Shown piece after piece: positions 1 to 64,000 of a DNA stretch of 64,000 nucleotides (positions are counted from its first letter, which is position 1; every line of letters begins with the position of its first letter). The notes under the pieces are model-generated. The model was not told where the DNA came from, searched no databases, and saw only the letters and a program-made list of their open reading frames with translations. The position numbers and the translations under genes were made by a program. This stretch comes from Cyclobacteriaceae bacterium (lineage in GTDB: Bacteria; Bacteroidota; Bacteroidia; Cytophagales; Cyclobacteriaceae), in contig JANQPQ010000050.1 of the NCBI GenBank assembly GCA_028285445.1, forward strand, positions 62,001 through 126,000, given 5' to 3'.

Positions 1-1
1 C

Positions 2-382
2 GAGGAGATAACCTCAAATTACAACATAGACACAACAAAGGTGTTTGCCGGAGGTTTCTCGCTTGGAGCCAAAATGAGCGTGGACCTGCTACTGGCAGAT
101 GTGATCCCTTTAAGGGGCGTGGTTAGCCTCAACCATGGAGGTAGACTATCTACAGCTGTAACTGCTGACAATATCAGGAAAGCTAGGAGGGCCCATAAAA
201 GAATTGTGATAATGGTTGGCAGTGAAGACCATCGCTATCGACGCGAAAGCCGGCAATTAAGAGATCTCCTAAAAGCAGAAGGATTCGTTTTCGAATACAT
301 GTTGAATCAAGGTGTCGGTCATGAAAGGCCTCCTGGATTTGAACAGAAGCTGGATCAGGCTTTAAGGTTTTTGAGACATTAG
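2..382 (+). CDS. alpha/beta hydrolase (esterase/peptidase type), C-terminal part
   Basis: The reading frame is open to the left edge, so this is only the C-terminal part (about 126 residues) of a gene that begins outside the window. A nucleophile elbow GFSLGA (G-x-S-x-G, Ser codon at 59-61) sits on a strand-turn-helix pattern. A late His in GVGHERP and an acidic site in the GSEDHRY stretch fit the Ser-Asp-His order of the alpha/beta hydrolase fold. This matches phospholipase/carboxylesterase- or dienelactone-hydrolase-like enzymes; the substrate cannot be told. It converges on the next gene and shares the stop overlap TTAG at 379-382. Confidence 0.7.
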   Translation, partial: EEITSNYNIDTTKVFAGGFSLGAKMSVDLLLADVIPLRGVVSLNHGGRLSTAVTADNIRKARRAHKRIVIMVGSEDHRYRRESRQLRDLLKAEGFVFEYMLNQGVGHERPPGFEQKLDQALRFLRH

Positions 383-990
383 TTGGCTGCCTTGATGGAA
401 TCCTGAAACTCTCTGTACCTCTCCAACAATTCCTTCCATCTACGAGCACTCTTTGCCGAGGGCTTTATCTCTTCATCAGCATAGAGATAGCTGATCTCCG
501 CGCTATCATGCTCTTGCGCCCAAATCACTATCGGTTTTAGAAAATGACCGGAGGTGGTATTCTCCTCCGGAATCCAATAGATCAACACTTCACTAATTTG
601 CATTTGGTCATCAAACCAATAGGTGCGCAGCGTCTTGGTGGCAGGCTTGCCGATGAGTTCATAGAAATCGTTATTCTCATAAAAGAAGCCCTTCACGGTG
701 TTATCTGTGGCATCAAACCATATAGAGTCATAAGTGGTTTCTGATCTCATCACTCTGTCCCAGGCTGCCCAGCCCCCACCGGACTTTGGTTTATCTTTGT
801 AGCTTTTAATTGGCCTTCTTTCCTTAGTCTCAAACCAGGTGTAAAGGGTATCTGCCAGGTAATTCCAGCGCTCATCGCTTTGCTGAGCCTTCAACTCATA
901 GTAGGTTGAAAACCTAGCCATTTGTTCCTGACCATCTTCTGTACCGCAACCCAACAAAGTGATAAATCCCATGATTATTAATTTCTTCAC
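379..990 (-). CDS. hypothetical lipoprotein
   Basis: No family recognised. The N-terminus reads as a short lipoprotein signal (KK n-region, hydrophobic core, lipobox LLGC), so an envelope lipoprotein of about 203 residues is likely. I choose the GTG at 990 because it puts two lysines before the hydrophobic core; the longer frame begins at a TTG at 1008 and the ATG at 972 would lack the charged n-region. The mature part is rich in Trp, Tyr and charged residues with no cysteine or metal motif. It ends convergently with the hydrolase, overlapping by 4 bases, and is divergent from the S9 peptidase at 1134. Confidence 0.6.
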   Translation of the reverse strand: MKKLIIMGFITLLGCGTEDGQEQMARFSTYYELKAQQSDERWNYLADTLYTWFETKERRPIKSYKDKPKSGGGWAAWDRVMRSETTYDSIWFDATDNTVKGFFYENNDFYELIGKPATKTLRTYWFDDQMQISEVLIYWIPEENTTSGHFLKPIVIWAQEHDSAEISYLYADEEIKPSAKSARRWKELLERYREFQDSIKAAN

Positions 991-1133
991 CTTCTCTCTT
1001 TTGCACAAATTACGGCACCAGTTAGCTATATTTTTGTTAATACTTTGTTAAGGCTCCGCCGCTCTTGTAAAATGTCAAGCCTAAGCAAAAACTCCTTACT
1101 GATTTCGTAAATTATGTACTTAAACCTAACCTT

Positions 1134-3278
1134 ATGCTACGCTCTATATCATTCTTAGCAATCGTTTCCCTGCTATTCGTAACTCTGGCTAGTGCACAAA
1201 ACGGACCTTTTACTTTGGAAGCAGTTAAGTCCTACCCCTTTCCCACCGGATTAGCAGCTGCCGAAACCGGTAATCGTATTGTCTGGGCATTTAATAAGGA
1301 AGGAATCCGAAACCTCTACGTTGCTGAAGGTCCTAAATATGAAGCTAGCAAGATCACTAACTACAACCAGGACAATGGCCAGGAATTGAGCAGCATATCA
1401 ATTTCCAAAGACGGTAATTGGATTGTATACATTAGAGGGGGCGACTTTGGCTCCAATTGGGATGACGCCAAATCGGTTAACCCCACTTTTGATCCTAATC
1501 CACCAAAAGTTCAGATATGGAGCATAGCATTCGAAGGCGGGCAACCTAATCTGCTGGGTACAGGAGAAAACCCAACCATTTCTCCTGATGGCAATACTGT
1601 GGCCTTTGTAAAATCAAACCAAATATGGACAACTCCTATCGATGGATCTGAGGCGGCAAAGCAGTTGTTCTCAGCGCGAGGAAACAATGGATCTCCGCGA
1701 TGGTCTCCAAGTGGCGACCGGTTGGCATTTCAGTCTAATCGCGGTGGCCATTCTTTCATTGGTATTTATACTAATGCTGAAACGCCAATTGTGTGGGTAG
1801 ACCCTTCATTCGACCGGGATAGCTACGCTCGTTGGTCACCGGATGAGCGGCATCTTGCTTTTGTTCGCAGGCCTGGTTCCGGTGGTGCACCGGAAAAGAT
1901 TCTTGAAAACAGACACAACCCATGGCAAATCAGAAGCTTTGACATTGCCTCAGGAGAAAGCAAAAACCTTTGGACAGCTCCAGAAACTATTTACGGTAAC
2001 ATGCCCACCACCCACGGCCGAGTAAATTTACATTGGGCTCACCAGCGTATTGTCTTTCTCTCGTACCAGGATGGATGGCCACACCTCTATTCCATACCAG
2101 AAGATGGCGGTGATGCTCTACTATTGACACCAGGTAATTACATGGCGGAATACATCAAATTGAGCCCCGATGGCAAATGGCTTGTATTTGCAGGTAACGC
2201 CGGTCAGGATAAACTCGATATCGATCGGCGTCATATTGTGAAAGTAGCGGTTGACAAAGCTGAGCCAGAGGTTATGACGCCCGGAGATGGTTTGGAGTGG
2301 ACTCCAGCAATAACCGGCGACGGACTAGACATGGTATATATCAGCGCTACCGCCAAAAGACCTCCTACGCCAGCAGTTATGAAGCTGAAGAGCAAAAAAG
2401 TAAATCTTATTGCCGAAGACCTTATACCGAAGGACTTTCCTACCAAAGACCTGGTAACTCCTACGCAAGTAGTCTACAAAGCGCCCGATGGTACCTCTGT
2501 GCACGGTACGCTTTTCATGAGTAAGAATGGACCACCGAAAAGGCCCGCCGTCATTTATGTGCATGGCGGACCTCCACGACAGATGTTACTTGGTTGGCAT
2601 TACTCTTCTTATTACTCAAATGCCTATGCATTGAACCAATACCTGGCCAGTCAGGGTTTTGCGGTGCTCTCAGTTAATTACCGGCTTGGCATTGGCTACG
2701 GCTACGACTTCCACCGGCCGGTTGATGGTGGCACGCGTGGTGCCAGCGAATATCAGGATATCAAAGCTGCTGGTGAATGGCTGGCTGGTCAGTCGTTTAT
2801 TGATGCCAGCAGGATTGGCATTTACGGCGGGAGCTACGGAGGTTACCTAACTGCTATGGCTTTGGGTAGGGATTCAGATCTTTTTGCAGCCGGTGTCGAT
2901 ATTCATGGAGTTCATGATCGCACCAGAAATCGCGCGCGTAATTACCGCAACCCCAGCGGCTATGAGCGTGCTCAAGATGCCCTCAAGGCGTTGGATGTTG
3001 CCTGGGAATCATCCCCGGTTTCTACAGTAGAAACCTGGACCTCGCCGGTGTTAGTTATTCATGCTGATGACGACCGTAATGTAGCCTTTAGCCAAAGTAC
3101 AGACTTGGTTCAGCGACTTAGAAAGAAAGGGGTTGATTTAGAAACCATGGTGATTGTTGATGACACACACCACTTTATGATGCACGCAAACCAAATGCGA
3201 GTGAATGCGGCCACCGCTGAATATTTAATTAGAAAATTGCAGGATGCAATGCGGGCAAATACCAAATCTGGCAGGTAA
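1134..3278 (+). CDS. secreted S9 family prolyl oligopeptidase / dipeptidyl aminopeptidase
   Basis: A 714-residue serine peptidase. Residues 1-21 are a classical signal peptide ending ASA-Q, so it acts in the periplasm or outside. Residues about 30-420 form a TolB/WD40-like beta-propeller (repeats such as SPDGKWLVF, SPSGDRLAF). The C-terminal alpha/beta hydrolase domain carries HGGPP (oxyanion region), the nucleophile elbow GGSYGG with Ser567, HADDDRNV with probable Asp647, and His679/680 in DTHHF. This order is that of S9B/S9C acylaminoacyl-peptidase or DPP-IV-like enzymes that remove dipeptides or acyl residues from peptides. No T9SS sorting domain is present. The CHAT gene starts 46 bases downstream on the same strand and may be co-transcribed. 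Confidence 0.9.
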   Translation: MLRSISFLAIVSLLFVTLASAQNGPFTLEAVKSYPFPTGLAAAETGNRIVWAFNKEGIRNLYVAEGPKYEASKITNYNQDNGQELSSISISKDGNWIVYIRGGDFGSNWDDAKSVNPTFDPNPPKVQIWSIAFEGGQPNLLGTGENPTISPDGNTVAFVKSNQIWTTPIDGSEAAKQLFSARGNNGSPRWSPSGDRLAFQSNRGGHSFIGIYTNAETPIVWVDPSFDRDSYARWSPDERHLAFVRRPGSGGAPEKILENRHNPWQIRSFDIASGESKNLWTAPETIYGNMPTTHGRVNLHWAHQRIVFLSYQDGWPHLYSIPEDGGDALLLTPGNYMAEYIKLSPDGKWLVFAGNAGQDKLDIDRRHIVKVAVDKAEPEVMTPGDGLEWTPAITGDGLDMVYISATAKRPPTPAVMKLKSKKVNLIAEDLIPKDFPTKDLVTPTQVVYKAPDGTSVHGTLFMSKNGPPKRPAVIYVHGGPPRQMLLGWHYSSYYSNAYALNQYLASQGFAVLSVNYRLGIGYGYDFHRPVDGGTRGASEYQDIKAAGEWLAGQSFIDASRIGIYGGSYGGYLTAMALGRDSDLFAAGVDIHGVHDRTRNRARNYRNPSGYERAQDALKALDVAWESSPVSTVETWTSPVLVIHADDDRNVAFSQSTDLVQRLRKKGVDLETMVIVDDTHHFMMHANQMRVNAATAEYLIRKLQDAMRANTKSGR

Positions 3279-3324
3279 CTAATTCATTTATAGTTACATT
3301 AAGCAGTAATTAACAAAATTAGTT

Positions 3325-6300
3325 ATGGCCCGAATAGCAATTTTCCTATTCTGTTTTGCAATAGTATTCAGCTCCACTGCCCAGGATATCGACTTAGCAA
3401 AGAGTTATGAATTAAAGGGCAGGGGCCTCGCAGACAAGTCTCACTACGACAGCGCCCTTTATTACTTTGAACTAGCTATCGATATCTATGAGGAAGCGGA
3501 TAGCTTAATGCTTGCCTATGCTGCAAAGGTTCATGCAGCATATGTGAAGCAGTTCTTAGGTGATTTTCAGGCTTCCTATGACGAACTGACGGAATACATT
3601 GCCTGGCTTAAGGCAAATCGTGGCCCTAACGATTCCATACTTCCCACCGCCTATTACAATTATGCGGAGTATTGGCATGAGGCAAAAGGGAATCTGGACT
3701 CGGCCAGGTACTATTCAGAGGAATCCGTAAGGTTATTTTTGGAAGCGGAGGGAGAAGAATCGACGGGCGCAGTTAAGTCGCTAACACAACAATCATGGAT
3801 TATGCGATTGCAAGGCCAACTAGATTCGGCTATGGTAATTGCCAATAAAACCCTTGCTTTATCTGAGGACCACCACCTTGAAGACACGCTGATCATGATG
3901 CAGTCTTTAAACCGGGTTGCTGTTTTTAATGCTATCGCAGGAAATCTTGATGTATCAACTGGCTACTTCAAAAGAATTCTGGATTTTGGATTAGGGTACT
4001 TTGGTGACTCTCATAATCGAATTGCGGCCCTTTACAACAATTTAGGAAACCTCTACTACCTCAGGGGTAATATTGCTACATCCGCGGAGTACTATCAAAA
4101 TTCAATCGACATTCGGCACAGAATCTTCGGTGAAGGCGCCCCGCAGCTAGCCTCGCCTCATATGAACCTGGCGGTTAATTATGGTAGCCAGGGATTACAC
4201 CACCTGGCCATTTCTAATTATAAAAGGTCTCTTAATATTCAAGAGCAATTTAACGTGGTTAGGGTTGATCGCATTGAATGCTATAGAGGGCTGGCGACAC
4301 ATTACTCAATGCTGGGAGAATTTGATTCAGCCAAAGTTTATCTCGACAGAGGACTGGACTTCGTTGCGAATGTCACAGACCACGGGCTGTCAACTATTTA
4401 CGACGCCAAGGGTCAGTACAACGAACTTATCAAAAACTACGATGAGGCCATTAGCGGATTTTTGGCGGAGAAAGAAATTCTGGAGCAACGTTTTCCCGAT
4501 GGTAATCATGCCTTAGCAAATACTTACGCCAGCCTCGGACGTGTATATCAGGCCAAAGGACTCAATGACCTAAGCAGGGATTACCTAAGGAGAGGATTGC
4601 AAATGCAAATTGAGCAAAACGGTTCAAAACACTTCGAAGTGGCGCAAATCCTGAACGTTGTAGGTGCATACTTCAGCAAATTAGAGCAATACGACTCAGC
4701 GGCAAGCTATCATCATAGATCTGTTGTGGCTAACATAATAGACTTTGATGAAGTAAGCACTGATGAAAACCCAAGCGATTTCTCAAAGGTGCTTAACCGG
4801 GGAATCATGCTTAGCTCATTGAAACAAAAAGCCATTGCTTTGGAAGCGCTATATAATCAGCGCGGAGATACATCAGCTTTGAATGACGCACTTCATACTT
4901 ATGAGGTGAGTGAAAAATTCCTCTCGGAATTCCGCAGGGCAGATAGAACATTTAAGGAAAGGCTGGAAATGGCCGAACTGGGTGTCTCCATCTATAAGGG
5001 ACTGGTGCGTGTAAACTTTATGCTTTATGAGTTAACTAACGATTCAGAATTTGCCAAACGGGCATTCCACTATTCCGAACAAAGCAAGTCATTAACACTA
5101 CTGGAATCCGTTTCCGATAGATTCGCTAAACAATACTCTAACATACCAGACAGCACCCTGGAGAGAGAAAAGAACTTACTGCTGGACTTAGGCTACTATC
5201 AAAGTACGTTGACTTCTGAAAGAAGTAAGAAAGCCCCAAGCAGAGAAAGAATATTACAGTTCGAAGAGAAACTCTTTAACGGCAATGAAGAATATAAGCG
5301 ATTTGTAAATGAGTTGGAGATAAATTACCCTGACTACTTCTCGCTAAAATACGGAGGGGCAATTCTCGAAACCGATGACATCGCTACAAAACTAGGAGAC
5401 CAACAAGTACTGGTAGAGTACTTTGAAGGCGATTCATCATACTACGTTTTCGTTCTAACCCAATCAGAATACCAGCTTAGTAAAATCGCAAAGTCGAATG
5501 ATCTAAATAAGACAATTACAGACTTCCGCGTAAGCCTGAGCGATTCTCTGGTCTCAAAAGATGCTTCGGCCGCTGAAGCTCTTTTCAACGCCAATGCGCG
5601 CAAGTTGTATGAAATGATATTGGAGCCGGTTAGCAACCTGATTAGTAATGCCAGCCGGGTGACAATAATTCCAGACGGCGCACTGGGCTATATACCCTTC
5701 GAGGTGCTACCAATGGAAGCGGACAACCCGAAGAGCTACTTATTAAGCTCCCTTATAGTCAATTATGCCTATTCAGCCTCAATTCTATTTGCCCCCAATA
5801 GAAGTAAACCTGCGGGTAAGGGATATATTGGTTTTGCCCCTTCTTACAGCAATCCGGAGAATGACGTTTCCCTGGGCCGATTTAGAAGTGTGGTTGGGGA
5901 ATTGCTCTATAACAAGCAGGAGGTGCAGGAAATTATTGAAGAGGTTGGCGGTGATGCCTACCTGGGAGATGATGCCACCGAGCGAAGGTTCAAAGAAATG
6001 GCTGGGACCTATAGTATTATCCACCTTGCCATGCACGCATTGGTTGATGATGATGATCCAATGAATTCCAAATTACTGTTCACGCAGAACAAGGACAGCC
6101 TGGAAGACAGCTATTTGCACACTTATGAACTCTTCAACCAGAGCTTCAATGCCGATTTGGTAGTGCTTAGTGCCTGCAATACTGGAGTTGGTAAAATGAT
6201 AAAAGGAGAAGGTATTATGAGTTTGGCCCGGGCCTTTGCTTACAGCGGCTGCCCTTCTATGGTGATGTCTCACTGGGCTGTGGATGACGAGGCTACAAAA

Positions 6301-6558
6301 GACCTGATGAAACTCTTTTATGGGTACCTCAATGATGGGAAGGCCAAGGGTGAGGCTATGAGATTAGCCAAGCTTGAATATCTGAGTAAGGCTCATCCGA
6401 CCCGCACTTTTCCTTTTTACTGGGCAAGTTTTGTTGTAATCGGAGACGATTCTCCAATCATTACCCCAACAAATTGGTGGTTCATATCAGCTGGAGGATT
6501 GGTGCTCCTGCTGGTGGTGGTAATAACTATCATGCGAAGAAGGAAAACAGTTGCGTAA
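3325..6558 (+). CDS. exported TPR-CHAT domain protein (caspase-like), membrane anchored
   Basis: A 1077-residue protein. Residues 1-19 look like a signal peptide ending STA-Q. Residues about 25-470 are tandem tetratricopeptide repeats (for example the YNNLGNLYYLRGN and YASLGRVYQAKG types), followed by a helical linker. Residues about 760-1040 form a CHAT domain, a caspase/separase-fold peptidase. The dyad is visible as His904 in LAMHA and Cys951 in LSACNTG, with the usual GEG and SHWAVDD downstream. A transmembrane helix (about 1047-1067) and an RRRK tail follow. The topology suggests TPR and CHAT parts in the periplasm and a short cytoplasmic tail. The peptidase target is unknown; the neighbour is a secreted S9 peptidase. 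Confidence 0.85.
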   Translation: MARIAIFLFCFAIVFSSTAQDIDLAKSYELKGRGLADKSHYDSALYYFELAIDIYEEADSLMLAYAAKVHAAYVKQFLGDFQASYDELTEYIAWLKANRGPNDSILPTAYYNYAEYWHEAKGNLDSARYYSEESVRLFLEAEGEESTGAVKSLTQQSWIMRLQGQLDSAMVIANKTLALSEDHHLEDTLIMMQSLNRVAVFNAIAGNLDVSTGYFKRILDFGLGYFGDSHNRIAALYNNLGNLYYLRGNIATSAEYYQNSIDIRHRIFGEGAPQLASPHMNLAVNYGSQGLHHLAISNYKRSLNIQEQFNVVRVDRIECYRGLATHYSMLGEFDSAKVYLDRGLDFVANVTDHGLSTIYDAKGQYNELIKNYDEAISGFLAEKEILEQRFPDGNHALANTYASLGRVYQAKGLNDLSRDYLRRGLQMQIEQNGSKHFEVAQILNVVGAYFSKLEQYDSAASYHHRSVVANIIDFDEVSTDENPSDFSKVLNRGIMLSSLKQKAIALEALYNQRGDTSALNDALHTYEVSEKFLSEFRRADRTFKERLEMAELGVSIYKGLVRVNFMLYELTNDSEFAKRAFHYSEQSKSLTLLESVSDRFAKQYSNIPDSTLEREKNLLLDLGYYQSTLTSERSKKAPSRERILQFEEKLFNGNEEYKRFVNELEINYPDYFSLKYGGAILETDDIATKLGDQQVLVEYFEGDSSYYVFVLTQSEYQLSKIAKSNDLNKTITDFRVSLSDSLVSKDASAAEALFNANARKLYEMILEPVSNLISNASRVTIIPDGALGYIPFEVLPMEADNPKSYLLSSLIVNYAYSASILFAPNRSKPAGKGYIGFAPSYSNPENDVSLGRFRSVVGELLYNKQEVQEIIEEVGGDAYLGDDATERRFKEMAGTYSIIHLAMHALVDDDDPMNSKLLFTQNKDSLEDSYLHTYELFNQSFNADLVVLSACNTGVGKMIKGEGIMSLARAFAYSGCPSMVMSHWAVDDEATKDLMKLFYGYLNDGKAKGEAMRLAKLEYLSKAHPTRTFPFYWASFVVIGDDSPIITPTNWWFISAGGLVLLLVVVITIMRRRKTVA

Positions 6559-6567
6559 TCGACAGAC

Positions 6568-7101
6568 CTAGTCTGGTTGCGAACTAAAAACCAGATATAG
6601 TATAGTCACTATAATGGAAGGCAGGAAGATATTCAATGCCGCGATAACATATGTAAATCGTTGAACCCTCGCTATTCCCACAATCAATATCTTAATCTCA
6701 AAAAGCCAGACAACATATTCCAGGCTAAGCAGAACTCTAGGTTCTGAATACGCCATTAGTGAAAGGGCCTTGTAAATGAATAAGAAACCGTGTGGCACAA
6801 AAGACAAAGCAACCACTCCTGTAATTGAGGTAAGTTCCGCGTTTCCTTTCCAAATTCTACCTATGAGTTTGAGCACTCGCGGCAGTGTAAACTTCAGCAG
6901 GCCACCAATTAAGATTGCCAAAGGAGCAAGCACGAGAAGCTTTGTTGGCGTATTGATGGAATCGAGCAAAAGAATATCCAGGGCAACTGTTAAGCCCACA
7001 ATGAAGAATATAATGTTGTTTAGCTTTTCGTCCCAACCGCGACTTTCGTAGTAATCGATAGTTTTACCGGCATTGAACCAAACTGAAAGTAGCGGATTCA
7101 T
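6568..7101 (-). CDS. Yip1-like integral membrane protein
   Basis: A 177-residue protein with about five hydrophobic helices. The N-terminus (PLLSVWFNAGKTIDYYES) resembles the short cytoplasmic segment of bacterial Yip1-domain proteins, and the helix spacing fits that family. The molecular role of bacterial Yip1 proteins is not known. It is the last gene of an apparent minus-strand operon (AraC-type regulator, asparaginase, RidA, this gene), starting 11 bases after the RidA stop. Its end lies only 9 bases from the end of the convergent CHAT gene, leaving no room for a separate terminator. Confidence 0.6.
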   Translation of the reverse strand: MNPLLSVWFNAGKTIDYYESRGWDEKLNNIIFFIVGLTVALDILLLDSINTPTKLLVLAPLAILIGGLLKFTLPRVLKLIGRIWKGNAELTSITGVVALSFVPHGFLFIYKALSLMAYSEPRVLLSLEYVVWLFEIKILIVGIARVQRFTYVIAALNIFLPSIIVTILYLVFSSQPD

Positions 7102-7112
7102 TTTTAGCTGAA

Positions 7113-7493
7113 TCAGGACAATTCTCGCACCGCAATTGCCTCGATCTCTATGCTGGCGCCGAAGTGCAGATCCTTCACAGGCACTATACTTCTTACGGGC
7201 TTGTGACTGCCAAAAAATTCAGCGTAAACATCGTTTACCTGGCCCCACAAAGAAATATCTGAAATGTATACCCGCATTTGAAGAATATTGTTGCGATTAA
7301 CGCCAGCAGCCAGCAACACGCTCTCTACGTTTTGCAAAGTGAGCAGAGCCTGCCCCTCAATAGTCTCCGGAATTTCCCGGGTTTCCCGGTCTAAGGGCAG
7401 CTGGCCAGACAAATACAGCAGACCGTTGTGCTCTATGCATTGCGAATAATGGCCATTAGCCCGAGGCATTCCATCAGATTCAATAGCTTTCAT
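7113..7493 (-). CDS. RidA/YjgF family enamine-imine deaminase
   Basis: A 126-residue protein, the normal length for the Rid family. RidA hydrolyses reactive 2-aminoacrylate and related enamines or imines made by PLP enzymes, releasing ammonia. Family marks are YLSGQLP, the helix with LQNVESVL, and the C-terminal substrate-binding Arg101 in PVRSIV and Glu116 in ASIEIEAIAV, matching Arg105 and Glu120 of E. coli RidA. The start lies one base after the asparaginase stop, so translation is probably coupled. Pairing with an asparaginase suggests a role in amino-acid nitrogen metabolism, which is inference. Confidence 0.9.
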   Translation of the reverse strand: MKAIESDGMPRANGHYSQCIEHNGLLYLSGQLPLDRETREIPETIEGQALLTLQNVESVLLAAGVNRNNILQMRVYISDISLWGQVNDVYAEFFGSHKPVRSIVPVKDLHFGASIEIEAIAVRELS

Positions 7494-7494
7494 A

Positions 7495-7980
7495 CTAATA
7501 ATATTTACCCGTTACTGTATCTCTTTTGATTTCGTCTTTGGGCTTAACTACCCCATGCATGGTAATGTAAACCCCATTCTCAAGCACCTGCACCGCTGCG
7601 ATGGCCGCACCTAGATTTACAGGGGCATCAGAATTGCTGAATCTCTCGGGGCGCATAGCTCCCGTTATTATCACAACCTTATCCTGCACGGTCTGCGCCA
7701 GGTATGTAGCCGTTTCCATCATGGTGTCCGTCCCGTGTGTAATAATCACCCTATCACCATCAAGGCCCAGCAGCAAATCAACCATAGCCTGCCTGTCGTC
7801 ATCAGTGATTTCCAGGCTATCTTTTTGACAAGAAGTGATCACTTCAAATTCGAATGACGGGTTTAACCTCTCCAATATTCTTTTCGTGGCAGGTTCTCCA
7901 AATTCAAAAGCCCATCCCCCTGAACTGCGGGGGTAGTCTTTGTCGATAGTACCACCGGTTTGAATGAATGTTATTTTCAT
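7495..7980 (-). CDS. single-domain asparaginase-family protein
   Basis: A 161-residue protein that corresponds to the N-terminal catalytic domain of L-asparaginases only; classical enzymes are about 330 residues. Both Thr-containing signatures are present: QTGGTID near residue 8 and HGTDTM near residue 82, plus ITGAMRPERFSNSDA. It ends in a normal stop followed at once by ridA, with no frameshift or remnant of a second domain, so the short form is native. Such short asparaginase-domain proteins are known in Bacteroidota and Gammaproteobacteria, but their activity is poorly established. The ATG overlaps the stop of the upstream AraC-type gene by 4 bases (ATGA). Confidence 0.85.
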   Translation of the reverse strand: MKITFIQTGGTIDKDYPRSSGGWAFEFGEPATKRILERLNPSFEFEVITSCQKDSLEITDDDRQAMVDLLLGLDGDRVIITHGTDTMMETATYLAQTVQDKVVIITGAMRPERFSNSDAPVNLGAAIAAVQVLENGVYITMHGVVKPKDEIKRDTVTGKYY

Positions 7981-9116
7981 ATACTTCCGATCGCCTGGTG
8001 CCTTAGTTTGTATTGCGATGGTGTCAAGCCTGTGCTTTTCTTGAAAACCCTGTTGAAAGTAGCTTTATTCCCGAAGCCAGTATCGTAGGCCACCGCAATA
8101 ATTTTTAGTTTAGAATTGTCTGGATTCTCCAGGATGGATTTCGCCTCCTTGATCCGGTATTGATTGGTGTATTCAAAGAAAGATTTTCCAGCGGTCTCAT
8201 TGATAGCTTCCGAAAGTTGATGTGCTGGGACCTGTAGGGCCTCGGCTACATCAATCAACTTGAGGTTCTCATTTAAATAGGGCCTTTCAGTTTGATAATA
8301 GTCCTCCACTGAGGCGCCGATCTGTGAGATACTTTCTGTGCTGAGGCTCCTTTTTACCTTGCCATGTAGTTGCAGGCCATCGAACAACATCGGCTGCCTA
8401 AGGGCCTTATAACCAATAGCATAAATACCTACTGCTGTAAGTAACAATACCACATAATCGATTTCGACCTGATACACTTCCACATTTAATAGAACCAGGA
8501 GCATAACCAGGTACACGATTGCATAAGTAACAAAACCAAGGGTTAGCACTCTTAGCCAACTAAATTGACCTACAGCTGAGGAGGAAAACTGCTCAGCCAA
8601 ATGCCGCTGTTTCCTGGCCAGGTTTCTGGCAGCAAGTATGGAATAAATTAGTAGTTGACTCATGTGGGCAAACATGAATATAAACTGATTTGTGGGAATG
8701 GTCAGTGTGCCATCGGAAACCAAGCCTTGCAGAAATGCCAACTTATCTTGAGTTGGCAAAAGGTAAAATGGCAAGAATGCCAGTAGTACCACCCCGGCCG
8801 GTAAGAAGTGGAGTAGGTGTTTGCGAGTAAACCTAAATTCCGAATCAAAAAGGGCCTGAGTATATAAATAGAAAAATGGCCCCATCATAAACAAAACCGG
8901 ATAGCTAAGAGCAAAACTATGTGGAAAGATTAATATGAACTGAGAGGTAGCCAAGGCGTAATCAATAAGGTGAATAGAGGTTGCCAGAAGAAACAGAGAA
9001 AAGTAGATGTTTGCCCTAGGTCGATTTTTCCCTTTTAAAGCAACTGCCAAAACTACACCCTGAATTGCTCCTAGCAGTATTAGAATAGACCATATATTCA
9101 ATGAGAAACCACTCAT
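7977..9116 (-). CDS. membrane-bound AraC-type transcriptional regulator
   Basis: A 379-residue protein. Residues 1-235 contain about seven hydrophobic helices; residues about 265-375 are an AraC/XylS DNA-binding domain with two helix-turn-helix units (IDVAEALQVPAHQLSEAIN and the second around AYDTGFGNKATFNRVFKK, followed by TGLTPSQYK). This architecture, a 7TM sensor-like half joined to an AraC domain, is common in Bacteroidota; the ligand is unknown. It overlaps the asparaginase gene by 4 bases and heads the asparaginase-ridA-Yip1 operon, so it may sense a signal at the membrane and control its own operon, which is inference. Confidence 0.85.
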   Translation of the reverse strand: MSGFSLNIWSILILLGAIQGVVLAVALKGKNRPRANIYFSLFLLATSIHLIDYALATSQFILIFPHSFALSYPVLFMMGPFFYLYTQALFDSEFRFTRKHLLHFLPAGVVLLAFLPFYLLPTQDKLAFLQGLVSDGTLTIPTNQFIFMFAHMSQLLIYSILAARNLARKQRHLAEQFSSSAVGQFSWLRVLTLGFVTYAIVYLVMLLVLLNVEVYQVEIDYVVLLLTAVGIYAIGYKALRQPMLFDGLQLHGKVKRSLSTESISQIGASVEDYYQTERPYLNENLKLIDVAEALQVPAHQLSEAINETAGKSFFEYTNQYRIKEAKSILENPDNSKLKIIAVAYDTGFGNKATFNRVFKKSTGLTPSQYKLRHQAIGSI

Positions 9117-9183
9117 ATTGCAGTTCGATTACATTAAGATAGGGTTCAAAATAGAAAAAGAAAATTGACCAGGCCGAAGGAGA

Positions 9184-10224
9184 TCAGGGATTAAGTAGTA
9201 GAGGCATCTTGACCTCAGCATAAAGCGTGTCACCTACTCCCCTAACCTGCATGGTAATATTTGGCTCTGGTGCATCCCAATTAAATTGCAACAAGCCAAA
9301 ATTAAGCTTAACTATAAGTTCACCCTCACGGTATCGGTTGCTCTCTTCCCACATTTGCGACCAGGTATGGGTAAGCCCGCTTGAGGTAAAGTCGTAAAGC
9401 GGTTGCGGCAATCCAGGAATGTCGATCTTTGAGAATTCAGCTATGTGGCGATCACCACTAATCACCAGGGGGTTGTTAGGCTTGGTTTGTGACAATAGAT
9501 CGAAAAATCGTTGTCGCGCTTTGGGAAAATTACCCCATTTCTCAAAACCCTGTTCTTCGGCAATTAGTTGATAGCCAATAGCTATAATATGAACATCAGC
9601 CTCATTTTCTATCAGTTCTTTTTCGAACCATTGCCATTGCTCTTGCCCCAATACGTCTCCCTCTTCGTTTATCATGTAGCGCTCCCCTTCTACTGCACTG
9701 GCCTGCAGCGTATCTCTGAAGTAGCGGGGATCCAAGAGTATTAACTTCACTTTCCTGGTGTCACCGTATATAATGCTGGTGTAGACTCCCTCGCGGGATC
9801 TGCGCTCATCAGTTTGGGCTACCTCCAAAAAGTCTAACAGAATCTGCTGGCTTTCCTGCTTTTTCGAGAAGTGCTTGCCTCCGTCGTTTATGCCATAGTC
9901 ATGGTCATCCCAGATACCCGTCACTTCCGTCGACTGCAATAGCTGTTGATATTCAGGCTTCGACTTTAATTGGTTGTACTTCGCCCGAAGCACATCCATA
10001 TCGTGAGTATCGCCGTAGACAATGTCTCCGAGCCATACCCAAAGGTCGGGGTTATGGCTTACCACGGCATCCCAGATCGGCTGGCGCTCATATTCATAAG
10101 CACAGGACCCAAAGGCGATGGTTGATATTTCTGAACTTTTAGTCTCTTCCTGAGAAGTTTGGACATCAGGCTTACAGCTTACTGCAATCGCAAGAAAGAT
10201 TGCGTAGGTTAGATTACGGCGCAT
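9184..10224 (-). CDS. PhoD-like alkaline phosphatase lipoprotein
   Basis: A 346-residue metallophosphoesterase of the PhoD type. The signal sequence ends at a lipobox-like AVSC (Cys17), suggesting a lipoprotein. Metal-binding motifs in order are AFGSCAYE, LGDIVYGD, WDDHDYG and VISGDRHIAEF, which are typical of PhoD-like Ca/Fe phosphatase-phosphodiesterases. Substrates may be phosphate mono- or diesters in the periplasm. The ATG follows directly on the T-run of a strong hairpin (10225-10258), leaving no ribosome binding site. There is no later Met before the hydrophobic core, so this start is the best choice. Confidence 0.85.
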   Translation of the reverse strand: MRRNLTYAIFLAIAVSCKPDVQTSQEETKSSEISTIAFGSCAYEYERQPIWDAVVSHNPDLWVWLGDIVYGDTHDMDVLRAKYNQLKSKPEYQQLLQSTEVTGIWDDHDYGINDGGKHFSKKQESQQILLDFLEVAQTDERRSREGVYTSIIYGDTRKVKLILLDPRYFRDTLQASAVEGERYMINEEGDVLGQEQWQWFEKELIENEADVHIIAIGYQLIAEEQGFEKWGNFPKARQRFFDLLSQTKPNNPLVISGDRHIAEFSKIDIPGLPQPLYDFTSSGLTHTWSQMWEESNRYREGELIVKLNFGLLQFNWDAPEPNITMQVRGVGDTLYAEVKMPLLLNP

Positions 10225-10258
10225 AAAAAAAGGTTAGCCCTTAAAGCTAACCTTTTTT
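10225..10258 (-). terminator. intrinsic terminator abutting the PhoD-like start codon
   Basis: GGTTAGC (10232-10238) pairs with GCTAACC (10246-10252) around a 7-base loop, and the flanking A-run (10225-10231) and T-run (10253-10258) extend the stem. Read on the minus strand the hairpin ends in seven T, as expected for termination of the oligopeptidase gene. It is symmetric and could work in both directions. The T-run is immediately followed by the ATG of the PhoD-like gene. Confidence 0.8.
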
Positions 10259-10312
10259 CTATGTTTGAATATATCCTCTATGTTATTCTTTGCTTAAGAT
10301 CGCAGCCTGCAA

Positions 10313-12478
10313 CTAGTTAGTTATTCCAGCCAGGTCAAGCATGAAGGCATATTCGAGGGCTGTTTCTTTATATCTTTCAAATCTACCTGAAGCTCCGCTA
10401 TGTCCAAATTCCATATTGGTATAAAGCATCAGCTTGTTGTTATCGGTTTTTTTCTCGCGTAGCCTTGCCACCCACTTAGCCGGCTCCCAATACTGTACCT
10501 GAGAATCAAAGAAACCGGTAGTCACCAGCATATGAGGGTAGTCTTGCTCACTAACGTTGTCATATGGAGAGTAGGAAAGCATGTATTCATAAGACTCCAG
10601 GTCTTGTGGATTTCCCCATTCGTCAAACTCTCCCGATGTTAGTGGAATAGATTCATCGGCCATTGTAGTCACCACATCCACAAAGGGAACGCCTGCCACG
10701 ACTCCCTCAAACAGCTCTGGTTTGATGTTAACTATAGCACCCATCAGGAGGCCTCCTGCACTACCACCCATAGCAAATAGTCGGTCGGAGCTGGTGTAGC
10801 TATTATCAACAAGAAACTGACCGCAATCAATGAAGTCTAAGAACGTATTTTTCTTCTTGAACATCTTCCCATCTTCATACCATTGCCTTCCTAACATCTG
10901 CCCGCCTCTAATATGAGCAATAGCAAATACGAAACCTCTGTCAAGCAAGCTTAGCCTTGTTGAACTAAAATAAGGATCGATGGTGGCGCCATACGAGCCA
11001 TAACCATAAAGTAATAATGGGCTGGTTCCGTCCAGGGGTGTATCTTTTTTGTAGACTAAAGACATAGGCACTTGCACGCCATCGCGAGCCTCAGCATAAA
11101 TCCTTCTGGTAATATAATCTTCAGGATTATGACCACCCACTACTTCTTGTTGCTTAAGCAGTGTCTTTTCCCTCGTGTCCATATTGTAATCGAAGGTAGA
11201 GTTAGGCGTCGTCATTGAAGCATAACCATAACGCAGCACATTGGTATTAAATTCAGGGTTGGTGGAGACATAAGCCAGATAAGCTTCCTCTCCAAAATCT
11301 ACGTAATGCTCATCTCCCGATTCCTGGTTCATAATCCGCAGATATGTCAGCCCGCCTTTACGCTCGTCCACTACCAAATGATTTCCAAAGAGCTCAATAC
11401 CTTCCAGCAGTACATCGGAGCGATGAGGAATAACTTCAGTCCAATTCTCCTTGGAGGTCTTGGTATCAGGTGTTTCCATCAACCTGAAGTTTTGCGCATC
11501 CCAGTTGGTGGTAACATAGAACTTGTCGCCGAAGTGGTCTATTGAGTATTCATGCTTTTGTTCTCTGGGAGAAAACTGCTGAAATTGCCCCTTGGGGTCA
11601 TTCGCGTCTAATATCCAATAGTCGCTCACCAAAGTGCTTACACTGTAGATTATTATAAACTTATCGGACTTGGTTTTGTAGGCACCAATGTAGAAGGTAT
11701 TGTCTTTTTCCTCATACACCATTTCTGCATCTGCTCCGGCTCCCCTCTCGTACCTCCAGATTTTTTCAGGCAATAAGCTAACCTCATTCTTGGTGGCGTA
11801 GTAAATAGTTTTGTTGTCATTGGCCCATGGAGCAAAACCTGAAGTATTGGGAATAGTTTCATCCAGGATTTCGCCAGTTTCCAGATTTTTGAAATAGATA
11901 GTATAGACTCTTCTACTTAAGGTGTCTACCCCAAATGATAACCATTTGTTGTCGGGACTAATCGAACGGCCACTAACCTGGTAGTAAGAGTGCCCAACAG
12001 CCATTTCATTAACGTTTAGCAGAATCTCCTCTTCATTATCCATAGACTCACGCTTTCTGCAGTAGATCGGATATTCTTTGCCCTCTTCGTACCTGGTGTA
12101 ATACCAATAGCCTTTGTTTTTGTAGGGAACCGACTCATCAGTTTGCTTGATACGTCCCACAATTTCATCATAAAGCTTGGCTTGAAGTTCTTCTGTATGA
12201 CTCATCAAAGTACTTGTGTACTCATTCTCGGCTTCGAGGTAGTCTTTTACTTTTTGAGTTTGCTCGTCAGGTTGTTCAGCTTTTTTCTGCTCATCTGTTA
12301 GCCGCATCCAGTAATACTCATCTACCCTGGTATCGCCATGAAGGGTAAGCTCTGTAGGCACTTTTTCTGCTACCGGGCCTGGAGGCAAATCAGCTTCTTC
12401 AGCAACCTTTTCTCCTGGCGAACAAGCAGCAATCCCCCCAATAATGGCTGCACTAAGCAAATAATTAATCCTTTTCAT
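10313..12478 (-). CDS. S9A oligopeptidase B-like serine peptidase, lipoprotein
   Basis: About 721 residues from the ATG at 12478, chosen because it begins a lipoprotein signal (MKRINYLL..., lipobox AAC at Cys19); an upstream in-frame Met at 12514 would add 12 residues and spoil it. An N-terminal propeller region (DEYYWMR, the oligopeptidase entry motif) is followed by the hydrolase domain with MGGSAGG (nucleophile Ser573), Asp in TGFFDSQV and His in EFGHSGA. This fits protease II/oligopeptidase B, which cleaves short peptides after basic residues. Anchoring in the envelope suggests peptide scavenging. A terminator follows its stop. Confidence 0.9.
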   Translation of the reverse strand: MKRINYLLSAAIIGGIAACSPGEKVAEEADLPPGPVAEKVPTELTLHGDTRVDEYYWMRLTDEQKKAEQPDEQTQKVKDYLEAENEYTSTLMSHTEELQAKLYDEIVGRIKQTDESVPYKNKGYWYYTRYEEGKEYPIYCRKRESMDNEEEILLNVNEMAVGHSYYQVSGRSISPDNKWLSFGVDTLSRRVYTIYFKNLETGEILDETIPNTSGFAPWANDNKTIYYATKNEVSLLPEKIWRYERGAGADAEMVYEEKDNTFYIGAYKTKSDKFIIIYSVSTLVSDYWILDANDPKGQFQQFSPREQKHEYSIDHFGDKFYVTTNWDAQNFRLMETPDTKTSKENWTEVIPHRSDVLLEGIELFGNHLVVDERKGGLTYLRIMNQESGDEHYVDFGEEAYLAYVSTNPEFNTNVLRYGYASMTTPNSTFDYNMDTREKTLLKQQEVVGGHNPEDYITRRIYAEARDGVQVPMSLVYKKDTPLDGTSPLLLYGYGSYGATIDPYFSSTRLSLLDRGFVFAIAHIRGGQMLGRQWYEDGKMFKKKNTFLDFIDCGQFLVDNSYTSSDRLFAMGGSAGGLLMGAIVNIKPELFEGVVAGVPFVDVVTTMADESIPLTSGEFDEWGNPQDLESYEYMLSYSPYDNVSEQDYPHMLVTTGFFDSQVQYWEPAKWVARLREKKTDNNKLMLYTNMEFGHSGASGRFERYKETALEYAFMLDLAGITN

Positions 12479-12651
12479 ATTTTCATCTTTTATTTGGAAC
12501 GGTGAATTTAGCAAAATGCTATATAGTTGCGAACCTTGTGTCGCAATTATAGCACTACTGAGAGTGCAGACGGTCCATTTTTTGTATAAGGCTGTACCGC
12601 CTGTATAAATGACGATGGTCTAGTTAAACAAGGGCATTTATTTAATGTAGA

Positions 12652-14058
12652 ATGAAAAGAAAGTGGTTATTAATGCTGTTTATCAGATTAAATATATACC
12701 TGCTAACTATGGTGGGTTCAATTTCTATTGGCTTCAGCCAGATTAAGCCCATAAAGCTAGATGGTGGAGAAGAAGGGAGGGCCCCAAGTGAACCAACAGT
12801 TGCCATTAACCCTACTAATCCCAACAACATTGTGGCGGGGGCAATATTAGACAAGGTTTACACCACCTTCGATGGCGGCAAGACCTGGGAAACCTCCCGG
12901 CTTGAGTCTTCTTATGGTGTCTGGGGAGACCCTGTGCTGGTTGCAGACCATGACGGCAATTTCTTCTACTTCCATCTATCAGACCCCACCGGGAACAACT
13001 GGCAAAGTGAAGAAATCCTTGATCGGATAGTAGTGCAAAAATCGGAAGACGGAGGAAAAACTTGGGACGACGGCAATTACTTTGGTATGAACCATCCCAA
13101 AGATCAGGATAAGGAGTGGGCTGTTTTCGATCTCTTCACCGAAAATCTTTATGCTACGTGGACGCAATTCGATAAGTATGGCAGCAGCGATAGCGAGCAC
13201 AAGAGCAATATTCTGTTTTCTAGTTCTCATAAAGGAAAAAAGTGGAGCAAGCCGGTGCAGATCAACAAGGTTTCCGGAGACTGCGTAGATGGTGACCAAA
13301 CCACGGAAGGTGCTGTTCCTGCCGTGGGTATGAGTGGTCAAATCTTTGTAACCTGGGCCCACGACGAAAAAATCTACTTTGATAGGTCTTTCGACAAAGG
13401 AAAAACCTGGTTGACCAACGATCTGGTTATTGCGGAACAATCAGGAGGTTGGGATATGGATATCCCTGGAATCAATCGATGCAATGGTATGCCGGTTTTG
13501 GTATCAGATCGGAGTCTTTATGGTAATCGCGGACTTATTTATATGGTTTGGGCCGATCAAAGAAGTGGCACTGATGATACTGATATCTGGTTTATTAAAA
13601 GCAGCAGTAACGGTGACCGTTGGACACAACCGATAAAGATAAATAGCGATGGTCCCGGCAAACATCAATTTTTCCCATGGATGACTATCGATCCCGTCTC
13701 TGGTAATATTTACATAGTTTTCTATGATAGAAGAAACCACGAGGGTTTGGAGACTGATGTCTTTATGGCGTATTCAACCGATGGAGGTGACAGTTTTGCC
13801 AATATCAAAATCAGTGAAACACCGTTCATTCCTTCCAAAGACGTATTCTTCGGAGATTACACCAACATAGCAGCTTATAATGGCATCGTAGTGCCAATCT
13901 GGACGCGTATGGATAATGGCCAGACCAGCATCATGACTGCCATTATAAATGACCAGGAACTGGGAGTAGAACCTCGGCGATTACCCATTGATGAAAAAAA
14001 GCAAAAGAAGCAGGAGAAATTAGAACGAAAGAAGGCTAAAAAGGAGGGTGGTGATTAA
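12652..14058 (+). CDS. secreted BNR/Asp-box repeat protein (sialidase-like propeller)
   Basis: A 468-residue protein with an N-terminal signal sequence (cleavage near GFSQ). It holds several Asp-box motifs (S/T-x-D-x-G-x-T-W): TFDGGKTW, SEDGGKTW, SFDKGKTW and STDGGDSF, as in sialidase-fold six-bladed propellers. The Arg triad and catalytic Tyr/Glu of true sialidases cannot be confirmed by eye, so activity is uncertain; many such proteins are non-enzymatic or act on other glycans. The last 20 residues are a lysine-rich tail rather than a T9SS domain. It is transcribed divergently from the oligopeptidase gene. Confidence 0.75.
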   Translation: MKRKWLLMLFIRLNIYLLTMVGSISIGFSQIKPIKLDGGEEGRAPSEPTVAINPTNPNNIVAGAILDKVYTTFDGGKTWETSRLESSYGVWGDPVLVADHDGNFFYFHLSDPTGNNWQSEEILDRIVVQKSEDGGKTWDDGNYFGMNHPKDQDKEWAVFDLFTENLYATWTQFDKYGSSDSEHKSNILFSSSHKGKKWSKPVQINKVSGDCVDGDQTTEGAVPAVGMSGQIFVTWAHDEKIYFDRSFDKGKTWLTNDLVIAEQSGGWDMDIPGINRCNGMPVLVSDRSLYGNRGLIYMVWADQRSGTDDTDIWFIKSSSNGDRWTQPIKINSDGPGKHQFFPWMTIDPVSGNIYIVFYDRRNHEGLETDVFMAYSTDGGDSFANIKISETPFIPSKDVFFGDYTNIAAYNGIVVPIWTRMDNGQTSIMTAIINDQELGVEPRRLPIDEKKQKKQEKLERKKAKKEGGD

Positions 14059-14064
14059 GGGCAG

Positions 14065-16521
14065 CTACTCCGAGATATAAATCCGTTTTACCCTTTCACT
14101 TACTTTGGTCAAAATCTCATAAGGTATAGTACCAATATCGTGGGCTAGTTTTGAAATGCTTGGATCCTCTCCGAACACAACCACTTCATCTCCAACTTCT
14201 GCCGCAATATTGGTGATATCTAACATGGTCATATCCATACACACTTCTCCTACAACCGGCGCTCGTTGGTCGTTTATTAACATTGCCCCTACTCCTTTTC
14301 CAAAACCTCTATCATAGCCGTCTGCATACCCAATCGGTACCGTGGCTAACACCATATCATCAGTGGCCTTTCCTGCTCTGCCATAGCCTATAGTTTCACC
14401 TTTGGCAATTTTTCTAATCTGTGAGATGGACGTTCGTAACCTGCTTATCGGGATCAGCGAATCTGCAAAGTTTTGACTTGATTCGATCCCATACAGGCCT
14501 ATGCCCAATCTTACCATTTCAAAATGGTACTCAGGGTACCTGAGAATTCCTGCGGAATTAACAACATGGCGAACAGGTGCATAATCAAGATGCTTACAAA
14601 TTTCTTCATATCCACTTTTGAATTTTGCTACTTGTTGCCTGGTAAATTCATCATGAATCTCAGATTCTTGTGCCGCCAAATGGGTAAAAACAGTAGCCAC
14701 TTCCAAGCTCGCATTATTGGCAATAATCGTCATGGCCTCGGTTAATTCATCAACATTAAAACCCAAGCGGTGCATGCCGGTGTCAACTTTCAGGTGAATA
14801 CGGAATTTGGAATCTGTGTCTTTGGTAAATACATCAATCTCTTGTAGCAATTCCAGGCTAAACACTTCTGGCTCCAACTGATTTTCAACAAGCTTGGCCA
14901 GGCTCTCCTGGCTGGTATTCATTACCATAATTGGCAGATGTATGCCTCCTTCCCTCAGTGCCACACCTTCATCGGGGTAGGCGACTGCCAGGTAATTGAC
15001 CCTATGGAATTGCAGTAGGTTTGCAATCTCTTGCGAGCCGCTGCCATAAGCAAAAGCTTTAACCATGGCCATGAGGCTGGTTCCCTCATTAAGCCTTGAT
15101 TTATAAAAGTTCAGGTTGTGGGTTAACGCATCAAGGCTAATCTCCAGCACAGTATCATGTACCTTTCTTTGCAGCAGATCAGTTATCTTCTCGAACTCAA
15201 ATACCCTTGCTCCCTTAATAAGTACCACTTCATTGTTAAACTGCAATGAACGATCTGCCAGGAATTGATCCACATCCTTGTAGTATTTTGCGGGAAGATC
15301 AAACTGTTTCTTATTTCGACTAATCTCCGGCCCAATGCCAATTAGTCGATCTATGCCTTTCTTGGCCAGTAAATCATTTACGTTTTGATACAGCTCTGAT
15401 TCGGATAAGCCAGCTTGGAGAATATCAGAAAGAATTACTGTTTTCTTATCTCTTATCTTTTGCTGGTTCAAAAAACTTATCGCAATCCTTAATCCTGCTA
15501 TATCATTATTATAGGAATCGTCTATTAAATAGCAACCATAGTTTGCCTCCTTCAACTCCAACCGCATCTTCACTGGCGTAAGTCTGGAAAGGCGTTGTTG
15601 AACCTCATAAGCACCAAAGCCACTAATTAGCATATAACAGATACCATGCATTAGATTTTCGATTGAGGCTTCATCACCAAACTTTGTAGTTAACAAGAAT
15701 TGTTCTCCCCCATGCTCTAATTGAAGTAAATGCTTGCCATTATTGCTATCAATAGAGTGCAGTACCAAGTCCGCTGGCTCAGATTTAGACCAGCAGAATG
15801 ACTTTGGCTTAGAAAGTGCCTGAAGAGATTGTCCTACCTCTTTGTGATCTTTGCAGTAGATCACTGTTTCGCAATCTTTGAAAAGTATTGCTTTTTCCTT
15901 CGCCTTCTCACTGCGGCTTTTAAATCCTTCGTTATGTGCGGTTCCGAGATTGGTGAAGATACCGATCTCCGGACTAATCATCGATTGGAGCTTAGCCATT
16001 TCCCCGGGCTTGGATATACCAGCCTCAATAATTGCAAGCTGATGGTTTTCCTGAATTTGCCATAACGACAATGCCACGCCAAGTTGGGAATTGTAGCTTT
16101 TAGGGCTTCTAATGATATCGAAATCTGAGCATAGCAGCTGGTAAAGCCACTCCTTAACCACTGTTTTACCATTACTACCTGTTATGCCTATTACTTTCGC
16201 AGTATGCTGCTTTCGATGGCTTTCTGCCAGTTGCTGCAGAGCCGTAAGTGTGTTGTCAACTTGAATAACATTGGCTTTCTTATCCTTGAGCCAGGAAAAG
16301 TCATCAACCTGCTCGATAACGAATTGCTCCACCCCCAAATCCCACAGCTCCTTAACGTAATTATGGCCATCATGTCTGTCTCCTTTGATAGCAAAAAATA
16401 CGGATGCCTTACTTACTACTGGTTTCCGGCTATCGGTTACCAAATACTCAATTGGGTTGTTTTTCGCGATGCTGAAAATACGACCACCAATAATCTTCGC
16501 CAGCTCTTCAAAATAAATCAT
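14065..16521 (-). CDS. murF-alr: bifunctional UDP-MurNAc-tripeptide:D-Ala-D-Ala ligase / alanine racemase
   Basis: An 818-residue fusion. The N-terminal half (about 1-450) is MurF, which adds D-Ala-D-Ala to UDP-MurNAc-tripeptide in the cytoplasm: VTDSRKP entry motif, P-loop GITGSNGKT, and the SYNND ligase motif. The C-terminal half (about 455-818) is alanine racemase: PLP lysine in MVKAFAYG, GIGLYG and catalytic-Tyr motif GYADGYDRG. It therefore makes D-Ala and builds the peptidoglycan precursor in one chain. The fusion is well known in Bacteroidota. It is last in an operon csaA - GNAT - murF/alr with 5-base spacers. Confidence 0.95.
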   Translation of the reverse strand: MIYFEELAKIIGGRIFSIAKNNPIEYLVTDSRKPVVSKASVFFAIKGDRHDGHNYVKELWDLGVEQFVIEQVDDFSWLKDKKANVIQVDNTLTALQQLAESHRKQHTAKVIGITGSNGKTVVKEWLYQLLCSDFDIIRSPKSYNSQLGVALSLWQIQENHQLAIIEAGISKPGEMAKLQSMISPEIGIFTNLGTAHNEGFKSRSEKAKEKAILFKDCETVIYCKDHKEVGQSLQALSKPKSFCWSKSEPADLVLHSIDSNNGKHLLQLEHGGEQFLLTTKFGDEASIENLMHGICYMLISGFGAYEVQQRLSRLTPVKMRLELKEANYGCYLIDDSYNNDIAGLRIAISFLNQQKIRDKKTVILSDILQAGLSESELYQNVNDLLAKKGIDRLIGIGPEISRNKKQFDLPAKYYKDVDQFLADRSLQFNNEVVLIKGARVFEFEKITDLLQRKVHDTVLEISLDALTHNLNFYKSRLNEGTSLMAMVKAFAYGSGSQEIANLLQFHRVNYLAVAYPDEGVALREGGIHLPIMVMNTSQESLAKLVENQLEPEVFSLELLQEIDVFTKDTDSKFRIHLKVDTGMHRLGFNVDELTEAMTIIANNASLEVATVFTHLAAQESEIHDEFTRQQVAKFKSGYEEICKHLDYAPVRHVVNSAGILRYPEYHFEMVRLGIGLYGIESSQNFADSLIPISRLRTSISQIRKIAKGETIGYGRAGKATDDMVLATVPIGYADGYDRGFGKGVGAMLINDQRAPVVGEVCMDMTMLDITNIAAEVGDEVVVFGEDPSISKLAHDIGTIPYEILTKVSERVKRIYISE

Positions 16522-16526
16522 CGGTT

Positions 16527-17396
16527 TTAGATTGGTAATACCATTTCGTGCTGGTCTATCTGATTCTTGAAACCAAGTTTGATTAGAAATGACTTCATAC
16601 CGACGGCAGCTCTATCAATATTTATAATAGACAATCTTTGATTTTTGGACGAGGCGTGGATGTAAGAAAGGAGTTTTGTGCCGATGCCCTGCCTGCGGTG
16701 TTCTCTATGCACCGCTAAGTGGCTAATCCTCCCTGGCACCGGTTGGAAGATTGCGTAGCCTAAAACCGAACCGTTTTGTCGATACTCAACCACTGTTTCA
16801 TTTTTTAGGTTCTCATTGATCATACTTTCCGTATCCAAAAAAGATGGCAGATGATCCAGGCAACGAACATAGTCCACCCAATTGGGTTTTTGAGCCACTT
16901 TGAACCCTTCGTAACCCTGGTTGGTATTATCCAAAATCCCGGTATCCAATTTGAAACAGTTGTAATACTTAGTCTTTACAAAACCCACTCCTTCGTATGC
17001 CTTGATGGCTCTGTTATTGTTAGTTAATACTTCCAGAACACATTGCTTCAGGTTATGGGCTTTGAAAACCGGTAGTGAGAAGTTATAGAGTTTGGTAACT
17101 AATCTATTACCACGATACTCTGGCAAAACACCTGTGCCTCCATTGTAAGCAGTGTACAAACCCTGATAGTAATTGGTGCTTGTAAAAATGAAAGCTACCA
17201 ACTCATCATTGTCAAATGCAGCCGGAGACAATCCAAAGTTGATATTTAGTTTTTCTACAAACTTCTTTTCAAATTCAGGATAGGTAAGTGAAAAGGGAAT
17301 ACTGTAATCAGCAAATGATGATTTAAAGCTTCGATACATTTTGGGTAGGTCGCCTGCCTTTAGAAATCGAAGTTTAAGGTCAATTGTGGTATCCAT
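16527..17396 (-). CDS. tandem GNAT-domain N-acetyltransferase
   Basis: A 289-residue protein with two GNAT folds. The first (about 8-150) has the acetyl-CoA loop VLPEYRGNRLVTKL; the second (about 195-289) has HREHRRQGIGTKLL, the canonical R/Q-x-x-G-x-G/A P-loop. The acceptor substrate is unknown. It sits between csaA and murF-alr with 5 bases to each neighbour, so it is surely co-transcribed, but this does not by itself imply a cell-wall substrate. Confidence 0.8.
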   Translation of the reverse strand: MDTTIDLKLRFLKAGDLPKMYRSFKSSFADYSIPFSLTYPEFEKKFVEKLNINFGLSPAAFDNDELVAFIFTSTNYYQGLYTAYNGGTGVLPEYRGNRLVTKLYNFSLPVFKAHNLKQCVLEVLTNNNRAIKAYEGVGFVKTKYYNCFKLDTGILDNTNQGYEGFKVAQKPNWVDYVRCLDHLPSFLDTESMINENLKNETVVEYRQNGSVLGYAIFQPVPGRISHLAVHREHRRQGIGTKLLSYIHASSKNQRLSIINIDRAAVGMKSFLIKLGFKNQIDQHEMVLPI

Positions 17397-17401
17397 AGAT
17401 T

Positions 17402-17740
17402 TTAAAACAGTCTACTACCGTTGGGGACTTCGCCATCAACCGCGGCTAAAACTACTACCCCATTTGAATCTGCAAAACCAGTTACCAGCACTTCTGACAT
17501 AAATGGACCTATCTGCTTGGGCGGAAAATTCACTACGCAAATTACCTGTTTCCCAAGTAGTTGATCCTTGCGGTAGTTTGCCGTTAGCTGTGCGCTTGAC
17601 TTTTTCTTACCAAGCTCTTCCCCACAATCAACTACAATTTTGTAAGCGGGCTTTTTGGCTTCAGGAAAGTCTTCCACGGAAACTATCGTTCCTACTCTAA
17701 AGTCCACGTTTTCAAACTCTTCCCAGGTTAGTTGATGCAT
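17402..17740 (-). CDS. csaA: CsaA-type tRNA-binding protein
   Basis: A 112-residue protein consisting of a single tRNA-binding OB-fold (DFRVGTIVSVEDFPEAKKP, NFPPKQIGPFMSEVL), matching CsaA of Bacillus, which forms a dimer, binds tRNA-like RNA and has been linked to protein export as a chaperone. The same fold ends MetRS and Arc1p. Start: the ATG at 17740 is preferred over the GTG at 17743. A -7-like element lies upstream at 17778-17785. First gene of the csaA - GNAT - murF/alr operon. Confidence 0.88.
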   Translation of the reverse strand: MHQLTWEEFENVDFRVGTIVSVEDFPEAKKPAYKIVVDCGEELGKKKSSAQLTANYRKDQLLGKQVICVVNFPPKQIGPFMSEVLVTGFADSNGVVVLAAVDGEVPNGSRLF

Positions 17741-17777
17741 CACCTAATAATCCATTTTTTGAAGCAATCTGCGTGTG

Positions 17778-17785
17778 CAAATTTA
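17778..17785 (-). promoter_or_regulatory. TAnnTTTG -7 element before csaA
   Basis: On the minus strand the sequence reads TAAATTTG, an exact match to the Bacteroidota -7 consensus, 37 bases before the csaA ATG. A TTG lies 24 bases further upstream, slightly beyond the usual spacing, so the -33 part is weak. Confidence 0.45.
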
Positions 17786-17876
17786 ACATTTCAAGTTACT
17801 ACGGTATATCAAAAAAAATGCAACATTTTGGTATATCCTGCGTATATTCGAGAACCCTTAGTGCGCCTAATCGCTA

Positions 17877-18260
17877 ATGAAACGCACCACGCAAATAGCC
17901 ACTATTTGTTTAGCCGGAGTCTTCCTAGCAAGCTCGGCTACGTTTTCTAGTGCCCAAGAGGGGCAAGAAGGCCAGGAAGGGCCTCCTCCAAATCAACCAG
18001 TTCCATCTCAAAAAGAAGAGCCATCCATGGAGGAAGGTGAAGGTGGTGGATACGAGATCGTCTCTCCAAGCTCCGTAGACACCAGCAAGGTTGAAATGGA
18101 GGAAAGCAACACACAGGTTGGAGAAGCTGGAAATACGGAAGGACAGGAAGTCCGCACGGAGTCTGTTAAGAAGACTGAAGAGGGCGAATCCATAGTTGCT
18201 TTCAACTTTATCTACTACATCATTCAGAAATTCAAGTTCTCGGACGTAAAGTCCCAATAG
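17877..18260 (+). CDS. small secreted low-complexity protein
   Basis: A 127-residue protein, family not recognised. Residues 1-27 form a signal peptide (cleavage after FSSA). The mature part is acidic and low in complexity, starting with Gln-Glu-Gly repeats (EGQEGQEG) and then Glu/Gly/Ser/Pro-rich segments. The last 25 residues switch to a hydrophobic-aromatic stretch (FNFIYYIIQKFKF) that may be a membrane-associating helix. It stands alone, divergent from csaA. The codon pattern and the clean signal peptide support a real gene. Confidence 0.65.
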   Translation: MKRTTQIATICLAGVFLASSATFSSAQEGQEGQEGPPPNQPVPSQKEEPSMEEGEGGGYEIVSPSSVDTSKVEMEESNTQVGEAGNTEGQEVRTESVKKTEEGESIVAFNFIYYIIQKFKFSDVKSQ

Positions 18261-18320
18261 CACCCCTTTCAAACTAAATTCTCACCTCTCAAGCAAGTAT
18301 TAAACGTTTTGTAACCCATG

Positions 18321-18337
18321 ATGCAACGTTGTTGCAT
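18321..18337. promoter_or_regulatory. palindromic operator candidate before the TonB receptor
   Basis: ATGCAAC, a 3-base spacer GTT, then GTTGCAT: a perfect 7-base inverted repeat. It lies 7 bases upstream of a TAACTTTG element and 20 bases upstream of the receptor ATG, the position expected for a repressor. Symmetry and location resemble Fur/Zur-family boxes, but the regulator is not identified here. Confidence 0.55.
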
Positions 18338-18344
18338 AATTGCT

Positions 18345-18352
18345 TAACTTTG
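18345..18352 (+). promoter_or_regulatory. TAnnTTTG -7 element of the TonB receptor gene
   Basis: TAACTTTG matches the Bacteroidota -7 consensus exactly. Only five bases separate it from the ATG at 18358, so the transcript would be leaderless or nearly so. No convincing -33 TTG at normal spacing; the palindrome occupies that region. Confidence 0.55.
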
Positions 18353-18357
18353 CAGTT

Positions 18358-20748
18358 ATGACTAGGCTTTCGGTCATATTGATTCTCGCCTCTTCTTCCC
18401 TTACCAAGCCTTCCCTGGCTCAGGATTGTCAATTCCGGCTATACGGAACAATTAGTGATGGGGAAAAGCAAATTTTGCCTGGTGCAACTGTTATGATTAG
18501 AGAACTTGGCAAAGGTGTTGTTGCTAACGAAAAGGGAAATTTTGAATTTACTGGCCTCTGCCCCGGCAACTATACAATAGTTGCATCCTTTGTTGGCTAC
18601 CAGCAACTTGAGCAAACAATAGCACTGAATTCCTCTCAGGAAATCAACCCAGAGCTAGTTGAAGACGATCTAATACTTGGTGACGTTACGGTTGAAGGCG
18701 AGCGGCAGAAATTCGATAATTCAGCAATCGCCAGCACGCTTAGCCATGAAGACCTTGAAGGTGTCCAAACCAGAACTTTGGGAGAAATTCTGAGCCAGGT
18801 TGCAGGCGTTAGCACACTGCAGACTGGACCAACGATATTCAAACCTGTAATTCACGGCATGCACAGCCATCGCCTTATGATCCTCAATAATGGTATTAAC
18901 ATTGAGGGACAGCAATGGGGAATAGAACATGCGCCGGAAATTGATCCGTTTATAGCTTCCGAAATAAGTGTAATTAAAGGAGCAGCCGCCGTTAGATATG
19001 GAGCTGATGCTATTGGTGGTGTGGTGGTTATCGACCCACCTTCAATTCACAGTACTGAATCATTTGGCGGAGAACTTAACCTCGGCTATATGACTAACGG
19101 TAGTGTCGGGATTACATCACTAACAGTTGAAAATGGCACTGAAAGTGGTTTAGGATGGCGCCTTCAGGGCACCATTAAGCGAGGTGGTGATTTCCAAACT
19201 CCCAACTACAATCTGACCAACACCGGGGTAAAGGAATACAACTTCACCGGGGCCATTGGATGGGAAGAGGAGAACAAAGGATTAGAGTTGTATGTAAGTA
19301 GTTTTAACAGTGAGCTTGGAATATTGAGAGGCGCCCATATCGGAAACCTCACTGACCTTGCGGAAGCCATAGGTAGAACTGAACCATTTTTTATTGAAGA
19401 TTTTTCGTATGACATCAATAACCCCCGGCAGCAAGTAAGCCATCACCTGCTAAAGTTTAAAGCTTTTGCCGACGCAGGCAATTTAGGGAGAGTTACAGCT
19501 CAATATGGCTTCCAGTACAATCAGCGAAAAGAGTTTGATGTGAGGAGGGCTGGCCGCAGCGGCTTGCCGGCCTTGTCTCTTGAGTTAATAACCAATTCCT
19601 TAGATGTTTCACTAGATCACCAATTAGATGCCAATATGGTTGGGGCTTTAGGCATCAGCGGATCATTTAAGGACAATGAGAATGTGCCAGGCACCGGCAT
19701 TAGGCCAATAATACCTGACTACGAACGTGGAACTATCGGGGTTTACCTTGTTGAAAAATACGTTACCGGTAACTGGAGCCTTGATGCTGGGTTGAGGTTT
19801 GATCATCAAACACTGAACGTATTTACCTTCGACGCACAAAATGATCTAATTAAGCCTGGCTTTAGTTTTAACAATATTTCGGCAAGTTTGGGAGGTGACC
19901 TGATAGTCTCAGATCGCGTTACGTTAAGTACCAATATTGGTCGATCTGTTAGGCCGCCTCACCCATTTGAACTTTTCAGTCAAGGCCTGCATACTGGTAC
20001 TGGATCTATTGAGGAAGGATTACTAATCGATGGAGGCCAGGTTGCTGCCATTCCAAGTAGTGGCAATATTCGCAGCGAGGAATCATGGAAATGGTCCTCG
20101 ACACTGAAAGTAAATACCAATAAGGTGCACATTGATCTTACTACCTACTATAATCTCATTGATAATTTTGTATTCCTTAGCCCAAAAGAAACCAGGCTTA
20201 CTATAAGAGGAGCATTTCCGGTTTTCCAATACTCTCAAACTGATGCGGTGTTTACAGGTGTTGATTTTGAGTTTGATATGGACCTGACGGAAAAGCTAAG
20301 TTTACATAGCCACTCCAGCCTAATATGGGCAAAGGACCAAACACGAGATAGCTACCTGACTTTCATTCCTGCTCAGACCTTTGATAACTCTCTGGATTAT
20401 GATCTAGGGGAGGTGGGAAAATTCAAAAATATTGAAGTCTCGTTATCGCTATTGAATGTACTACAACAAAACCGAGCTCCAAGGGTGGTTCCGATCTCGG
20501 AACTTGAAACTAGCACTTCGAATGATGTGTTCGATTTTATTCCTGCACCCGAGGGCTACAATCTGGTGAACTTAGATTTTGGTTTTAAAGTACCAGCATT
20601 CAAAGATAAGGAGTTGAGTTTTAGGATGGGGATAGAGAATATATTCAATACATCCTACAGGGATTACATGAATCGTCTGAAATACTATGCCGACGATATC
20701 GGCAGAAATTTTTCGTTCAGTCTAAAATATGATTTTCACGCTCACTAA
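18358..20748 (+). CDS. TonB-dependent outer membrane receptor (ZnuD/metal type)
   Basis: About 796 residues from the ATG at 18358; an upstream TTG at 18340 would fall inside the promoter. A signal peptide ends near SLAQ. Residues about 25-110 are a carboxypeptidase-regulatory-like beta-sandwich (PGATVMIRELGKGVVANEKG). The plug (about 125-220) contains PVIHGMHSHRLMILNNG, EGQQWGIEHAPEIDPF and AAAVRYGADAIGG; the rest is a 22-strand barrel ending YDFHAH. The His-rich plug motif HGMHSH resembles ZnuD-like receptors, suggesting zinc or another metal complex as cargo (inference). The partner lipoprotein follows after 39 bases and a terminator closes the unit. Confidence 0.88.
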   Translation: MTRLSVILILASSSLTKPSLAQDCQFRLYGTISDGEKQILPGATVMIRELGKGVVANEKGNFEFTGLCPGNYTIVASFVGYQQLEQTIALNSSQEINPELVEDDLILGDVTVEGERQKFDNSAIASTLSHEDLEGVQTRTLGEILSQVAGVSTLQTGPTIFKPVIHGMHSHRLMILNNGINIEGQQWGIEHAPEIDPFIASEISVIKGAAAVRYGADAIGGVVVIDPPSIHSTESFGGELNLGYMTNGSVGITSLTVENGTESGLGWRLQGTIKRGGDFQTPNYNLTNTGVKEYNFTGAIGWEEENKGLELYVSSFNSELGILRGAHIGNLTDLAEAIGRTEPFFIEDFSYDINNPRQQVSHHLLKFKAFADAGNLGRVTAQYGFQYNQRKEFDVRRAGRSGLPALSLELITNSLDVSLDHQLDANMVGALGISGSFKDNENVPGTGIRPIIPDYERGTIGVYLVEKYVTGNWSLDAGLRFDHQTLNVFTFDAQNDLIKPGFSFNNISASLGGDLIVSDRVTLSTNIGRSVRPPHPFELFSQGLHTGTGSIEEGLLIDGGQVAAIPSSGNIRSEESWKWSSTLKVNTNKVHIDLTTYYNLIDNFVFLSPKETRLTIRGAFPVFQYSQTDAVFTGVDFEFDMDLTEKLSLHSHSSLIWAKDQTRDSYLTFIPAQTFDNSLDYDLGEVGKFKNIEVSLSLLNVLQQNRAPRVVPISELETSTSNDVFDFIPAPEGYNLVNLDFGFKVPAFKDKELSFRMGIENIFNTSYRDYMNRLKYYADDIGRNFSFSLKYDFHAH

Positions 20749-20787
20749 TTAATAAACATGTATAAAGTCGAAAATTCGTTTTTAACT

Positions 20788-21369
20788 ATGAAACCTTTGA
20801 AAAACCTTTTTTATTGCCTTTCACTACTTGCAACAATGTTGCTTGTAGTTAGTTGTGATGATGATGATCCGGATCCAGAGAATCCGGAGGAATTGATTAC
20901 AACAGTAAACATTACCTTAACCCCAACTGGTACCGGTGGTACTGTAGTAACATGGAGTTTTGTCGATCTAGATGGAGAGGGTGGTAACGCGCCAACCATA
21001 ACGGCACCAGCTCTGGCTGCTGGAACTACCTACAACGCTGCGATCGAACTCTTGAATGAGTCTGAAACTCCTGCTGAGGATATTACTGCGGAAGTGTCTG
21101 GCGAGGCGTTGGATCACCAGTTCTTCTTTACAGGAACTGCAATCACAAATCAACTGGTAAGCTTAACCTACGACGACGAAGATTCTGAGAGTAATCCTAT
21201 TGGCCTCAAATTCATTTTAACTACCGGCCAGACCGGAGGAACAGGCACGTTGACTGTTACTCTTCGTCACGAGCCAGACAAGAATGCAACAGGCGTATCT
21301 AGTGGAGATATTACCAATGCTGGTGGCGAAACCGATATTGAGGTCGATTTCGACGTAGTAGTCCAGTAA
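20788..21369 (+). CDS. lipoprotein partner of the TonB receptor
   Basis: About 193 residues from the ATG at 20788, chosen because it starts a clean lipoprotein signal (MKPLKNLFY..., lipobox VVSC) while the ATG at 20758 adds ten unrelated residues. After Cys comes an Asp/Glu/Pro linker (CDDDDPDPENPEE) and a beta-rich domain with the conserved pieces DGEGGNAPTI, DHQFFF, and at the end TLRHEPDKNATGV and SGDITNAGGETD. I recognise this as a Bacteroidota lipoprotein family usually encoded next to TonB receptors and often labelled type 1 periplasmic-binding-fold; its function is unproven. His and acidic residues could bind metal. Confidence 0.7.
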   Translation: MKPLKNLFYCLSLLATMLLVVSCDDDDPDPENPEELITTVNITLTPTGTGGTVVTWSFVDLDGEGGNAPTITAPALAAGTTYNAAIELLNESETPAEDITAEVSGEALDHQFFFTGTAITNQLVSLTYDDEDSESNPIGLKFILTTGQTGGTGTLTVTLRHEPDKNATGVSSGDITNAGGETDIEVDFDVVVQ

Positions 21370-21393
21370 CAGTAGTAGTTCGATTAATTACAG

Positions 21394-21421
21394 ATAGGGA
21401 GTCCTCGGGCTCCCTATTGTT
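21394..21421 (+). terminator. intrinsic terminator of the TonB receptor operon
   Basis: ATAGGGAG (21394-21401) and CTCCCTAT (21410-21417) form a perfect 8-bp stem with an 8-base loop, followed on the plus strand by TGTTTT. It overlaps the last codon of hisA on the other strand; the minus side lacks a T-run, so it works for the plus-strand lipoprotein gene. Confidence 0.7.
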
Positions 21422-22142
21422 TTACCAGGAAGTGCTCAAGGTCTTTTAGGGTGATGTGATCTTCATAAAAGGCTTTACCAAAGATAGCTGCAAATACACC
21501 CATCTCGTTAAGCCGATCTATATCAGCGACATTACGCACCCCGCCACTTGCTAACACGCAAATTCCATCAAAGCGTTTGATTATCTCTTGGTACAACTTG
21601 AAGTTGGGCCCTTGTAATAAACCGTCACGTGAAATGTCTGTGATTTTCACATATTTCAATCCCCGTGAGTAGAAGTAATCAATATGATCGAATAAGTCAA
21701 TGTCTGTATTTCTTTGCCACCCACTAACAGCAATTTTCCCATCGAGGGCGTCAGCACCGAGGGTGATTTTTTCTCTTCCGTAAGAAATTATCCAGGAAGC
21801 GAACAGCTCTTTATTTTCTACAGAAATACTAGCGGCGGTAATATAGCTGGCTCCATATTCATAGGCCTTACTAATGTCACCATCTGTGTGTATGCCACCT
21901 GTAAAATCTATCTTCAAATTGGTGTGGCCATTTATTGCCTCAAGAATGTGGTAATTTATCGGAGAGCTCCTTTGTGCACCATCAAGGTCTACAAGGTGTA
22001 ATACCTCAATACCATGGTCTTCAAACCGCTTAGCCAGGTCCACCGGGCTTTCGGCATACTCTTTTTCATTGGAGTAGTCTCCGCGTTGTAATCTTACTAT
22101 TTTACCACCGAGAATAGATATGGATGGTATTATTTGAATCAT
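21414..22142 (-). CDS. hisA: HisA-type phosphoribosylformimino-AICAR phosphate isomerase
   Basis: A 242-residue TIM barrel matching HisA, the Amadori isomerase of histidine synthesis (ProFAR to PRFAR). Phosphate-binding motifs DFTGGIHTDGDI and ASGGVRNVADI are present, as are the LGADALDGKIAVSGWQ segment with the second catalytic Asp and HLVDLDGAQ. The start IIPSISILGGKIVRL differs from the canonical IPAID: the first catalytic Asp (Asp8 in Thermotoga numbering) is Ser9 here. No other his gene is in the window; the gene stands alone between convergent neighbours. It may be the working enzyme with changed chemistry or a paralogue. Confidence 0.8.
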   Translation of the reverse strand: MIQIIPSISILGGKIVRLQRGDYSNEKEYAESPVDLAKRFEDHGIEVLHLVDLDGAQRSSPINYHILEAINGHTNLKIDFTGGIHTDGDISKAYEYGASYITAASISVENKELFASWIISYGREKITLGADALDGKIAVSGWQRNTDIDLFDHIDYFYSRGLKYVKITDISRDGLLQGPNFKLYQEIIKRFDGICVLASGGVRNVADIDRLNEMGVFAAIFGKAFYEDHITLKDLEHFLVKQ

Positions 22143-22293
22143 TAGGTTTTTTGGTTCAGAGATAATTTACCCTTTGCAGCTCCTAACCTGCGCTTATTAG
22201 TTCTATAGGAATTAATGGATCAATTTACCAACGCAAATAAATCCTGCATTCCTGAAACCAAGAAATTAAGGGTGAATAGGAAAAATAGTGATA

Positions 22294-22986
22294 TTATTTG
22301 AGATTTACAAGTTTAAAACCCTGTCCGTGGATGGTGATTATCTTAACCGAATCATCGATTTTGAGGTATTTTCGCAGCTTAGCAATGTAAACATCCATGC
22401 TCCTTGCATTGAAGTAACTATCGTCTCTCCAGATCATTTTTAAGGCAACTGAGCGCTCTAATACCTCATTCATATTCTGAACCAACAGCAGTAGTAGATC
22501 GGCCTCTTTGGAGGTTAATTTGTACTCCTTAACTGGGTGGATTAGCCTTTGTTGGTCGTAGTAAAGTGTGAAATCGCTGAATTCAAAAGTCTTGTGTACC
22601 TGCTGCACGTCTCTACCATTAGTCCTTCTGATAATAGCTTCTAACCTCAGTAGCAGTTCCTCCATACTAAAAGGCTTGGTGATATAATCGTCTGCTCCAA
22701 CCTTAAAACCCTCTATAGTATCTTCCTTTAAATTTTTGGCTGTTAGGAAAATAAAAGGAGTTTTCTTATCCAGCGTTCGAATATCTTTTGCGACGGAAAA
22801 ACCATCTTTTTTTGGCATCATAATATCCAGAATACAAAGATCATATTGCTGATTCTTGAAGCTCTCAACACCTTGCTCCCCATCTCTACATAGATCTGTT
22901 TCGTATCCCTTTAATTCCAAATACTCCTTCAGAATTTGGCCCAAATTCAAGTCATCCTCAACTATTAGTATGCGTTTATCAGCCAT
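22294..22986 (-). CDS. OmpR/PhoB-family response regulator
   Basis: A 230-residue regulator. The receiver domain (1-120) has the acidic pair Asp11/Asp12, phospho-acceptor Asp54 in ILDIMMP, Thr in FLTAK and Lys in ITKPFS. The C-terminal winged helix (about 135-230) contains LTSKEADLLLLL and ARSMDVYIAKLRKYL, typical of OmpR/PhoB. It overlaps the 3' end of the histidine kinase by 8 bases, so the two are translated together. The pair resembles the RprX/RprY type of Bacteroides. Targets are unknown; the divergent T9SS protein gene is a candidate by position. Confidence 0.92.
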   Translation of the reverse strand: MADKRILIVEDDLNLGQILKEYLELKGYETDLCRDGEQGVESFKNQQYDLCILDIMMPKKDGFSVAKDIRTLDKKTPFIFLTAKNLKEDTIEGFKVGADDYITKPFSMEELLLRLEAIIRRTNGRDVQQVHKTFEFSDFTLYYDQQRLIHPVKEYKLTSKEADLLLLLVQNMNEVLERSVALKMIWRDDSYFNARSMDVYIAKLRKYLKIDDSVKIITIHGQGFKLVNLK

Positions 22987-24571
22987 CTGCTAATGGTAAT
23001 TCAATTGTAAATGTTGTACCCCTACCCAATTCTGACTCAACCAGAATCTGACCACCATGTGCATCTACTATGCTTTTGACGTATGTCAAGCCCAGTCCGA
23101 ATCCCTTTACATCATGGAGGTTCCCGGTCGGCACTCTGTAAAATTTCTCGAAAATGCGCTTTTGCTGGTCATTTGACATCCCCCGGCCTTTATCAGCAAC
23201 GGCTATACTTACCATGCTGCCTACCACCTTTACAGAAACTGTAATTTTCGGGGGCTTTGTAGAATACTTGCTTGCATTGTCTAGTAGATTGTAAATTATG
23301 TTGGACAGATGGACGGGGTCGCCACTTACCAAAACTCCCTTGTTCTCGCATGATACAGCTACATCACCCTCCTTGGCTTCAATCTGAAGCTTTATGCTAG
23401 TCACTGCCTTCTCAACAATTTCCTTAACATCTAAGGATTCAAACTTGAGTTTAATGTCTCTTCTTTCTAATGTAGCTACCTGCAACACCCTTTCAACCTG
23501 CTGGCCTAACCTGCGATTTTCATCTTTGATAATCTGCAAATACCGTTGGTAGGTATCCCTATTATTTACTACTTCATCTTCGTTGAGGGCCTGGCAGGCC
23601 AAAGACACAGTTGCAATAGGTGTCTTAAACTCATGGGTCATGTTGTTAATGAAGTCAGTCTTGATCTCAGAGACTTTCTTCTGCCTGAGAATGATCAGTA
23701 TAGCGTAGGTGAAACAACCTAAAATTATGATCAATAGCACAAGAGAGGAAGCAAGGGTTGCCCAAATTTGCCTAAACAGAAACTGACCCTCATCGGGAAA
23801 ATTAACCATTAAATAATGAGCATTGTCAATAATATCATTTGGGAAAAGACTGGCTTTCAGGTCTGATTTTCTAAGATCCTCATGCTGCTCGGTATTTGAA
23901 ATAATCATGCTGTTGTTGCGAGAATCCACAACCCCAAACTCGTATTCAATGTGAATCCCCTTCTCGGTTAAGCTTTCCTTCAGCAAGGAATCCAGGGTAG
24001 CCGGATGAATTCGCTTTTTGATCTTTTTTGGTCCGGAAAGTATCTCCTCCAAAACGATAGTAACCATCTCCGACTTGTTGGATAGTTTGCCAACCTTCAG
24101 CTTAAGATTGTCAGTACCTACAACAGTGTCGGCTGTAAGCTCAATCTCCGCCTGTTCCTTAGGCGGCACTTGTACCCTTACTTTTGTTTGGCCATCAATG
24201 TGGAGGGTCTCTACGCTGTCATTTGAAAAATACCATAGTCTTGAACTGGAAGAGGTGATGTGAGTAGAGTCATATCCATCTACCATGCGGCTGCTTTTCA
24301 TTAGATCCCTGATGCGATTTGGTGCATCATGTATAAATTCATTCTCATCAAGCCCCGCAATTTTCTCTACACTTTTGGCTGTAAAGAAAAGAGCTTCTTG
24401 CCGCTCCAATCGATCAGTAACATAGCGGAGACTTTCGCTTACATCTCTATGAAACCTCTCATTGTTCAGCCTGATGGCACTGTTTATCCAGTATAACTGA
24501 AAGGCAACCAAGCCCACCAGCGCTAAACTCATTATTGATATTATGACCCAGATCGTTCGCTTCTTCATCAT
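22979..24571 (-). CDS. sensor histidine kinase (RprX-like)
   Basis: A 530-residue kinase. TM1 (about 8-30), an extracytoplasmic sensor region of about 240 residues with no recognised fold, and TM2 (about 272-295) precede HisKA with H-box NNMTHEFKTPI (His313). HATPase_c follows with the N box IYNLLDNASKYS, G1 ADKGRGMS, F box and G2 GFGLGLTYVKSI. It autophosphorylates and passes phosphate to the overlapping response regulator. The signal is unknown. A -7-like TACTTTTG on the minus strand lies 35 bases upstream. Confidence 0.92.
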   Translation of the reverse strand: MMKKRTIWVIISIMSLALVGLVAFQLYWINSAIRLNNERFHRDVSESLRYVTDRLERQEALFFTAKSVEKIAGLDENEFIHDAPNRIRDLMKSSRMVDGYDSTHITSSSSRLWYFSNDSVETLHIDGQTKVRVQVPPKEQAEIELTADTVVGTDNLKLKVGKLSNKSEMVTIVLEEILSGPKKIKKRIHPATLDSLLKESLTEKGIHIEYEFGVVDSRNNSMIISNTEQHEDLRKSDLKASLFPNDIIDNAHYLMVNFPDEGQFLFRQIWATLASSLVLLIIILGCFTYAILIILRQKKVSEIKTDFINNMTHEFKTPIATVSLACQALNEDEVVNNRDTYQRYLQIIKDENRRLGQQVERVLQVATLERRDIKLKFESLDVKEIVEKAVTSIKLQIEAKEGDVAVSCENKGVLVSGDPVHLSNIIYNLLDNASKYSTKPPKITVSVKVVGSMVSIAVADKGRGMSNDQQKRIFEKFYRVPTGNLHDVKGFGLGLTYVKSIVDAHGGQILVESELGRGTTFTIELPLADG

Positions 24572-24605
24572 TATTTGATCTCCGAAAGTATACGGGCGAT
24601 GATTA

Positions 24606-24613
24606 CAAAAGTA
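24606..24613 (-). promoter_or_regulatory. TAnnTTTG -7 element before the histidine kinase
   Basis: Minus-strand TACTTTTG, 34 bases before the kinase ATG. No clear -33 TTG. It lies in the 140-base divergent region shared with the T9SS-cargo gene. Confidence 0.35.
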
Positions 24614-24712
24614 TGGGATCAGGAAGCCTGAGGTATGAAATTAACATTTTTTAACATCCTTTAACCAAGCATTAACCGCGAAAACTAGTGCCATTGCGTA
24701 GATTAGAATATT

Positions 24713-25801
24713 ATGGTTAACAACTTAATTAAAATGAATAGAAGTTTAACACGGGGCATATTGGTCCTCATCTTTTTTACAACGGCAGCCCATCTCTCCT
24801 CGGCTCAGAACAGCAATAATGAGGGTGAGCCTAAGATCAGAATCAAGATTCAGAAAGATATTAACGGGAAAAAGGAGACCATTGAAAAAAGCTATGGCAG
24901 TATCGAAGATATGAAGCTCGATCCTGACCTTAAGGATGGCAAGTTCAACATTTGGTTTGGAGATGGACTGGACGGAGACATCTCTCTTTTTCTCAAGGAG
25001 GGAATCTTAGGCGACGATAAGTTTGATGCCTTGTTTGATGATTTCGATTTTGGCCAAGGCCATAATCTACATTCGTTTAAGAACGGCATAACGCTTAAAT
25101 CAAATTCAGGTCGAATTACCATAGAAAAAGACGGAGAAACTCTTAGCCTGCGTAGAGACGAGAATGGCGACATTTTTATTATTGAAGATGGTGAAGAGAT
25201 ACATCTGGATGATTACGACAACGACGCCAAGCTTCAGCACTTTGACTACGACAACAGAGAAGACTTGAAGCAAAATCTTGGCAAGAGTGGAACATTTATT
25301 TTTCGAAGCAACCCATCTGAGCATTTCGAGGAAATGGAGAAACGGCTGCGGGAAATGTTGGATGGTTTAGATCGTGGAAATTTTGATCTCGATAACGATG
25401 AGGATGTGGACGTTTTGAAACTTGACAGAAACGATGGAGACAATGGAGTGAAGATTATTGTGCGGGTATTTAACAAAATTAGGGTGGAAGAAATTGGCAA
25501 GGAAGAAGAGCTCAGCGAGGACCTACATCTAGATGACAAAGAACCTCTCTGGCTGGACAGGCTCAGTTTTTACCCGAATCCCAGTGAGGGCCGTTTTACG
25601 GTTTCATTTGAAGCTGATGCTGCTCCCCTGTCTTTAAAAATTGTAGACATCACTGGTAGAACTGTTTATGAAGAAGATCTTGGACAATTTAGCGGGTATT
25701 ACAATCAGGAAATTGATTTGTCGGGTCAAGACCGAGGGATTTACATACTCCAGGTTACCCAGGGGAACAAGGTTAATAGTAAGAAGTTGATTTTGGAATG
25801 A
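24713..25801 (+). CDS. secreted acidic protein with T9SS type A sorting domain
   Basis: A 362-residue protein. A signal peptide ends near LSSAQ (the ATG at 24734 is an equally good start). The middle (about 35-270) is very rich in Asp, Glu and Lys with no recognised domain. The last 75 residues are a type A T9SS sorting domain: SFYPNPSEGRF, LKIVDITGRTVY, GIYILQVTQG and a final KKLILE. It is therefore carried over the outer membrane by the type IX system and probably attached to the surface or released. It is divergent from a two-component system and closed by a terminator. Confidence 0.85.
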   Translation: MVNNLIKMNRSLTRGILVLIFFTTAAHLSSAQNSNNEGEPKIRIKIQKDINGKKETIEKSYGSIEDMKLDPDLKDGKFNIWFGDGLDGDISLFLKEGILGDDKFDALFDDFDFGQGHNLHSFKNGITLKSNSGRITIEKDGETLSLRRDENGDIFIIEDGEEIHLDDYDNDAKLQHFDYDNREDLKQNLGKSGTFIFRSNPSEHFEEMEKRLREMLDGLDRGNFDLDNDEDVDVLKLDRNDGDNGVKIIVRVFNKIRVEEIGKEEELSEDLHLDDKEPLWLDRLSFYPNPSEGRFTVSFEADAAPLSLKIVDITGRTVYEEDLGQFSGYYNQEIDLSGQDRGIYILQVTQGNKVNSKKLILE

Positions 25802-25820
25802 ATCAAAGTTTGGTCTATAC

Positions 25821-25852
25821 AAAGGGAGGAGCAGAAGCTTCTCCCTTTTTTT
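25821..25852 (+). terminator. intrinsic terminator of the T9SS-cargo gene
   Basis: AAAGGGAGGAG (25821-25831) pairs with CTTCTCCCTTT (25838-25848), one G-T pair, loop CAGAAG, followed by a run of T. Lies 20 bases after the stop codon. Confidence 0.8.
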
Positions 25853-25912
25853 GTGTCATTAATTTCCCCTGCCACACCAATCAATTCAGTACCAAACATT
25901 CCATCAAACCTA

Positions 25913-25920
25913 TATATTTG
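25913..25920 (+). promoter_or_regulatory. TAnnTTTG -7 element of lysA
   Basis: TATATTTG, exact match to the -7 consensus, 23 bases before the lysA ATG and after a terminator, so a promoter is needed here. No obvious -33 TTG. Confidence 0.5.
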
Positions 25921-25943
25921 CACACAATTACAGGTACAGGAAA

Positions 25944-27179
25944 ATGGAATTAAACCAAGCCAATAAGTACGAAATACAGGGAGTAAACCTGGAAGAAGTG
26001 GCAAATGAGTACGGTACACCACTTTACGTTTACGATAGTGAGAAAATACTCCAGCAACTAAATAGCATTAAGGGAGCTTTTTCGGAGCTGAATGTTCGCA
26101 TAAAATACGCCGCAAAGGCACTCACCAATCTAAGCATTCTGAGGTTGCTCAAATCAGAAGGAGCCGAGCTCGACGTAGTTTCCATTGAAGAAGTGCATTT
26201 AGGTCTAAAGGCTGGGTTTAAGCCAGAGGAAATTCTCTATACACCTAATTGTGTTTCATTTGAAGAAATTCAAAAAGCTGTGGATCTAGGCGTTACGATG
26301 AATATCGACAACATTAGTATCCTCGAGCAATTTGGCAATAAATACGGTAAAACAGTTCCATGTTGCATTAGGCTCAACCCTCACATTATGGCTGGCGGCA
26401 ACACGAAAATTTCTACCGGCCATGTCGACTCTAAGTTTGGTATCTCCATTTATCAATTGCCTCATCTACTGAGAGTTATAAAAAGCAATAATATCAACAT
26501 CATTGGCCTCCATATGCATACGGGCTCGGACATTCTTGATGCTGATGTTTTTCTGAAAGTAGCAGAAATATTGTTTGGAATCGCCAAGGACTTCCCCGAT
26601 CTAAGATTTATCGATTTTGGCAGTGGTTTCAAAGTAAAGTATAGGGAGGAGGATATTGTCACCAACGTTTTCGACCTGGGGGCTAAGTTGGCTGATGCTT
26701 TCAAGCGATTTTGTGTTGATTATGGAAGAGAGTTAGAAATCTGGTTTGAACCTGGGAAATTCCTGGTTAGCGAGGCTGGCTTGCTGCTTGTTCGCACCAA
26801 CGTGGTTAAGACTACCCCTGCCACAGTATTTGTAGGTGTTGACTCTGGCATGAATCACCTGCTGCGCCCTATGATGTACGATGCCTATCACGAAATCGTA
26901 AATCTCTCAAACCCTAATGGAACAAGCCGGATCTGTACGGTTGTGGGTTATATCTGCGAAACCGATACATTGGGCTTGGACCGAAAAATAAATGAAGTAC
27001 GAGAAGGTGACCTTTTGGCTATAAAGAATGCTGGAGCTTATGCTTTCAGCATGGCATCAAACTATAACTCAAGGCTCCGGCCAGCGGAGGTACTAATTCA
27101 CAACGGAGAGGCCAAACTAATTAGAAAGCGAGAAACACTTGACGACCTTCTGCGAAACCAGGTGGAGGTAGATATCTAG
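25944..27179 (+). CDS. lysA: diaminopimelate decarboxylase
   Basis: A 411-residue fold-III PLP enzyme that decarboxylates meso-diaminopimelate to L-lysine in the cytoplasm. The PLP lysine is in IKYAAKALTN (about residue 55). Further family marks are GLHMHTGSD, the FGSGFKVKY glycine loop, EPGKFLVSEAG, and the second-subunit residues in GYICETDTLG and GAYAFSMASNYN. Length is normal. It stands alone, with its own -7 element, and converges on rsmI: both stop codons share the palindrome CTAG (27176-27179). Confidence 0.95.
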   Translation: MELNQANKYEIQGVNLEEVANEYGTPLYVYDSEKILQQLNSIKGAFSELNVRIKYAAKALTNLSILRLLKSEGAELDVVSIEEVHLGLKAGFKPEEILYTPNCVSFEEIQKAVDLGVTMNIDNISILEQFGNKYGKTVPCCIRLNPHIMAGGNTKISTGHVDSKFGISIYQLPHLLRVIKSNNINIIGLHMHTGSDILDADVFLKVAEILFGIAKDFPDLRFIDFGSGFKVKYREEDIVTNVFDLGAKLADAFKRFCVDYGRELEIWFEPGKFLVSEAGLLLVRTNVVKTTPATVFVGVDSGMNHLLRPMMYDAYHEIVNLSNPNGTSRICTVVGYICETDTLGLDRKINEVREGDLLAIKNAGAYAFSMASNYNSRLRPAEVLIHNGEAKLIRKRETLDDLLRNQVEVDI

Positions 27180-27856
27180 TTTCCATTACCGGCCACAACT
27201 AACACAATCTCTCCCTTTACCTTCTTATCCTGATAATTCTCTGCCAGAGATTGAAGCGTACCTTGAATATTCTCCTCATGAATTTTTGTGAGTTCGCGGG
27301 AAATTGCAGCTTTTCTGTCACCACCTAGCACTTCTGCCAGCTGATGGAGTGTCTTAGATATTCTATGGGGCGATTCAAAAAATACCATAGTACGAGGTTC
27401 AAGTCTCAGTGCTTCCATTTTCGACTGTCTACCCTTCTTTTGCGGCAGGAAACCTTCGAAAACAAAACGGTCGCAGGGCAGGCCGGAATTAACCAATGCC
27501 GGCACAAAGGCCGTTGCTCCGGGCAATGTCTCTACGTTAATCTCTTCCTTGAGGCACTCCCGCACCAGTAAGTAGCCAGGATCTGATATCGCAGGGGTGC
27601 CGGCATCTGTAATAAGGGCCAACTTCTCTCCAGCTTTCAGCTTAGAGATTAGAGATGAGAGGACCTTGTGCTCATTGAATTGGTGATAGCTCTTCAGCGG
27701 CTTGGAGATATTGTAATGCTTCAACAAAATCCCAGATTTGCGCGTATCTTCTGCCAGCACGGTATCTACTTCTTGCAGAACCTGCAAAGCTCGCAATGTG
27801 ATATCATCCAGGTTTCCAATGGGTGTAGGTACGATATAAAGAGCCGTTTCTCTCAT
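27176..27856 (-). CDS. rsmI: 16S rRNA (cytidine1402-2'-O)-methyltransferase
   Basis: A 226-residue SAM-dependent enzyme of the tetrapyrrole-methylase fold that 2'-O-methylates C1402 in the decoding centre of 16S rRNA. Visible signatures are YIVPTPIGNLDDIT at the start, AEDTRKSG, ITDAGTPAISDPG and LPGATAFVPALV. Length is slightly short compared with about 280 in E. coli because the C-terminal domain is reduced, which is usual in this phylum. It is the last gene of the DUF493 - methyltransferase - pterin dehydratase - rsmI operon (17-base spacer). Confidence 0.95.
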   Translation of the reverse strand: MRETALYIVPTPIGNLDDITLRALQVLQEVDTVLAEDTRKSGILLKHYNISKPLKSYHQFNEHKVLSSLISKLKAGEKLALITDAGTPAISDPGYLLVRECLKEEINVETLPGATAFVPALVNSGLPCDRFVFEGFLPQKKGRQSKMEALRLEPRTMVFFESPHRISKTLHQLAEVLGGDRKAAISRELTKIHEENIQGTLQSLAENYQDKKVKGEIVLVVAGNGN

Positions 27857-27873
27857 CAGGAGAAGGCTAGCTG

Positions 27874-28107
27874 TTAAGCAAGTAGTTCATCAATTGCTGC
27901 AGCGAGTTCCCGATCTCGTTCGGTGATGGTATTTCCCGCATCGTGGGTAGTAAGCTCAATGGTTACCTGGTTGTAGACATTAGTCCATTTCGGGTGGTGG
28001 TCCATCTTCTCCGCGAGAATAGCAACTTTGGTCATGAAACCAAAAGCCTCCACGAAGTTCTTGAACTCGAATTGCCTGACAAGTTTGTTGTCTTCCTCCT
28101 TCCACAT
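27874..28107 (-). CDS. 4a-hydroxytetrahydrobiopterin dehydratase (PCD/DCoH)
   Basis: A 77-residue protein from the ATG at 28107; the upstream extension overlaps the methyltransferase gene and is not conserved in type. The PCD signature E-K-M-D-H-H-P-x5-Y (EKMDHHPKWTNVY) with the catalytic His pair is complete. The enzyme dehydrates the 4a-carbinolamine made by aromatic amino acid hydroxylases; in bacteria without such a hydroxylase it may serve in pterin or molybdopterin metabolism. No hydroxylase is in the window. Spacer to the methyltransferase is 7 bases. Confidence 0.9.
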   Translation of the reverse strand: MWKEEDNKLVRQFEFKNFVEAFGFMTKVAILAEKMDHHPKWTNVYNQVTIELTTHDAGNTITERDRELAAAIDELLA

Positions 28108-28114
28108 GGTGTTT

Positions 28115-28852
28115 TTATTTTTGTGCGGTAATAATATACTGATATTCCAGGCTAGTGGCATCAATAACTATGTTAGAAAAGCCCGCACTTTCCAACTCAC
28201 TTGCAGCATCGCCCATGGCCACCATTAACTCTTCGGGTGCAACCACCGGTACTTCTGCTGACTTAAAATCAACCAGCACCAGCAATCCATCTTGACTGAG
28301 ACCTTCACGAACTTTCTTGAGGTATGCCACTCGCCCTTCAATAAAATGATAGGTATTAACAATTAGTACTATATCGGCTTCGCCACTGGTCAATAACGGA
28401 TCATCCTGCAGTGTTAGTCTGGTTTCAATTTTCTCAGATTGTTCAACAGAAAGTTCTGCTTTTTTATCTTCAATAAACTGTAAAGACCTTTGGTCTATAT
28501 CGATAGAAATTACTTTTTCTGCTAAGGGTGCAAGTCTAAAGGTGAAATAACCTGTGCCGGCGCCAATGTCAGCTATAACTTTGCCTGAGAGGTTGCCAAG
28601 CTTATCAATCACTAAATCCGGATTTTGCCAAGACCCCCGATTTGGGTCTTCGAAGCGTTTTACAAGCAAATCAAAATCGCTGGCGTCAACCTCAGTACCG
28701 TTATCCTGGGAGGTATCAGGCTCGGATTTCTGCTCCTTTGTTCCGTTGTCTGTGGTATCAGCCTGTGTTGTGCCATCATCCTGACGCGGGCTAGTGCAAA
28801 GCGTACCCAGGACAATAATCAACGCCAATATGCTATAACTTATAATCCTCAT
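28115..28852 (-). CDS. class I SAM-dependent methyltransferase with N-terminal signal/anchor
   Basis: A 245-residue protein. Residues 1-20 are hydrophobic and end in a Cys (LGTLC), a poor lipobox; residues 22-50 are a Thr/Asp/Glu-rich linker. The rest is a class I methyltransferase fold: motif I VIADIGAGTGYF, acidic strand ISIDIDQ, and motif IV DIVLIVNTYHF. The substrate is unknown. SAM is cytoplasmic, so either the segment is an uncleaved anchor facing the cytoplasm or the protein is an exported relative. The ATG overlaps the DUF493 stop (TAATG). Confidence 0.75.
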   Translation of the reverse strand: MRIISYSILALIIVLGTLCTSPRQDDGTTQADTTDNGTKEQKSEPDTSQDNGTEVDASDFDLLVKRFEDPNRGSWQNPDLVIDKLGNLSGKVIADIGAGTGYFTFRLAPLAEKVISIDIDQRSLQFIEDKKAELSVEQSEKIETRLTLQDDPLLTSGEADIVLIVNTYHFIEGRVAYLKKVREGLSQDGLLVLVDFKSAEVPVVAPEELMVAMGDAASELESAGFSNIVIDATSLEYQYIITAQK

Positions 28853-29115
28853 TACAACGAGATCACACCATCAATCTGGTTGACTTCCTCATATATCTTG
28901 ATAACCTCATCGCTGGAATTAAGCATCATCTGTACAGTGACACTGTAGTAGTTTCCCTTTCCGCTGCTTTTTAGAACAACATCGTTCTTGGGAAATAGCT
29001 TTTTTATCTGATCTTCCTTGCCTGAGGGCACGATGAACTTAAACATATATAGCGACGGCCAATCGTGCTGGTCATCGAGCTTTTTCCGGAACTCCGAGAA
29101 TTGTTCTTCTTGCAT
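28852..29115 (-). CDS. DUF493 (YbeD-like) protein
   Basis: An 87-residue protein of the DUF493/YbeD family: small ferredoxin-like ACT-type fold with the typical YMFKFIVPSG strand and a C-terminal VNQIDGVISL. Function is unknown; YbeD in E. coli lies near lipoate genes. It is the first gene of the four-gene operon ending with rsmI. Confidence 0.8.
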   Translation of the reverse strand: MQEEQFSEFRKKLDDQHDWPSLYMFKFIVPSGKEDQIKKLFPKNDVVLKSSGKGNYYSVTVQMMLNSSDEVIKIYEEVNQIDGVISL

Positions 29116-29170
29116 GTGATTGCATTAATCCCCTAGACCGTGTTGCGTAAGGAATTGCCTTATTTCGGGC

Positions 29171-31279
29171 CTAGTAAAACCTGTACCTAATGTCTTTTAT
29201 CTCAGCAGCTTCCTTTATCGCCTCGGCAAGCTGAAACGAGGTTTGGTTGTCTCTGTTTCGAGCTAGTTGATCTTTGAATACACTGTAATCTCCAATCTCT
29301 GATGCGGCTGTAATCTTATCGACCTGCAATATAATTACCCCATTTTCTGATGGGAATGGTACTGATGTTTGTCCCTCTTGCATGGCAAATACTTTGCCTA
29401 CTGCGTTTGGAGCCAATCCTACATTAGGTAGAAAGTTTGTATTAAGCTTAAGGTCAGTTGAAGAGTATACTTTGGCATCTTCACCATATGCTTCAGCTAT
29501 TTCATCCAACGAACCATTAAGCGCCGTCAGTTGCTCAATTATCTTTTCTCCTTTCAACTCATTCTTAACCTTTGCCGTTACTTCTGTTCTTACCTCCTCC
29601 AATGTGGCTACCCCTTCCTCAACCTCGTTGGTCATTACTGCAACTACGTAATTATCGTCAAGCTCAAAAACATCCGATACCTGGCCTCTGGATGCATCAT
29701 TAAATAGCCACTGTACAATTTGCCGCGCTTCCCCTAAGGAAGGAATAGACCGTTGACTTGGATCTAATTTCTCAGCGTTGAAAACGTTAAGTGCTTCTTC
29801 TTCGGAATTACGAGTAAACTCACTTAAGTTGCCAGACTTAGCCTGAAAGAGGCCAGCTAAGCGAAAAGCCTCGTTGCGGGTGGCCGTGCTTGGAGTAATT
29901 AGGCGTTCGATGATGGCAATTTTGTATTTGATATTATCCTTCGCTTCTGTGACATCCACTATGTGGTAGCCAAATTCTGTCTCGATAATTCTGTTGATTA
30001 GCCCTGGGGAGGTAGCGGCAAATACGGGTTCTTCAAATTCTCTTACCCACTTGTTGCCAAGAGTTCCCCAACCTAAATCTCCTCCTCGATTAGCCGTGTT
30101 GTCCTGGCCATGTTGCCTTGCCATAGCGGCAAAGTCTGCTCCATTCCGGATTTGCCTCAAAACATCATTAGCCTGTTGCCTGGCTTCTCTCTTGGCTTCA
30201 GGTGTATCTTCGGTCCACTTAAATAGGATGTGCCTGCATTTCGCCTGATAATCTCCTTCGTAAATATCGCTGACTTTATAGATGTTGAAAGTGGTGCCAA
30301 CTGCTTCTGGCCCGATGATATCCCCGGCCTGTAACTCTTCCTTGCGGTCTTGAAGTTGGAATGGAAAATTGCTGGCATCATATGTTCCGAAGAAGTTACT
30401 GCCATCGGAATTTATTCTTGCATATACAGAGTCTTCTTCAATACTCTCCAACTCGTCGACAATCTCCTCCATTTCTTCTAAGATTGCTGCGGTATCTTCG
30501 GAGGAAGCTTCTATGGCGAACTTCACAAAATCGAGGCTGCGCGATTGTTGTGTCTTAAACTCATCCTGATGCGAGCTGAGGTAGCTGCTTAGTTGGCTGT
30601 CAACAACCTGCACTAAAGAATCTGCCACTGAAAAGTAAGGAACGTAAAGGTACTTAACTTCAGCAGTGGTATTCTGCGTTTCATAATCACTCTGGGCTTC
30701 GGCCTCAGTGATGTAGTTAGTTTTGATAAGAAGGTTATCTAGCTTAACTCTCAGCCTCCCCGGTCTCAGTTCATTTTCGAAAAGATACCACGCCAGTTGC
30801 TGCTGGGTGGGCATCTGATCGATGTTCTGCAAGTATTCAAGCAACCGAGTTCTATCAAATTCACCGGTTTCTGGGTTGGTAAAAGCCTGTTGTATCTGGG
30901 GATTTACATTCTTGCCTTGAACCATGTCTATGACCTCTTCGGTATGTACATCTAGACCCAATGCATCATATTGATCCTGAAAGGCATGTTTTACAATTAG
31001 AAGCTCCCAGGCTTCTTGACGAATACCTATAAGCTCACGATCGCTAGGATTGCGACCAAAGTTAAGTGAGTAATTGGCAGAACGCTCCTCCACCAGACTC
31101 TGGAACTCCTCATATGAAATCGTAGTCCCAGCTATTTCACCAATATCGTTGTTAACTCCACCTAGCAGTGTAGAGTTGGGCCCAAGCAAATCGGTAAGTA
31201 CGAAAGACACAATGGCAAACCCGATGACGATCACCAGAACTTTGCCCATCTTATCCCTTAAAGTATTAATCAATGCCAT
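29171..31279 (-). CDS. ppiD: PpiD/SurA-type periplasmic peptidylprolyl isomerase
   Basis: A 702-residue membrane-anchored chaperone. One TM helix (about 13-33) is followed by a SurA-like N-domain and a parvulin domain (about 345-445; CRHILFKW, GGDLGWGTLGNKWV, FGYHIVDV). A second degenerate parvulin-like region follows. PpiD binds proteins leaving the Sec translocon and helps outer membrane protein folding. It has its own good promoter (31302-31332) although it follows the LptC-CNNM genes in the same direction. Confidence 0.92.
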   Translation of the reverse strand: MALINTLRDKMGKVLVIVIGFAIVSFVLTDLLGPNSTLLGGVNNDIGEIAGTTISYEEFQSLVEERSANYSLNFGRNPSDRELIGIRQEAWELLIVKHAFQDQYDALGLDVHTEEVIDMVQGKNVNPQIQQAFTNPETGEFDRTRLLEYLQNIDQMPTQQQLAWYLFENELRPGRLRVKLDNLLIKTNYITEAEAQSDYETQNTTAEVKYLYVPYFSVADSLVQVVDSQLSSYLSSHQDEFKTQQSRSLDFVKFAIEASSEDTAAILEEMEEIVDELESIEEDSVYARINSDGSNFFGTYDASNFPFQLQDRKEELQAGDIIGPEAVGTTFNIYKVSDIYEGDYQAKCRHILFKWTEDTPEAKREARQQANDVLRQIRNGADFAAMARQHGQDNTANRGGDLGWGTLGNKWVREFEEPVFAATSPGLINRIIETEFGYHIVDVTEAKDNIKYKIAIIERLITPSTATRNEAFRLAGLFQAKSGNLSEFTRNSEEEALNVFNAEKLDPSQRSIPSLGEARQIVQWLFNDASRGQVSDVFELDDNYVVAVMTNEVEEGVATLEEVRTEVTAKVKNELKGEKIIEQLTALNGSLDEIAEAYGEDAKVYSSTDLKLNTNFLPNVGLAPNAVGKVFAMQEGQTSVPFPSENGVIILQVDKITAASEIGDYSVFKDQLARNRDNQTSFQLAEAIKEAAEIKDIRYRFY

Positions 31280-31301
31280 TATTCTCGCTTTTACAGGACC
31301 G

Positions 31302-31332
31302 CAAATTTAGTGCTTTCGGTAGTGAAAATCAA
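31302..31332 (-). promoter_or_regulatory. promoter of ppiD (TTG-N20-TAAATTTG)
   Basis: Minus strand: TTG (31332-31330), 20 bases, TAAATTTG (31309-31302). This matches the Bacteroidota housekeeping promoter in both elements and spacing; the best promoter I see in the window. ppiD starts 22 bases downstream. Confidence 0.65.
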
Positions 31333-31344
31333 AAAGAAGAAGTG

Positions 31345-32643
31345 CTAAGCAACTGGCTGATCCGGAGGTGCAAAATCAGGGTCTATGGTTAACCTGACGG
31401 AGTCAATTCGGATATCTTCCATGGCAACGATAGTGAACTTAAGATGAGATATAATCACTACTTCATCTTGCTGTGGTAAGTCTTCATTAATTGAAAGAAT
31501 TAACCCTCCCAGCGTCTCATATTCACCTTCGGGAATGCCCCAATGGTATTTATCATTTAGGTAATCAATCTCGTGCCTGGCGCTAAGAATGAAGTTGTAA
31601 TCGTCAATCTTTTGTTCAACAAGATCCTCCTCGTCGTGTTCATCCTGGATCTCTCCAAAAATCTCCTCGATGATGTCTTCTAGTGTAACTATGCCGGAAG
31701 TTCCCCCGAACTCATCAACCACCAAGGCCATGCTTTTTCTTTCGGTTATCAGGTTAATCATTAACTCATTGGCCAGCATGGTTTCCGGCGCAATGGTAAT
31801 GGGGGTTAGAATATCTCGTAGGCTGTCTGGCTTCTTAAACATCTCAGATGAATGTACGTAGCCGGCCACGTCGTCAATCGATTCCTTATAAACGAGAATT
31901 TTGGAATGCTTGCTGGAAATGAACTCGTTTTTGAGTGTCTCCATACTGTCCTCAATATCCACAGCGGAAATTTCCGTCCGTGGGATCATGCACTCTCGTA
32001 ATCTCACTGTTTTAAACTCTAATGCATTGTGGAATATCTTAGTATCTACTCCTACAGCCCCTTTCTCTGATTCTGTCGTTTGCAGATTCCTAATGAAGTT
32101 GTTCAAATCCGTGAGCCCATATACGGGCTTATCTTCGGAATAATCTCTTTTAAGTATGTTAACAATAATGAATTTTGAAAGCTTGACAACCAGAAAGGCA
32201 ATTGGATATAATATGAAGTACACGGCGCTCATTGGCACAGCCAAAACTGTCAACATCCGATTGGGATTGATCAAGAAAATACTTTTCGGAATAAACTCTG
32301 CCGTAATTAACACAACAATAGTTGAGAGTATGGTTTGAACCACAAGGATGGTACCCTCATTGGATAATGCCTCTGGCAGGAAATTTTTAATCACTGGCTC
32401 CAAGATCTGAGCCATGTAAATGCCATAAACCACCAGAGCAAGGGTATTTCCAATCAGAGTAGTACCAATAAACTGCGCTGGGTTATGCTGGAATCTACGA
32501 ATGATACCACCAACTAGTCCGCCTTGCTTCCCCTGCAATTCCATTTGCAGCCTATCTGAGGAGATAAATGCAATTTCAAGCCCGGAGAAAAGAGCTGAAA
32601 AAAGTAACGCCAGGGCAATTGCAGCCAGGTCTGAATATTCCAT
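31345..32643 (-). CDS. CNNM/HlyC-CorC family membrane protein
   Basis: A 432-residue protein with an N-terminal DUF21 domain of about four TM helices (1-180), a pair of CBS domains (about 205-330; REGION with FGGTSGIVTLEDIIEEIFGE) and a C-terminal CorC_HlyC domain (about 350-430). Homologues export Mg/Co ions or, as GldE in gliding Bacteroidota, support lipoprotein assembly of gliding machinery; I cannot decide between these. It starts 3 bases after the small membrane protein's stop, in the lptC operon. Confidence 0.88.
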   Translation of the reverse strand: MEYSDLAAIALALLFSALFSGLEIAFISSDRLQMELQGKQGGLVGGIIRRFQHNPAQFIGTTLIGNTLALVVYGIYMAQILEPVIKNFLPEALSNEGTILVVQTILSTIVVLITAEFIPKSIFLINPNRMLTVLAVPMSAVYFILYPIAFLVVKLSKFIIVNILKRDYSEDKPVYGLTDLNNFIRNLQTTESEKGAVGVDTKIFHNALEFKTVRLRECMIPRTEISAVDIEDSMETLKNEFISSKHSKILVYKESIDDVAGYVHSSEMFKKPDSLRDILTPITIAPETMLANELMINLITERKSMALVVDEFGGTSGIVTLEDIIEEIFGEIQDEHDEEDLVEQKIDDYNFILSARHEIDYLNDKYHWGIPEGEYETLGGLILSINEDLPQQDEVVIISHLKFTIVAMEDIRIDSVRLTIDPDFAPPDQPVA

Positions 32644-32646
32644 CAG

Positions 32647-32847
32647 TTATCGTCTTGGCTTTTTACTTTTTGAAGGATTCTGCTGTTGAGCACGCTGATT
32701 TTTGCGCATCTTATATAAAAGTAAGAAACTTATTGAAATCATGAAGATCCAATAGGCATGCATAAGACCCAAAGTGAAAGTCTGATGCACGGCTATAATG
32801 AAAGTAGCTACTGCCAGCGCAAATATTATACTATCAGTGAGTTTCAT
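32647..32847 (-). CDS. small two-helix membrane protein
   Basis: A 66-residue protein, not recognised. Two hydrophobic helices (about 6-24 and 29-46) are followed by a strongly cationic tail (KSKKPRR). Its ATG overlaps the lptC stop by 4 bases and its stop is 3 bases before the CNNM gene, which supports it being a real translated gene of the envelope operon. Confidence 0.65.
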   Translation of the reverse strand: MKLTDSIIFALAVATFIIAVHQTFTLGLMHAYWIFMISISFLLLYKMRKNQRAQQQNPSKSKKPRR

Positions 32848-33383
32848 TGGGTGTCCTCAATTGTTATTTCACCGGTGAGCTTCTTTAATTGATATGAGGA
32901 GAAATCCTGGGCGGCGGTTAACCCTTCTCCCAGCAGTATCTGGCCCGGAGATTCAATTCGCACAAACTTATCGGTATATACCTCCTCTTTGGTCGGATTC
33001 CAGAACAACTCCTCAGTATTTAGCTGCTCGTTGTTGGTAACATTTTTCAACTCCACATCTCCGGTTGCTTTCCAGTGGTCTTCCTCCTTAATATAAATAG
33101 CGTAATTGGCCTTTAGCTTACCGGTTGTTCTCCCCTCTTTGTCAAAGAATTCTAGTTGTACTCCCTGTGGCATCTCCTGATTACCGTCGTCAAACTCCAG
33201 TAGTTGCGGGGTAGTTACTTTTGCTGTTACAATAGCTGAGTCGCTATGAAGGATTACGGCATTCTCTACCGACCGGATTGGCCCCTCGTACTCAATAATC
33301 TCCTTGGGACCAGATTCGTCGTCACCGCAAGATGTTAGTAACACGAGAAGAGAAAATAAAAGTATGGCAAATCGCCTGTTCAC
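32844..33383 (-). CDS. lptC: LPS export ABC transporter periplasmic protein LptC
   Basis: A 179-residue lipoprotein (GTG start at 33383, lipobox LTSC). The beta-jellyroll pattern of LptC is clear: EGPIRSVENAVIL, a strand series with FDKEGRTTGKLKANYAIY, then VELKNVTNNEQLNTEELFWNP. LptC passes lipopolysaccharide from LptBFG to LptA. The Bacteroidota form is lipid-anchored rather than by a TM helix. No lptA follows here. A terminator hairpin ends 16 bases upstream of the start codon. Confidence 0.88.
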   Translation of the reverse strand: MNRRFAILLFSLLVLLTSCGDDESGPKEIIEYEGPIRSVENAVILHSDSAIVTAKVTTPQLLEFDDGNQEMPQGVQLEFFDKEGRTTGKLKANYAIYIKEEDHWKATGDVELKNVTNNEQLNTEELFWNPTKEEVYTDKFVRIESPGQILLGEGLTAAQDFSSYQLKKLTGEITIEDTQ

Positions 33384-33394
33384 CCTATAAATAT

Positions 33395-33424
33395 AAAAAG
33401 GTCAAGGGTGATGCACCCTTGACC
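33395..33424 (-). terminator. intrinsic terminator/attenuator between the TPR gene and lptC
   Basis: GGTCAAGGGTG (33400-33410) and CACCCTTGACC (33414-33424) form a perfect 11-bp stem with a 3-base loop; on the minus strand it is followed by five T. It lies 24 bases past the TPR gene stop and 12-16 bases before the lptC GTG. Confidence 0.8.
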
Positions 33425-33448
33425 ATATTCTTTATTCTGTTGTAATTT

Positions 33449-34753
33449 TTAATCTCTTGTTCGAAGAACAACCGCCTGGTTGATCCAGCATCCAACGCTC
33501 ATGGTTTGGCCTTTGGTATAATTCCTCTCGAAGAGCTCTTCCACTGATGGAAATTGTTCCTTTGCACTTTGCATCCCCTTAGAATTACCTGCCTTTTGGT
33601 ACATATCGTAAGCCGCCAAAAATACTAGCCTGTCTTTCACCTTGTCTTCTCCTTCTCTGCAAGTTTTATGGCTATTCATGTAGAGGTTAGCAATTAGATT
33701 GTAAGCTTCCTTTCTTGAAGGATCAGCTTGAATCGCTTTTAAGGAATGGTCGCGGGCACCAGAAAAGCTTCCTTGCTTATGAGCTATAGAAGCCAACTTG
33801 TAATGCATATCTGCTACCCTGGTGTTGTCATCGGTTTGCTCAATGGCCTCAGTAAAATACTTTTTCGCACAATCGAAGTCTTCATTGGCCATACACTTAT
33901 TGCCGATGGTCCAGGCTGTTCCATAGTTTGGCTCTTTTTCATATAGCTGTTTCGCTACGTCCAAAAAGAAGGCATTATCGGTGCACTTGGCAGTGAGTGA
34001 AAGACCAAATACTTTCTTGATTAACGCCACATCATCTGGTGTTTGATCAAGCTTAGGCACTAGTGTATTCTCAATAAACTCACAATCGATATCTACAGTT
34101 GCCGTCAATAGGCGATCGATTTGGTCTTTGAACTTATTAAGCCTATCAACATTCTTTCCTGCTGCAATTTTAGTATCTAGTATACCTACAATTTTATCAT
34201 AAACGTTCAGGACTTCATCATCAGAAATATCTCCGTTGGCCTTCTTATACTTGTGCACGACAAACATATAAGCAACTAAGTTGTTGTCCCACACTTTATC
34301 TCCGTTCAACTCGTAAGCTTTCTTAAATAAAGCCACCAGGTCTGCATATTTTTCCTTGTTGTCTTTGTGGAATTGATAGGCAGCAAAAGCCTTTCTATTT
34401 AGCACATTGGCCTCTTCGTTGCAGTATTGAATTCTGAGGTCGTACATAAGCAGCGCCGAGTCTTGGTATACTGCCTTTTGTGCGGCATCTTTCTCAAGTT
34501 TTGCCAGATTCTCATAGATCTGCGCGCCATTGATGTAGTTAGATTTGTTTAGATCCGGCGCATTGGCCAGAATCCATGACAAATTATTAGCAGCAGTCCT
34601 GTAATCTCCATTCTTTTTGGCATCAGTATAAAGTGCGTACTTCGTTTCAGCTGTGGCCTTGTCCTCAGGCCAATTCCAGCCATTGCATTTCTGCGCACTA
34701 GCATTAGCAACCATTAATAGAGATGCAGCAAGTAGTAGTAGTCTTGTTTTCAT
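33449..34753 (-). CDS. secreted TPR protein of the coaX-lptC cluster
   Basis: About 434 residues from the ATG at 34753, which begins a signal peptide (MKTRLLLLAAS...ASAQ); the longer start at 34771 adds six residues before it. The mature part is made of helical tetratricopeptide-like repeats (NNLSWILANAPD, GKNVDRL, MHYKLASIAHKQGSFSGARDH). No enzyme motif. It overlaps nothing but begins 11 bases after the OMP stop is reached, so it is co-transcribed with the outer membrane protein. Probably a periplasmic scaffold for envelope assembly. Confidence 0.8.
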   Translation of the reverse strand: MKTRLLLLAASLLMVANASAQKCNGWNWPEDKATAETKYALYTDAKKNGDYRTAANNLSWILANAPDLNKSNYINGAQIYENLAKLEKDAAQKAVYQDSALLMYDLRIQYCNEEANVLNRKAFAAYQFHKDNKEKYADLVALFKKAYELNGDKVWDNNLVAYMFVVHKYKKANGDISDDEVLNVYDKIVGILDTKIAAGKNVDRLNKFKDQIDRLLTATVDIDCEFIENTLVPKLDQTPDDVALIKKVFGLSLTAKCTDNAFFLDVAKQLYEKEPNYGTAWTIGNKCMANEDFDCAKKYFTEAIEQTDDNTRVADMHYKLASIAHKQGSFSGARDHSLKAIQADPSRKEAYNLIANLYMNSHKTCREGEDKVKDRLVFLAAYDMYQKAGNSKGMQSAKEQFPSVEELFERNYTKGQTMSVGCWINQAVVLRTRD

Positions 34754-34763
34754 AACCAAATAG

Positions 34764-36035
34764 TTAGTCAAATTTCCTCTTAATAAACCAGCGATCGTTG
34801 AAAGTCATGCCAAAGAATACTCTGAAAAAGTTCTCCTGAATTAATGAATTTCCTGTATTGCCCCTCCTGCCATATCTAAAGGCCATGTCGAGGCTGGAGA
34901 GCCGGCTTACTGGTAAGGACCATCCAAAATTTATACCAAATTCCTTTAATTGCTCGCCATTCACTACAAACGGCGTATTTTCATAATTAACTCCAAATCT
35001 GTAAGTAACTCTAGCCAAGTAGCTGTCAACATTCGAAGGATCGGGGGTAATATCGCCACCAATATTGATGGTGTAACTCCGGTCCAGCCCATCATTTTGT
35101 CCTTCAAAATTAGAAAAATCAGACCAATCCTGCATGGTAACATCTATACCTGCCGTCCATAGGAATCCGTTATTTATCGAAATTCCCAAACCAGCTTTTG
35201 CAGGAAGGGTTATGGAGCCATCAATATTATCTGCAATAGTGTCGGTTTCCTGGATTTGCCCTCCGATATTCCTCAGTTCGAATTGTTCAAATTTCGTGGC
35301 AGAGGCAACAGTTTCAGTGTCATAAGTAAAACCAAGATTCAATTGTAGTTTTTCTCCAAGCTTTTGTTGGTAAGCAACACCACCCGACAACATAATATCA
35401 CTGATAGAAACGCGCTCTTGTAAAACAGTATTGAAAGGCACCACTGCATTAGGTATTTGCACCGTGTTTGACGTTTCCTTCTTGATAGAACTAAATAAAT
35501 AGGAAGCTTTGACCCCAACATTCAACTTGTTAAACAATCTAAAGCCATTGGCAAGATAGAATTGGTTGAAGCCGCCCGTGCCCCTCTCCTTAATTGCTAA
35601 ATCTGCATTTGCTCCGGGAAAAGGACTAACAGTTTCGAAATTGTAATTTACTCTGCTGTAAGGGTTGAGCCCTACGCCCAAAGTCCATTTACCTGGCTTC
35701 AATGGAAAAGCTGTTGCAAAGTAATTGAGGTTTACTGCTCCATTCTCTTCCTTAAGATCATCCTGTCGAACTGTTTTGTATTCTCCTAAAAAGCCAGCCT
35801 GGTAAACAGTAACCACATTGAAAGTAAGTAAGGCTGGATTAAGCGAGTTTAGGTACCAGGTTTCGCCCTTACTTAATCCCACGCTGCCTCTTCCAACCAG
35901 ATTGGCCGAAGCCTGAGATTGAAGGTCGCCAATTCCTAACGAGGAATAAGTCGAAAGAGAGACTTGAGAAAATGATAAGTGACTGACAAACAGTGCTCCC
36001 AGTGCAAACCCTAATATCTTATCTATCTTGAGCAT
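34764..36035 (-). CDS. outer membrane beta-barrel protein (FadL/porin-like)
   Basis: A 423-residue protein with signal peptide (cleavage near LSFSQ) and alternating amphipathic strands of a barrel, with the N-terminal YSSLGIGDL and NPALLTF pieces seen in FadL/TodX-like Bacteroidota proteins, and a C-terminal strand FGMTFNDRWFIKRKFD ending near an aromatic residue. Cargo is unknown. It overlaps the coaX 3' end by 17 bases, so translation is coupled to a CoA biosynthesis gene. Confidence 0.78.
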   Translation of the reverse strand: MLKIDKILGFALGALFVSHLSFSQVSLSTYSSLGIGDLQSQASANLVGRGSVGLSKGETWYLNSLNPALLTFNVVTVYQAGFLGEYKTVRQDDLKEENGAVNLNYFATAFPLKPGKWTLGVGLNPYSRVNYNFETVSPFPGANADLAIKERGTGGFNQFYLANGFRLFNKLNVGVKASYLFSSIKKETSNTVQIPNAVVPFNTVLQERVSISDIMLSGGVAYQQKLGEKLQLNLGFTYDTETVASATKFEQFELRNIGGQIQETDTIADNIDGSITLPAKAGLGISINNGFLWTAGIDVTMQDWSDFSNFEGQNDGLDRSYTINIGGDITPDPSNVDSYLARVTYRFGVNYENTPFVVNGEQLKEFGINFGWSLPVSRLSSLDMAFRYGRRGNTGNSLIQENFFRVFFGMTFNDRWFIKRKFD

Positions 36036-36744
36036 TATAAGTCAAAATTGCATTTAGTCCTTCCAAGACGAGATTTTGGGCTACAAATATGGGGGCTTTT
36101 ATCCGTCTTTCAAAGTATTGGCTATCTCCCCCGGTTAAAATTACCCGCAGGTTCTCATATTTGTCTGCATACTCACTAATGATGCCTTCAACTTCTGCCG
36201 CTGTGCCATTAATTACTCCACTTAATATTGAATCAGTTGTGCTTCTTCCTATCAAATCAATCTTGGCATCTTTCAGTTCGATTAACGGCAAACTCTCAGT
36301 ATAATTATGCAAAGCCGTAGTTTTCATTTTTACTCCTGCGGTTATACCTCCCCCCCAGTAGTTGGCTTCGTTATCAATAAAATCATAGGTTATTGCGGTA
36401 CCCATATCTATCACCAGGCAATTGGCTCTTTCATATTTCTGCCAGGCCCCAACAACTGCCGCAATACGATCAACTCCAAGTGTTTCCGCCGATTCATACC
36501 TTAGGGTGATTGGAAGCGGGGTTCGGTAGTCTAGAATTATTGGGCTAGTGAAACTTTTGGATAATGCCAACAGCTCATCACTCTTAGAACCAACACTGCT
36601 GATAATAAGTGACTCCGCTCCACAATCGGTTACATAATCAATTAGTTCGGAATTGGTCACAAACTTATTCGCACTTACCAACTCATGGCCTTTAAACAAA
36701 CCGGTTTTGGCAGATGAGTTGCCAACATCTATCGCTATATTCAT
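36019..36744 (-). CDS. coaX: type III pantothenate kinase
   Basis: A 241-residue ASKHA-fold kinase from the ATG at 36744 (the TTG at 36750 gives two extra residues). It phosphorylates pantothenate with ATP in the first step of CoA synthesis. Motifs are IAIDVGNSSAKTG, GVDRIAAVVGA, VIDMGTAITYD, GGGITAGVKMK and LTGGDSQ. First gene of the envelope cluster coaX - OMP - TPR - lptC. A -7 element TAATTTTG (36766-36759) lies 14 bases upstream. Confidence 0.95.
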   Translation of the reverse strand: MNIAIDVGNSSAKTGLFKGHELVSANKFVTNSELIDYVTDCGAESLIISSVGSKSDELLALSKSFTSPIILDYRTPLPITLRYESAETLGVDRIAAVVGAWQKYERANCLVIDMGTAITYDFIDNEANYWGGGITAGVKMKTTALHNYTESLPLIELKDAKIDLIGRSTTDSILSGVINGTAAEVEGIISEYADKYENLRVILTGGDSQYFERRIKAPIFVAQNLVLEGLNAILTYNAQDR

Positions 36745-36758
36745 TTTCAAACCTGATG

Positions 36759-36766
36759 CAAAATTA
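36759..36766 (-). promoter_or_regulatory. TAnnTTTG -7 element of coaX
   Basis: Minus-strand TAATTTTG, 14 bases before the coaX ATG; no clear -33 TTG. It lies in the 27-base divergent gap between coaX and anmK, so the anmK promoter must overlap coaX. Confidence 0.45.
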
Positions 36767-36771
36767 GTTAT

Positions 36772-37851
36772 ATGTCTCAGTTTTATAAAGTAATTGGCTT
36801 GATGTCAGGAACTTCACTGGACGGGCTTGATATGGCTTATTGTACCTTTGAAAAAGAATCAAGGTGGAAATTCTCAATTGATGCCTGTGACACCCTATCT
36901 TATCCACAAAAACTCCGAGAACGGCTTTCTGAAGCCACTGACCTCAATGCTGAAGAGTTACTGGAGCTAGACCTCGAGTTAGGAGATTACTGGGGTAAAG
37001 CCGTTAAGAGCTTTATTTCAAGCCACCAGTTGGAACCCGATTTTATATCATCTCATGGACATACAATATTTCACCAGCCTGAAAAGGGTATTACCATGCA
37101 GATCGGAAGTGGGCAAGTACTCAATTCCATTTGTGGCTTCCCAGTAATTAACGATTTCCGAAGTCAGGATGTGAAGCTTGGTGGCGAAGGAGCTCCCCTA
37201 GTGCCCATAGGCGATAAAGAACTATTTGCAGATTATGACGTCTGCATAAATCTTGGTGGCATAGCTAATTTGTCGTACCAGGAGATAGATCAGCGACTGG
37301 CCTACGATATCTGCGCATGCAACATGGTGCTAAATTTCGTATCCAATAAATTAGGCTTCGACTTTGATGAGAATGGTAATATGGCATCCACCGGAACAAT
37401 CTTACCAGATCTTCTGGACCAGCTAGACAGTTTCAGATACTATGCAAAATCTCCTCCCAAATCACTGGGCTTTGAAGATATAGAGAAGCATATGTTGCCT
37501 CTGTTGGGTATAGCTGAGCCACGTAACGAACTACGCACGCTGGTTGAGCATATTGCATTGCAAGTTTCAAGATCTGTTGGAAATATTATCAGTAACCAAA
37601 CAAGTTCCCAGGCCAGAGCGCTGGTAACTGGAGGGGGAGCATTTAATACCTTCCTTGTTGGTAGAATTTCCGACTTGGTTGGTGCTGAACTTGTAATTCC
37701 GGACGAAAAAATAATCACTTACAAGGAGGCATTAGTCTTTGCTCTTTTAGGTGTATTGAAGGTAAGGGGAGAAGTAAATGTACTGCGAACGGTAACCGGA
37801 GCCTCTGCCGACAGTTGCTCCGGCACATTGATTGGATCGTTGAGCAAATAA
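36772..37851 (+). CDS. anmK: anhydro-N-acetylmuramic acid kinase
   Basis: A 359-residue ASKHA kinase that opens and phosphorylates 1,6-anhydro-MurNAc to MurNAc-6-P, the entry to peptidoglycan recycling. Signatures are GLMSGTSLDGLD at the start, SHGHTIFHQP, QIGSGQ, GEGAPLVP, NLGGIANLSY and the C-terminal VTGGGAFN. Length is normal. It is divergent from coaX; the amino-acid dehydrogenase gene follows after 28 bases. Confidence 0.95.
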   Translation: MSQFYKVIGLMSGTSLDGLDMAYCTFEKESRWKFSIDACDTLSYPQKLRERLSEATDLNAEELLELDLELGDYWGKAVKSFISSHQLEPDFISSHGHTIFHQPEKGITMQIGSGQVLNSICGFPVINDFRSQDVKLGGEGAPLVPIGDKELFADYDVCINLGGIANLSYQEIDQRLAYDICACNMVLNFVSNKLGFDFDENGNMASTGTILPDLLDQLDSFRYYAKSPPKSLGFEDIEKHMLPLLGIAEPRNELRTLVEHIALQVSRSVGNIISNQTSSQARALVTGGGAFNTFLVGRISDLVGAELVIPDEKIITYKEALVFALLGVLKVRGEVNVLRTVTGASADSCSGTLIGSLSK

Positions 37852-37879
37852 TTTTAGATTAGCGCCTCATTTTTCAACG

Positions 37880-39106
37880 ATGCGAGATCTACTAAAAAAG
37901 TTTGAGGAAAAGAAACCCGAAGTAACATTTGAATGGCACGACTCAGAAACTGAGGCGAAAGGTTGGGTTGTTATAAATTCATTAAGAGGGGGCGCTGCCG
38001 GTGGTGGTACCAGAATGCGAGTTGGCCTGGATAGGCACGAGGTAGAATCACTTGCCAAAACCATGGAAGTAAAATTCACTGTATCAGGCCCACCGATAGG
38101 AGGAGCTAAATCAGGCATTGACTTCGATCCTACCGATGATCGGAAGACCGGCGTAATGAAACGGTGGTTTAAGGCAGTATACCCACTGCTAAAGAATTAT
38201 TACGGCACCGGGGGAGATCTCAACATTGACGAAATAGACGAAGTAATTCCCATCACCGAGGAATTTGGACTATGGCATCCCCAAGAAGGCGTTGTAAATG
38301 GATACTACCAGGCTAATGAACCAGAGAAGATCAAAAAACTTGGTCAGTTAAGGCAAGGGGTTTCAAAAGTGATTGAAGATATTCACTTCACACCTTCCTT
38401 AGCCGAAAAGTATACCATCGCCGATATGATAACTGGCTACGGAGTTTCGGAGTCTGTAAGACATTATTATAATCTTTGGGGAGGCAACATTGGAGAAAAG
38501 AAAGCTATTATTCAAGGATGGGGAAATGTTGGAGCAGCCGCGGCTTTCTATCTTAGTAAGCTAGGAGTTTCTATAGTGGGTATCATTGATAAGTTTGGTG
38601 GAATCATTTCCGAAGCGGGACTTTCAGAGGATGAGATTACCAGGTTGTTCATTGCCCGCGAGGGTAACAAACTAAAAGCTGAAAACATACTGACCTTTGA
38701 AGAGGTAGATAGCAAAATCTGGAATCTCGATGCAGAAATTTTTATTCCTGCGGCTGCATCAAGGCTGGTAGGAGAATCTCACTTAAAGATGTTGATTGAT
38801 AGCGGACTTGAAGTAATCTCAGCTGGAGCAAACGTTCCTTTCAATGATCCTGAGATTTTCCTTGGTCCAATTGGAGAATCTGCTGACAACCAAGTGTCAT
38901 TGATCCCGGATTTTATTGCTAACTGCGGCATGGCTAGGGTGTTTGCCTACCTCATGGACACTTCCATTGAAATGACTGATGAGGCAATCTTCTCAGACAC
39001 TTCTAATACAATTTTACAGGCTCTGCAACAAACCCATTCTCGCAATCCCGAGAAAGTCGGCATTACCCAATCGGCATTTGAAATTGCTCTACAACAATTA
39101 GTCTAA
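37880..39106 (+). CDS. Glu/Leu/Phe/Val dehydrogenase family enzyme
   Basis: A 408-residue NAD(P)-dependent oxidative deaminase. The N-terminal substrate domain has GGTRMRVG, the PPIGGAKSGIDFDP motif with the catalytic lysine region, and GTGGDLNIDE; the Rossmann half starts with IIQGWGNVGAAAAFYL. Further A-S-R and IPDFIANCGM motifs match glutamate dehydrogenase-like members. The N-terminal lysine/glycine signature is somewhat divergent, so the amino acid substrate (glutamate or a branched-chain residue) is not fixed. Confidence 0.88.
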   Translation: MRDLLKKFEEKKPEVTFEWHDSETEAKGWVVINSLRGGAAGGGTRMRVGLDRHEVESLAKTMEVKFTVSGPPIGGAKSGIDFDPTDDRKTGVMKRWFKAVYPLLKNYYGTGGDLNIDEIDEVIPITEEFGLWHPQEGVVNGYYQANEPEKIKKLGQLRQGVSKVIEDIHFTPSLAEKYTIADMITGYGVSESVRHYYNLWGGNIGEKKAIIQGWGNVGAAAAFYLSKLGVSIVGIIDKFGGIISEAGLSEDEITRLFIAREGNKLKAENILTFEEVDSKIWNLDAEIFIPAAASRLVGESHLKMLIDSGLEVISAGANVPFNDPEIFLGPIGESADNQVSLIPDFIANCGMARVFAYLMDTSIEMTDEAIFSDTSNTILQALQQTHSRNPEKVGITQSAFEIALQQLV

Positions 39107-39171
39107 AATATTTATTTGCAGTATTTTGTGTCGTTAAATTACTCAACCGAAAATTTCACCTAGCGTAATTG

Positions 39172-40665
39172 ATGAGACTTCACTTCCAGAGGGTATTGGT
39201 GGGACTACTATTCCTTTTGATCCTGACGGCAATCCTGCCAAGTGAAGTACAAGCAGGCACTTCCTCCGAAATTATTGAAGCGGAATTGGTGATAAATACT
39301 CCAGATGAGGCCATCTCATCTGGTGGCGGAGGTGACCATAGTGCTGCCCCGGGGTGGTTGGTTACTCCCTTTGCAATTCTGCTGTTAATGATTGCAACCG
39401 GGCCACTTTTCTACGAGCACTTCTGGCACAAAGCCTATCCGATAATAGCTGTTATACTCGCCACCGTTGTGGTGCTCTATTACATCTTCGCATTGCATAA
39501 TGTCCATCAGCCCGTTCACCACCTTTTTGAGTACATCCAATTCATAGCCCTACTGTCATCATTGTACATTGCTTCCGGCGGAATAATGATTAATGTCGAT
39601 AAGGAAGCTACACCGCTAGCCAATGTAATTATTCTATTGGTTGGCGCAGTAATAGCCAACTTCATTGGTACTACCGGCGCATCAATGTTGCTGATCAGAC
39701 CATTCATTAGACTGAATCGCTTCCGGATCAAAGGGTACCATATTATCTTCTTCATTTTTGTTGTGAGTAACATTGGTGGTTCACTGACACCAATTGGAGA
39801 TCCTCCCCTATTCCTTGGCTTCCTAAAAGGTGTGCCCTTCTTCTGGACTTTAACCCACAACTTTGTTCCCTGGCTCATAGCAATTATAGTCCAGGTCAGT
39901 ATTTTCTACTTATTTGATATCAAGAACAAGGCCAACTACAACACGGATGATGAGCCAGTAAATTATACCAATAAGATCACCCTTATCGGAACAAAGAACT
40001 TCCTCTGGCTTGGGGTGGTAATATTCTCGGTTTTCCTGGATCCTAATGTTTTGGAATGGGTGCCGGCAATTGAATATGATGGAACCAAGTTCTCGTATAT
40101 CCGGGAGCTAATAATGTTCAGCGTTGCCTTCCTATCGTTTAAGCTCGCGAACAAAGAGGCTATCAAGGGGAATGATTTCAGTTTTGAACCTATCAAAGAG
40201 GTAACTTATATCTTCATCGGAATTTTCGGTACTATGATGCCCGCTTTGGAATTGGTTGGAGGTTTTGCAGCCTCGCCAGAGGGTATCAAAATGATCACCC
40301 AAAATACACTTTACTGGGGCACCGGGATTCTCAGTGGATTCCTTGATAATGCCCCTACGTATATCAACTTCCTCACGGCAGCCATGGCATCACAAGGGGC
40401 CACAATCAATAACATGGCAGAAGTAGTTACATATGCCTCGGGAGGCACCTATGCTAATTCAGTGCTGAATTTGAAGGCCATTTCTGTTGCTGCGGTTTTC
40501 TTTGGCGCTATGACTTACATAGGCAATGGGCCTAACTTTATGGTGAAGTCAATTGCAGAGCAAGTAGGGATAAAGATGCCATCATTCTTCGGGTATATTA
40601 TAAGGTACTCCCTTCCTCTACTCTTGCCGCTTTTCCTAATAACCTGGTTTTTGTTCTTCAGATAG
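39172..40665 (+). CDS. nhaD: NhaD-type Na+/H+ antiporter
   Basis: About 497 residues from the ATG at 39172 (the frame could begin one codon earlier at TTG). A signal-like first helix is followed by about 12 TM helices of the ArsB/NhaD superfamily. Diagnostic pieces are NFIGTTGASMLLIRP, NIGGSLTPIGDPPLF and GFLDNAPTYINFL with a buried Asp, and YIGNGPNFM near the end. It exchanges cytoplasmic sodium for protons, in keeping with a saline habitat. It ends 9 bases from the convergent ribH. Confidence 0.9.
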   Translation: MRLHFQRVLVGLLFLLILTAILPSEVQAGTSSEIIEAELVINTPDEAISSGGGGDHSAAPGWLVTPFAILLLMIATGPLFYEHFWHKAYPIIAVILATVVVLYYIFALHNVHQPVHHLFEYIQFIALLSSLYIASGGIMINVDKEATPLANVIILLVGAVIANFIGTTGASMLLIRPFIRLNRFRIKGYHIIFFIFVVSNIGGSLTPIGDPPLFLGFLKGVPFFWTLTHNFVPWLIAIIVQVSIFYLFDIKNKANYNTDDEPVNYTNKITLIGTKNFLWLGVVIFSVFLDPNVLEWVPAIEYDGTKFSYIRELIMFSVAFLSFKLANKEAIKGNDFSFEPIKEVTYIFIGIFGTMMPALELVGGFAASPEGIKMITQNTLYWGTGILSGFLDNAPTYINFLTAAMASQGATINNMAEVVTYASGGTYANSVLNLKAISVAAVFFGAMTYIGNGPNFMVKSIAEQVGIKMPSFFGYIIRYSLPLLLPLFLITWFLFFR

Positions 40666-40674
40666 ATCGCTAAA

Positions 40675-41151
40675 CTAGAAGCTAAGCATTTTTATTGCTG
40701 TAATGGCCGCTTCATCACCTTTGTTGCCATACTTGCCGCCAGCGCGATCAAGAGCCTGGGAATGATTATCCGTGGTGAGCACCCCGAATATTATCGGCTT
40801 GTTGTATTTCAGCGCCACGTCATTCAAGCCCTGGGCCACGGCATGGCAGATAAAATCAAAGTGACGCGTTTCTCCCTGGATAACGCAACCCAGGCAAATC
40901 ACCGCATCGATACTTTTCTTAGAAGCCATCCATTGGGCACCCAAAACTAACTCATAGCTCCCAGGGACGTCTTTGCGGACTATGTTTTTCTCTTTTGCTC
41001 CATTGTTGATGAGTGTTTGCAATGCACCTGCATAAAGAGATCCAGTAATTTCATCGTTCCATTCAGAAACTACAATCGCAAAATTACTCTTAGAGATGTC
41101 CTTAAGATTCTTGTAGGAATACGTACTCAGATTCTTTTGATTACTCGCCAT
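40675..41151 (-). CDS. ribH: 6,7-dimethyl-8-ribityllumazine synthase
   Basis: A 158-residue enzyme of riboflavin synthesis that condenses 5-amino-6-ribitylaminouracil with 3,4-dihydroxybutanone phosphate. Motifs are VVSEWNDEIT, VPGSYELVLGAQ, CLGCVIQGETRHFDFIC and GVLTTDN; the catalytic His is in the RHFDF segment. A 17-residue N-terminal leader precedes the core, as in other Bacteroidota. Upstream lies a TPR membrane protein gene on the same strand (98-base gap with a tiny SD-led ORF). Confidence 0.95.
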   Translation of the reverse strand: MASNQKNLSTYSYKNLKDISKSNFAIVVSEWNDEITGSLYAGALQTLINNGAKEKNIVRKDVPGSYELVLGAQWMASKKSIDAVICLGCVIQGETRHFDFICHAVAQGLNDVALKYNKPIIFGVLTTDNHSQALDRAGGKYGNKGDEAAITAIKMLSF

Positions 41152-41248
41152 GGCGACCGCCTTTACTTCAATTAAAAATACAGATTTTCAAGTCAGGCAT
41201 AAGACGACCTCCTTCAGCCCAACGATTCAATCGAATATTTGACCTTAA

Positions 41249-41959
41249 CTATGATGCAATTAAACCGCCAATTCTCGCGCTTTGTTTTTGAGCATCCTGG
41301 TAGAGATTGCTGTCATAAAAGTCGCTTACAATGCGGTCATACATCTTTTTTGCATTAGCCAAATCCGAAGATTTTTCGTAAGCCAATGCCGCTTTCATCA
41401 GGTATTGTGGTGTAAAGTACTTGTTGGGCTTATAATCAGCCGCTTTGGTGTAGGAAGTAGCTGCGTTTTGGTAGTCTTCTAATTCCATGTATGCGTCGCC
41501 TATCAAACTAAAGGCTCGTGCTTGGATTAGTAGATCATCAGAGCTGAATTCCTCCAGGTGAGTTATTGCTTGTCCGAAATTTCCTTGCTTAATATAGATT
41601 GTGCCAGCGTAGAAATTGGCTAGGTTGGCAACTTTGGTACCCTTGTATTCATCTATGATCTCCAAGAATCCAAAATTGTTCCCGTCCCCATTGAGTGCCA
41701 AACTAAGACTATCAGTTTGAAAGTAGTATTCCGCCTGAAACATATCTCTTTTGGCCGACTCATTCTGCTTTTCCTGATTAGTTCTGTAATAGAACAATCC
41801 TGCAACGCCAAGTACTAATATGCCAACTATCGAAAAGACAATAGTCTTGTTGCGATTGACATAAGACTCAAATTTTCCAAACTGCTCCTGGAAAACTTCA
41901 GGATTTTCCATCGCGCTAGAACTAGGGACGTCTGCCTTTTTTTTCTTTTTCGCTGTCAT
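41249..41959 (-). CDS. membrane-anchored TPR protein (YfgM-like)
   Basis: A 236-residue protein. A Lys-rich cytoplasmic start (TAKKKKKADVP) precedes one TM helix (about 40-60) and then about five TPR units (residues 85-232: YKGTKVANLANFYAGTIYIKQGN, ARAFSLIGDAYMELED). The layout resembles YfgM, a Sec/PpiD-associated chaperone partner, or BamD-like tetratricopeptide proteins; no lipobox is present, which speaks against BamD. The pair TPR-ribH near recF is common in Bacteroidota. Confidence 0.8.
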   Translation of the reverse strand: MTAKKKKKADVPSSSAMENPEVFQEQFGKFESYVNRNKTIVFSIVGILVLGVAGLFYYRTNQEKQNESAKRDMFQAEYYFQTDSLSLALNGDGNNFGFLEIIDEYKGTKVANLANFYAGTIYIKQGNFGQAITHLEEFSSDDLLIQARAFSLIGDAYMELEDYQNAATSYTKAADYKPNKYFTPQYLMKAALAYEKSSDLANAKKMYDRIVSDFYDSNLYQDAQKQSARIGGLIAS

Positions 41960-41980
41960 CTATTCCTAAAATTCAGGTCG

Positions 41981-41988
41981 CAAAGGTA
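41981..41988 (-). promoter_or_regulatory. TAnnTTTG -7 element before the TPR-ribH pair
   Basis: Minus-strand TACCTTTG, 21 bases before the TPR gene ATG. The region before it is AT-rich; no -33 TTG at standard spacing. Confidence 0.5.
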
Positions 41989-42014
41989 CTAATTAGAAAT
42001 GTAATTTACTACAG

Positions 42015-43049
42015 TTAGTCAGTTATGAAGGGATAGTCTTCCTGGACATAAATATGCTCAAATGCCTTATCGGGAGATGGGAAGGCTGATTCTTCTGCAA
42101 AGGTCACTGCTTCGGCTACAGCCTGCTTAACTTTCTCTTCAATTTTTTCTAGCTGAGACTCAGGCAAAATTTTCTTAGAAACTATTGTAGATCGAAGCTT
42201 CTCGATAGGATCCCGCTTCTTATACTCCTCCACCTCTTCCTTGGTTCTATATTTGGCAGGGTCTGACATGGAGTGTCCCTTGTAACGGTAGGTTCTGAAT
42301 TCGAGCAGTGTGGGACCATCACCTTTGCGAGCCCTGGTAGCTGCCCTTGTCACTGCCTCATGCACGTCTTCTACCGACATGCCATCAACAGGCTCCGAAG
42401 GCATGTCATAGGCTTCACCAAGTGTATAGAGTTCGGTAACATTCGAAGTTCGCTCCACCGATGTACCCATTGCGTAACCGTTGTTTTCTATAACGAAAAT
42501 CACAGGAAGCTTAAAGTGCATGGCCAGGTTGAAAGCTTCATGGAAGGCCCCTTGCCTAACAGCGCCATCTCCCATATAAGTGATGCAGAGGTTTTTTGTT
42601 TTGCGATATTTCTCGGCAAACGCAAGTCCTACACCAAGAGGTATTTGTCCCCCAACTATTCCATGCCCACCATAAAAGTTCTTCTCTACATCAAACATGT
42701 GCATAGAACCACCATGTCCTTTGGAAATTCCCGTTTCCTTTGCAAATAGTTCAGCCATAACAGCATTTGGATCTGACCCCAAACCCAGTGGGTGGGCGTG
42801 ATCGCGATAAGCGGTTATCCATTTATCTTCTTTGTTAAGTGCTGTAACTGCACCAGATACTCCAGCCTCTTGTCCGATGTAGAGATGGCAAAACCCTTTT
42901 ATCTTCTGCTGGCCATATAATTGTCCCGCTTTCTCCTCAAACTTCCGCATCAAGTACATACTCTCATACCAATAGGTATATGTTTCTTTGCTGTATTTGG
43001 CCTTGGCACTCGACGATTTACTTTTGGACTTTGTCTTTGTAGTAGGCAT
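42015..43049 (-). CDS. pdhA: pyruvate dehydrogenase E1 component subunit alpha
   Basis: About 344 residues from the ATG at 43049, chosen over the upstream TTG because it starts directly before the low-complexity Lys/Ser leader (KTKSKSKSSS). It is the alpha subunit of the TPP-dependent decarboxylase feeding acetyl-CoA synthesis. The TPP motif GDGAVRQGAFHEAFN ending in ENN, the active-site loop YRYKGHSMSDPAKYR with phosphorylation-loop Ser, and IGQEAGVSG are clear. The E1 beta and E2 genes are not adjacent. Divergent from recF. Confidence 0.93.
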   Translation of the reverse strand: MPTTKTKSKSKSSSAKAKYSKETYTYWYESMYLMRKFEEKAGQLYGQQKIKGFCHLYIGQEAGVSGAVTALNKEDKWITAYRDHAHPLGLGSDPNAVMAELFAKETGISKGHGGSMHMFDVEKNFYGGHGIVGGQIPLGVGLAFAEKYRKTKNLCITYMGDGAVRQGAFHEAFNLAMHFKLPVIFVIENNGYAMGTSVERTSNVTELYTLGEAYDMPSEPVDGMSVEDVHEAVTRAATRARKGDGPTLLEFRTYRYKGHSMSDPAKYRTKEEVEEYKKRDPIEKLRSTIVSKKILPESQLEKIEEKVKQAVAEAVTFAEESAFPSPDKAFEHIYVQEDYPFITD

Positions 43050-43211
43050 TAGTTTATTTTGTCTTTCTTCCCAACTCCCAATTTTGTACCCTTTACTGGA
43101 AGCATGTGGATTGCGAAAATAACACAAATTCAGTCAATTATAAAGCAGGAATTGCAATACCGTTTTGCCTCATACTGCTGATTTTGCGAAGAAATTGAAG
43201 GAAACGAGGGT

Positions 43212-44318
43212 ATGCATCTGGCCGAGCTAAATCTTTTCAACTTTAGGAACTATGAGTCTACATCGGTTTCATTTACCCCTGCCATGAATTGCATTGCCGG
43301 CCCAAATGGCAGCGGGAAAACGAACCTACTGGATGCCATCTACTACCTGTCGCTTACAAAGAGCGCATTCAATACCGACCCCCAATGTATCAAACATCAA
43401 CAAGGCGCCTTTACCGTAAAAGGTGTTTTTAAATCGGGTGATGAAGAGCACGAGATTAGATGCGGCTTTCAGTCGGGTAAGAAGAAAGTGGTGGTATATA
43501 ATGGTAGTGAATACGAGAAATTAACTGAACACATTGGAAAGTTTCCGGTGGTGATGATTGCTCCAAATGACACGGACATTATAAGAGAGTATAGCGACGC
43601 CAGAAGAAAGTTTTTTGACGGCATATTGTGCCAGGTAGATAGTGACTATTTGGAGGATCTGCTTACTTATTCCAAAGTATTAAGACAACGAAACAGCCAC
43701 TTAAAGATGGCGCCGCATGTTGGGGCTTTGGACAAGACACTTCTGGAAACTTACGATCACTCCTTAATTGATTCCGGAAAGAGAATCTTTGAGAAAAGGG
43801 AAGCCTTTGCGCAGAAGTTCCTTCCGGTCTTGTATCAACATTACGAAAAAGTATCGGGAGGTAAAGAGGGGGTTGAGTTGCAATATGAATCTCAATTGCA
43901 TGATGATGATTTCGTGGAGAAGTTTCATGACAACCTCAGCAAAGACCACCTCACTAAAAGAACCGGCTTCGGAGTTCATAAGGACGACTTCATATTTAGC
44001 ATAGATGGGCACCTGCTAAAAAGGTTCGGCTCCCAAGGTCAACAGAAATCTTTTTTAATAGCTTTGAAGCTGGCTCAGTATAGCCTGATGAAGGAATTGA
44101 AAAAATTCAAGCCTATTTTGCTGCTAGACGACATCTTCGACAAATTAGATGAGGACCGAATGAGTATGCTGGTGCAATTGGTTTCCTCGAATGAGTTCGG
44201 GCAAATTTTTGTTACTGATGCTCGACTTGAGCGCACAACAAAACTTCTTGAGCAGAATAATGTCGGCGCCAACGTGATGCAAGTATCAAACGCTAATATT
44301 ACCAACTCTCATGGCTAA
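43212..44318 (+). CDS. recF: DNA replication and repair protein RecF
   Basis: A 368-residue SMC-like ATPase that helps load RecA at gapped DNA. Walker A GPNGSGKTNLLDAIYYL, signature FGSQGQQKS, and Walker B KPILLLDDIFDKLD with the D-loop are present, and the coiled-coil arm between is short as in RecF. Start at 43212 is preceded by a purine run AACGAGGG. Overlaps the DciA-like gene by 8 bases. Confidence 0.95.
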   Translation: MHLAELNLFNFRNYESTSVSFTPAMNCIAGPNGSGKTNLLDAIYYLSLTKSAFNTDPQCIKHQQGAFTVKGVFKSGDEEHEIRCGFQSGKKKVVVYNGSEYEKLTEHIGKFPVVMIAPNDTDIIREYSDARRKFFDGILCQVDSDYLEDLLTYSKVLRQRNSHLKMAPHVGALDKTLLETYDHSLIDSGKRIFEKREAFAQKFLPVLYQHYEKVSGGKEGVELQYESQLHDDDFVEKFHDNLSKDHLTKRTGFGVHKDDFIFSIDGHLLKRFGSQGQQKSFLIALKLAQYSLMKELKKFKPILLLDDIFDKLDEDRMSMLVQLVSSNEFGQIFVTDARLERTTKLLEQNNVGANVMQVSNANITNSHG

Positions 44319-44625
44319 GGATCGAAAACAGCCCCCTCGAAATGCTAATACCTCCACATTAAAGGAGGCTATTGATGGTATGTTCAAAAGCTATCGCCTG
44401 GAGGCCAAGTATCGAGAAAAAGAAATAATTGCTTCCTGGGAAGGCCTAATGGGAAAACCCATTGCCAACAGAACGCGCCGCATGTTTTTCAGGGACAGAA
44501 AGCTATTTATCGAATTGACCTCCGCCCCCCTAAAGCAGGAATTGTCCTTATCCAAATCCAAAATACTTATTATGCTTGCCGAGAGATTTGGTCAGGATAC
44601 TGTAGAAGACATTGTTTTCCTCTGA
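44311..44625 (+). CDS. DciA-like (DUF721) protein
   Basis: A 104-residue DUF721 protein with the KH-like fold pattern: SWEGLMGKPIANRTRRMFF followed by LFIELTSAPLKQELSLSKSKIL. DciA loads the replicative helicase DnaB in bacteria lacking DnaC. Overlap of 8 bases with recF indicates co-translation; recF-DUF721 is a conserved pair in Bacteroidota and Actinomycetota. Confidence 0.85.
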   Translation: MAKDRKQPPRNANTSTLKEAIDGMFKSYRLEAKYREKEIIASWEGLMGKPIANRTRRMFFRDRKLFIELTSAPLKQELSLSKSKILIMLAERFGQDTVEDIVFL

Positions 44626-44626
44626 C

Positions 44627-47452
44627 CTATTCTCCTTCTTCAGGCATCAAAACTATCTGCACGTAGTTGTCTAAGTCGAAATACTTCTTAGCAGCTTCCT
44701 GGATATCACCAATAGTTAAAGCATCAGTAAGCGATTCAGCCTCATTAAAAGTACTCAGGTCGCTGCCGTTGTAATAATAAGCGTTAAGCTGATTTAGCCA
44801 ATACCGATTCCTCTTGAGATTCTCTTCCCTGTTTCTCGTTTGTGCCTCCTTGACCTTCTGAAGGTCTTCTTCACTCACTCCTTCGGTCTTAATGCGCTCT
44901 ATTTCCGTAAATGTTGCTGCAATTAGATCTTCAGCATTTTCAGGAGCGCAGGGGAAGCTGATATTCATGGAATATCGTTGGTAGGGAAATTGTGATGCAC
45001 TGCCGGAGGCGCCCACGCCATATACTCCACTCTTCTCTTCGCGAAGAATTTCGATCAGTTTGATGGTTAGCACTTCACCAAGAGATCTAATAGCGTGATT
45101 AGCCTTTTTACCATATTCATGATCGCCTGTAAACCTAATGGTGACGAAACTTTTGGGGTCTGTTCCCCGGTTCAAAGTTTCTTTCACCACTCCTTTAGGT
45201 GGCCGGATGCCGAGGTCTTTCCAGGTTTCTTCCCTATTAATATTGGGAAGGCTACCCAGGTAAGTTTCCAATAAAGGTGTTATCTCGGCAATATTGAAAT
45301 TTCCTACAAAGAAGAATTTGAAATCACCGGCGTTGGCAAACCTTTCCCGGTAAACCTCATACGATTTTCCAAAGTCGATTTGCTCCAATTCCACAGCTGT
45401 AGGGAAGCCTCCGCCACGGGGGTGATTTTGGGTCATAATCTTACTCACCTGATCCTGGAAATAGAATTGAGGGTTTGACATCAAATTCTGAAAAAGCATC
45501 TTATTCCGGGACTTAAAAGATTGGAAGGCTTCGGGGTCTTTTCTAGGTGCGGTAAAATACAGGTTTACTAACTGCAGCATAGTTTCAAAATCTTTTGGAG
45601 CTGCACTACCACTGAATCCTTCGCGATAGGTGCCAATAAAAGGAGAAACCCTCACTGTTTTCCCAGCGAACAACTTCTGCAAATCAGTTGGTGAGAAATC
45701 TCTAACTCCAGATTGGTTAATTATGCCTGAAGCGTTTTCAGCAGACTTGGCCACATCCTCTCCATAAAGTGAATGTCCACCCAGGCTGTAGGCCGACATT
45801 AGTATTTCGTCGTTTTTGAAATCAGTCGGCTTCAGCACCACTACCATTCCATTGGAAAGTGCTAGTTCGGTTACACCTAAGTCTTCATTAGTAGTAGAGT
45901 TAGCAACCTTACCGGCTGTAGGCTTGGTTTCCATTAATTCCGAACCTGAAAGTTCATCTTCGTATGCAGTTACTTCTATCTTCTCGGCATCGGCTAGCAT
46001 CTTTCTAATTTCTTCCTCCGCAGGCAACACAACACCTTCTTTCTCCGGACCAGTGACGACCACTACTCTATTCGTTTCAGTAATCCACTTACTGGCCAGG
46101 GCATTGACTTCCTCAATTTCTATAGTAGGCAGAACTTGCTGAGAATACTTGTATTCAAATTCGATCCCTGGAATTGGCTCGGCATCCAGATAGTTCCCTA
46201 CATATTCAGAAGCATAAACTCCAGATTCCGTCTTATCGCTTTCCTTAAATGCCTTTTCAAGTGCATTCAGCATTTCCTTTTTGTAGCGATCCAACTCACC
46301 TGCAGTGAAACCAAATCTCTTCACCCTCTCATTCTCAGTGAGTAGAGCTTGCAGGCCTTTTTCGATTCCATCTTGACCGACTACGGCAAACGATGAATAG
46401 CTACTCTTATCCCGGACTAATCCGCCAAAACTGGTACTACCAAAAATAAATGGTGGCTCAGCCGATTGCCTAAGTTCATTCAAGCGCCGATTCAGCATGC
46501 CATTATATATCTGATAGATGAGATCGCGGCGATAGTCTTTTAGGGTTTCGGTTGTCTCGCTATCAGCTTTGTAGAACAACTGTATCTGTGTAAAGGCTGC
46601 TTCTTTGTCAGAGGCAATGGTTATATAAGTCTCATTGTGATTTGGAACCTCGTAGCTGGTTCTTGGCCTGGGCTTTTTGGTGGGCTTAACATTATTGAAA
46701 TGCTGCTTGATCTTGGCTTCCATTTGGTCCACATCAACATCGCCAACAGCCACTACCGCCATCAAATCCGGGCGGTACCAATCGCGATAGAATCTTCGTG
46801 CTGCTTCATAATCATGATTTTCGATAATTTCTTTTTTACCGATTGGCAGTCTATCAGCATAACGTGAATCTTTGAAGAGTACGGGGAAGTATTGGTCACG
46901 CATCCTTTGGTTTGCCCCCCGACCGAGGCGCCACTCTTCAAGCACAACACCGCGTTCTTTGTCAATTTCCTCCTCGCTAAAGGTAACGTTATGTGCCCAG
47001 TCTTCAAGCACTTGCAGACCCTTATTCAGAATCTCCTCATCGTCTGAAGGAATGGGGAGAATGTATACAGTTTCGTTAAAGCTGGTATAGGCATTTAAGT
47101 CCGCTCCGAATTGTACCCCAATGGATTGCAGGTAGTCAACAATCTCATTTTTCTCAAAATTCTTTGTGCCGTTAAAGGCCATGTGCTCCACAAAGTGCGC
47201 CAATCCAAGCTGGTCTTCATCTTCTTGCATAGAGCCGGCATTAACAACCAGTCTCATTTCAACTCTATTTTCTGGTTTCTTATTTTGCCTGATGTAGTAC
47301 CGCATACCGTTGTCAAGCTGCCCAATTCTAACCTTCGGATCTACTGGCAGTTTACTGTCTAACTGACCAGTAATATTAGTTTCCTGGGCGGTAACGGCCA
47401 CTGGAAGAAACATAAGGGCTAGAAATCTTCTGAAATACTTGATTGCGTCCAT
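44627..47452 (-). CDS. two-domain M16 family zinc peptidase
   Basis: A 941-residue protein with a signal peptide (ending TAQ). The inverted zinc motif is H86-F-V-E89-H90 with a downstream Glu, as in pitrilysin-family peptidases; the second M16 half (about 520-940) is the inactive partner domain with the R-Y-like C-terminal region. Such long bacterial forms resemble PqqL and the processing peptidases; it is probably periplasmic and degrades peptides. It lies downstream of lspA on the same strand, separated by 130 bases. Confidence 0.9.
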   Translation of the reverse strand: MDAIKYFRRFLALMFLPVAVTAQETNITGQLDSKLPVDPKVRIGQLDNGMRYYIRQNKKPENRVEMRLVVNAGSMQEDEDQLGLAHFVEHMAFNGTKNFEKNEIVDYLQSIGVQFGADLNAYTSFNETVYILPIPSDDEEILNKGLQVLEDWAHNVTFSEEEIDKERGVVLEEWRLGRGANQRMRDQYFPVLFKDSRYADRLPIGKKEIIENHDYEAARRFYRDWYRPDLMAVVAVGDVDVDQMEAKIKQHFNNVKPTKKPRPRTSYEVPNHNETYITIASDKEAAFTQIQLFYKADSETTETLKDYRRDLIYQIYNGMLNRRLNELRQSAEPPFIFGSTSFGGLVRDKSSYSSFAVVGQDGIEKGLQALLTENERVKRFGFTAGELDRYKKEMLNALEKAFKESDKTESGVYASEYVGNYLDAEPIPGIEFEYKYSQQVLPTIEIEEVNALASKWITETNRVVVVTGPEKEGVVLPAEEEIRKMLADAEKIEVTAYEDELSGSELMETKPTAGKVANSTTNEDLGVTELALSNGMVVVLKPTDFKNDEILMSAYSLGGHSLYGEDVAKSAENASGIINQSGVRDFSPTDLQKLFAGKTVRVSPFIGTYREGFSGSAAPKDFETMLQLVNLYFTAPRKDPEAFQSFKSRNKMLFQNLMSNPQFYFQDQVSKIMTQNHPRGGGFPTAVELEQIDFGKSYEVYRERFANAGDFKFFFVGNFNIAEITPLLETYLGSLPNINREETWKDLGIRPPKGVVKETLNRGTDPKSFVTIRFTGDHEYGKKANHAIRSLGEVLTIKLIEILREEKSGVYGVGASGSASQFPYQRYSMNISFPCAPENAEDLIAATFTEIERIKTEGVSEEDLQKVKEAQTRNREENLKRNRYWLNQLNAYYYNGSDLSTFNEAESLTDALTIGDIQEAAKKYFDLDNYVQIVLMPEEGE

Positions 47453-47549
47453 AGGAGTGTTTTTAAGAAATTTATTCTTGTCAAAGTTTACTAAGATAAT
47501 GGATAATGTGCGAGATACGAACCGCTAGTGCTGCGAATGGTTGATGGCG

Positions 47550-47569
47550 ATAACCACTTATCTGGTTAT
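47550..47569. terminator. candidate hairpin after lspA
   Basis: ATAACCA (47550-47556), loop CTTATC, TGGTTAT (47563-47569): perfect 7-bp stem, 13 bases after the lspA stop on the minus strand, but without a T-run. May be a weak terminator or a 3' end stabiliser. Confidence 0.3.
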
Positions 47570-47582
47570 GGAGAGCCCCTCA

Positions 47583-48263
47583 TTAAACCTGGCTACCTTG
47601 AGAAGGCTCACTGCTTACTTTTTCAGACACCAATTCTTCTGGCACCTTAGCCTCCGTTTCAGTTACCTCTTCGCCTTGATTTTCCACAAAGAATCTTTTC
47701 TGGAAGATCAAGATCGCAGTTACCCCTACAAATATGGAGGCGTCAGCAATGTTGAATATGGGCCAAAGTGCTATATAGTCTCCTCCCCAGATTGGCACCC
47801 AATTGGCGATTTGCCCTTCCCATATGTCCACGTAGAACATGTCTATTACCTGGCCATGAAACCAAGGTGTACTGGCATTGTAGGGTGCGTTATCAAGAAA
47901 GACCCCGTAGAAGGTACTGTCAATTACATTGCCGATGGCCCCTCCCAGAATTAAACCTACACACCACAACAAACCTTGCGGTACTTTCCTTTGGGCCAGG
48001 TAGTATAAGTAATAGGCAATCCCAACCATAGCAAAAAGTCTGAAGATTGTAAGAAAAAGCTTGCCGTAGGCTGAACCAAGCTGCATACCAAATGCCATTC
48101 CCGGATTAAGAGTATAATGCAGCTTAAACCAATCTCCAAAAACGGGTATCTGACCAGCCACGCCCATATCCATATTGAAATGGACCAGGAACTTCACGGT
48201 CTGGTCTAACAGAATAATACCCAGGCTTAGGAGATAGAATTTATAATACTTTTTGAACGGCAT
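47583..48263 (-). CDS. lspA: lipoprotein signal peptidase (signal peptidase II)
   Basis: A 226-residue aspartyl peptidase of the inner membrane that cleaves prolipoprotein signal peptides after diacylglyceryl transfer. Four TM helices; motifs NPGMAFGM, GAIGNVIDSTFYG, GQVIDMFYVD (catalytic Asp) and FNIADASIF (second Asp). A periplasmic insert of about 35 residues between the Asp motifs and a 35-residue charged C-tail make it longer than E. coli LspA (164); both are usual in Bacteroidota. Start overlaps ileS stop (TAATG). Confidence 0.95.
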   Translation of the reverse strand: MPFKKYYKFYLLSLGIILLDQTVKFLVHFNMDMGVAGQIPVFGDWFKLHYTLNPGMAFGMQLGSAYGKLFLTIFRLFAMVGIAYYLYYLAQRKVPQGLLWCVGLILGGAIGNVIDSTFYGVFLDNAPYNASTPWFHGQVIDMFYVDIWEGQIANWVPIWGGDYIALWPIFNIADASIFVGVTAILIFQKRFFVENQGEEVTETEAKVPEELVSEKVSSEPSQGSQV

Positions 48264-51200
48264 TAGACTTTTGCAATTTTGACCTTGATCGAGTAATCGT
48301 CAACCTCAAATATAGTACCTATTTCAACAGCATCCGCTATGGTAATTGAAACGGCCTGGGTTTCATTCTTGATGTAATCGTTATGAGCATCAATGGCCTT
48401 GTTCACTATTTCTTCCCCGCTTTCAAACTCCAGTTCTATCTTATCTTGAACTTCGAAGCCCATCTCCTTACGGTGATTCTGGATCCGGTTAACCAAATCT
48501 CTCCCTATTCCCTCCATTTTCAGTTCATCGGTTAGCGTTATATCCAGCGCCACAGTGAGGCTACCTTCATTTGCAACAGACCATCCCGGAATATCCTCAG
48601 AAATAATTTCGACATCTTCAAGAGTTAGATTTATAGGGCCATCAGAAAGTTCTAGCGGAATGTTGTTTTCTTGCTCAAGCGTCCTGATCTCATCGGCTCC
48701 AAAAGCCCCAATAGCCGCCGATATCTCTTTCATTTTTGGGCCGTATTCTTTGCCTAACTTCTTGAAGTTTGGTTTGGCCTTCTTCTTCAGAATATCAGAG
48801 GCATCATCCAGATATTCAATGCTTTTGGTATTCACTTCGCTTAGAATGAGATCTTCTACAGCCTGGATGTGCTTCTTAAATTGATCGTTAAGAACAGGCA
48901 CCAATATCTTTGATAGTGGCTGTCTCACCTTAATTTTCTTCCCTTTTCTAATAGAATGAACCAGGGAAGATATGTTCTGAGCCAACCTCATCTTCTCTTC
49001 CAAATCCAGATCGACTAATTCAGCTACGGCTGTTGGGAAATCGGTTAAGTGAACTGACTCTGCTTGCTCCCTGCCTGTTACTTCGTTTAGATCACAGAAG
49101 AGGCGATCCATAAAGAAAGGTGAAATAGGGGCCGCCATTTTTGCCACACTTACTAAACATTCATAAAGTGTTTGGTAAGCAGCCTTCTTATCGTCGTTAT
49201 ACTCCCCTTTCCAGAATCTCTTACGATTGAGGCGAACATACCAGTTGCTGAGGTCGTCAGTAACAAATTCCTGAATTACCCTTGCTGCCCGGGTAGGCTC
49301 ATAGTCAGAATAAAATGCATCTGCTTCGGATGCCACCGTGCTTAACCTTGAAAGTATCCAACGATCACTTTCGGTGAGATTCCCCGGTTTGATATCATCC
49401 TCATACTTGAAGCCATCCAAATTGGCGTAAAGCGCAAAGAATGAGTAGGTATTATAAAGCGTACTGAAAAACTTGCGCTGCACTTCGGTAACGCCATCAA
49501 TATTAAACCTGAGGTTATCCCAAGGGTTGGCATTCGAAATCATGTACCACCTCACTGCATCCGGGCCGTGCTTCTCTATTACTTCAAAGGGGTCGACGGT
49601 ATTTCCCAGCCGTTTCGACATCTTATTGCCTTCCTTGTCAAGTACTAAACCATTGGATACTACATTTTCAAACGCTACACTGTCAAACAGAAGCACAGCA
49701 ATGGCGTGGAGTGTAAAGAACCAGCCCCGAGTTTGGTCTACTCCTTCAGCAATAAAATTTGCGGGGAAGTTTCTCTCGAATACCTCCTTATTCTCGAATG
49801 GATAGTGCCACTGGGCATAAGGCATGGACCCTGAATCGAACCAAACATCAATGAGGTCTGGCTCACGAAACATTTCCTGCCCGCTATCACTTACCAAAAC
49901 CACCTCATCCACAAACGGGCGATGCAGGTCGGCCTCTCTGCCATCGAACGGCGAAGAGTCCATTTTGCCGGCCTCAATCGACTTGTTGATTTCTTCTTCA
50001 AGTTCTTGCCAAGACCCGATGCATTTCATCTCCGTACGATCCTTAGATACCCAAATCGGCAAGGGCGTTCCCCAGAATCTCGAACGGCTTAAGTTCCAAT
50101 CCACCAGGTTCTCAAGCCAGTTTCCAAATCTTCCCTTACCAGTACTTTCTGGCTTCCAGTTGATAGTATTGTTGAGCTCCACCAGCCTATCTTTCAAGGC
50201 TGTGGTTTTAATAAACCAGGAGTCAAGTGGGTAGTATAAAACAGGTTTATCCGTACGCCAGCAGTGCGGATACGAGTGTACATATTTCTCTACCTTGAAC
50301 GCCTTGTTTTCTTCCTTCAGTTTTATGGCAATCCTAACATCAGTTGATCTATAGTCCGGATCAGACTCGTCTTCATCGGTATAGTTCTTCACATACATGC
50401 CGGCAAAGTCTGTTATCTCCTCAACAAACCTTCCTTTTCGATCGACAATGGGCGCATCCTGACCTTGTTCATCCTTAACTAATACGCCAGGGATATTGAA
50501 TTGTACACAAGTTCTGTAGTCATCAGCACCGAAAGTCTTTGATATGTGAACGATGCCGGTTCCATCTTCTGTGTTTACAAAATCTCCGGGAACCACAGTA
50601 AATCCCGGTTTTGGCAATGGTATATAAGGCATCAGTTGCTCGTAATCCATACCAACCAAATCCGACCCTTTAAACTCTTTAATTATCTCGAAGGGTATCA
50701 GCTTATCGCCGGGCTTGTAATCCGAGATGGCGATGTCTTCGGCTTTGTCGCTGAAATATGCGGAAAGCCTATCCTTGGCCAGAATTACATTTATAGGCTC
50801 AAATGTGTATTGATTAAATGTGCTGACTTTCACATAATCGATATCCTTGCCAATGGCCAACGCGCTATTCGCCGGCAACGTCCATGGAGTAGTGGTCCAT
50901 GCAAGGAAATAATCATTATCAGTATTTTCGATCCTGAATTGGGCCACTACTGAAGTGTCGGTGACATCCTTGTAGGTTCCAGGCTGATTCAGTTCGTGAG
51001 AGCTTAAGCCTGTTCCGGCAGCAGGGGAGTACGGCTGAATAGTGTAGCCTTTATAAAGCAGATCTTTCTCATAAAGCTGCTTTAGCAGGTTCCACTCAGA
51101 TTCCATGTAGTCCTTTTTGAAGGTGATATAGGGGTCATCCAAATCAACCCAAAAACCAATGCGCTCTGTCAGGTCGTCCCATTGATCTTTGAACTTCATT

Positions 51201-51571
51201 ACCGCCTCCTTACACTTCTGATTATAATCTTCAATAGAGATCTTAGTCCCGATATCATCCTTTGTTATTCCTAGCTCCTTCTCTACTTGCAACTCCACGG
51301 GCAAGCCATGCGTATCCCAACCACCCTTACGGTGCACCTGGTAGCCTTTCAAGGTCTTAAATCGGCAAAATAGGTCCTTAACCGTACGGGCCATAACATG
51401 ATGTATGCCAGGAGTACCATTGGCTGAGGGCGGACCTTCATAGAAGGTAAAGATCTCTGCTCCCTCCCTGTTACTTATAGATTTTTCAAAGACGCTATTC
51501 TTTTGCCAAGATTCCAGAACCTCCTTGGCAATCTTTGCATAATCCAGACTTTTGTATTCTTTATACTTCAT
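48263..51571 (-). CDS. ileS: isoleucyl-tRNA synthetase, type 2 with GXHH signature
   Basis: About 1102 residues from the ATG at 51571 (a GTG precedes it). Class I synthetase charging tRNA-Ile in the cytoplasm. Sequence is of the eukaryote-like IleS2 type: GPPSANGTPG, RKGGWDTHGLPVELQVEKE, GWFFTLHAI and the KMSKR loop NKMSKRLGN. The HXGH motif is written G-I-H-H (residues 55-58, minus-strand bases 51409-51398), with the first His and the Gly swapped. Such GXHH IleS2 enzymes have been reported as hyper-resistant to mupirocin. The CP1 editing domain is present. Co-translated with lspA. Confidence 0.96.
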   Translation of the reverse strand: MKYKEYKSLDYAKIAKEVLESWQKNSVFEKSISNREGAEIFTFYEGPPSANGTPGIHHVMARTVKDLFCRFKTLKGYQVHRKGGWDTHGLPVELQVEKELGITKDDIGTKISIEDYNQKCKEAVMKFKDQWDDLTERIGFWVDLDDPYITFKKDYMESEWNLLKQLYEKDLLYKGYTIQPYSPAAGTGLSSHELNQPGTYKDVTDTSVVAQFRIENTDNDYFLAWTTTPWTLPANSALAIGKDIDYVKVSTFNQYTFEPINVILAKDRLSAYFSDKAEDIAISDYKPGDKLIPFEIIKEFKGSDLVGMDYEQLMPYIPLPKPGFTVVPGDFVNTEDGTGIVHISKTFGADDYRTCVQFNIPGVLVKDEQGQDAPIVDRKGRFVEEITDFAGMYVKNYTDEDESDPDYRSTDVRIAIKLKEENKAFKVEKYVHSYPHCWRTDKPVLYYPLDSWFIKTTALKDRLVELNNTINWKPESTGKGRFGNWLENLVDWNLSRSRFWGTPLPIWVSKDRTEMKCIGSWQELEEEINKSIEAGKMDSSPFDGREADLHRPFVDEVVLVSDSGQEMFREPDLIDVWFDSGSMPYAQWHYPFENKEVFERNFPANFIAEGVDQTRGWFFTLHAIAVLLFDSVAFENVVSNGLVLDKEGNKMSKRLGNTVDPFEVIEKHGPDAVRWYMISNANPWDNLRFNIDGVTEVQRKFFSTLYNTYSFFALYANLDGFKYEDDIKPGNLTESDRWILSRLSTVASEADAFYSDYEPTRAARVIQEFVTDDLSNWYVRLNRKRFWKGEYNDDKKAAYQTLYECLVSVAKMAAPISPFFMDRLFCDLNEVTGREQAESVHLTDFPTAVAELVDLDLEEKMRLAQNISSLVHSIRKGKKIKVRQPLSKILVPVLNDQFKKHIQAVEDLILSEVNTKSIEYLDDASDILKKKAKPNFKKLGKEYGPKMKEISAAIGAFGADEIRTLEQENNIPLELSDGPINLTLEDVEIISEDIPGWSVANEGSLTVALDITLTDELKMEGIGRDLVNRIQNHRKEMGFEVQDKIELEFESGEEIVNKAIDAHNDYIKNETQAVSITIADAVEIGTIFEVDDYSIKVKIAKV

Positions 51572-51595
51572 CACTCTCCAAAAAATTGGGGGAAT

Positions 51596-54034
51596 TTATT
51601 TTGTATCAATCTCTCCTTCAATCTGCTTGTCAATGCCATTACCTCCTACCTCAATACGCCCCAGATCAATGTCCTCGTCCTCATCTTCCTGGTAGAACTC
51701 GTCTATTTGTTCAATTAATGGATGGAAATCTTTCTTGCGCTTGCCATCGTCAAAGGCTAATAATAATGAAGGTAGGACAACCAGGTTGGCTATCATCGCA
51801 ATGAACAAAGTTGTTGAGGTTAGTATGCCAAGGGCAACAGTGCCGCCGAAATCAGAAACCGCAAAAATCACAAACCCGGCAAAGAGCACAATGGAGGTAT
51901 ATATCATACTAGTACCAGTTTCCTTCAGGCTATTGCTTACCGCTACCGGCACAAAGAATTTGTTGGCGAACAACTCCTGCCGATACTTAGCCAAAAAGTG
52001 AATTGAATAATCCACAGATATACCAAAGGCAATACTAAAAACAATGGCAGTACTGGGTTTTAGGGGTATCTCGAAATAGCCCATGATCGCCGCAGTAATC
52101 AGCAGTGGGATAACATTGGGTATTAGTGAAATCACAATCATGCGGAGGTTGACAAAAAGTGCCGCCATAATCAGCGATATTATCCCAAATGCAAGTAAGA
52201 AGCTGAATTTCAAATTCTGAATAAGGAACTTGTTCCCCTTGATAAACAGGGGAGTTGTGCCGGTAATGCCGACCTCAAGATCGGTATCTGCGAAAATAGA
52301 ATCTCTCATGGGTATCACTACCTGGCTGAGTAATGAGTCCATTTTTTTACTGCCGATATCTGCTACCTTCAGCGAAATCCTCATTTTCTGGCCAGTGCTG
52401 TCAACAAAGGAATTCAAGAGCCCCGAACTATCTGACTGATTACGGAAATATCTGAGGATGAAATTTCTATCCCGGTTGTTGGGCAAACCGTAGCGTAGAG
52501 GGTTATTATTATAAAACGCCTGGCGCGAAGCCTTAATGAAGCTCACGATTGAAACCGGCCTGGAGATGTCTTCTTGTGAAGCCAGGAATTCTTCAAAGCG
52601 GTTGACAAGCCTTAGATTTTTTAGCTGAATAACTCCGCGTTTTCTACCGGTATCTACTATTACCTCCAGTGGCATGATACCACTAAAGTTTTCCTCGAAA
52701 AATGCCAGGTCTCTTTTTACCTTGCTATCCTCCGGAATGTCATCAACCATGTATGACACTGAAAACACCTGGTATAGTCCATAAATGGCAAACCCAACAA
52801 TAATTGCTGTAACAACAAAAACCCTGTACTTATGTCTATGAACCAAAAGGTCCAGACCGGTAAGAACCGCTCCCAGAGGTTTGAATTGTAAGTGCTTTAT
52901 CTGCTTTTTCGATGGGGCTGGCAGCCATGAAAAAACACTGGGGATAAGAATGATACTAACCACGAAAGTGGCCATGATGTTTAATCCGGCAATAATTCCA
53001 AACTCCGTAAGAATTACGATCTCCGTAAAAGCGAGTACCAGGAAACCGATGGAGGTGGTTAGGTTGGTAATCAAGGTAACGAAGCCAATTTTGCGCGTAA
53101 CCCTGCTGATCGCCATCACCTTATTGCCATGAGTTTGGAACTCATGGTGGTACTTGTTGAGCAGATAGATACTATTAGGTATTCCTATTACCACAATAAC
53201 CGGCGGTATCAGGCCAGTCAGCAACGTTATCTTGAATCCGAATAATTCGAGGGAGCCGAGCACCCAGACGATAACTACCCCGATTATGATCATAGGGAAA
53301 ACGACTGCAGTCCACGATCGGAAGAAAAGAAGCATTATGAGGCCGGTGATAACCACGGATGCGATGATGAACATGATCATTTCAGAGCCTACCCGGCCAG
53401 CTACTACTGATCTAACAAATGGCAAACCGGCATAATGAAGTTCAAGCCCGGTTCTATTGGTGAAAGCTTCGCCCAGGTCAATCATGTCCTGGGTAAGGGC
53501 TATCCGCTTCACACTGTTGAGCACTTCTTTGTCAATTGAGATCAGCATCAGCATGGCGCCATTTTTCTCATTGATAATTTGCCCGCTATAGAACTTTTGG
53601 TCGAAGGCAACTTGCAGCAGGCTATCTAACTGCTGCTGGTCATCCGGAATCTCTTTAAAGATGGTTTCTAGTGTAAACTGTCTGCTGGAGGTGTCTTTCT
53701 TTAGCCGTTGCAACAATGGAAATGACACAACTTCTCCCACGCCATCGAGATATGATATCTCCTCACTGAGGAATTTGAACCTGCGAAAGTTCTGAGGCTG
53801 GTAAATAGCACTATCCCTAATGCCAATAGCCACCAGATTGCCATCCTCCCCAAAGAGTTGCTTAAACTCCTCAAAGTAGATCATGTCAGGGTCGTCGGCT
53901 GGCACCACCTTAGCGAAGTCGTAGCTCCACTCCGTTTTTTGAGCTTTAAAGCCCATGAAAATGGTAACTCCAACCAGGATTAATACCAGGAAGAGCCTGT
54001 ACTTTATGATGTTATGGGAGAGTTTCGTCCACAT
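51596..54034 (-). CDS. RND/MMPL superfamily exporter
   Basis: An 812-residue transporter with 12 predicted TM helices arranged in two halves of six, each with a large periplasmic loop; a sterol-sensing-domain-like segment is in both (around residues 205-370 and 620-770, SIDFGISVDYSIHF type). RND/MMPL proteins move lipids, hopanoids or drugs with proton flux. The C-terminal 50 residues are acidic (YQEDEDEDIDLG). Substrate unknown. It precedes ileS by 24 bases; a -7 element sits before its start. Confidence 0.88.
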   Translation of the reverse strand: MWTKLSHNIIKYRLFLVLILVGVTIFMGFKAQKTEWSYDFAKVVPADDPDMIYFEEFKQLFGEDGNLVAIGIRDSAIYQPQNFRRFKFLSEEISYLDGVGEVVSFPLLQRLKKDTSSRQFTLETIFKEIPDDQQQLDSLLQVAFDQKFYSGQIINEKNGAMLMLISIDKEVLNSVKRIALTQDMIDLGEAFTNRTGLELHYAGLPFVRSVVAGRVGSEMIMFIIASVVITGLIMLLFFRSWTAVVFPMIIIGVVIVWVLGSLELFGFKITLLTGLIPPVIVVIGIPNSIYLLNKYHHEFQTHGNKVMAISRVTRKIGFVTLITNLTTSIGFLVLAFTEIVILTEFGIIAGLNIMATFVVSIILIPSVFSWLPAPSKKQIKHLQFKPLGAVLTGLDLLVHRHKYRVFVVTAIIVGFAIYGLYQVFSVSYMVDDIPEDSKVKRDLAFFEENFSGIMPLEVIVDTGRKRGVIQLKNLRLVNRFEEFLASQEDISRPVSIVSFIKASRQAFYNNNPLRYGLPNNRDRNFILRYFRNQSDSSGLLNSFVDSTGQKMRISLKVADIGSKKMDSLLSQVVIPMRDSIFADTDLEVGITGTTPLFIKGNKFLIQNLKFSFLLAFGIISLIMAALFVNLRMIVISLIPNVIPLLITAAIMGYFEIPLKPSTAIVFSIAFGISVDYSIHFLAKYRQELFANKFFVPVAVSNSLKETGTSMIYTSIVLFAGFVIFAVSDFGGTVALGILTSTTLFIAMIANLVVLPSLLLAFDDGKRKKDFHPLIEQIDEFYQEDEDEDIDLGRIEVGGNGIDKQIEGEIDTK

Positions 54035-54048
54035 ATGAAATTGGAGGT

Positions 54049-54056
54049 CAAAGGTA
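54049..54056 (-). promoter_or_regulatory. TAnnTTTG -7 element of the RND exporter gene
   Basis: Minus-strand TACCTTTG, 14 bases before the exporter ATG; -33 TTG not at standard spacing (27 bases). Confidence 0.45.
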
Positions 54057-54140
54057 AGGATTTTAGGAATAAGCCTCGGTTACCAACCTTGAAATTCTTG
54101 GGGTACTAACAGTATGAAAATCAGGGCTAATTGGCTGAAA

Positions 54141-55493
54141 TTAACTACCAGGGAGTGAAATGCCTTTTATTCTTCTGTAGGTTGATAGGGCAAATCGATC
54201 TGTCATGCTTGAGATGTAATCGAGACACACCATTAAGGTTTGATAAATATCCCCTTTGGGAAGGCTTACCTGGATCTCCGGAGGCAACAATCGCAGAATA
54301 GCCTGATGCTTTTTCGAAAATTCAGGTGAAGCAACGCAATCAAAATAAGCTGCCTGTGTAAACTCTTCCAAAAGGCCCGGTAGCACCTCAAACCCTGCAG
54401 CCTCCGTTTCAATAACGGTCTGAGAGCGATATATCTTTTCTATCGATATTGCCATGATATCGGCCAGGGGTTTTTCTGCTTCTATTAAATCTGTTAGGGC
54501 GGTATCAAAATTACCCGATAATATTTCCGCCTCATTGTCAACGAAGCACTGCGCACACTGCTCGATCAAAACTCCGATAGTCATAGCACGAAGTAGCCCC
54601 ACTTTTTCGTTCTGCCCTGCATATTCCTCCAACCTCGGTAATTCTAGTTTGTCTTTGAGAATGGCCGAAAACAACTCTAAGGCTTCTTCGTAGCTTACGA
54701 GCCCCAGTCGACAGCCATCTTCAAGATCAATAATATGATAACAAATATCGTCTGCTGCTTCTACCAGGAATGCAAGCGGATGCCTACACCAGTTGGCATT
54801 GTCTTTATCGCCCATTGGGATCATACCAACCGAGTGTGCTACCTCCTGGAAAAGTTCTTTTTCACTTTGGAAGAAACCGAACTTTTTCTGGCTTCTTCTG
54901 TTCTTATCAACCTTCTCGATTACTGACTCGCGAGGATACTTACTAAAAGCGGCAAGAGTAGCATTTGTAAGTTTCAGCCCTTGAAGGTTGGTCTTGTTCA
55001 TAATGCGGAAACCCTGCGCATTTCCTTCAAAATGGCATAAATCAGCCCATTGCTTGGAGTCTACCTTATCTTGAAAAAACTTGCCTCGTTCATTATGCAA
55101 AAAAAAGTCGCCGATAGCATCTTCTCCGGAATGTCCAAATGGCGGATTCCCTAAATCGTGGGCTAGAGCCGCAGCTGCCACAATAGCTCCAAAATCAAAT
55201 CCAGTAATTTCAGCTTTGGCCAGGTCGCTATTCCTTTCACAAATAACGCTTCCAACTGTTCTTCCCATTGATCGGCCCACACTTGAAACCTCCAAGCTAT
55301 GCGTTAGTCGAGTATGTACAAAATCATTTTCCGGAAGTGGAAATACCTGGGTCTTGTCTTGTAATTTTCTGAAGGGGTGGGAGAAAATGATGCGATCATA
55401 ATCTTGCTCAAAGGCACTGCGGTCTCCAACTCCTGCTGACTGTTGCTTGCCTTTGCCAATACGATCGACTGTTAATAGTTGCTCCCAGTTCAT
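54141..55493 (-). CDS. dgt: dGTP triphosphohydrolase (dGTPase family)
   Basis: About 450 residues from the ATG at 55493; the longer frame runs into the upstream gene. HD-domain hydrolase releasing triphosphate from dNTPs: FRKLQDKTQVF, HTRLTHSLEVSSVGR, AHDLGNPPFGHSGEDA (HD metal pair), EAADDICYHIIDLEDG. It keeps dNTP pools low and may protect against phages. Third gene of the glyS - MtfA-like - dgt operon (10-base spacer). Confidence 0.92.
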   Translation of the reverse strand: MNWEQLLTVDRIGKGKQQSAGVGDRSAFEQDYDRIIFSHPFRKLQDKTQVFPLPENDFVHTRLTHSLEVSSVGRSMGRTVGSVICERNSDLAKAEITGFDFGAIVAAAALAHDLGNPPFGHSGEDAIGDFFLHNERGKFFQDKVDSKQWADLCHFEGNAQGFRIMNKTNLQGLKLTNATLAAFSKYPRESVIEKVDKNRRSQKKFGFFQSEKELFQEVAHSVGMIPMGDKDNANWCRHPLAFLVEAADDICYHIIDLEDGCRLGLVSYEEALELFSAILKDKLELPRLEEYAGQNEKVGLLRAMTIGVLIEQCAQCFVDNEAEILSGNFDTALTDLIEAEKPLADIMAISIEKIYRSQTVIETEAAGFEVLPGLLEEFTQAAYFDCVASPEFSKKHQAILRLLPPEIQVSLPKGDIYQTLMVCLDYISSMTDRFALSTYRRIKGISLPGS

Positions 55494-55503
55494 TATCAGT
55501 AAT

Positions 55504-56322
55504 TTAGGAAAGATTGAATACTTGTAAGGGATCTTGTTTAAGCATCCCTTGGAGTGTTGAGTAAAGATTGGGCAAATTCTCACGAAATTCCAGAGGCTGT
55601 TCAAAAAAGTATTCAACCGCTACCGCAAAAAACTCCTCTTCATTAGTCATAGCATATTCGCGGAGGAAGGAAGGATTTCCGGCATCGTACCTCGCCATTT
55701 CCTCCAGCGCATGTTCTCGCCATTTCAGAAGTAGTTTATCATCAAAAAAGTTGTACTCATTATTGGTGATCATATTTTCAAACCTCAATGCATGCGCCAT
55801 TTCATGCAGACCTACATTCCTTGAATCATGAGGGTCAATATAACCGTCGACAAAGCTCTTCCAGCTGAGAACAATGATGCCATGCCGAATGTTGACCTCC
55901 CCTTTGTGGTAACGCTTACTAATAGTCGAATAGTAGTCGTCAGGATAAACCAATATTCTTCTGAAGTGCTGGAGAAATATGCCTGGCAAACCAAAAGTTA
56001 ATTGTACCGATGAGGCGGCAATTAGTGCTTTCATCTCATCCGTAACCTCAGGAATATCGCGGGGCACAAACTTCTTGACCGATATAAAGTACTGAACTTT
56101 ACGTTCGAATTTTTTCTTGTTAGAAGGAGATAACCGATTGTAGTATCCGAAGTATTTTTTTAGGGTTTCTTTATAAGACGCTTTGATCGGCAAAACCCTT
56201 GATTTCATCCCACCAACGATCGCATCGAACGTAACGCGGGCGACTGTATACAAGGCAAGGCCAACAACGAAGATTCCAAAAAGAAAAGAAAGGAAGACTA
56301 ATAGACCTGATACGGCGGTCAT
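55504..56322 (-). CDS. MtfA-like zinc peptidase
   Basis: A 272-residue protein. A TM helix at the N-terminus (about 5-27) is followed by an MtfA-type gluzincin domain: zinc motif H173-E174-M-A-H177 in GLHEMAHAL and a downstream Glu in NEEEFFAVAVEYFFEQP. E. coli MtfA (YeeI) interacts with the glucose-PTS regulator Mlc and has aminopeptidase activity; here an anchored form. Start is adjacent to the glyS stop (no gap), indicating co-translation. Confidence 0.88.
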   Translation of the reverse strand: MTAVSGLLVFLSFLFGIFVVGLALYTVARVTFDAIVGGMKSRVLPIKASYKETLKKYFGYYNRLSPSNKKKFERKVQYFISVKKFVPRDIPEVTDEMKALIAASSVQLTFGLPGIFLQHFRRILVYPDDYYSTISKRYHKGEVNIRHGIIVLSWKSFVDGYIDPHDSRNVGLHEMAHALRFENMITNNEYNFFDDKLLLKWREHALEEMARYDAGNPSFLREYAMTNEEEFFAVAVEYFFEQPLEFRENLPNLYSTLQGMLKQDPLQVFNLS

Positions 56323-57867
56323 TTAAAGTGATTTTAGGAGATTGGTCATAGCCGTTAGTTCTGAAATTCTTGACTTCAATTCTTCTATAGAGCATCTCTC
56401 TTGCTCCATGCTATCCCTATCTCTAACGGTAACTGTATTGTCTTCAAGAGTTTGATGATCTACTGTAATGCAAAATGGTGTACCAATGGCATCCTGGCGA
56501 CGATAGCGTCTGCCGATAGCGTCTTTCTCGTCGTAGTTGCAGGAGTAATCAAATTTAAGAGATGATATAATCTCGCGAGCTTTCTCCGGTAAACCATCCC
56601 TCTTGATCAAAGGTAGTACCGCAACCTGACTTGGAGCCAATGCCGGCGGTAGCGCTAGCACTACTCTCTCACTACCATCTTCCAACTTTTCTTCCTTATA
56701 ACAACCGGAAAGAACCGCTAAGAACATTCGATCCAAACCAATGGAGGTTTCAATTACATAAGGCACATAAGACTGCTCTTCTTGAGGGTCGAAGAACTGC
56801 AACTTCTTACCAGAGTGTTCTTCGTGTGCCTTCAGATCGAAGTCTGTTCGGGAATGAATACCTTCTAGCTCCTTAAATCCCATGGGGAAATTGAACTCTA
56901 TATCGCAGGCAGCGTTTGCATAGTGCGCAAGATTGAGATGATCATGGAAGCGATAGTTACTTTCATCCATTCCCAGCGAACGGTGCCAGGCTATTCTCTT
57001 TTCCTTCCACTGCTCATACCAATCCATCTCCTCACCAGGTTTCACAAAGAATTGCATCTCCATCTGCTCAAACTCCCTCATTCTAAAAATGAATTGCCTT
57101 GCTATTATTTCATTGCGGAAAGCCTTGCCGATTTGAGCTATCCCAAATGGAATCTTCATCCTGCCGCTTTTCTGCACATTCAAAAAGTTGACAAAAATTC
57201 CTTGAGCCGTTTCGGGGCGCAAGTAGATTTTGCTGGAGTCATCGGCAAGAGATCCTATATCTGTTGAAAACATCAGGTTGAATTGCCGTACCTCTGTCCA
57301 GTTTCTCGAACCTGAAACCGGGCAGGCGATCTCCAGCTCTTCAATCAGTGCTTTCAAAGCATCAAAGTCGCTGTTCTCTATGGAATTTTTAAGGCGCTCA
57401 TTGATGGAGTTGATCTTCTCCTGGTATTGCACTACCCTTTGGTTGGTGCTAACAAACTGGTCTTTGTCGAAATCATCGCCAAATCTCTTTTCGGCTTTGG
57501 TTACTTCCTTATCAATTTTCCCCTGCACCTTGGCTATATGATCTTCTACCAATACATCGGCGCGGTATCTCTTCTTGGAGTCTTTATTGTCAATTAAGGG
57601 GTCATTAAAGGCATCCACATGGCCCGATGCCTTCCAGGTGGTAGGGTGCATAAATATGGAGGCATCTATGCCTACTATGTTCTCGTGCATTTGCACCATA
57701 GCCCGCCACCAATATTCTTTGATTTTGTTTTTTAGCTCAACTCCATTTTGGCCATAGTCATAGGCTGCAGCAAGCCCATCGTAGATTTCACTTGAAGGAA
57801 AGATGAAACCGTATTCCTTAGCGTGAGAAATTATTTTTTTGAGAAGATTATCGTCCTTTTCAGCCAT
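56323..57867 (-). CDS. glyS: glycyl-tRNA synthetase (dimeric, class II)
   Basis: A 514-residue single-chain GlyRS (alpha2 type, glyQS-like), charging tRNA-Gly. Class II motif 2 FRNEIIARQFIFRMREFEQ and motif 3 ETSIGLDRMFLAVL are clear, with the start GFIFPSSEIYDGLAA and an insert of about 80 residues (100-180) typical of Bacteroidota. C-terminal anticodon-binding domain from about 405. First gene of an operon with mtfA-like and dgt genes; TATCTTTG lies just five bases before the ATG. Confidence 0.95.
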   Translation of the reverse strand: MAEKDDNLLKKIISHAKEYGFIFPSSEIYDGLAAAYDYGQNGVELKNKIKEYWWRAMVQMHENIVGIDASIFMHPTTWKASGHVDAFNDPLIDNKDSKKRYRADVLVEDHIAKVQGKIDKEVTKAEKRFGDDFDKDQFVSTNQRVVQYQEKINSINERLKNSIENSDFDALKALIEELEIACPVSGSRNWTEVRQFNLMFSTDIGSLADDSSKIYLRPETAQGIFVNFLNVQKSGRMKIPFGIAQIGKAFRNEIIARQFIFRMREFEQMEMQFFVKPGEEMDWYEQWKEKRIAWHRSLGMDESNYRFHDHLNLAHYANAACDIEFNFPMGFKELEGIHSRTDFDLKAHEEHSGKKLQFFDPQEEQSYVPYVIETSIGLDRMFLAVLSGCYKEEKLEDGSERVVLALPPALAPSQVAVLPLIKRDGLPEKAREIISSLKFDYSCNYDEKDAIGRRYRRQDAIGTPFCITVDHQTLEDNTVTVRDRDSMEQERCSIEELKSRISELTAMTNLLKSL

Positions 57868-57872
57868 GGCGG

Positions 57873-57880
57873 CAAAGATA
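57873..57880 (-). promoter_or_regulatory. TAnnTTTG -7 element of glyS, nearly leaderless
   Basis: Minus-strand TATCTTTG followed by CCGCC and the glyS ATG. With the usual distance from -7 element to start site the mRNA would begin at or next to the ATG. Confidence 0.5.
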
Positions 57881-57919
57881 GGTAAAAGCCTGTTGTTAAG
57901 GAAAGCTAACCATGCCGTA

Positions 57920-59626
57920 TTAGCGATTGGGCAACGTCACTCTAAACTCACTACCAACGCCGGGCTCAGATTGCAGATTAATCATACCTCCCAATTGCAC
58001 CGCGGCTTCATTAGCAATGTATAGCCCAAGACCCGATCCCTTGGATATCTCCGATGCCCGGTAAAACATATCAAACACTTTCTTTTGAAAATCGGGTTCT
58101 ATTCCAATGCCATTGTCTTCAACTTTCAATACAACCGATGGATTTCCCTTTTCTGCTGAAACAAGAACATATGGCTTCTGCTGTTGGTAGTTATGGTACT
58201 TAACGGCATTGTAAATTAAGTTATTCAGAATGGTGCGCAACCTTGACTTGTCAACTTCCAATTGCAATTGAGGGTCGATACTGATTCGGAAGTCAATTGC
58301 GCTAATATTCTCAATAAACCTTAAGTTATCTATGACCTGCTTCACAAGTTCGTTCAGTTCAATTCTTTCCGGTTTCAATTCCACCCTGGAATTTCTGCTG
58401 TAATCAATAATTTCCTGAACGAAATCATCCAAAGTCTTCACCCTCTCGTCCATCATGTCGATGCAAGCGGATATTTCCTCAATTGAGTTTGATTGCCTGG
58501 CAATATTTACAAGTCCCATCATTGAGCGCAATGGCGCGCGCAAGTCGTGTGATGTACTGTAGACGAACTTATCCAGTTCCTGGTTGGTTTTTTCCAGAAC
58601 TGCATTTTGCCTGGTGATTTGCTCCTCAGCCAATTTTCTATCAGTAATGTCAACCATCGAGCCGACCATGCGCACAGCTCTCCCCTCAGAATTCCATTCG
58701 GCTTGGGCACTGTCCGAAAACCAACGGTACTCCCCTGATTTCATTCTTAGCTTGCATTCCATATTGTAGGGCTCTTGCTTTAGAAGGTGCCTGTTAACAA
58801 GGTCTGAAACTCGATCGAGATGATCTGGATGAACCATATCCAATACCGTCTGACCCGGAATATCTACCAGTTCCTCCTCAGCATATCCTAGCATTCTTTT
58901 CCACTTAACCGAAAGCTTCATCACATTGTTAGTAATATCCCAGTCCCACAAACCGGAGTTGATACCTCGCAAGGCAAGTGCATATTGCCTCTGACTGGAT
59001 TCCAACTGCTGCGCGAGTTCCTTTAGGTACTCCCCATTTTCTGACAATTCCTTTTCTGAATTGTGATTCAGACGTATAAGAAACTGTATAATAACCGTAG
59101 CACTAATCATGGCAATCATGGTGTTGATTACCTGATTAATCCTGTCCAATTCCGGGGAGAAAGTAACCTTCTCTAATATTGAGTAATCACTAAGCAGCGC
59201 TAAGGCTGCTAGCCCTAGTGACATCAGAGTCATTAACAAAGCTTTATATCTTCCTTTATGCCCGAACATAGCAAAAGAAGCCATGCATATTGGGATAAAA
59301 TACATCAAGCCATAAAGGTGGGTCCCCTGCCGGGTCACAAAAAGATACACTACTGCATTTATGTTTAGTAGGCTCACAACTTTAGCCAACTCGTATCTCC
59401 CAAGCCTAATAAGAGCAACTACTAACAAAGAGCCTCCTCCCAGTAAAGCATAGACTAACAAAGAGCCAAAAGCTTGGGTAATCATATCGAAAACGATATA
59501 AAAAACGCCAATTCCACCGCACAAAATACTGAGCTGACCATTGAGAATGATCATCTTGTATTCATTTTGCGGTAGGTTGGGTGGGCGATTCCGGAATAGG
59601 AAATGTCGAAAGAAGGAAGCTGCCAT
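57920..59626 (-). CDS. membrane PAS-domain sensor histidine kinase
   Basis: A 568-residue kinase. N-terminal part with about six TM helices (25-190), a coiled stretch, a PAS_3 domain (about 210-330; GLWDWDI, EYRWFSDSAQAEW), HisKA with H-box YSTSHDLRAPLRSMMGL, and HATPase_c with N box LNNLIYNAVKYH, G1 VEDNGIGIE and G2 GSGLGLYIANEA. No receiver domain and no adjacent response regulator, so it is an orphan. It begins 89 bases after the antiporter stop in an AT-rich gap. Confidence 0.9.
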   Translation of the reverse strand: MAASFFRHFLFRNRPPNLPQNEYKMIILNGQLSILCGGIGVFYIVFDMITQAFGSLLVYALLGGGSLLVVALIRLGRYELAKVVSLLNINAVVYLFVTRQGTHLYGLMYFIPICMASFAMFGHKGRYKALLMTLMSLGLAALALLSDYSILEKVTFSPELDRINQVINTMIAMISATVIIQFLIRLNHNSEKELSENGEYLKELAQQLESSQRQYALALRGINSGLWDWDITNNVMKLSVKWKRMLGYAEEELVDIPGQTVLDMVHPDHLDRVSDLVNRHLLKQEPYNMECKLRMKSGEYRWFSDSAQAEWNSEGRAVRMVGSMVDITDRKLAEEQITRQNAVLEKTNQELDKFVYSTSHDLRAPLRSMMGLVNIARQSNSIEEISACIDMMDERVKTLDDFVQEIIDYSRNSRVELKPERIELNELVKQVIDNLRFIENISAIDFRISIDPQLQLEVDKSRLRTILNNLIYNAVKYHNYQQQKPYVLVSAEKGNPSVVLKVEDNGIGIEPDFQKKVFDMFYRASEISKGSGLGLYIANEAAVQLGGMINLQSEPGVGSEFRVTLPNR

Positions 59627-59715
59627 GGTCTAATCGGACCGTAAAACGTTATAAATCAAAAATATGATTTAAATAATTAATTATATTAAATTTTAAAGAA
59701 TTATGATCGAAAAAC

Positions 59716-61665
59716 TTACAGGCCCGGGCTGCGGCTTGGCTTTTTTTCGAATTTGAGAATCATGTTAGATAAGCTCTGATCTGAACCAACGGCGGTAATC
59801 AGATCTCCCATTCTTAACCGTGTATAACCATGGGTAATAATCATTTGCCCGCGTCTTTTGATGGAAAGAATAATGATATCTTGTGGCAGGTGCAAGTCGC
59901 GAAGTGGGATGCCATGCATGTTGGAATCGGAGACTTCGATTTCTATAGTATCCTGACCCTCCTGCATTCCCAGAAGAAGAGAAGCGGCCTGCGGCGATCT
60001 TACGAAATGGTCCATCAAACTTACAATTGCTGTTGATGGATCTACTATCAGGCAACCCAAGTCACTAAAATTCTGCATGTTGTAGTGATGATTCAAACGC
60101 ACAATCATGTCTTTAGTGCCGTACTCTTCATATGCAAGTTCACAGATCTTCAAATTCTCGTTATCTGTTAGCATGGTAACAATGGCCTCCGTTTCAGAGG
60201 CCTCCAGGTTGTCGAAAGTCTCTTTGGTTAGGTCTTCTATTATTCTGATATCTAAACCCGGATAGTCTTCCATATTTACGTCTGTTCTCAACGTGGCGAT
60301 CTTAACTTCCCAGCCATGATCACCTAATTGTTTGGCTAGTGCAACTGATTGGTTTTCCAATCCAAAGATTATGGCATCGCGAACTCCCTCATAGGCGGCG
60401 CTTTGAGCCCTTTGGCGGCCCTCGTTGACCATGGTAATTGACCATTTGAATAGCGGTGGCCCGATAATCTGATTAAGAACAATTACGGAAATTACCATGG
60501 TTGCAAACGTATTTCCCCATTCGGGAAAAGTCTGAGCAACTACAGTTGCCAGGCCAAGACCAACTCCAGCCTGGGTTACATAAGGCATCCACCCAATTCT
60601 ATTAAAAAGTGGAGGATCACCGGCAAGAGTACCTCCTACATAAGACCCTATAACCATGGAGGACAGTCTTACCAGAAACAGAACGATGGCAATTCCCCAC
60701 ATTGAAAAAAGTATATCCAGGGAAATACTTGCCCCAACAAGGGTAAAGAACAAAGCATAAATTACCGGTGATATTTCATTGATAATACTTAGAAATTCGT
60801 AGCGGTATTTACTGTAGTTAGATAGGATGAAACTACCTATGATACAGATTAGAAGGGGTTCAAGATGTACGCCGTTATTAACATATTCCAAAGTGCTATC
60901 TCGCACGAAATGGCTTAGTAGATAAACACCATATCCTACGGCCAGGATGTAAATGGCTTTGGCATATCTGTGAATTCTTAACTGCAGAATAAGTTTAAGG
61001 ATCTGGAATAGCAGATACCCAATCCCAAATGATAAAAGCAGCTCACCTACCAGAACCAGAACGAAAGCGAAGCTAAGTGTTCCACCCTTAACCAGTGTAA
61101 CAGCAATCGACAGGTTCAATGCAAAAAGCACTATAACCAGGAAATCTTTCAACACTGTTACTCCAAGAGCTGTTTGCGTAAAAGGGCCCTTTGCCCGCAT
61201 CTCGTTAATTACAGCTATTGCCGAGGCGGGAGACCTGGCAACAAAGATTGTCCCTGCCAGGATTGATACCGCAATTTTAGCCGAAGGCGACATATCCTTC
61301 ATAAACGACACGTAGTCTGCCAGAAAATAGACTATGACGCTACTCATAATGAAAGTGACCGCCAACTGACCAAAAGTCATCCACTTAATGCTTTTGAACC
61401 TGCTCCTAAGCTCTTTGAGATATAATTCACCGCTGGCAGCAAATGCGATGTAGGCCAGGGAAATTTCATTTATAAAGTACAGCGACGACTTGGATTCGAC
61501 CGGAATAAGTCTGAAAATGAAAGGCCCAGCTGCTATTCCAGTTATCAGTAAACCAGTGATAATTGGAAGTTTTATCATCTGAAACAGCCTGGCGATCTGA
61601 TTGGCCGCCACCACTACTATCAAAAAGCCAGCTAATAAAATGACGAACTCCTGAACTGGATGCAT
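59716..61665 (-). CDS. Kef/CPA2-type cation:proton antiporter with TrkA domains
   Basis: A 649-residue transporter. About 12-13 TM helices (1-420) of the CPA2 Na+/H+ exchanger fold include ARSPASAIAVINEM with the family's central Asp/Asn region. The soluble part has a degenerate TrkA-N (Rossmann) domain (about 430-545; AIIFGLENQSVALAKQLGDH, whose Gly-rich loop is altered) and a TrkA-C/RCK_C domain (about 565-640). It probably exchanges K+ or Na+ for H+ under nucleotide control. It is divergent from the DUF547 gene. Confidence 0.9.
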   Translation of the reverse strand: MHPVQEFVILLAGFLIVVVAANQIARLFQMIKLPIITGLLITGIAAGPFIFRLIPVESKSSLYFINEISLAYIAFAASGELYLKELRSRFKSIKWMTFGQLAVTFIMSSVIVYFLADYVSFMKDMSPSAKIAVSILAGTIFVARSPASAIAVINEMRAKGPFTQTALGVTVLKDFLVIVLFALNLSIAVTLVKGGTLSFAFVLVLVGELLLSFGIGYLLFQILKLILQLRIHRYAKAIYILAVGYGVYLLSHFVRDSTLEYVNNGVHLEPLLICIIGSFILSNYSKYRYEFLSIINEISPVIYALFFTLVGASISLDILFSMWGIAIVLFLVRLSSMVIGSYVGGTLAGDPPLFNRIGWMPYVTQAGVGLGLATVVAQTFPEWGNTFATMVISVIVLNQIIGPPLFKWSITMVNEGRQRAQSAAYEGVRDAIIFGLENQSVALAKQLGDHGWEVKIATLRTDVNMEDYPGLDIRIIEDLTKETFDNLEASETEAIVTMLTDNENLKICELAYEEYGTKDMIVRLNHHYNMQNFSDLGCLIVDPSTAIVSLMDHFVRSPQAASLLLGMQEGQDTIEIEVSDSNMHGIPLRDLHLPQDIIILSIKRRGQMIITHGYTRLRMGDLITAVGSDQSLSNMILKFEKKPSRSPGL

Positions 61666-61720
61666 AGATGAGGTGTTATCAGTCTTGGCGTGAATCGTAA
61701 GGTGTCGAAATTTTCTTAAA

Positions 61721-62539
61721 ATGAGAAAGAAAATCTATTTGCTTCAATCCACGTTCGTAATACCATTTTATAAAAAACTGAGAAATAAGTACTTCCATAT
61801 TGCACTGGGTATGGTGCTGACGATGCAATTTAGTTTAGTGTCCGGCCAAGGTATAAACGATCACCAATTGTGGGATGATCTAGTCAATTCTTATGTGGAC
61901 AAAAATGGATTTGTAGACTACCAGGGCTTCATTGACGATTCGGTAAGGCTAGGCAACTACCTCCAGGTTCTTTCCCAAAACCATCCGTCTGAATCCTGGT
62001 CAACCAATGAGCAAATGGCCTATTGGATTAATGCCTACAATGCTTTTACAATTAAGCTCATTGTGGATTACTATCCTCTAAATGGAATCAAGGAAATTGG
62101 CTCTAAGATCCAGGTGCCTTTTGTTAATACTCCCTGGGACATCAAGTTTATTTTTATTGGTGATAGCAAATACGACCTCAACAACATTGAGCATAAGATA
62201 TTAAGGAAACAATTCGACGATCCCAGGGTGCATTTCGCCCTTGTTTGCGCATCTATGTCGTGCCCGAAACTACGGCAGGAGGCATATACTGCGTCTAAAT
62301 TGGATGAGCAACTGCAAGAACAAACCGTTCAATTTCTTCTTGATTCCAGTCGCAATGAAATTGATCCTGAACGACCGAGGCTATCTAAAATATTCAGCTG
62401 GTATAAAGGTGATTTCACCAAAGAGGGATCTTTGGTTGAGTGGCTCAACCAGTACCTTGATACTCCTATTAGAAGTAAGGCAAAGGTATCTTTCCAACGC
62501 TACGATTGGGGGCTGAACGATCAGGCCCGAATAAGGTAA
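61721..62539 (+). CDS. secreted DUF547 protein
   Basis: A 272-residue protein of the DUF547 family, whose function is unknown. A signal-like segment (about 27-43, ending SGQ) follows a basic leader. The family core shows YVDKNGFVDYQGF, AYWINAYNAFTIKLI, IEHKILR and HFALVCASMSCPKLR with the conserved Cys pair. The conserved acidic/Cys residues hint at a cysteine-based hydrolase, without proof. It is divergent from the antiporter. Confidence 0.82.
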   Translation: MRKKIYLLQSTFVIPFYKKLRNKYFHIALGMVLTMQFSLVSGQGINDHQLWDDLVNSYVDKNGFVDYQGFIDDSVRLGNYLQVLSQNHPSESWSTNEQMAYWINAYNAFTIKLIVDYYPLNGIKEIGSKIQVPFVNTPWDIKFIFIGDSKYDLNNIEHKILRKQFDDPRVHFALVCASMSCPKLRQEAYTASKLDEQLQEQTVQFLLDSSRNEIDPERPRLSKIFSWYKGDFTKEGSLVEWLNQYLDTPIRSKAKVSFQRYDWGLNDQARIR

Positions 62540-62604
62540 ACTATTATCGGCCCTTACCTTTAGCCGATTTCTACATGCCATATTTACATTCAAAATTTTG
62601 ATGA

Positions 62605-63129
62605 ATGAAAATGATTAGATCGCTATTGATTTTAATATTTCTACTTGGGGCTTCTTTGGCTATGGCCCAAGACCAAACCACGCCAGTAAAGCCTTGTCAA
62701 AACTCTGAAAAATATAGACAATTCGATTTTTGGATTGGGAAGTGGGAAGTGAAAAATCCAGATGGCCAACTGGTAGGACATAACAACATTGAGCTAATCC
62801 TTGATGGGTGTGTTCTGATGGAAAACTGGACTGGCCAGGGAGCTTCCCGCGGAAAAAGTTTCAACTATTACAATGCCTATACTGGCAAGTGGGTACAAAA
62901 GTGGATAGATAACTTTGGCAACCCCCTGGAACTGGAGGGCAATCTTAAGGACGGTAACATGCATTTTAATGGCACCTCTCTAAACCCCCAGGGGCAGCAA
63001 ATTATGAGTAAGTTAACTTTCTATAAGATTGATGACAACCATGTGCGGCAACATTGGGAAATGTCTGCTGACAAGGGAGAAACGTGGCAAACGGCTTTTG
63101 ATGGACACTATTACCGATTAGAGAACTAG
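62605..63129 (+). CDS. secreted DUF1579-like protein
   Basis: A 174-residue protein with signal peptide (cleavage near SLAMAQ). The mature part is a lipocalin-like beta barrel of the DUF1579 type: FDFWIGKWEVKNPDG, VLMENWTGQG, VRQHWEMSADKGETW. Function unknown, ligand binding suspected. It converges with mazG; their stops share the palindrome CTAG (63126-63129). Confidence 0.75.
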   Translation: MKMIRSLLILIFLLGASLAMAQDQTTPVKPCQNSEKYRQFDFWIGKWEVKNPDGQLVGHNNIELILDGCVLMENWTGQGASRGKSFNYYNAYTGKWVQKWIDNFGNPLELEGNLKDGNMHFNGTSLNPQGQQIMSKLTFYKIDDNHVRQHWEMSADKGETWQTAFDGHYYRLEN

Positions 63130-63926
63130 CCCGCCTGGTTCTTTTTTGCCCTCTCCCAATACTGATCCATCTCGAGTAGGGTCATATCGGAGAGGGCTTT
63201 GCCATCCTTCTTAGTTTCCTCCTCCATAAATCTAAATCGAGAAATAAATTTTTGGTTGGTCCGTTCCAATGCCTCCTCTGGATTTATATCCACAAATCGT
63301 GCGTAGTTGACAAGGGAGAATAGCAGATCACCAAATTCATCAGCTTGCCTGTCAGCATCCTCTTCTTGCTTAAACTCATTTAACTCCTCTTGAACTTTTT
63401 CCCAAACCTGGTTTTGATTCTCCCAATCGAAACCGATGCCACGGGCTTTCTCTTGAACCCGCATGGCCTTTACCATCGCCGGTAAAGATTTTGGAACTCC
63501 GCCCAATACTGATTTATTACCCTTTTCTTTCAGCTTTAATTTCTCCCAGTTCTGCTTTACGGCTTCCTCATCATCAACTTGCACATCTCCATAAATGTGT
63601 GGGTGCCGGGCAACCAGTTTGTCACAAACAGTTTCAAGAACATCAGCTATGTCAAAATCATTTGTTTCGGAAGCAATTCGTGCATAGAAAACCATATGTA
63701 GCATTAAGTCTCCCAGCTCCTTTTTTATATCGTCAAGATTTGCTCGAATGATTGCGTCTGATAACTCGTAGGTCTCCTCAAGGGTAAGGTGTCTAAGACT
63801 CTCGTAAGTTTGTTTCTTATCCCAGGGGCAATTCTCACGTAGCTCATCCATAATAGTCAACAACCGATCAAAAGCGTCCAACTTAGCTTTTCTATTGTCA
63901 TCAACAGTCGCCTTGATATTTGCCAT
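63126..63926 (-). CDS. mazG: nucleoside triphosphate pyrophosphohydrolase MazG
   Basis: A 266-residue all-alpha NTP pyrophosphatase with two MazG repeats: the active N-repeat has LTLEETYELSDAI and DIKKELGDLMLHMVF (E-E-x-x-E ... E-x-x-D Mg-binding), the second has ADEFGDLLFSLVNYAR. It cleaves NTPs/dNTPs to NMP + PPi, cleaning non-canonical nucleotides and lowering (p)ppGpp via MazEF-related effects. Length is full. A -7 element lies at the window's right edge, in a divergent region. Confidence 0.95.
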   Translation of the reverse strand: MANIKATVDDNRKAKLDAFDRLLTIMDELRENCPWDKKQTYESLRHLTLEETYELSDAIIRANLDDIKKELGDLMLHMVFYARIASETNDFDIADVLETVCDKLVARHPHIYGDVQVDDEEAVKQNWEKLKLKEKGNKSVLGGVPKSLPAMVKAMRVQEKARGIGFDWENQNQVWEKVQEELNEFKQEEDADRQADEFGDLLFSLVNYARFVDINPEEALERTNQKFISRFRFMEEETKKDGKALSDMTLLEMDQYWERAKKNQAG

Positions 63927-63982
63927 TTCAGGAATAGGGTTAGAAACTTTTAGTGGGGAAATATTGTTTCCTTATTAAATAT

Positions 63983-64000
63983 TAACTTTGTACAAATATA
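63983..64000. promoter_or_regulatory. divergent promoter elements at right edge
   Basis: Plus strand TAACTTTG (63983-63990), with a TTG 16 bases upstream (63964-63966), points to a gene beyond the window. Minus strand TATATTTG (64000-63993) faces mazG, 66 bases upstream of its ATG. Both match TAnnTTTG exactly. Confidence 0.45.

Follow-up and report, generated by a model that had tools for sequence, protein, structure and literature searches.

A predicted Zur operator before a ZnuD-like receptor and a lipoprotein of an unnamed family in Bacteroidota

A perfect palindrome directly upstream of a TonB-dependent receptor gene in a Cyclobacteriaceae genome raises two questions: which regulator reads it, and what do the genes behind it import? 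A sequence-only reading of this locus had proposed a two-gene metal (perhaps zinc) uptake unit under a Fur/Zur-type repressor. We followed up this proposal in the whole stretch of DNA that was read (64,000 nucleotides, C28:62001-126000 of our genome G000, hereafter the window), in the genome it belongs to (5.48 Mb in 57 contigs) and in relatives. The recurrence of the motif, the Zur-like genes found near it and a consensus predicted in Desulfovibrio all support the proposal. On sequence grounds, the palindrome is very probably a Zur operator placed before a ZnuD-like zinc receptor and a lipoprotein of an unnamed family.

The palindrome ATGCAACGTTGTTGCAT (ATGCAAC-GTT-GTTGCAT) is an exact match to the pattern ATGCAAC-N3-GTTGCAT at positions 18321-18337, with no strand of its own; no other site in the window matches with fewer than two mismatches. 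A larger dyad surrounds it at 18312-18346 (16-nt arms, 81% complementary). The -7 promoter consensus of Bacteroidota is TAnnTTTG, and an element of this type, TAACTTTG, stands on the plus strand at 18345-18352, 7 bases after the end of the palindrome. The receptor ATG follows at 18358, 20 bases from the palindrome. The order of palindrome, promoter element and start codon is thus exactly as first read. The further claim that the palindrome lies between promoter elements is half supported: the -7 element is clear, and no clear -33 element was found. The ATG comes only five bases after the -7 box (18345-18358), which suggests a nearly leaderless mRNA.

The receptor gene (18358-20748, plus strand) encodes 796 aa, with an N-terminal carboxypeptidase-regulatory-like domain. 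The lipoprotein gene follows on the same strand at 20788-21369 and encodes 193 aa from its likely start, or 203 aa from 20758. After both genes lies a terminator-like hairpin (21394-21417, plus strand), an inverted repeat with 11-nt arms, 91% complementary, and TTGTTTT at its end. It agrees with the terminator proposed after the lipoprotein but is missing from the list of our terminator scan, because its loop of 2 is under the scan minimum of 3. A possible second, imperfect operator, TTGCAACAATGTTGCTT, occupies 20828-20844 without strand and with 2 mismatches, within the codons of the lipoprotein signal peptide, and may be there by chance. A similar internal site is found at +35 of an Imperialibacter homologue of the lipoprotein (L221), and the box stands immediately before the lipoprotein gene in three relatives (L104, L115, L117). 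Elsewhere in the window, an 818-aa ORF (14065-16521) resembles a MurF-alanine racemase fusion.

The first reading had named the absence of the motif before metal genes of the genome as a reason to drop it, and the motif withstood this test. Its exact form is present at three genomic positions, where the nucleotide frequencies of the window, taken together with those of five loci of this genome, would predict 0.023 by chance, and its reversed control does not occur. Allowing one mismatch brings the count to six sites (three exact, three with one mismatch), which fall in five promoter regions of metal-related-looking operons. At two mismatches there are 17 sites in the genome versus 11 for the control, and at up to three mismatches 6 in the window versus 3.7 by chance; with such near-control rates, weak matches therefore say little alone and the extra sites are mostly noise.

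Besides the window site, a tandem pair (C9:52578/52613) separates two divergent operons, one with MerC, DUF6660 and TonB receptor genes, the other with an ABC ATPase, an FtsX permease and a weakly DUF3299-like protein, whose DUF3299 match is below the cut-off (E = 0.025) and for which no PDB match was found. Another site precedes genes for an M19 dipeptidase, DUF6702 and HupE/UreJ, with a 400-aa ORF divergent from it. The next stands before a small Cys/His protein, a TonB receptor, HmuY, CobN, a family-less ORF, ExbB and DUF2149, and the last before a small Cys protein, two periplasmic-binding-protein-like genes (one of them weak) and FecCD. At three of the six, the mechanically called ORF begins within or before the box, so these gene starts are provisional. 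None of the targets that had been named (znuABC, ribosomal paralogues and zur) was seen among the genes under the box in this genome; the genome's own zur-like gene has no site listed in the motif scan.

The HmuY/CobN/ExbB operon, which has a one-mismatch box (L019 10416-19144 and L004 1-5738, G000 C9), is of a kind commonly labelled as haem uptake but possibly serves zinc. At two places in the genome (L019:10416-10802 and L020:9294-9680), metal-receptor or metal-transport genes are preceded by a small protein that carries (L)RGPP close to its C-terminus; neither protein has a Pfam family over the cut-off.

The box also recurs before homologues of the receptor and lipoprotein in other genomes. 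Among 98 genomes (this one and 97 relatives), 28 carry the exact motif, at 50 sites, and none the reversed control; in a wider sample of the phylum, the figures are 11 and 2 of 296 genomes. We then considered 80 loci chosen by the lipoprotein with the motif ignored, the best 80 of at least 555 relatives, of which 79 were analysed (L227, with no plus-strand lipoprotein ORF, was left out). The exact core TGCAACNNNGTTGCA stands upstream of the lipoprotein or receptor gene in 25 of the 79 loci and a core with at most one mismatch in 39, whereas 118 permuted palindromes, sought in the same stretches, were found in 0.08 loci on average and 3 at most. A stricter first count (receptor before lipoprotein, full upstream stretch, core with up to two mismatches) had given 5/27 loci versus 0/27 for the control; the recount covers the DNA upstream of both genes because the lipoprotein comes first in many loci. 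At the level of whole genomes, the lipoprotein is about as common with the exact motif (21/28) as without it (50/70, p = 0.81).

The box is unevenly distributed: going by record titles, it is present in 1 of 24 Flavobacteriaceae loci and in 38 of the 55 others, the remaining 17 of which include some cut by contig ends. Upstream of 22 Flavobacteriaceae receptors we found no other shared palindrome, the best being common to 4/22, and a box with at most one mismatch occurs nowhere in these 22 loci. In 18 of the 22, a short ORF whose product has GPP (mostly RGPP) close to its C-terminus stands upstream of the receptor.

Under our distance rule, which includes divergent neighbours and leaves 5 of 47 exact sites in relatives without a gene, 58 proteins encoded beside the box were collected, among them 2 CobW proteins, 2 GTP cyclohydrolases I, 5 MerC, 5 ABC ATPases and 4 TonB receptors. 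The cyclohydrolases are of type I (PF01227), a different type from FolE2, and therefore weigh less. GalE and SAM synthetase, clearly not zinc genes, are also among the neighbours. Of the 58 proteins, which come from loci L088-L131, seven match thioredoxin-reductase models, a class one would not expect next to a Zur box. A review counts COG0523/CobW proteins and FolE2 among the targets of Zur (PMC6103462).

The position of the box relative to the promoter is also constrained. The 143 loci yielded 162 sites that depart from the motif by no more than one base, or 160 distinct sites as L133 and L158 come from the same genome. Counted from the start of the core, TAnnTTTG begins at -6, +21 to +25 or +32/+33 at 83 of the 160, compared with 1, 5 and 4 sites for three scrambled patterns in the same registers, which were chosen after viewing the data and of which -6 shares two of its six letters with the motif itself. 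These registers suggest a repressor that would either cover the -7 element or sit upstream of it. The window site would be of the upstream kind, with its -7 element at +23 from the core start, inside the +21 to +25 peak. Where copies lie in tandem, 27-28 or 38-39 bp is the most frequent spacing, accounting for 18 of the 30 pairs under 80 bp.

Which protein might read the box? A search with the Pfam FUR family found two genes in the genome, C14:1816, which is Fur-like, and C28:52286. The latter (C28:52286-52696) lies about 9.3 kb before the start of the window and encodes a Zur-like protein of 137 aa that scores over the Pfam FUR cut-off. Its best NCBIfam model is Zur, far below that model's cut-off (36 of 167 bits), and its best PDB hits are tied between PerR (5.6e-6) and E. 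coli Zur (7.8e-6). Genes near the sites in the 143 loci were labelled by their best phmmer matches to 24 queries from our genome only, one of which has a weak DUF3299 label. All 28 Fur-family genes found in these loci score closer to the Zur-like protein than to the Fur of our genome. Of these, 25 are no more than 5 kb from a site and 7 no more than 250 bp, a closeness not seen in our genome and inflated in the loci because these were chosen for the motif or the lipoprotein. A Zur-like gene shares the strand of the lipoprotein in 14 of the 79 lipoprotein loci; in 9 of the 79, one comes after both lipoprotein and receptor in the same orientation. A homologue of the Zur-like protein is present in 27/28 genomes with the exact motif versus 50/70 without it (one-sided Fisher p = 0.004).

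A box of the same sequence has been predicted before. For two Desulfovibrio genomes, the Zur box upstream of znuABC-zur was predicted as ATGCAACNNNGTTGCAT (Rodionov et al., 2004, PMC545781). The 17-bp consensus is identical, it likewise stands before metal uptake genes, and a Fur-family gene is part of the operon. Desulfovibrio belongs to another phylum, however, and its box precedes znuABC-zur, whereas here the box precedes a TonB receptor and a lipoprotein. This identity and the 28 Zur-like genes fit the proposal of a Fur/Zur-type repressor. Judging from the sequences, the reader of the box is most likely the 137-aa protein of C28:52286-52696.

The receptor contains the TonB Plug and barrel domains of Pfam. 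A profile search of the PDB places ZnuD first with E = 1.3e-37 (the next match has 8.4e-28), and a sequence search also returns ZnuD of Neisseria meningitidis (4rdr) first. With the NCBIfam ZnuD model the score is 89.1 of 950 bits, far under the cut-off, and we therefore call the receptor ZnuD-like rather than ZnuD; its best NCBIfam name is that of a haem family, also under its cut-off. The zinc site of ZnuD is printed as D90, H100, E340 and H499 (PMC4557270); H100 and H499 are two ligands of one site. H191 and H545 of our receptor align with these two. The histidines of PDHA and GKHV in ZnuD fall at chain positions 114 and 513, counted by hand along the printed alignments, a spacing of 399 that H100 and H499 share.

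Among 85 receptors, D or E at position 190, H191 and H362 are conserved in all 85, H545 in 81 and H327 in 74. The conserved acid is beside the H100 position, although the paper prints D90, and E340 falls in an unaligned stretch. Unlike ZnuD, the receptor has an N-terminal regulatory-like domain and a lipoprotein partner, and neither E340 nor the His-rich loops of ZnuD can be mapped onto it. The (D/E)190-H191 pair, H362 and H545 are the conserved candidate ligands. The earlier metal argument had instead been built on a His-rich plug motif, HGMHSH. The motif is present (residues 166-171), but its histidines are found in 45, 34 and 2 of the 85 receptors, and we rejected it as a metal site.

The lipoprotein has a match in 71 of the 98 genomes, our own included. 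The window protein, in which DHQFFF indeed occupies residues 109-114 of the 193 aa, has no Pfam family at E ≤ 0.001 and no PDB relative, and HmuY is not among the 25 Pfam families listed for 57 homologues. AlphaFold2 gives a confident beta-sandwich (pLDDT 90.6). Foldseek found no PDB match to this model at E ≤ 0.001 (best 2.1e-3, TM 0.23), and the best VIA-align match has Z 8.4 (rmsd 3.5, 107 aligned, a nuclear-pore chain), followed by one at 7.9 and many at 5.5-6.7. HmuY is not among the VIA-align matches listed, which excludes nothing. As modelled, the fold would be a common sandwich with no telling neighbour, from which no function can be inferred.

Acidic residues after the lipid cysteine mark surface export in Bacteroidota. 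Of 57 homologues, 55 have at least two D/E among the five positions that follow this cysteine, and the lipoprotein is thus probably surface-exposed. Pairs of a TonB receptor and a surface lipoprotein are familiar in Bacteroidota from HmuR-HmuY, BtuB-BtuG and SusCD. The present pair resembles them in its adjacent genes and in the acidic residues after the lipid cysteine, but differs in that its lipoprotein has no Pfam family, HmuY included, over the cut-off. In an alignment of 23 sequences made free of the pattern of our locus scan (A1), E102, E106, H110, D130, D132 and H161 are invariant in 23/23; in a further alignment (A2), E106, H110 and Q111 were prescribed by the scan pattern, which in part accounts for their invariance there. 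The lipoprotein domain is matched three times in a single open frame of about 560 aa in two genomes (G041 C18:249222-250835 and G058 C21:20467-22101).

Could the box be read by Fur, and the unit import haem or an iron complex? Two of the five motif-bearing promoter regions of our genome lead to operons that resemble haem (HmuY, CobN) or siderophore (FecCD) uptake, and operons of these kinds are more usually Fur-controlled. These HmuY/CobN and FecB/FecCD-like operons both carry the box with one mismatch, and the top NCBIfam name of the receptor, albeit sub-cut-off, is that of a haem receptor. We nevertheless consider a Fur-controlled haem or iron unit improbable, given that the Fur-family genes of the loci are Zur-like in 28/28 cases, that CobW and MerC genes follow the box in relatives, and that its consensus equals the predicted Desulfovibrio box. 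Known Zur-controlled MacB-type clusters hold DUF3299. In Pseudomonas, a MacB-type cluster has been described under Zur, and one is stated for Vibrionaceae (PMC11481552). The genes under the tandem box at C9:52578/52613, for an ABC ATPase, an FtsX permease and a protein weakly similar to DUF3299, resemble this type of cluster (PA4063-PA4066/Zrg), although no ZrgA-like protein was identified here and the DUF3299 match is sub-cut-off. The haem name itself has a precedent, as ZnuD too was initially misannotated as a haem transporter, according to the account given with its structure (PMC4557270).

A Fur-family sensor of nickel, cobalt or manganese would fit the HupE/UreJ, CobN-like and MerC genes among the targets, but it leaves the conservation of the ZnuD ligands and the presence of CobW unaccounted for, and we regard it as very unlikely. 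Least credible of all is a chance or structural (hairpin) feature with no regulator: the motif is short and its weak versions occur near control rates, but the counts and conservation far exceed the controls and the promoter register is fixed. The reading of the palindrome as a Zur operator draws on the site itself, its recurrence and conservation, its promoter register, its linkage to Zur-like and zinc-type genes and the two ligands shared with ZnuD, all apparent at the level of sequence.

We infer that the Zur-like protein of C28:52286 would bind the operator with zinc as co-repressor. When zinc is sufficient, a Zur dimer would sit on the palindrome, beside the -7 element, and block transcription. 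As zinc falls, Zur would release the operator, and receptor and lipoprotein would be made. The lipoprotein would then capture zinc or a zinc complex and pass it to the ZnuD-like receptor. A broader hypothesis, to which we give slightly less than an even chance, is that many Bacteroidota possess an undescribed two-part zinc scavenger. In it, a lipoprotein at the cell surface, from a new family and with invariant H110, H161, E102, E106 and D132, would capture zinc and load it into a ZnuD-like TonB receptor. Zur, acting through a Desulfovibrio-type box, would control this unit and also an operon of the HmuY/CobN chelatase type able to strip zinc from complexes.

Our literature search, which did not extend to RegPrecise, found no Zur box described for Bacteroidota, and the main text of the Zur review has no word beginning with "bacteroid" (PMC6103462). 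A Zur switch is of a known kind; within the literature searched, what is new is its setting in Bacteroidota and the lipoprotein. With the box and its promoter register, zinc regulons of Cytophagales and Saprospiraceae could be predicted. The lipoprotein family, widespread but unnamed, and the CobN/HmuY-like operons commonly termed haem uptake would likewise gain a function to test. Finally, two distant phyla have an identical box, which could reflect transfer or convergence.
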